Positions 1 to 7,131 of a stretch of 7,131 nt of DNA are shown here, in pieces; positions within the stretch are counted from its first letter, which is position 1, and every line of letters begins with the position of its first letter. The notes below the pieces were generated by a model. It had not been told where the DNA came from. It saw only the letters and a program-made list of their open reading frames with translations, and ran no database searches. Position numbers and translations under genes: made by a program. This DNA is from JALXCG01 sp026991065 [NCBI: Gemmatimonadota bacterium] (GTDB lineage: Bacteria; GCA-2686955), in contig JALXCG010000230.1 of NCBI GenBank assembly GCA_026991065.1, positions 1 to 7,131 on the forward strand. The letters are read 5' to 3'.

Positions 1-564
1 GCAAGCCACCCCGCCGCCGCGCCCGCTGCCGTTGTCCGGTGTGGCGTTGGCCTGAATCACGCAGCGCCACACCGTGGGAGCGGCGCCGTCGATCAGGAGC
101 CCCGCTCCACTGGCGGCGTTGCCACCGGTGATCGTGAAACCGTAGATCGCTCCGCGTGCCTGTGTGGTGTCCACCGTGGCGAAACGCACCACCGGTGAGC
201 TGCTGCCGGCGCCGTCGATGATGGTCGTGGCGACCACCTCGTCATTCCCCGGATCGACCGACGTGAGCAGCAGATCCTTGCCCCGGAAATCGATCGGGCC
301 GGCGTAATTGCCGGGCTCCACAACCACTCGCCCGCCCCGCCCGGGGGCAGCGTCGATCGCCGCCTGGATCTCGGCGTAGTCCTGTGGAACCCTGATCGGC
401 GGCGCTTCTCCAGCCAGCGCGGTCCCGATTCGGAACGCGCCGATGCCCAGGACGCCCATGGCGGTGGCGATGATCGCCCACATCCAGGCTCGCACCGGCG
501 CCGATTCGCCCGGTCGCGCGTTCCGGTCGGCTGCGGCTGTCGTGCGTCTTGAGGAAGAGTTCAT
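1..564 (-). CDS. Secreted right-handed parallel beta-helix protein (N-terminal part)
   Basis: The frame is open from an ATG at 564 to the left edge, giving 188 codons with the C-terminus missing. A GGAG lies 8 nt before the ATG (573-576). Residues 1-26 are polar and basic. Residues 27-50 are hydrophobic and end in Ala-Leu-Ala at 49-51, which looks like a long signal peptide cleaved near 51/52; an uncleaved anchor is possible. The mature part opens with a VPQDYAEIQAAIDAA block (59-73), then VVVEPGNYAGPI and an IDG turn (116-118), then strands with GFTITGGNAASGAG (142-155) and the start of a glycine-rich turn (179-186). This is the usual opening of pectin-lyase-fold parallel beta-helix proteins exported by many uncultivated bacteria. 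Such proteins often bind or cleave polysaccharide, or are only surface proteins, so no substrate is claimed. It lies 18 bp downstream of the GNAT-like gene and is probably cotranscribed with it. Confidence 0.85.
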   Translation of the reverse strand, partial: MNSSSRRTTAAADRNARPGESAPVRAWMWAIIATAMGVLGIGAFRIGTALAGEAPPIRVPQDYAEIQAAIDAAPGRGGRVVVEPGNYAGPIDFRGKDLLLTSVDPGNDEVVATTIIDGAGSSSPVVRFATVDTTQARGAIYGFTITGGNAASGAGLLIDGAAPTVWRCVIQANATPDNGSGRGGGVAC

Positions 565-582
565 CTCACTCGCTCCGGATGA

Positions 583-1695
583 TTACTGAGTGTCATGGAA
601 AGCTTCGGTGACATACCAATGGGTGGGTTCTTCAACGAGGCGGCGCTTTACCTTCTTCGGATCGAAGACCCAAAAAACCACCGGTTGCTCGTTCCCCTCC
701 CAATAGAAGCCGGCCCGCAGCAACGCCTGGAAGTGGTCCGGCGGGGCGGCCAGGCGTACCTCCAGCCATTCCGCCCGGTTGCGTCCCGCCCACTGCACAA
801 TCCCCTCCGCCAGTGCGCGCAGATCCTCCGCGTCGGTGGAGCCGAAAAGATCCACAATCATCCACGTGCCATCCCCGGGATCGGGCCGACGGATCACCGC
901 ATAACGCAAGATTTCGTCTCCGGTCGCCGATTCCAGTGCCAGGATCGTATAGGAGCGCCCCGGAACCCCCGGGCCGAAACGCCACCGCAGCCACGCCAGC
1001 GTACGCTCCTCGACACCCGTATAAGCACCGCGATAGCGCTCCCAGAGTGGCTCGAACCGCCGGTCGAACTCCGGCACGACGCGGACCCGCGCCCCGCGCG
1101 GATGGCGCCAGCCTGCCCGCCACCGCATCATCCGCCAGAACCCGCGCCGGGCCGCTGAGGCCAGGTTGGCGCGCAGAATCTTCATCGACGTGAGATTGCG
1201 GTAGCCGAGCAGCCGCTTTCCCACCACGTAGGCCGCGGGATTGGGGGCGCCTATCCCCCATGAAGTTCCCTCCATCCGCGCCCAGGTCTCTTGGTGTTTG
1301 AAGAGCTTCATCTGCAGTCGCCCACCGCGATACGGCTCGGCGACCATGTTGTCGACCGGAACACCGGTCCAGACGATCGAGCGCCCGATCTGGAACCTTC
1401 GGATGAGGCTGCCGTAGTGACCTACGATCTCCCCGTTTGCATCCGTCGCCACGCTGGCTCCGCGGAGACCAAGGTGCTCACCATTGAATTTCCAGTTCCA
1501 CTCTGCTTCCCACAGGTCGACCGAAACCGGGCGCGACTCGGCGAAGACCTTCGCCGCCAGCTTCGCGATCCCGCGGCTGTCTTCGGGCAGGCAGGGCCGA
1601 ATCAGCAGCCCTTCATAGGACCACCGCAGCGATGGGTCCAGTGTAAACTGAAGAGGATTTTGCACACGCGCCTCCAGTCCACCTCCATGGCCCAC
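583..1695 (-). CDS. GNAT-fold acyltransferase-like protein
   Basis: This 370-residue cytoplasmic protein has no signal peptide. Residues 30-170 read as a GNAT N-acetyltransferase domain: an LIRPCLPED start (31-39), a tryptophan-rich WEAEWNWKF stretch (62-70), an EIVGHYG beta-strand (89-95), and an acyl-CoA-loop region VDNMVAEPYRGGRLQMKLF (114-132). The second half (about 200-345) has an alternating alpha/beta pattern that could be a second GNAT-like half, as in tandem GNAT or FemAB-type proteins. GNAT enzymes move an acyl group from acyl-CoA to an amine; the acceptor here is unknown. The canonical R/Q-x-x-G-x-G/A loop is altered to RGGRLQ. The start is uncertain: GTG at 1695 is the first start codon after the upstream stop and has little ribosome-binding sequence, while GTG at 1665 has GGAGG only 3 nt away. 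It is the first gene of a minus-strand pair with the beta-helix gene. Confidence 0.8.
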   Translation of the reverse strand: MGHGGGLEARVQNPLQFTLDPSLRWSYEGLLIRPCLPEDSRGIAKLAAKVFAESRPVSVDLWEAEWNWKFNGEHLGLRGASVATDANGEIVGHYGSLIRRFQIGRSIVWTGVPVDNMVAEPYRGGRLQMKLFKHQETWARMEGTSWGIGAPNPAAYVVGKRLLGYRNLTSMKILRANLASAARRGFWRMMRWRAGWRHPRGARVRVVPEFDRRFEPLWERYRGAYTGVEERTLAWLRWRFGPGVPGRSYTILALESATGDEILRYAVIRRPDPGDGTWMIVDLFGSTDAEDLRALAEGIVQWAGRNRAEWLEVRLAAPPDHFQALLRAGFYWEGNEQPVVFWVFDPKKVKRRLVEEPTHWYVTEAFHDTQ

Positions 1696-1722
1696 CTCAA
1701 AGCGGCAATGGAGTACGGACTC

Positions 1723-1731
1723 TGATATGAT
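1723..1731 (+). promoter_or_regulatory. Candidate extended -10 promoter for the cyclophilin gene
   Basis: TGATATGAT matches the extended -10 pattern TGnTATAAT with one change. The sequence at the -35 distance (CGGCAA, 1703-1708) is poor, as is common with extended -10 promoters. Transcription would start near 1738 and give a leader of about 110 nt before the ATG at 1849. This call rests on the motif alone. Confidence 0.35.
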
Positions 1732-1834
1732 CCGCCAACGCGGAGATTCCTGTAGCAGAACCCACTGAAGAAGCCCTCATCATACCCGGGATTGAATTCC
1801 TGCACACCATACCCGGCCGGATTCCGCCGGGGCC

Positions 1835-1839
1835 GGAGA
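1835..1839 (+). promoter_or_regulatory. Ribosome-binding site that sets the cyclophilin start
   Basis: GGAGA sits 9 nt before the ATG at 1849. The reading frame is open to an earlier ATG at 1792, but only the 1849 start has this site and puts a clean signal peptide at the N-terminus. Confidence 0.7.
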
Positions 1840-1848
1840 AAACGATTC

Positions 1849-2478
1849 ATGTTTCGCAAGACTCTTTTTGGCGCCAGCCTGCTTCTCTTTTCCTCGCTCG
1901 CCTTTGGTGCCGGTGCCGGAAATGCTGACCATGGCACCGAAGCCTGGCGGCAGAACCCTGGTCTCTACGCTGTCTTTAACACCACGCAGGGCCGCATCGT
2001 CTGCCAGCTTTTTCCCAAGAAGGCCCCCAAAACGGTCGAGAATTTCGTCGGTCTCGCCGAGGGTACCAAAGAGTGGACCCACCCCGGCACCCACAAGAAG
2101 ATGACCGGTACTCGCTTCTACGACGGCCTCATTTTCCACCGCGTGATTCCCGGTTTCATGATCCAGGGGGGGGATCCTCTGGGCAAGGGATTCGGCGGTC
2201 CCGGCTATCAATTCGAGGATGAGTTCGATCCCACCCTGCACTTCGACCGCGCCGGGCGCCTGGCGATGGCGAACGCTGGTCCCGGCACCAACGGAAGCCA
2301 ATTTTTTATTACCGAAGGCCCCACACCCCATCTCGACAATCGCCACACGATTTTCGGGCAAGTTGTTGATGGTCAAGATGTTGTGACCAAGATCGCCAAT
2401 GTTCCCCGCAACTCCCGCGACCTGCCCAACACTCCGGTCGTTATCGAAAAGCTCGAAATTGTCCGCGTAGAGAAGTAG
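1849..2478 (+). CDS. Exported cyclophilin-type peptidyl-prolyl cis-trans isomerase
   Basis: This 209-residue protein speeds cis-trans isomerisation of X-Pro bonds and so helps exported proteins fold. Residues 1-24 are a signal peptide: a basic FRK start, a hydrophobic core LLLFSSLAF, and small residues AGAG before the mature part, which implies periplasmic or secreted location. The cyclophilin domain fills residues 38-207. Family motifs are [14 protein letters not shown] (96-109), which carries catalytic Arg98 and pocket residues Phe103, Met104 and Gln106; [12 protein letters not shown] (144-155); and LDNRHTIFG (162-170). His161 stands where human cyclophilin A has Trp121, a change typical of bacterial members that bind cyclosporin weakly. 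The fuller form of the [10 protein letters not shown] block is closer to the eukaryote-like bacterial cyclophilins than to E. coli PpiA. It is a single-gene unit, with a promoter candidate upstream and a terminator downstream. Confidence 0.95.
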
Positions 2479-2550
2479 ACTTCCACTATCTTCTTGCGCA
2501 CAACGCAGCCCTGATGCGCGCCGCCCACCCCCCTCCCGGGCGAGCGCGCC

Positions 2551-2595
2551 GCACCGGCCGACCCGTCCCCTTCCCGGCGTCGGTCGGTGCCTTTT
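2551..2595 (+). terminator. Rho-independent terminator after the cyclophilin gene
   Basis: A 12 bp stem pairs GCACCGGCCGAC (2551-2562) with GTCGGTCGGTGC (2579-2590), with one G-U pair. The loop is 16 nt, and TTTT follows at 2592-2595. The T run is on the plus-strand side only, so it serves the cyclophilin gene about 70 bp upstream. The T run is short, but the stem is strong. Confidence 0.7.
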
Positions 2596-2659
2596 AACGG
2601 CCATCCGGGAGTGATCGCTCTCCGATCCGATTCAGGGCCGATCGTCGCCGCGGTTTCCG

Positions 2660-3061
2660 CTATTCCGAGGCCGCCGCATCGTTCTCGCTCCCGGCAGCCT
2701 TTGCCCGCTCTTTGGCGATGGTCGCGTGGACCTCTTTCATGTCCACGGCTTTCACCTTTTGCAGAATGTCCACCAGCGCTTCCTCCGGGAAAGCGCCCGA
2801 CTCGCGGAAGAGCAGTACTTTTTCACGGAAGATTGCGGTGGTGGGAATTGAGCGAATTTCAAAGGCGGCGGCTACCTGCTGCTGCTCTTCGGTGTTGCAT
2901 TTGGCAAAGGTGATGTCGGTGAAGCGGTCGCTCAGCTTTTCGAAAATCGGGCCATAAGCCCTGCACGGGGCGCACCATTCGGCCCAGAAGTCGATGACCA
3001 GAATGTCGTTGTCGGCAATGAGACGGTCCAGGTTTTCTGCGGTAACATGTTGAACGGGCAT
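2660..3061 (-). CDS. Thioredoxin with WCAPC active site
   Basis: This 133-residue protein has a complete thioredoxin fold: buried Asp24 in the VIDFWAEWCAPC strand-helix junction, the redox pair Cys30 and Cys33, and the cis-proline Pro73 in SIPTT. It reduces disulfides in cytoplasmic proteins and would be recycled by a thioredoxin reductase not in this window. There is no signal peptide. The active site is WCAPC rather than the E. coli WCGPC. A third cysteine, Cys55, lies in the strand before the cis-Pro loop. The thioredoxin core ends near residue 107; the remaining 25 or so residues are a charged, alanine-rich tail (ending ENDAAASE) longer than in the standard 105-110 residue protein. The start at 3061 is set by AGGAG 7 nt upstream; the open frame running back to 3490 has no thioredoxin-like sequence. 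The gene converges with the cyclophilin gene. Confidence 0.94.
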   Translation of the reverse strand: MPVQHVTAENLDRLIADNDILVIDFWAEWCAPCRAYGPIFEKLSDRFTDITFAKCNTEEQQQVAAAFEIRSIPTTAIFREKVLLFRESGAFPEEALVDILQKVKAVDMKEVHATIAKERAKAAGSENDAAASE

Positions 3062-3068
3062 GAATTGG

Positions 3069-3073
3069 CTCCT
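3069..3073 (-). promoter_or_regulatory. Ribosome-binding site that sets the thioredoxin start
   Basis: AGGAG on the minus strand lies 7 nt before the ATG at 3061. It excludes the long upstream extension of the same frame. Confidence 0.75.
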
Positions 3074-3121
3074 GTATTGTGGTCCCGGGGCACAACCGCC
3101 GGGGGAGTAAGGTAAAGATCC

Positions 3122-3127
3122 ACTATA
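3122..3127 (-). promoter_or_regulatory. Weak -10 candidate for the thioredoxin gene
   Basis: TATAGT on the minus strand differs from TATAAT at one base and lies about 60 bp before the thioredoxin ATG. The -35 position (TGCCCC) does not match the consensus, so this is only a candidate. Confidence 0.25.
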
Positions 3128-3245
3128 GGCTGTGAATCTGGAGGGGGCACTGAAAATGGTGGGCTGGGGCGGGCCGGCCACGCCCGACCTTCCCTCGTTG
3201 CTGCGCGAGTCAACTACCGCTGCCTGACCGCTGGCGTGTACCCCC

Positions 3246-3366
3246 AGTGTGATCGGCACTACCCGAACCCTCTGTCGGGGGTTGTGGGCCGACCACGGGT
3301 GGTCAGTGTGTGGCACCGGCGGACAGGGGCGCCCTCGGCGGCCGGACCGCCGCGAGCCGGGCTCGC
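3246..3366. repeat. Cluster of perfect inverted repeats
   Basis: Five dyads lie close together: AGTG/CACT (3246-3249 with 3257-3260), CCCGA/TCGGG (3262-3266 with 3275-3279), GACCAC/GTGGTC (3291-3296 with 3299-3304), CGGCGG/CCGCCG (3336-3341 with 3347-3352) and GCGAGCC/GGCTCGC (3352-3358 with 3360-3366). None is followed by a T run on either strand, so they are not simple terminators. They could be operators, a structured leader RNA, or a REP-like element. High GC content makes some short dyads likely by chance. Confidence 0.45.
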
Positions 3367-3480
3367 TCTGCATCGATCGCGGCCGTGCCGATCTTGAAGA
3401 GAGCGTCCATATCCAATAGCCCCGATCAACTGCTATGCTATTACAATCGAGAGCCCGGTCGCCTCGCTGCACCAATCTGA

Positions 3481-3579
3481 ATACGAACAAGAAGGAACTC
3501 CGATTGGCATCTGAAAGTCGCCCAGTGGCACATCGAACAGGCCGGCCTGGTCAAGGTCACCAAACCGGAAGGCCGGTAG
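3481..3579 (+). pseudogene. Possible gene relic (coding-like peptide, no start)
   Basis: The frame between stops at 3478 and 3577 reads WHLKVAQWHIEQAGLVKV (3505-3558) followed by TKPEGR and a stop. The amphipathic helix plus AGLVKV strand resembles part of a winged-helix segment, like those at the N-terminus of Mrr-type restriction proteins. It has no ATG, GTG or TTG start and no continuation in neighbouring frames that I can recognise. It may be the remains of a lost gene or a coincidence. Confidence 0.2.
3542..3576. repeat. GC-rich hairpin
   Basis: CCGGCCT (3542-3548) pairs with AGGCCGG (3570-3576), and an alternative inner pair TGGT/ACCA lies at 3548-3551 and 3559-3562. There is no T run after it, so it is not called a terminator. 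It overlaps the coding-like stretch. Confidence 0.35.
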
Positions 3580-3676
3580 CCCCTCGGTCGCGTTCCGCTG
3601 CATCTCGGCGGTTGAGTTGAGCGGCCGCGATCTCTGTAACCGCTAAGCTGGCTTTGATCTTCCGAAGCCACCGAAG

Positions 3677-3701
3677 GACCGGATACTCAATAGGTCCGGT
3701 C
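3677..3701. promoter_or_regulatory. Dyad just upstream of the sensor kinase gene
   Basis: GACCGGA (3677-3683) is the exact inverted partner of TCCGGTC (3695-3701), with an 11 bp spacer. The dyad ends 8 bp before the ribosome-binding site of the kinase gene. It could be an operator for autoregulation or a hairpin in the leader RNA. This is inferred from position and symmetry only. Confidence 0.35.
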
Positions 3702-3709
3702 ACCGACAT

Positions 3710-3716
3710 AGGGAAG
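3710..3716 (+). promoter_or_regulatory. Ribosome-binding site for the TTG-started sensor kinase gene
   Basis: AGGGAAG lies 7 nt before TTG at 3724. An in-frame TAG at 3709-3711 rules out any earlier start, so TTG 3724 is the first usable codon, and it keeps the signal peptide intact. Confidence 0.6.
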
Positions 3717-3723
3717 CATCGCC

Positions 3724-6309
3724 TTGCCGACCCTTCAGCGGCTCCGTAGAGTCTGCGTCTCGTTGTGCGACAGAGCCCATCGGCCCGGGGCTCTTCATGG
3801 TGCGGCGTTGGCATTGCTACTGGTCGCGCCGAGCGCCCGGACCGAGCCCAGCACGGATGTGGACCTGAGTGAAGTCGTCCCCGCTCAACTCCCCTATCGT
3901 CTCGAGCCGGCGATGGATCATGAACTCGGCGTGGATCCGGCCGAGACCTTCAGGTTCTTCCTGCATGACCTCGATGGTGACGGCCAAGACGAAATCGTGC
4001 ATTGGGATCCCGGGAGGTTTGTTTGCTCCGACTTTGAGAGTGAAACCCTGGCGACGCGATGGCAATACAATCTTCCACCGGGCTACGCTCTGCACCGGGA
4101 ACGTTTTGATCTGGGCGCGGCGGTGGACGTCGACGGGGATGGCCTGCCGGAAGTGCTGCTCGCCGCTGGGTTGGAAGATGGAAGTGACTGGCGGCTCTTT
4201 GTTCTCAAGCCACAAGCGACCGGCGTCGACACCCTGCGCACCTGGCCCCTTCCCGTGGGACCGGACCGTTCGCAGGATGGTGTTTGGGACGGCAACTACC
4301 GCATCATCGGTGTTAGCAACGATCTTTTGTCCGCAGACCGCCCCGCGCTCATTCTGGGTTGTCGAGTTCTCTACGATGCGGTGGGGCGATGCGCCCTGGC
4401 CATCGATCCCGCGACCGGTGAGATATTGTGGCGTTTCCAGTGCGGACCCAACGTGCATCCCACCGGATCGACCTTGGCCGACCTGGATGGCGATGGGGAG
4501 CAAGAAATTGTCCTGGGAACAGGCTCGCCCGACAACTACGAGGAAGACCGCCGCTTTGATCCCAGCGACGATGTTGTCGTTCTCTTCGCGCTCAACCTTC
4601 ACGGTCGGTTGCTCTGGCAGCGCACTCTGGCGGGCAAGTTTCACGGTCTTTTCGTTCGCGCGCACGACCTGGACGGCATCAAAGGCGATGAGTTGGTTGT
4701 TGGTACGCAAAACAGTCAGCCCGGAGAGTCCGACTATCTCCTCGTCTACTCCGGGGAGGGAAGAAGGTTGGCCGCCAAACCCCTGCCCTCTGGTGGCTGT
4801 GAACGCCTTGTGGTGCTGGAGACGGAGAACCCCGCCCGGACCACCATTGTCGTCGGTCTCAGAGACAATGGCGTGCACCGTTACCAATACTTGGCGGATG
4901 AACGAGCGATTCGAATGGCGGGGCGCGCACGCGCCGCTGAGCCTCTGCTTCTGCTGGACGCCGTGAGTTTGTTTCCGGAGCAGAAATCGGCCCAAGTCGC
5001 TGTCTACTTGGCGGGAAGGAATCCCGCGAGGGTCTTTATGCTGAGCGAAAGATTACAGCCTTTGGCGGCCTACACGGCCCCAGCGGGCGATTGTCGCTCC
5101 GCTGCCGGTCCGCCGGCCGTGATGCATCTGAGTGATCAGAAGGAACGTCTTATCTGGCCCAGAAACGGGGGCGGATTGTTTCTTGATTGGACGCGAGTTC
5201 GGTGGTGGGACCGCGCTTGGGGCGTGCTGAGCGGCCCACTCCCGTCACCGCAGTGGCAGATTCTTCTACTCCTTTGTATCTCGAGCGCACTTTGGGGCGG
5301 CCGCAAGTGGGGATGGGCAAGAGGCTTTCGCAGGGGCGAGTCACAGGGGCGCTTGCGGGGCCGCAGCGAAGGGCGGGAGATCGCCTTGACCGACGTTCTG
5401 ACCGGTAACTCTGAACCGGCGCCGCCACCAGGAAGAGATCAATTGCTTCGCATCTTCCAGGCGCTCGACCACGTCAAGCACGCCAACGAGCAGAAGACCG
5501 CGACGGTCTTGCGCGGGGATCTGCTGGATGAGCTGCAATACTTCGCCGAGGAGTACGAAGACAGCGGCGGCAATCTACAGACATATATTCGGCCCTTCCT
5601 GCGCCATGATCTGGGCACTCTACAGGATGTTCTCTCGCTGATCCCGCACTGGCCGGACTGGCGCAACGAGCTGCGCCTCTACCTTGACTCTCTGACTCCA
5701 GTCCTGGGTGCTTTGGAGCGCGGCGAACTGCAGGGCCCTGAGTTGCGATCGCAGTTGCCGACTCTGAAGCGGCATATCTTGGGCCTCGCCAGTGTCATCG
5801 ACGAAATCTACACCGCGGTTCGCATTGAACTCAGCACGCACCTGGCAGAGATCGAAGAGATCGTCGATTCCCGCCGCGAAAGCGCCCGCCAGGCGGGAGT
5901 GCGGATCGAATTGGTCCGCGAGCGGGTCGAAGCGGACCTGCTCTGCCTCATCAAACGCGAGGATCTCTGGTATGTCGTCGGCAATCTGCTCGACAATGCG
6001 CAAAAGGCGATCGGAAATGGGCCGGAGGGGCGCATCCGAGTCGAGTTGGATGGGCGGGAGCTGGAACGTGGGGGCCCGCAGCTCGTGGTGAGGGTGTGCG
6101 ACAACGGCCGGGGACTGTCCGAGCAGACCTGGCGGGATGTTCGCGAAGGCCGATTGCCGGGCGGCACAAGCAGCGGCACGGGCCTGCGTACTTCCCTGGC
6201 CTTGCTCGAACCCTGGGGAGCTGCACTGCGGCTCCTGGTGCCGGATTCTCCACAGTGGTCTACGTCTCTGGAGCTTCGCCTGCGTGTAGTGAGGACACCC
6301 GATGCTTGA
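3724..6309 (+). CDS. Sensor histidine kinase with extracytoplasmic FG-GAP propeller
   Basis: This 861-residue membrane protein probably senses an external signal and phosphorylates the regulator encoded downstream. Residues 1-38 form a signal sequence (basic RLRR start, hydrophobic ALALLLVA). Residues 45-490 are a beta-propeller-like region with four Asp-rich FG-GAP/VCBS motifs of the Ca-binding type: DLDGDGQDE (82-90), DVDGDGLPE (135-143), DLDGDGEQE (253-261) and DLDGIKGDE (315-323). A PQQ-like blade, AIDPATGEILW, lies just before the third. A short membrane segment spans about 510-526. The cytoplasmic part has a helical linker, a likely phosphoacceptor His628 in LRHDL, and an HATPase domain with N-box NLLDNA (754-759), G1 box DNGRGL (793-798) and G2 box GTGL (818-821). 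There is no PAS or HAMP domain. The HisKA region is divergent, so His628 is inferred. It starts with TTG. Confidence 0.9.
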   Translation: MPTLQRLRRVCVSLCDRAHRPGALHGAALALLLVAPSARTEPSTDVDLSEVVPAQLPYRLEPAMDHELGVDPAETFRFFLHDLDGDGQDEIVHWDPGRFVCSDFESETLATRWQYNLPPGYALHRERFDLGAAVDVDGDGLPEVLLAAGLEDGSDWRLFVLKPQATGVDTLRTWPLPVGPDRSQDGVWDGNYRIIGVSNDLLSADRPALILGCRVLYDAVGRCALAIDPATGEILWRFQCGPNVHPTGSTLADLDGDGEQEIVLGTGSPDNYEEDRRFDPSDDVVVLFALNLHGRLLWQRTLAGKFHGLFVRAHDLDGIKGDELVVGTQNSQPGESDYLLVYSGEGRRLAAKPLPSGGCERLVVLETENPARTTIVVGLRDNGVHRYQYLADERAIRMAGRARAAEPLLLLDAVSLFPEQKSAQVAVYLAGRNPARVFMLSERLQPLAAYTAPAGDCRSAAGPPAVMHLSDQKERLIWPRNGGGLFLDWTRVRWWDRAWGVLSGPLPSPQWQILLLLCISSALWGGRKWGWARGFRRGESQGRLRGRSEGREIALTDVLTGNSEPAPPPGRDQLLRIFQALDHVKHANEQKTATVLRGDLLDELQYFAEEYEDSGGNLQTYIRPFLRHDLGTLQDVLSLIPHWPDWRNELRLYLDSLTPVLGALERGELQGPELRSQLPTLKRHILGLASVIDEIYTAVRIELSTHLAEIEEIVDSRRESARQAGVRIELVRERVEADLLCLIKREDLWYVVGNLLDNAQKAIGNGPEGRIRVELDGRELERGGPQLVVRVCDNGRGLSEQTWRDVREGRLPGGTSSGTGLRTSLALLEPWGAALRLLVPDSPQWSTSLELRLRVVRTPDA

Positions 6310-6487
6310 GAATCCACGATTCAGCAGAAAAAGTGGCCCAGGGAGGCGAAAAATTCGCGCCCGATTCTCGCCACGAGCGATCAATCGACATCGTTCGATA
6401 TCCATCTACTTCCAAGGGGCAGGCAAAGGCCTGTGTGACACAACGTTGCGCCGGGTATCGGGCGATATCGGAACGGGGCGGAAATGA
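6302..6487 (+). CDS. Possible small basic protein bridging kinase and regulator genes
   Basis: A 61-codon frame starts inside the last codons of the kinase gene (ATG at 6302, kinase stop at 6307-6309). It ends in an ATGA overlap with the regulator start (stop 6485-6487, ATG 6484). GAGGA lies 6 nt before its ATG, inside the kinase gene. Such end-to-end overlaps are typical of translationally coupled operons. Against it, the codons include AGA, AGG, ATA and many CGA, and third positions are much less GC-rich than in the neighbouring genes. The product is Arg/Lys-rich, matches no family I know, and has no membrane segment. It may be a real small protein, a frame that only carries ribosomes through to the regulator, or chance. 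Confidence 0.3.
   Translation: MLENPRFSRKSGPGRRKIRARFSPRAINRHRSISIYFQGAGKGLCDTTLRRVSGDIGTGRK
6310..6483. other. Kinase-regulator gap with short dyads
   Basis: Perfect inverted repeats occur at 6310-6322 (GAATC, 3 nt, GATTC), 6346-6358 (GCGAA, 3 nt, TTCGC) and 6420-6433 (CAGGC, 4 nt, GCCTG). There is no terminator, so the kinase and regulator genes are probably cotranscribed. The dyads may be regulatory or accidental. Confidence 0.35.
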
Positions 6488-7131
6488 AGAAGAGCGCAAT
6501 TCGAGTGCTGATGATCGATGACGACGTCAATTTCTGCGCGCGATGGCGCAAGCGTCTCGAACAGCACTGCGAAGTCCACGTTGCATACTCCGCGGACGCG
6601 GGCATTCAGGCCAGTCTGGAACTGCTACCCGACGTGGTGCTTCTGGATCTGTACCTGAGCCCGGAACGGCGGAATGGCGGCGCGGCCGAGCAGCCCAATG
6701 GCTTTGCAACCCTGGAGCGGATCCACGCCGATCGTCGCGATCTGCCGGTGATCATGCTTACCCGCGATCGTTCGCACGCGCGTTCTCTGGAAGCGGGAAG
6801 GCAGGGGGCCTTCGACTACCTCTGCAAACCGCCTGATCTGGAGGATCTGCTCAAGACCATTCGCTACGCCCATGAACAGGCGCGACTTCGTGAGCAACAG
6901 GCCTACCTGCAGAATGATCTGGATCAACGGCTTGGCGAGATGGTGGCCGGCGCGGAATGCATGCAGGAACTGCTTTGCATGGCCCGCAAGTGCGCACAGG
7001 TGAACCGGCCCGTGCTGATTCAGGGCGAGACCGGCACGGGCAAGGAGATGCTCGCGCGTTACGTCAGGGACCAGAGTCCGCGGCGCGAGGAACGCTTCGC
7101 CGGACAAAACTGTGCAGAGTTGAGCGGAGAT
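6484..7131 (+). CDS. NtrC-type sigma-54-dependent response regulator (N-terminal part)
   Basis: 216 codons are present, and the gene runs off the right edge. Residues 5-125 are a receiver domain with acidic pocket Asp12 and Asp13, phosphoacceptor Asp55 in VVLLDLYL, switch Thr93 and Lys115 in CKPP. A helical linker (about 127-155) leads into the sigma-54 AAA+ domain. Its Walker A GETGTGKE (181-188) is followed by a diverged FxxxNCAEL segment (205-213) that matches FVAVNCAAL in NtrC. The GAFTGA loop, Walker B and DNA-binding domain lie outside the window, so sigma-54 contact is inferred. The loop between Asp55 and the conserved Gly is about 10 residues longer than in CheY or NtrC. The upstream sensor kinase is the obvious partner. 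The start has only a weak GGGGCGG ribosome-binding site and may rely on coupling. Confidence 0.93.
   Translation, partial: MKKSAIRVLMIDDDVNFCARWRKRLEQHCEVHVAYSADAGIQASLELLPDVVLLDLYLSPERRNGGAAEQPNGFATLERIHADRRDLPVIMLTRDRSHARSLEAGRQGAFDYLCKPPDLEDLLKTIRYAHEQARLREQQAYLQNDLDQRLGEMVAGAECMQELLCMARKCAQVNRPVLIQGETGTGKEMLARYVRDQSPRREERFAGQNCAELSGD

What the first reader, a model, noticed from the sequence alone, without database searches (positions are those of the whole stretch)
3724..7131. Two-component system with an FG-GAP/PQQ-like propeller as sensor
The sequence shows four Asp-rich Ca-binding-type motifs and a PQQ-like blade outside the membrane, joined to an HATPase core and followed by an NtrC-type regulator. 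Propeller-sensing kinases of the Reg_prop/Y_Y_Y type are well known, but an integrin-like FG-GAP propeller on a classical kinase is much less described. Ligand sensing, perhaps of polysaccharide, cell-surface protein or calcium, is inference.
Basis: partly seen in the sequence, partly recalled or inferred. Interest (0 to 1): 0.6.

Follow-up and report, generated by a model that had tools for sequence, protein, structure and literature searches.

The report
Propeller-sensing histidine kinase with NtrC-type partner
A bacterial signalling pair in which a propeller-shaped, calcium-motif sensor outside the membrane is wired to a histidine kinase and a gene regulator; it belongs to a recurring, apparently undescribed family, and this copy has an unusual kinase core.

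Summary
The gene at 3724-6309 encodes a signal-like N-terminus, a ~440-residue propeller with three clear and one degenerate DxDxDG loop, one membrane helix and a HATPase domain; an NtrC-type regulator gene, cut by the contig end, follows on the same strand. A 74-row AlphaFold2 model (mean pLDDT 81) gives a propeller whose best VIA-align matches are eight-bladed (BamB, YxaL, ODA16, Tako8), so "integrin-like" is only loosely right. The architecture recurs: full-length relatives in 16 of 386 sampled genomes (own included), in 18 of 20 held genomes of one phylum and 27 of 40 of another, most likely Calditrichota. Of 64 evaluable propeller kinases 46 are followed by an NtrC-type regulator, so not always. 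Nine paper searches found no description. The window's kinase is not classical: no HisKA is detectable. It belongs to a rarer sub-class (class II) with one invariant histidine (window H586 in two of three alignments) about 178 residues before the N-box, some 60 further than in measured HisKA-type relatives. That it is the phosphoacceptor is inference; H628 is a rival. Ligand unknown; a glycan or surface protein is the best guess. Verdict: real, a new variant of a known kind.

The parts
3724..6309 (+). propeller-sensor histidine kinase gene (861 aa, TTG start)
3724..3843 (+). signal-like N-terminus (residues about 1-40: basic stretch, then AALALLLVAPSA)
   Evidence: read from the translation; most relatives have a hydrophobic segment at the same place; no signal-peptide program was run
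3895..5196 (+). extracytoplasmic propeller (residues about 58-491), probably eight-bladed
3967..3993 (+). calcium-type loop 1, DLDGDGQDE (residues 82-90)
4126..4152 (+). calcium-type loop 2, DVDGDGLPE (residues 135-143)
4480..4506 (+). calcium-type loop 3, DLDGDGEQE (residues 253-261)
4666..4692 (+). degenerate fourth loop, DLDGIKGDE (residues 315-323)
   Evidence: fails the strict pattern
4285..4437 (+). most conserved sensor stretch: WDG (188-190), invariant Arg222, PQQ-like motif CALAIDPATGEILWRF (223-238)
5245..5307 (+). membrane helix (residues about 508-528)
   Evidence: helix 464-484 of the model; most relatives have a hydrophobic segment there; weak by hydropathy in the window
5434..5832 (+). 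class II cytoplasmic helical region without detectable HisKA (residues 571-703)
5479..5481 (+). H586: aligns with the His invariant in class II in both 24-row alignments
5470..5472 (+). H583: takes that place in the six-row alignment instead
5605..5607 (+). H628 in RHDLGTL, rival phosphoacceptor candidate
5959..6282 (+). HATPase_c catalytic domain (residues 746-853)
6484..7131 (+). NtrC-type response regulator, 216 aa, truncated by the contig end: receiver and start of the sigma-54 AAA+ domain
6646..6648 (+). predicted phosphoacceptor Asp55 of the receiver (VVLLDLYL)
   Evidence: read from the translation; family knowledge

Best explanation
A membrane two-component system. Outside the cytoplasmic membrane a propeller of the VCBS/FG-GAP-PQQ type, probably eight-bladed and stabilised by calcium in its DxDxDG loops, binds a so far unknown ligand (most likely a polysaccharide or a surface or secreted protein). 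Binding changes the propeller, or its pairing in a dimer, and the change passes through one membrane helix to a cytoplasmic helical transmitter and the HATPase domain. The kinase phosphorylates a histidine and passes the phosphate to Asp55 of the NtrC-type regulator, which then activates sigma-54 promoters. Shown here: the sequence domains, gene order and family conservation, and, by prediction, fold and topology. Inferred: calcium binding, ligand, dimerisation, which histidine is phosphorylated, phosphotransfer and targets.
For: Domains. Model from 74 sequences: mean pLDDT 81.4, pTM 0.62, about 29 strands, then a helix at the membrane position. Sensor fold matches by VIA-align: ODA16 Z 29.9 (rmsd 2.6 over 327), Cake8 Z 29.9 (2.3 over 312), YxaL Z 29.7 (2.4 over 318), E. 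coli BamB Z 29.3 (2.6 over 326), Tako8 Z 28.3 (2.5 over 312). The cytoplasmic part is matched by Foldseek to HK853-type kinases at E about 1e-8. Family: 21 of the 24 other frames scanned have a hydrophobic segment at both ends of the sensor; conserved WDG/PRG/N..D motifs with one invariant Arg. Gene pairing: 46 of 64 evaluable propeller kinases are followed on the same strand by an NtrC-type gene at -211 to +393 nt between open frames. Receiver residues of the window's regulator look intact (read).
Against: No ligand, metal or activity data. The window's membrane helix is weak by hydropathy. HisKA is undetectable, so autophosphorylation by the usual route is not assured. In class II only 8 of 21 evaluable kinases have the regulator next door. 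The window has a 174-nt gap between kinase and regulator, and no sigma-54 site was found in it. The kinase match in Foldseek has TM-scores near 0.5 at best and rmsd near 20, and Foldseek's own list also holds other propellers (BBS1, KICSTOR, DDB1), so the blade number rests on VIA-align. The regulator is incomplete, so its central loop and DNA-binding domain cannot be checked.
Confidence: 0.76

Rival explanations
1. The class II core is a degenerate canonical kinase: the window's RHDLGTL is a diverged H-box, H628 is the phosphoacceptor in a normal helical hairpin, and the upstream invariant His is structural.
For: RHDLGTL resembles HD[IL]KTPL; H628 lies on predicted helix 574-595 of the model, the third-last helix ahead of the catalytic domain; Foldseek matches HK853-type kinases.
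Against: In the 24-row class II alignment only one other member (L176) has His in that column, which borders a gap and so is unsure, whereas the upstream His is 24 of 24. By eye a nearby REIGxP stretch of the relatives could also be matched to RHDLGT; there L177 has His. H628 lies 130 residues before the N-box Asn, against 112-118 in nine measured class I kinases. Profile comparison of the two H regions finds no similarity, though such a negative is weak.
Confidence: 0.35
2. Class II kinases, the window's included, are mainly phosphatases or pseudokinases that use the propeller to tune a regulator phosphorylated by another kinase.
For: No HisKA-type Pfam model among the matches of 24 class II members; tandem pairs of propeller kinases before one regulator in L065 and L173, and a cut pair in L058.
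Against: The ATP-binding boxes are nearly invariant, and one His is invariant 24 of 24, which a pseudokinase need not keep.
Confidence: 0.15
3. The propeller is not a ligand sensor but a scaffold for a partner protein in the envelope, as BamB is in the BAM complex; the kinase then reports envelope assembly stress.
For: BamB is among the closest fold matches.
Against: BamB is one of many matches with tied Z; a shared fold shows no function. The DxDxDG loops and FG-GAP matches point to the VCBS group, which is associated mainly with carbohydrate recognition and also with protein contacts (PMC9218822, passages).
Confidence: 0.2

Closest known systems
Bacteroides hybrid two-component systems (HTCS) with Reg_prop/Y_Y_Y sensors
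   Same: Large extracytoplasmic beta-propeller sensor on a histidine kinase; there shown to bind oligosaccharides (PMC3243724, passages)
   Different: There two predicted seven-bladed Reg_prop propellers plus a YYY domain, with receiver and AraC-type domain in one polypeptide; here one FG-GAP/VCBS propeller, probably eight-bladed, no Reg_prop or YYY match, and a separate NtrC-type regulator
VCBS/FG-GAP propeller superfamily (Pfam PF13517, PF01839), with RGL11 and PQQ propellers
   Same: DxDxDG cation loops, FG-GAP_3 match in 21 of 24 members, weak RGL11 and PQQ matches
   Different: PMC8023676 (passages) lists companion domains such as immunoglobulin-like, armadillo and lectin; the passages I saw name no VCBS propeller on a histidine kinase
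YxaL and BamB (PQQ-like propellers)
   Same: Best bacterial fold matches, Z about 29 over about 320 residues
   Different: 11-15% identity in the rows shown; fold only; that they carry no kinase domain is recalled
AfsK-type Ser/Thr kinases with PQQ propeller
   Same: Propeller-type repeats on a kinase (PMC1262709, passages, on Ser/Thr kinases with PQQ repeats; the link to AfsK and its membrane location are recalled)
   Different: Ser/Thr kinase, not a histidine kinase; no cognate NtrC-type regulator (recalled)
XrtA/PEP-CTERM PrsK-PrsR two-component system
   Same: Best NCBIfam hit of the regulator is PEP_resp_reg, and PrsK is among the kinase's weak hits
   Different: Far below both curated cut-offs (104.1 against 502.6 bits on a truncated protein; 22.5 against 300)

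Membership tests
sensor histidine kinase (two-component system) | HATPase_c catalytic domain with N, G1 and G2 boxes | tested here: met
   (2.3e-8, above cut-off); box residues nearly invariant
sensor histidine kinase (two-component system) | recognisable phosphoacceptor domain (HisKA or relative) | tested here: not met
   no HisKA-type model at E up to 1 in the window and none among the families matched by 24 class II members at E up to 5 (HMMER drops most weak matches); a different invariant His exists
sensor histidine kinase (two-component system) | response regulator encoded next to it | tested here: met
   window; family: 46 of 64 evaluable kinases, window included
sensor histidine kinase (two-component system) | autophosphorylation and phosphotransfer | not testable with these tools
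   needs biochemistry
VCBS/FG-GAP beta-propellers | match to PF13517 or PF01839 above cut-off | tested here: met
   38.7 against 26.9 bits and 30.7 against 22.1
VCBS/FG-GAP beta-propellers | DxDxDG cation loops in several blades | tested here: met
   three strict, one degenerate
VCBS/FG-GAP beta-propellers | propeller fold | tested here: met
   by prediction only:
integrin alpha head (seven-bladed FG-GAP propeller) | seven blades | tested here: inconclusive
Reg_prop/Y_Y_Y HTCS | Reg_prop and Y_Y_Y matches | tested here: not met
   neither appears at E up to 1
PQQ/BamB family (PF13360) | match above cut-off | tested here: not met
   17.1 against 27.6 bits; the predicted fold is similar
NtrC-type sigma-54 regulators | receiver plus sigma-54 AAA+ domain | tested here: met
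   the AAA+ part is partial because the contig ends
NtrC-type sigma-54 regulators | GAFTGA loop and Fis-type DNA-binding domain | not testable with these tools
   beyond the contig end; in the family 41 of 46 neighbouring regulators cover nearly the whole regulator model; GAFTGA was not looked for

The most novel reading that the evidence does not exclude
The window belongs to a separate class of histidine kinases in which the phosphoacceptor has left the usual H-box and sits in a membrane-proximal helical domain (typical motif [AG][GS]HGK, invariant His about 178 residues before the N-box). It would work more like CheA, with the phosphorylated His in its own helical module, but inside a membrane receptor, and read by propeller sensors of two different kinds (FG-GAP, and Reg_prop in G052).
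Probability: 0.3. Interest if true: 0.75.

Novelty: new variant of a known kind. Interest (0 to 1): 0.52.

Why it matters
It turns a single odd gene into a family: a sensor propeller with its own conserved motifs, found in a dozen sampled bacterial families and most held genomes of two phyla, often with its regulator next door, and apparently without a name or a tested member. That makes the ligand question testable on many homologues. The class II core, if the invariant His is the phosphoacceptor, would add a new way of building a histidine kinase.

Tried and rejected
Single-sequence AlphaFold2 of the full kinase: mean pLDDT 36, useless. Single-protein scan of genome contigs: 13 pattern matches, no relative. 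A scan with all 24 sensors was not accepted because no stretch is conserved enough; a scan with five Calditrichota-type sensors gave 291 pattern matches and five named loci. "Integrin-like" as the fold class: weakened by the eight-bladed VIA-align matches. Results that pull the other way: in the profile search of PDB sequences short stretches match integrin alpha-V, ITFG2 and the hemolysin-related 6mlt, and Foldseek lists BBS1, KICSTOR and DDB1 propellers. Membership in the PrsK/PrsR system: rejected on curated cut-offs. Homology of the class II H region with the class I HisKA region: none found by hhalign. HPt domain: not among the Pfam families matched by 24 class II members at E up to 5; since HMMER drops weak matches this does not exclude it. 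Sigma-54 sites: 12 of 76 stretches upstream of sensor frames against 121 of 1700 random stretches; suggestive at most, none in the window. Sigma-70 promoter and terminator scan: no more than chance. Conserved neighbours other than the regulator: the first cluster looks like shadow frames and the others were not examined one by one; only the cluster that held the subtilases was followed. Background for the regulator pairing: of 37 distinct other kinases caught (three duplicate loci removed by me), 12 have a near-complete NtrC-type gene next (my count); that set is biased towards similar kinases, holds five with class II-like H motifs, has flanks of only 1.5 kb, and four of the 37 had under 1 kb left. 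Weaker sensor matches (for example in G004, G039, G090, G099, G107, G277, G365) were not scanned and may be other FG-GAP proteins. Papers: nine searches; FG-GAP with histidine kinase gave three papers, FG-GAP with sensor kinase one of the same three. I read passages of that one (PMC7841849), where the FG-GAP repeats belong to matrix proteins, and saw only the listing of the other two.
Full report
What is there. The window is a whole 7131-bp contig of an assembly of 4.14 Mb in 902 contigs, 84% complete. The kinase gene runs from 3724 (TTG) to 6309 and the regulator from 6484 to the contig end. Pfam finds FG-GAP_3, FG-GAP and HATPase_c above their cut-offs in the kinase, PQQ_2 and RGL11_C below theirs, and no HisKA; in the regulator it finds a receiver and the start of a sigma-54 AAA+ domain. 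Three calcium-type DxDGDG loops fit a strict pattern, a number reached by 17 of 5000 shuffles of the same residues; the fourth is degenerate.

Fold. A single-sequence model failed (mean pLDDT 36). A model from 74 aligned rows (window; 23 class II relatives to their C-terminal end; sensor only for 50 others, alignment A6) has mean pLDDT 81.4 and pTM 0.62, with about 29 strands, then a helix at the expected membrane position, a poorly predicted linker, five helices of 16 residues or more, and the catalytic domain. VIA-align places the sensor with ODA16, the designed proteins Cake8 and Tako8, YxaL and BamB at Z 28-30, rmsd 2.3-2.6 over 312-327 residues. Tako8 is named eight-bladed in that listing and Sqt1, also listed, in PMC8023676 (passage); that BamB, YxaL and ODA16 are eight-bladed is recalled. 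I had no coordinates and did not count blades. Foldseek ranks HK853-type kinases first (E about 1e-8, TM-scores near 0.5 of the target, rmsd near 20) and lists BBS1, KICSTOR and DDB1 propellers for the sensor.

Family. A three-sequence sensor profile hit 27 of 386 genomes sampled across the domain at 1e-6, own genome included. Fetched loci showed full-length propeller kinases. With a 24-sequence profile 23 of 386 genomes match at 1e-12; 16 of these, from 12 families, match at 1e-90 or better, but these 16 (own included) are also the source of the profile. More independent tests are the two phyla searched next: 18 of 20 held genomes in the phylum of G211 and 27 of 40 in the phylum of G345 at 1e-12, three source genomes in each included and fragments counted. 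The latter is most likely Calditrichota: contigs of the same lengths in the named collection are titled Calditrichia and Calditrichota bacterium, though one genome of the group is titled Caldisericaceae. One further named locus is a Bacteroidales MAG. Conserved sensor marks: WD(G), (P)RG with one invariant Arg, an Asn and an Asp in a long loop. FG-GAP_3 is found in 21 of 24 members. Identity is low: the window is 25% identical at best. Of 24 other frames scanned for hydropathy, 21 have a hydrophobic segment at both ends of the sensor; L061 and L071 lack one and one frame is cut.

Gene order. I scanned 79 loci (not every place listed was fetched; mainly fragments were left out). They hold 85 sensor frames, 74 with a HATPase domain. 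Ten of the 74 have no regulator in view and under 1 kb of contig left. Of the other 64, 46 are followed on the same strand by an NtrC-type gene (gaps between stop-to-stop frames -211 to +393 nt, 25 of 46 negative), 41 of these spanning nearly the whole regulator model. One of the 46 (L068) is weak: Pfam sees only the AAA lid there. By class: 38 of 43 in class I, 8 of 21 in class II, the window among them. A further class II case (L057, Pfam matches partly below cut-off) overlaps too far for my cut-off, and two (L065, L173) are first in a tandem pair whose second kinase is followed by the regulator. As a rough control, 12 of 37 other kinases from these searches have such a gene next (my count).

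Two core classes. Most relatives carry a plain H-box such as AHDIKTPL or AHEIKNPL (class I); twelve of the rows that I lump with class I did not fit my H-box pattern and were not checked one by one, though one search shows two of them (L066, L074) with looser H-box-like stretches. The window, the G211 phylum and G195 form class II. There no HisKA-type family is among the Pfam matches of 24 members, and one His is invariant in 24 of 24. It lies 178 residues before the N-box Asn in 18 of the 23 other members and 167-179 in the rest (my count). In the window it is H586 (172 residues) in both 24-row alignments but H583 (175) in the six-row one. In nine measured class I kinases the H-box His is 112-118 before it; for most class I rows my N-box pattern failed. 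On the sensor tree the class label needs 2 changes against 21 in shuffles, but kinship alone would cluster it, and the window's place in the class II group has only SH-aLRT 84. The same His motif occurs in a kinase with Reg_prop sensor in G052 and in kinases of G325 and G194 (sensors of these two not scanned), each followed by an NtrC-type gene. The class II H region alone matches 7 of 386 genomes at 1e-5; two of the seven, G052 and G325 (about 5e-7), were not in the profile, and only the G325 match reaches over the His position. The window also has RHDLGTL (H628), which I cannot exclude as the phosphoacceptor.

Function. In three loci of the G211 phylum a subtilase gene follows the regulator on the same strand, 8, 69 and 130 nt after its frame (L065, L173, L190); a fourth locus with over 1 kb in view after the regulator (L179) did not fall in that cluster. 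A secreted protease may thus be one output there; nothing of this can be seen in the window because the contig ends. VCBS-type propellers are mostly linked to carbohydrate recognition, also to protein contacts (PMC9218822, passages), and propeller HTCS sensors bind oligosaccharides (PMC3243724, passages). By analogy only, a glycan or a surface protein is the best guess for the ligand.

Novelty. Nine paper searches over open-licence PMC papers listed no description of an FG-GAP or VCBS propeller on a histidine kinase; lists were capped, subscription papers and databases of domain architectures were not searchable, so the family may be annotated elsewhere. I rate it a new variant of a known kind.

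Noticed in passing
L065:1311-7685, L173:1456-7763, L058:3-3813: Tandem pairs of propeller kinases before one NtrC-type regulator (L058 cut by its contig); the complete ones are class II.
   Followed up: partly
L065:1-1302, L173:7833-9383, L190:4060-5739: A subtilase gene directly downstream of the regulator on the same strand in three loci of the G211 phylum.
   Followed up: partly
L080, L082, L083 (cytoplasmic parts): Kinases (the first with Reg_prop sensor) that share the class II histidine motif (FGHSG..TRNLDRL) and are followed by NtrC-type genes.
   Followed up: partly
L084, L086, L088: Kinases with a similar H motif in a similar place (FHHSR, FQHSK, WNHGK); L088 also has a diverged FG-GAP-like sensor.
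   Followed up: partly
L021:4109-5938: A Ser/Thr protein kinase frame with a C-terminal secretion-type sorting tail beside the class I propeller kinase of G059.
   Followed up: no
window 1-3490: Neighbours: a DUF1565 protein and a GNAT-type enzyme (- strand), a cyclophilin (+), a thioredoxin (-); none points to the ligand.
   Followed up: no
L231:6001-7242: A diverged member of the sensor family on a contig labelled Bacteroidales MAG.
   Followed up: no
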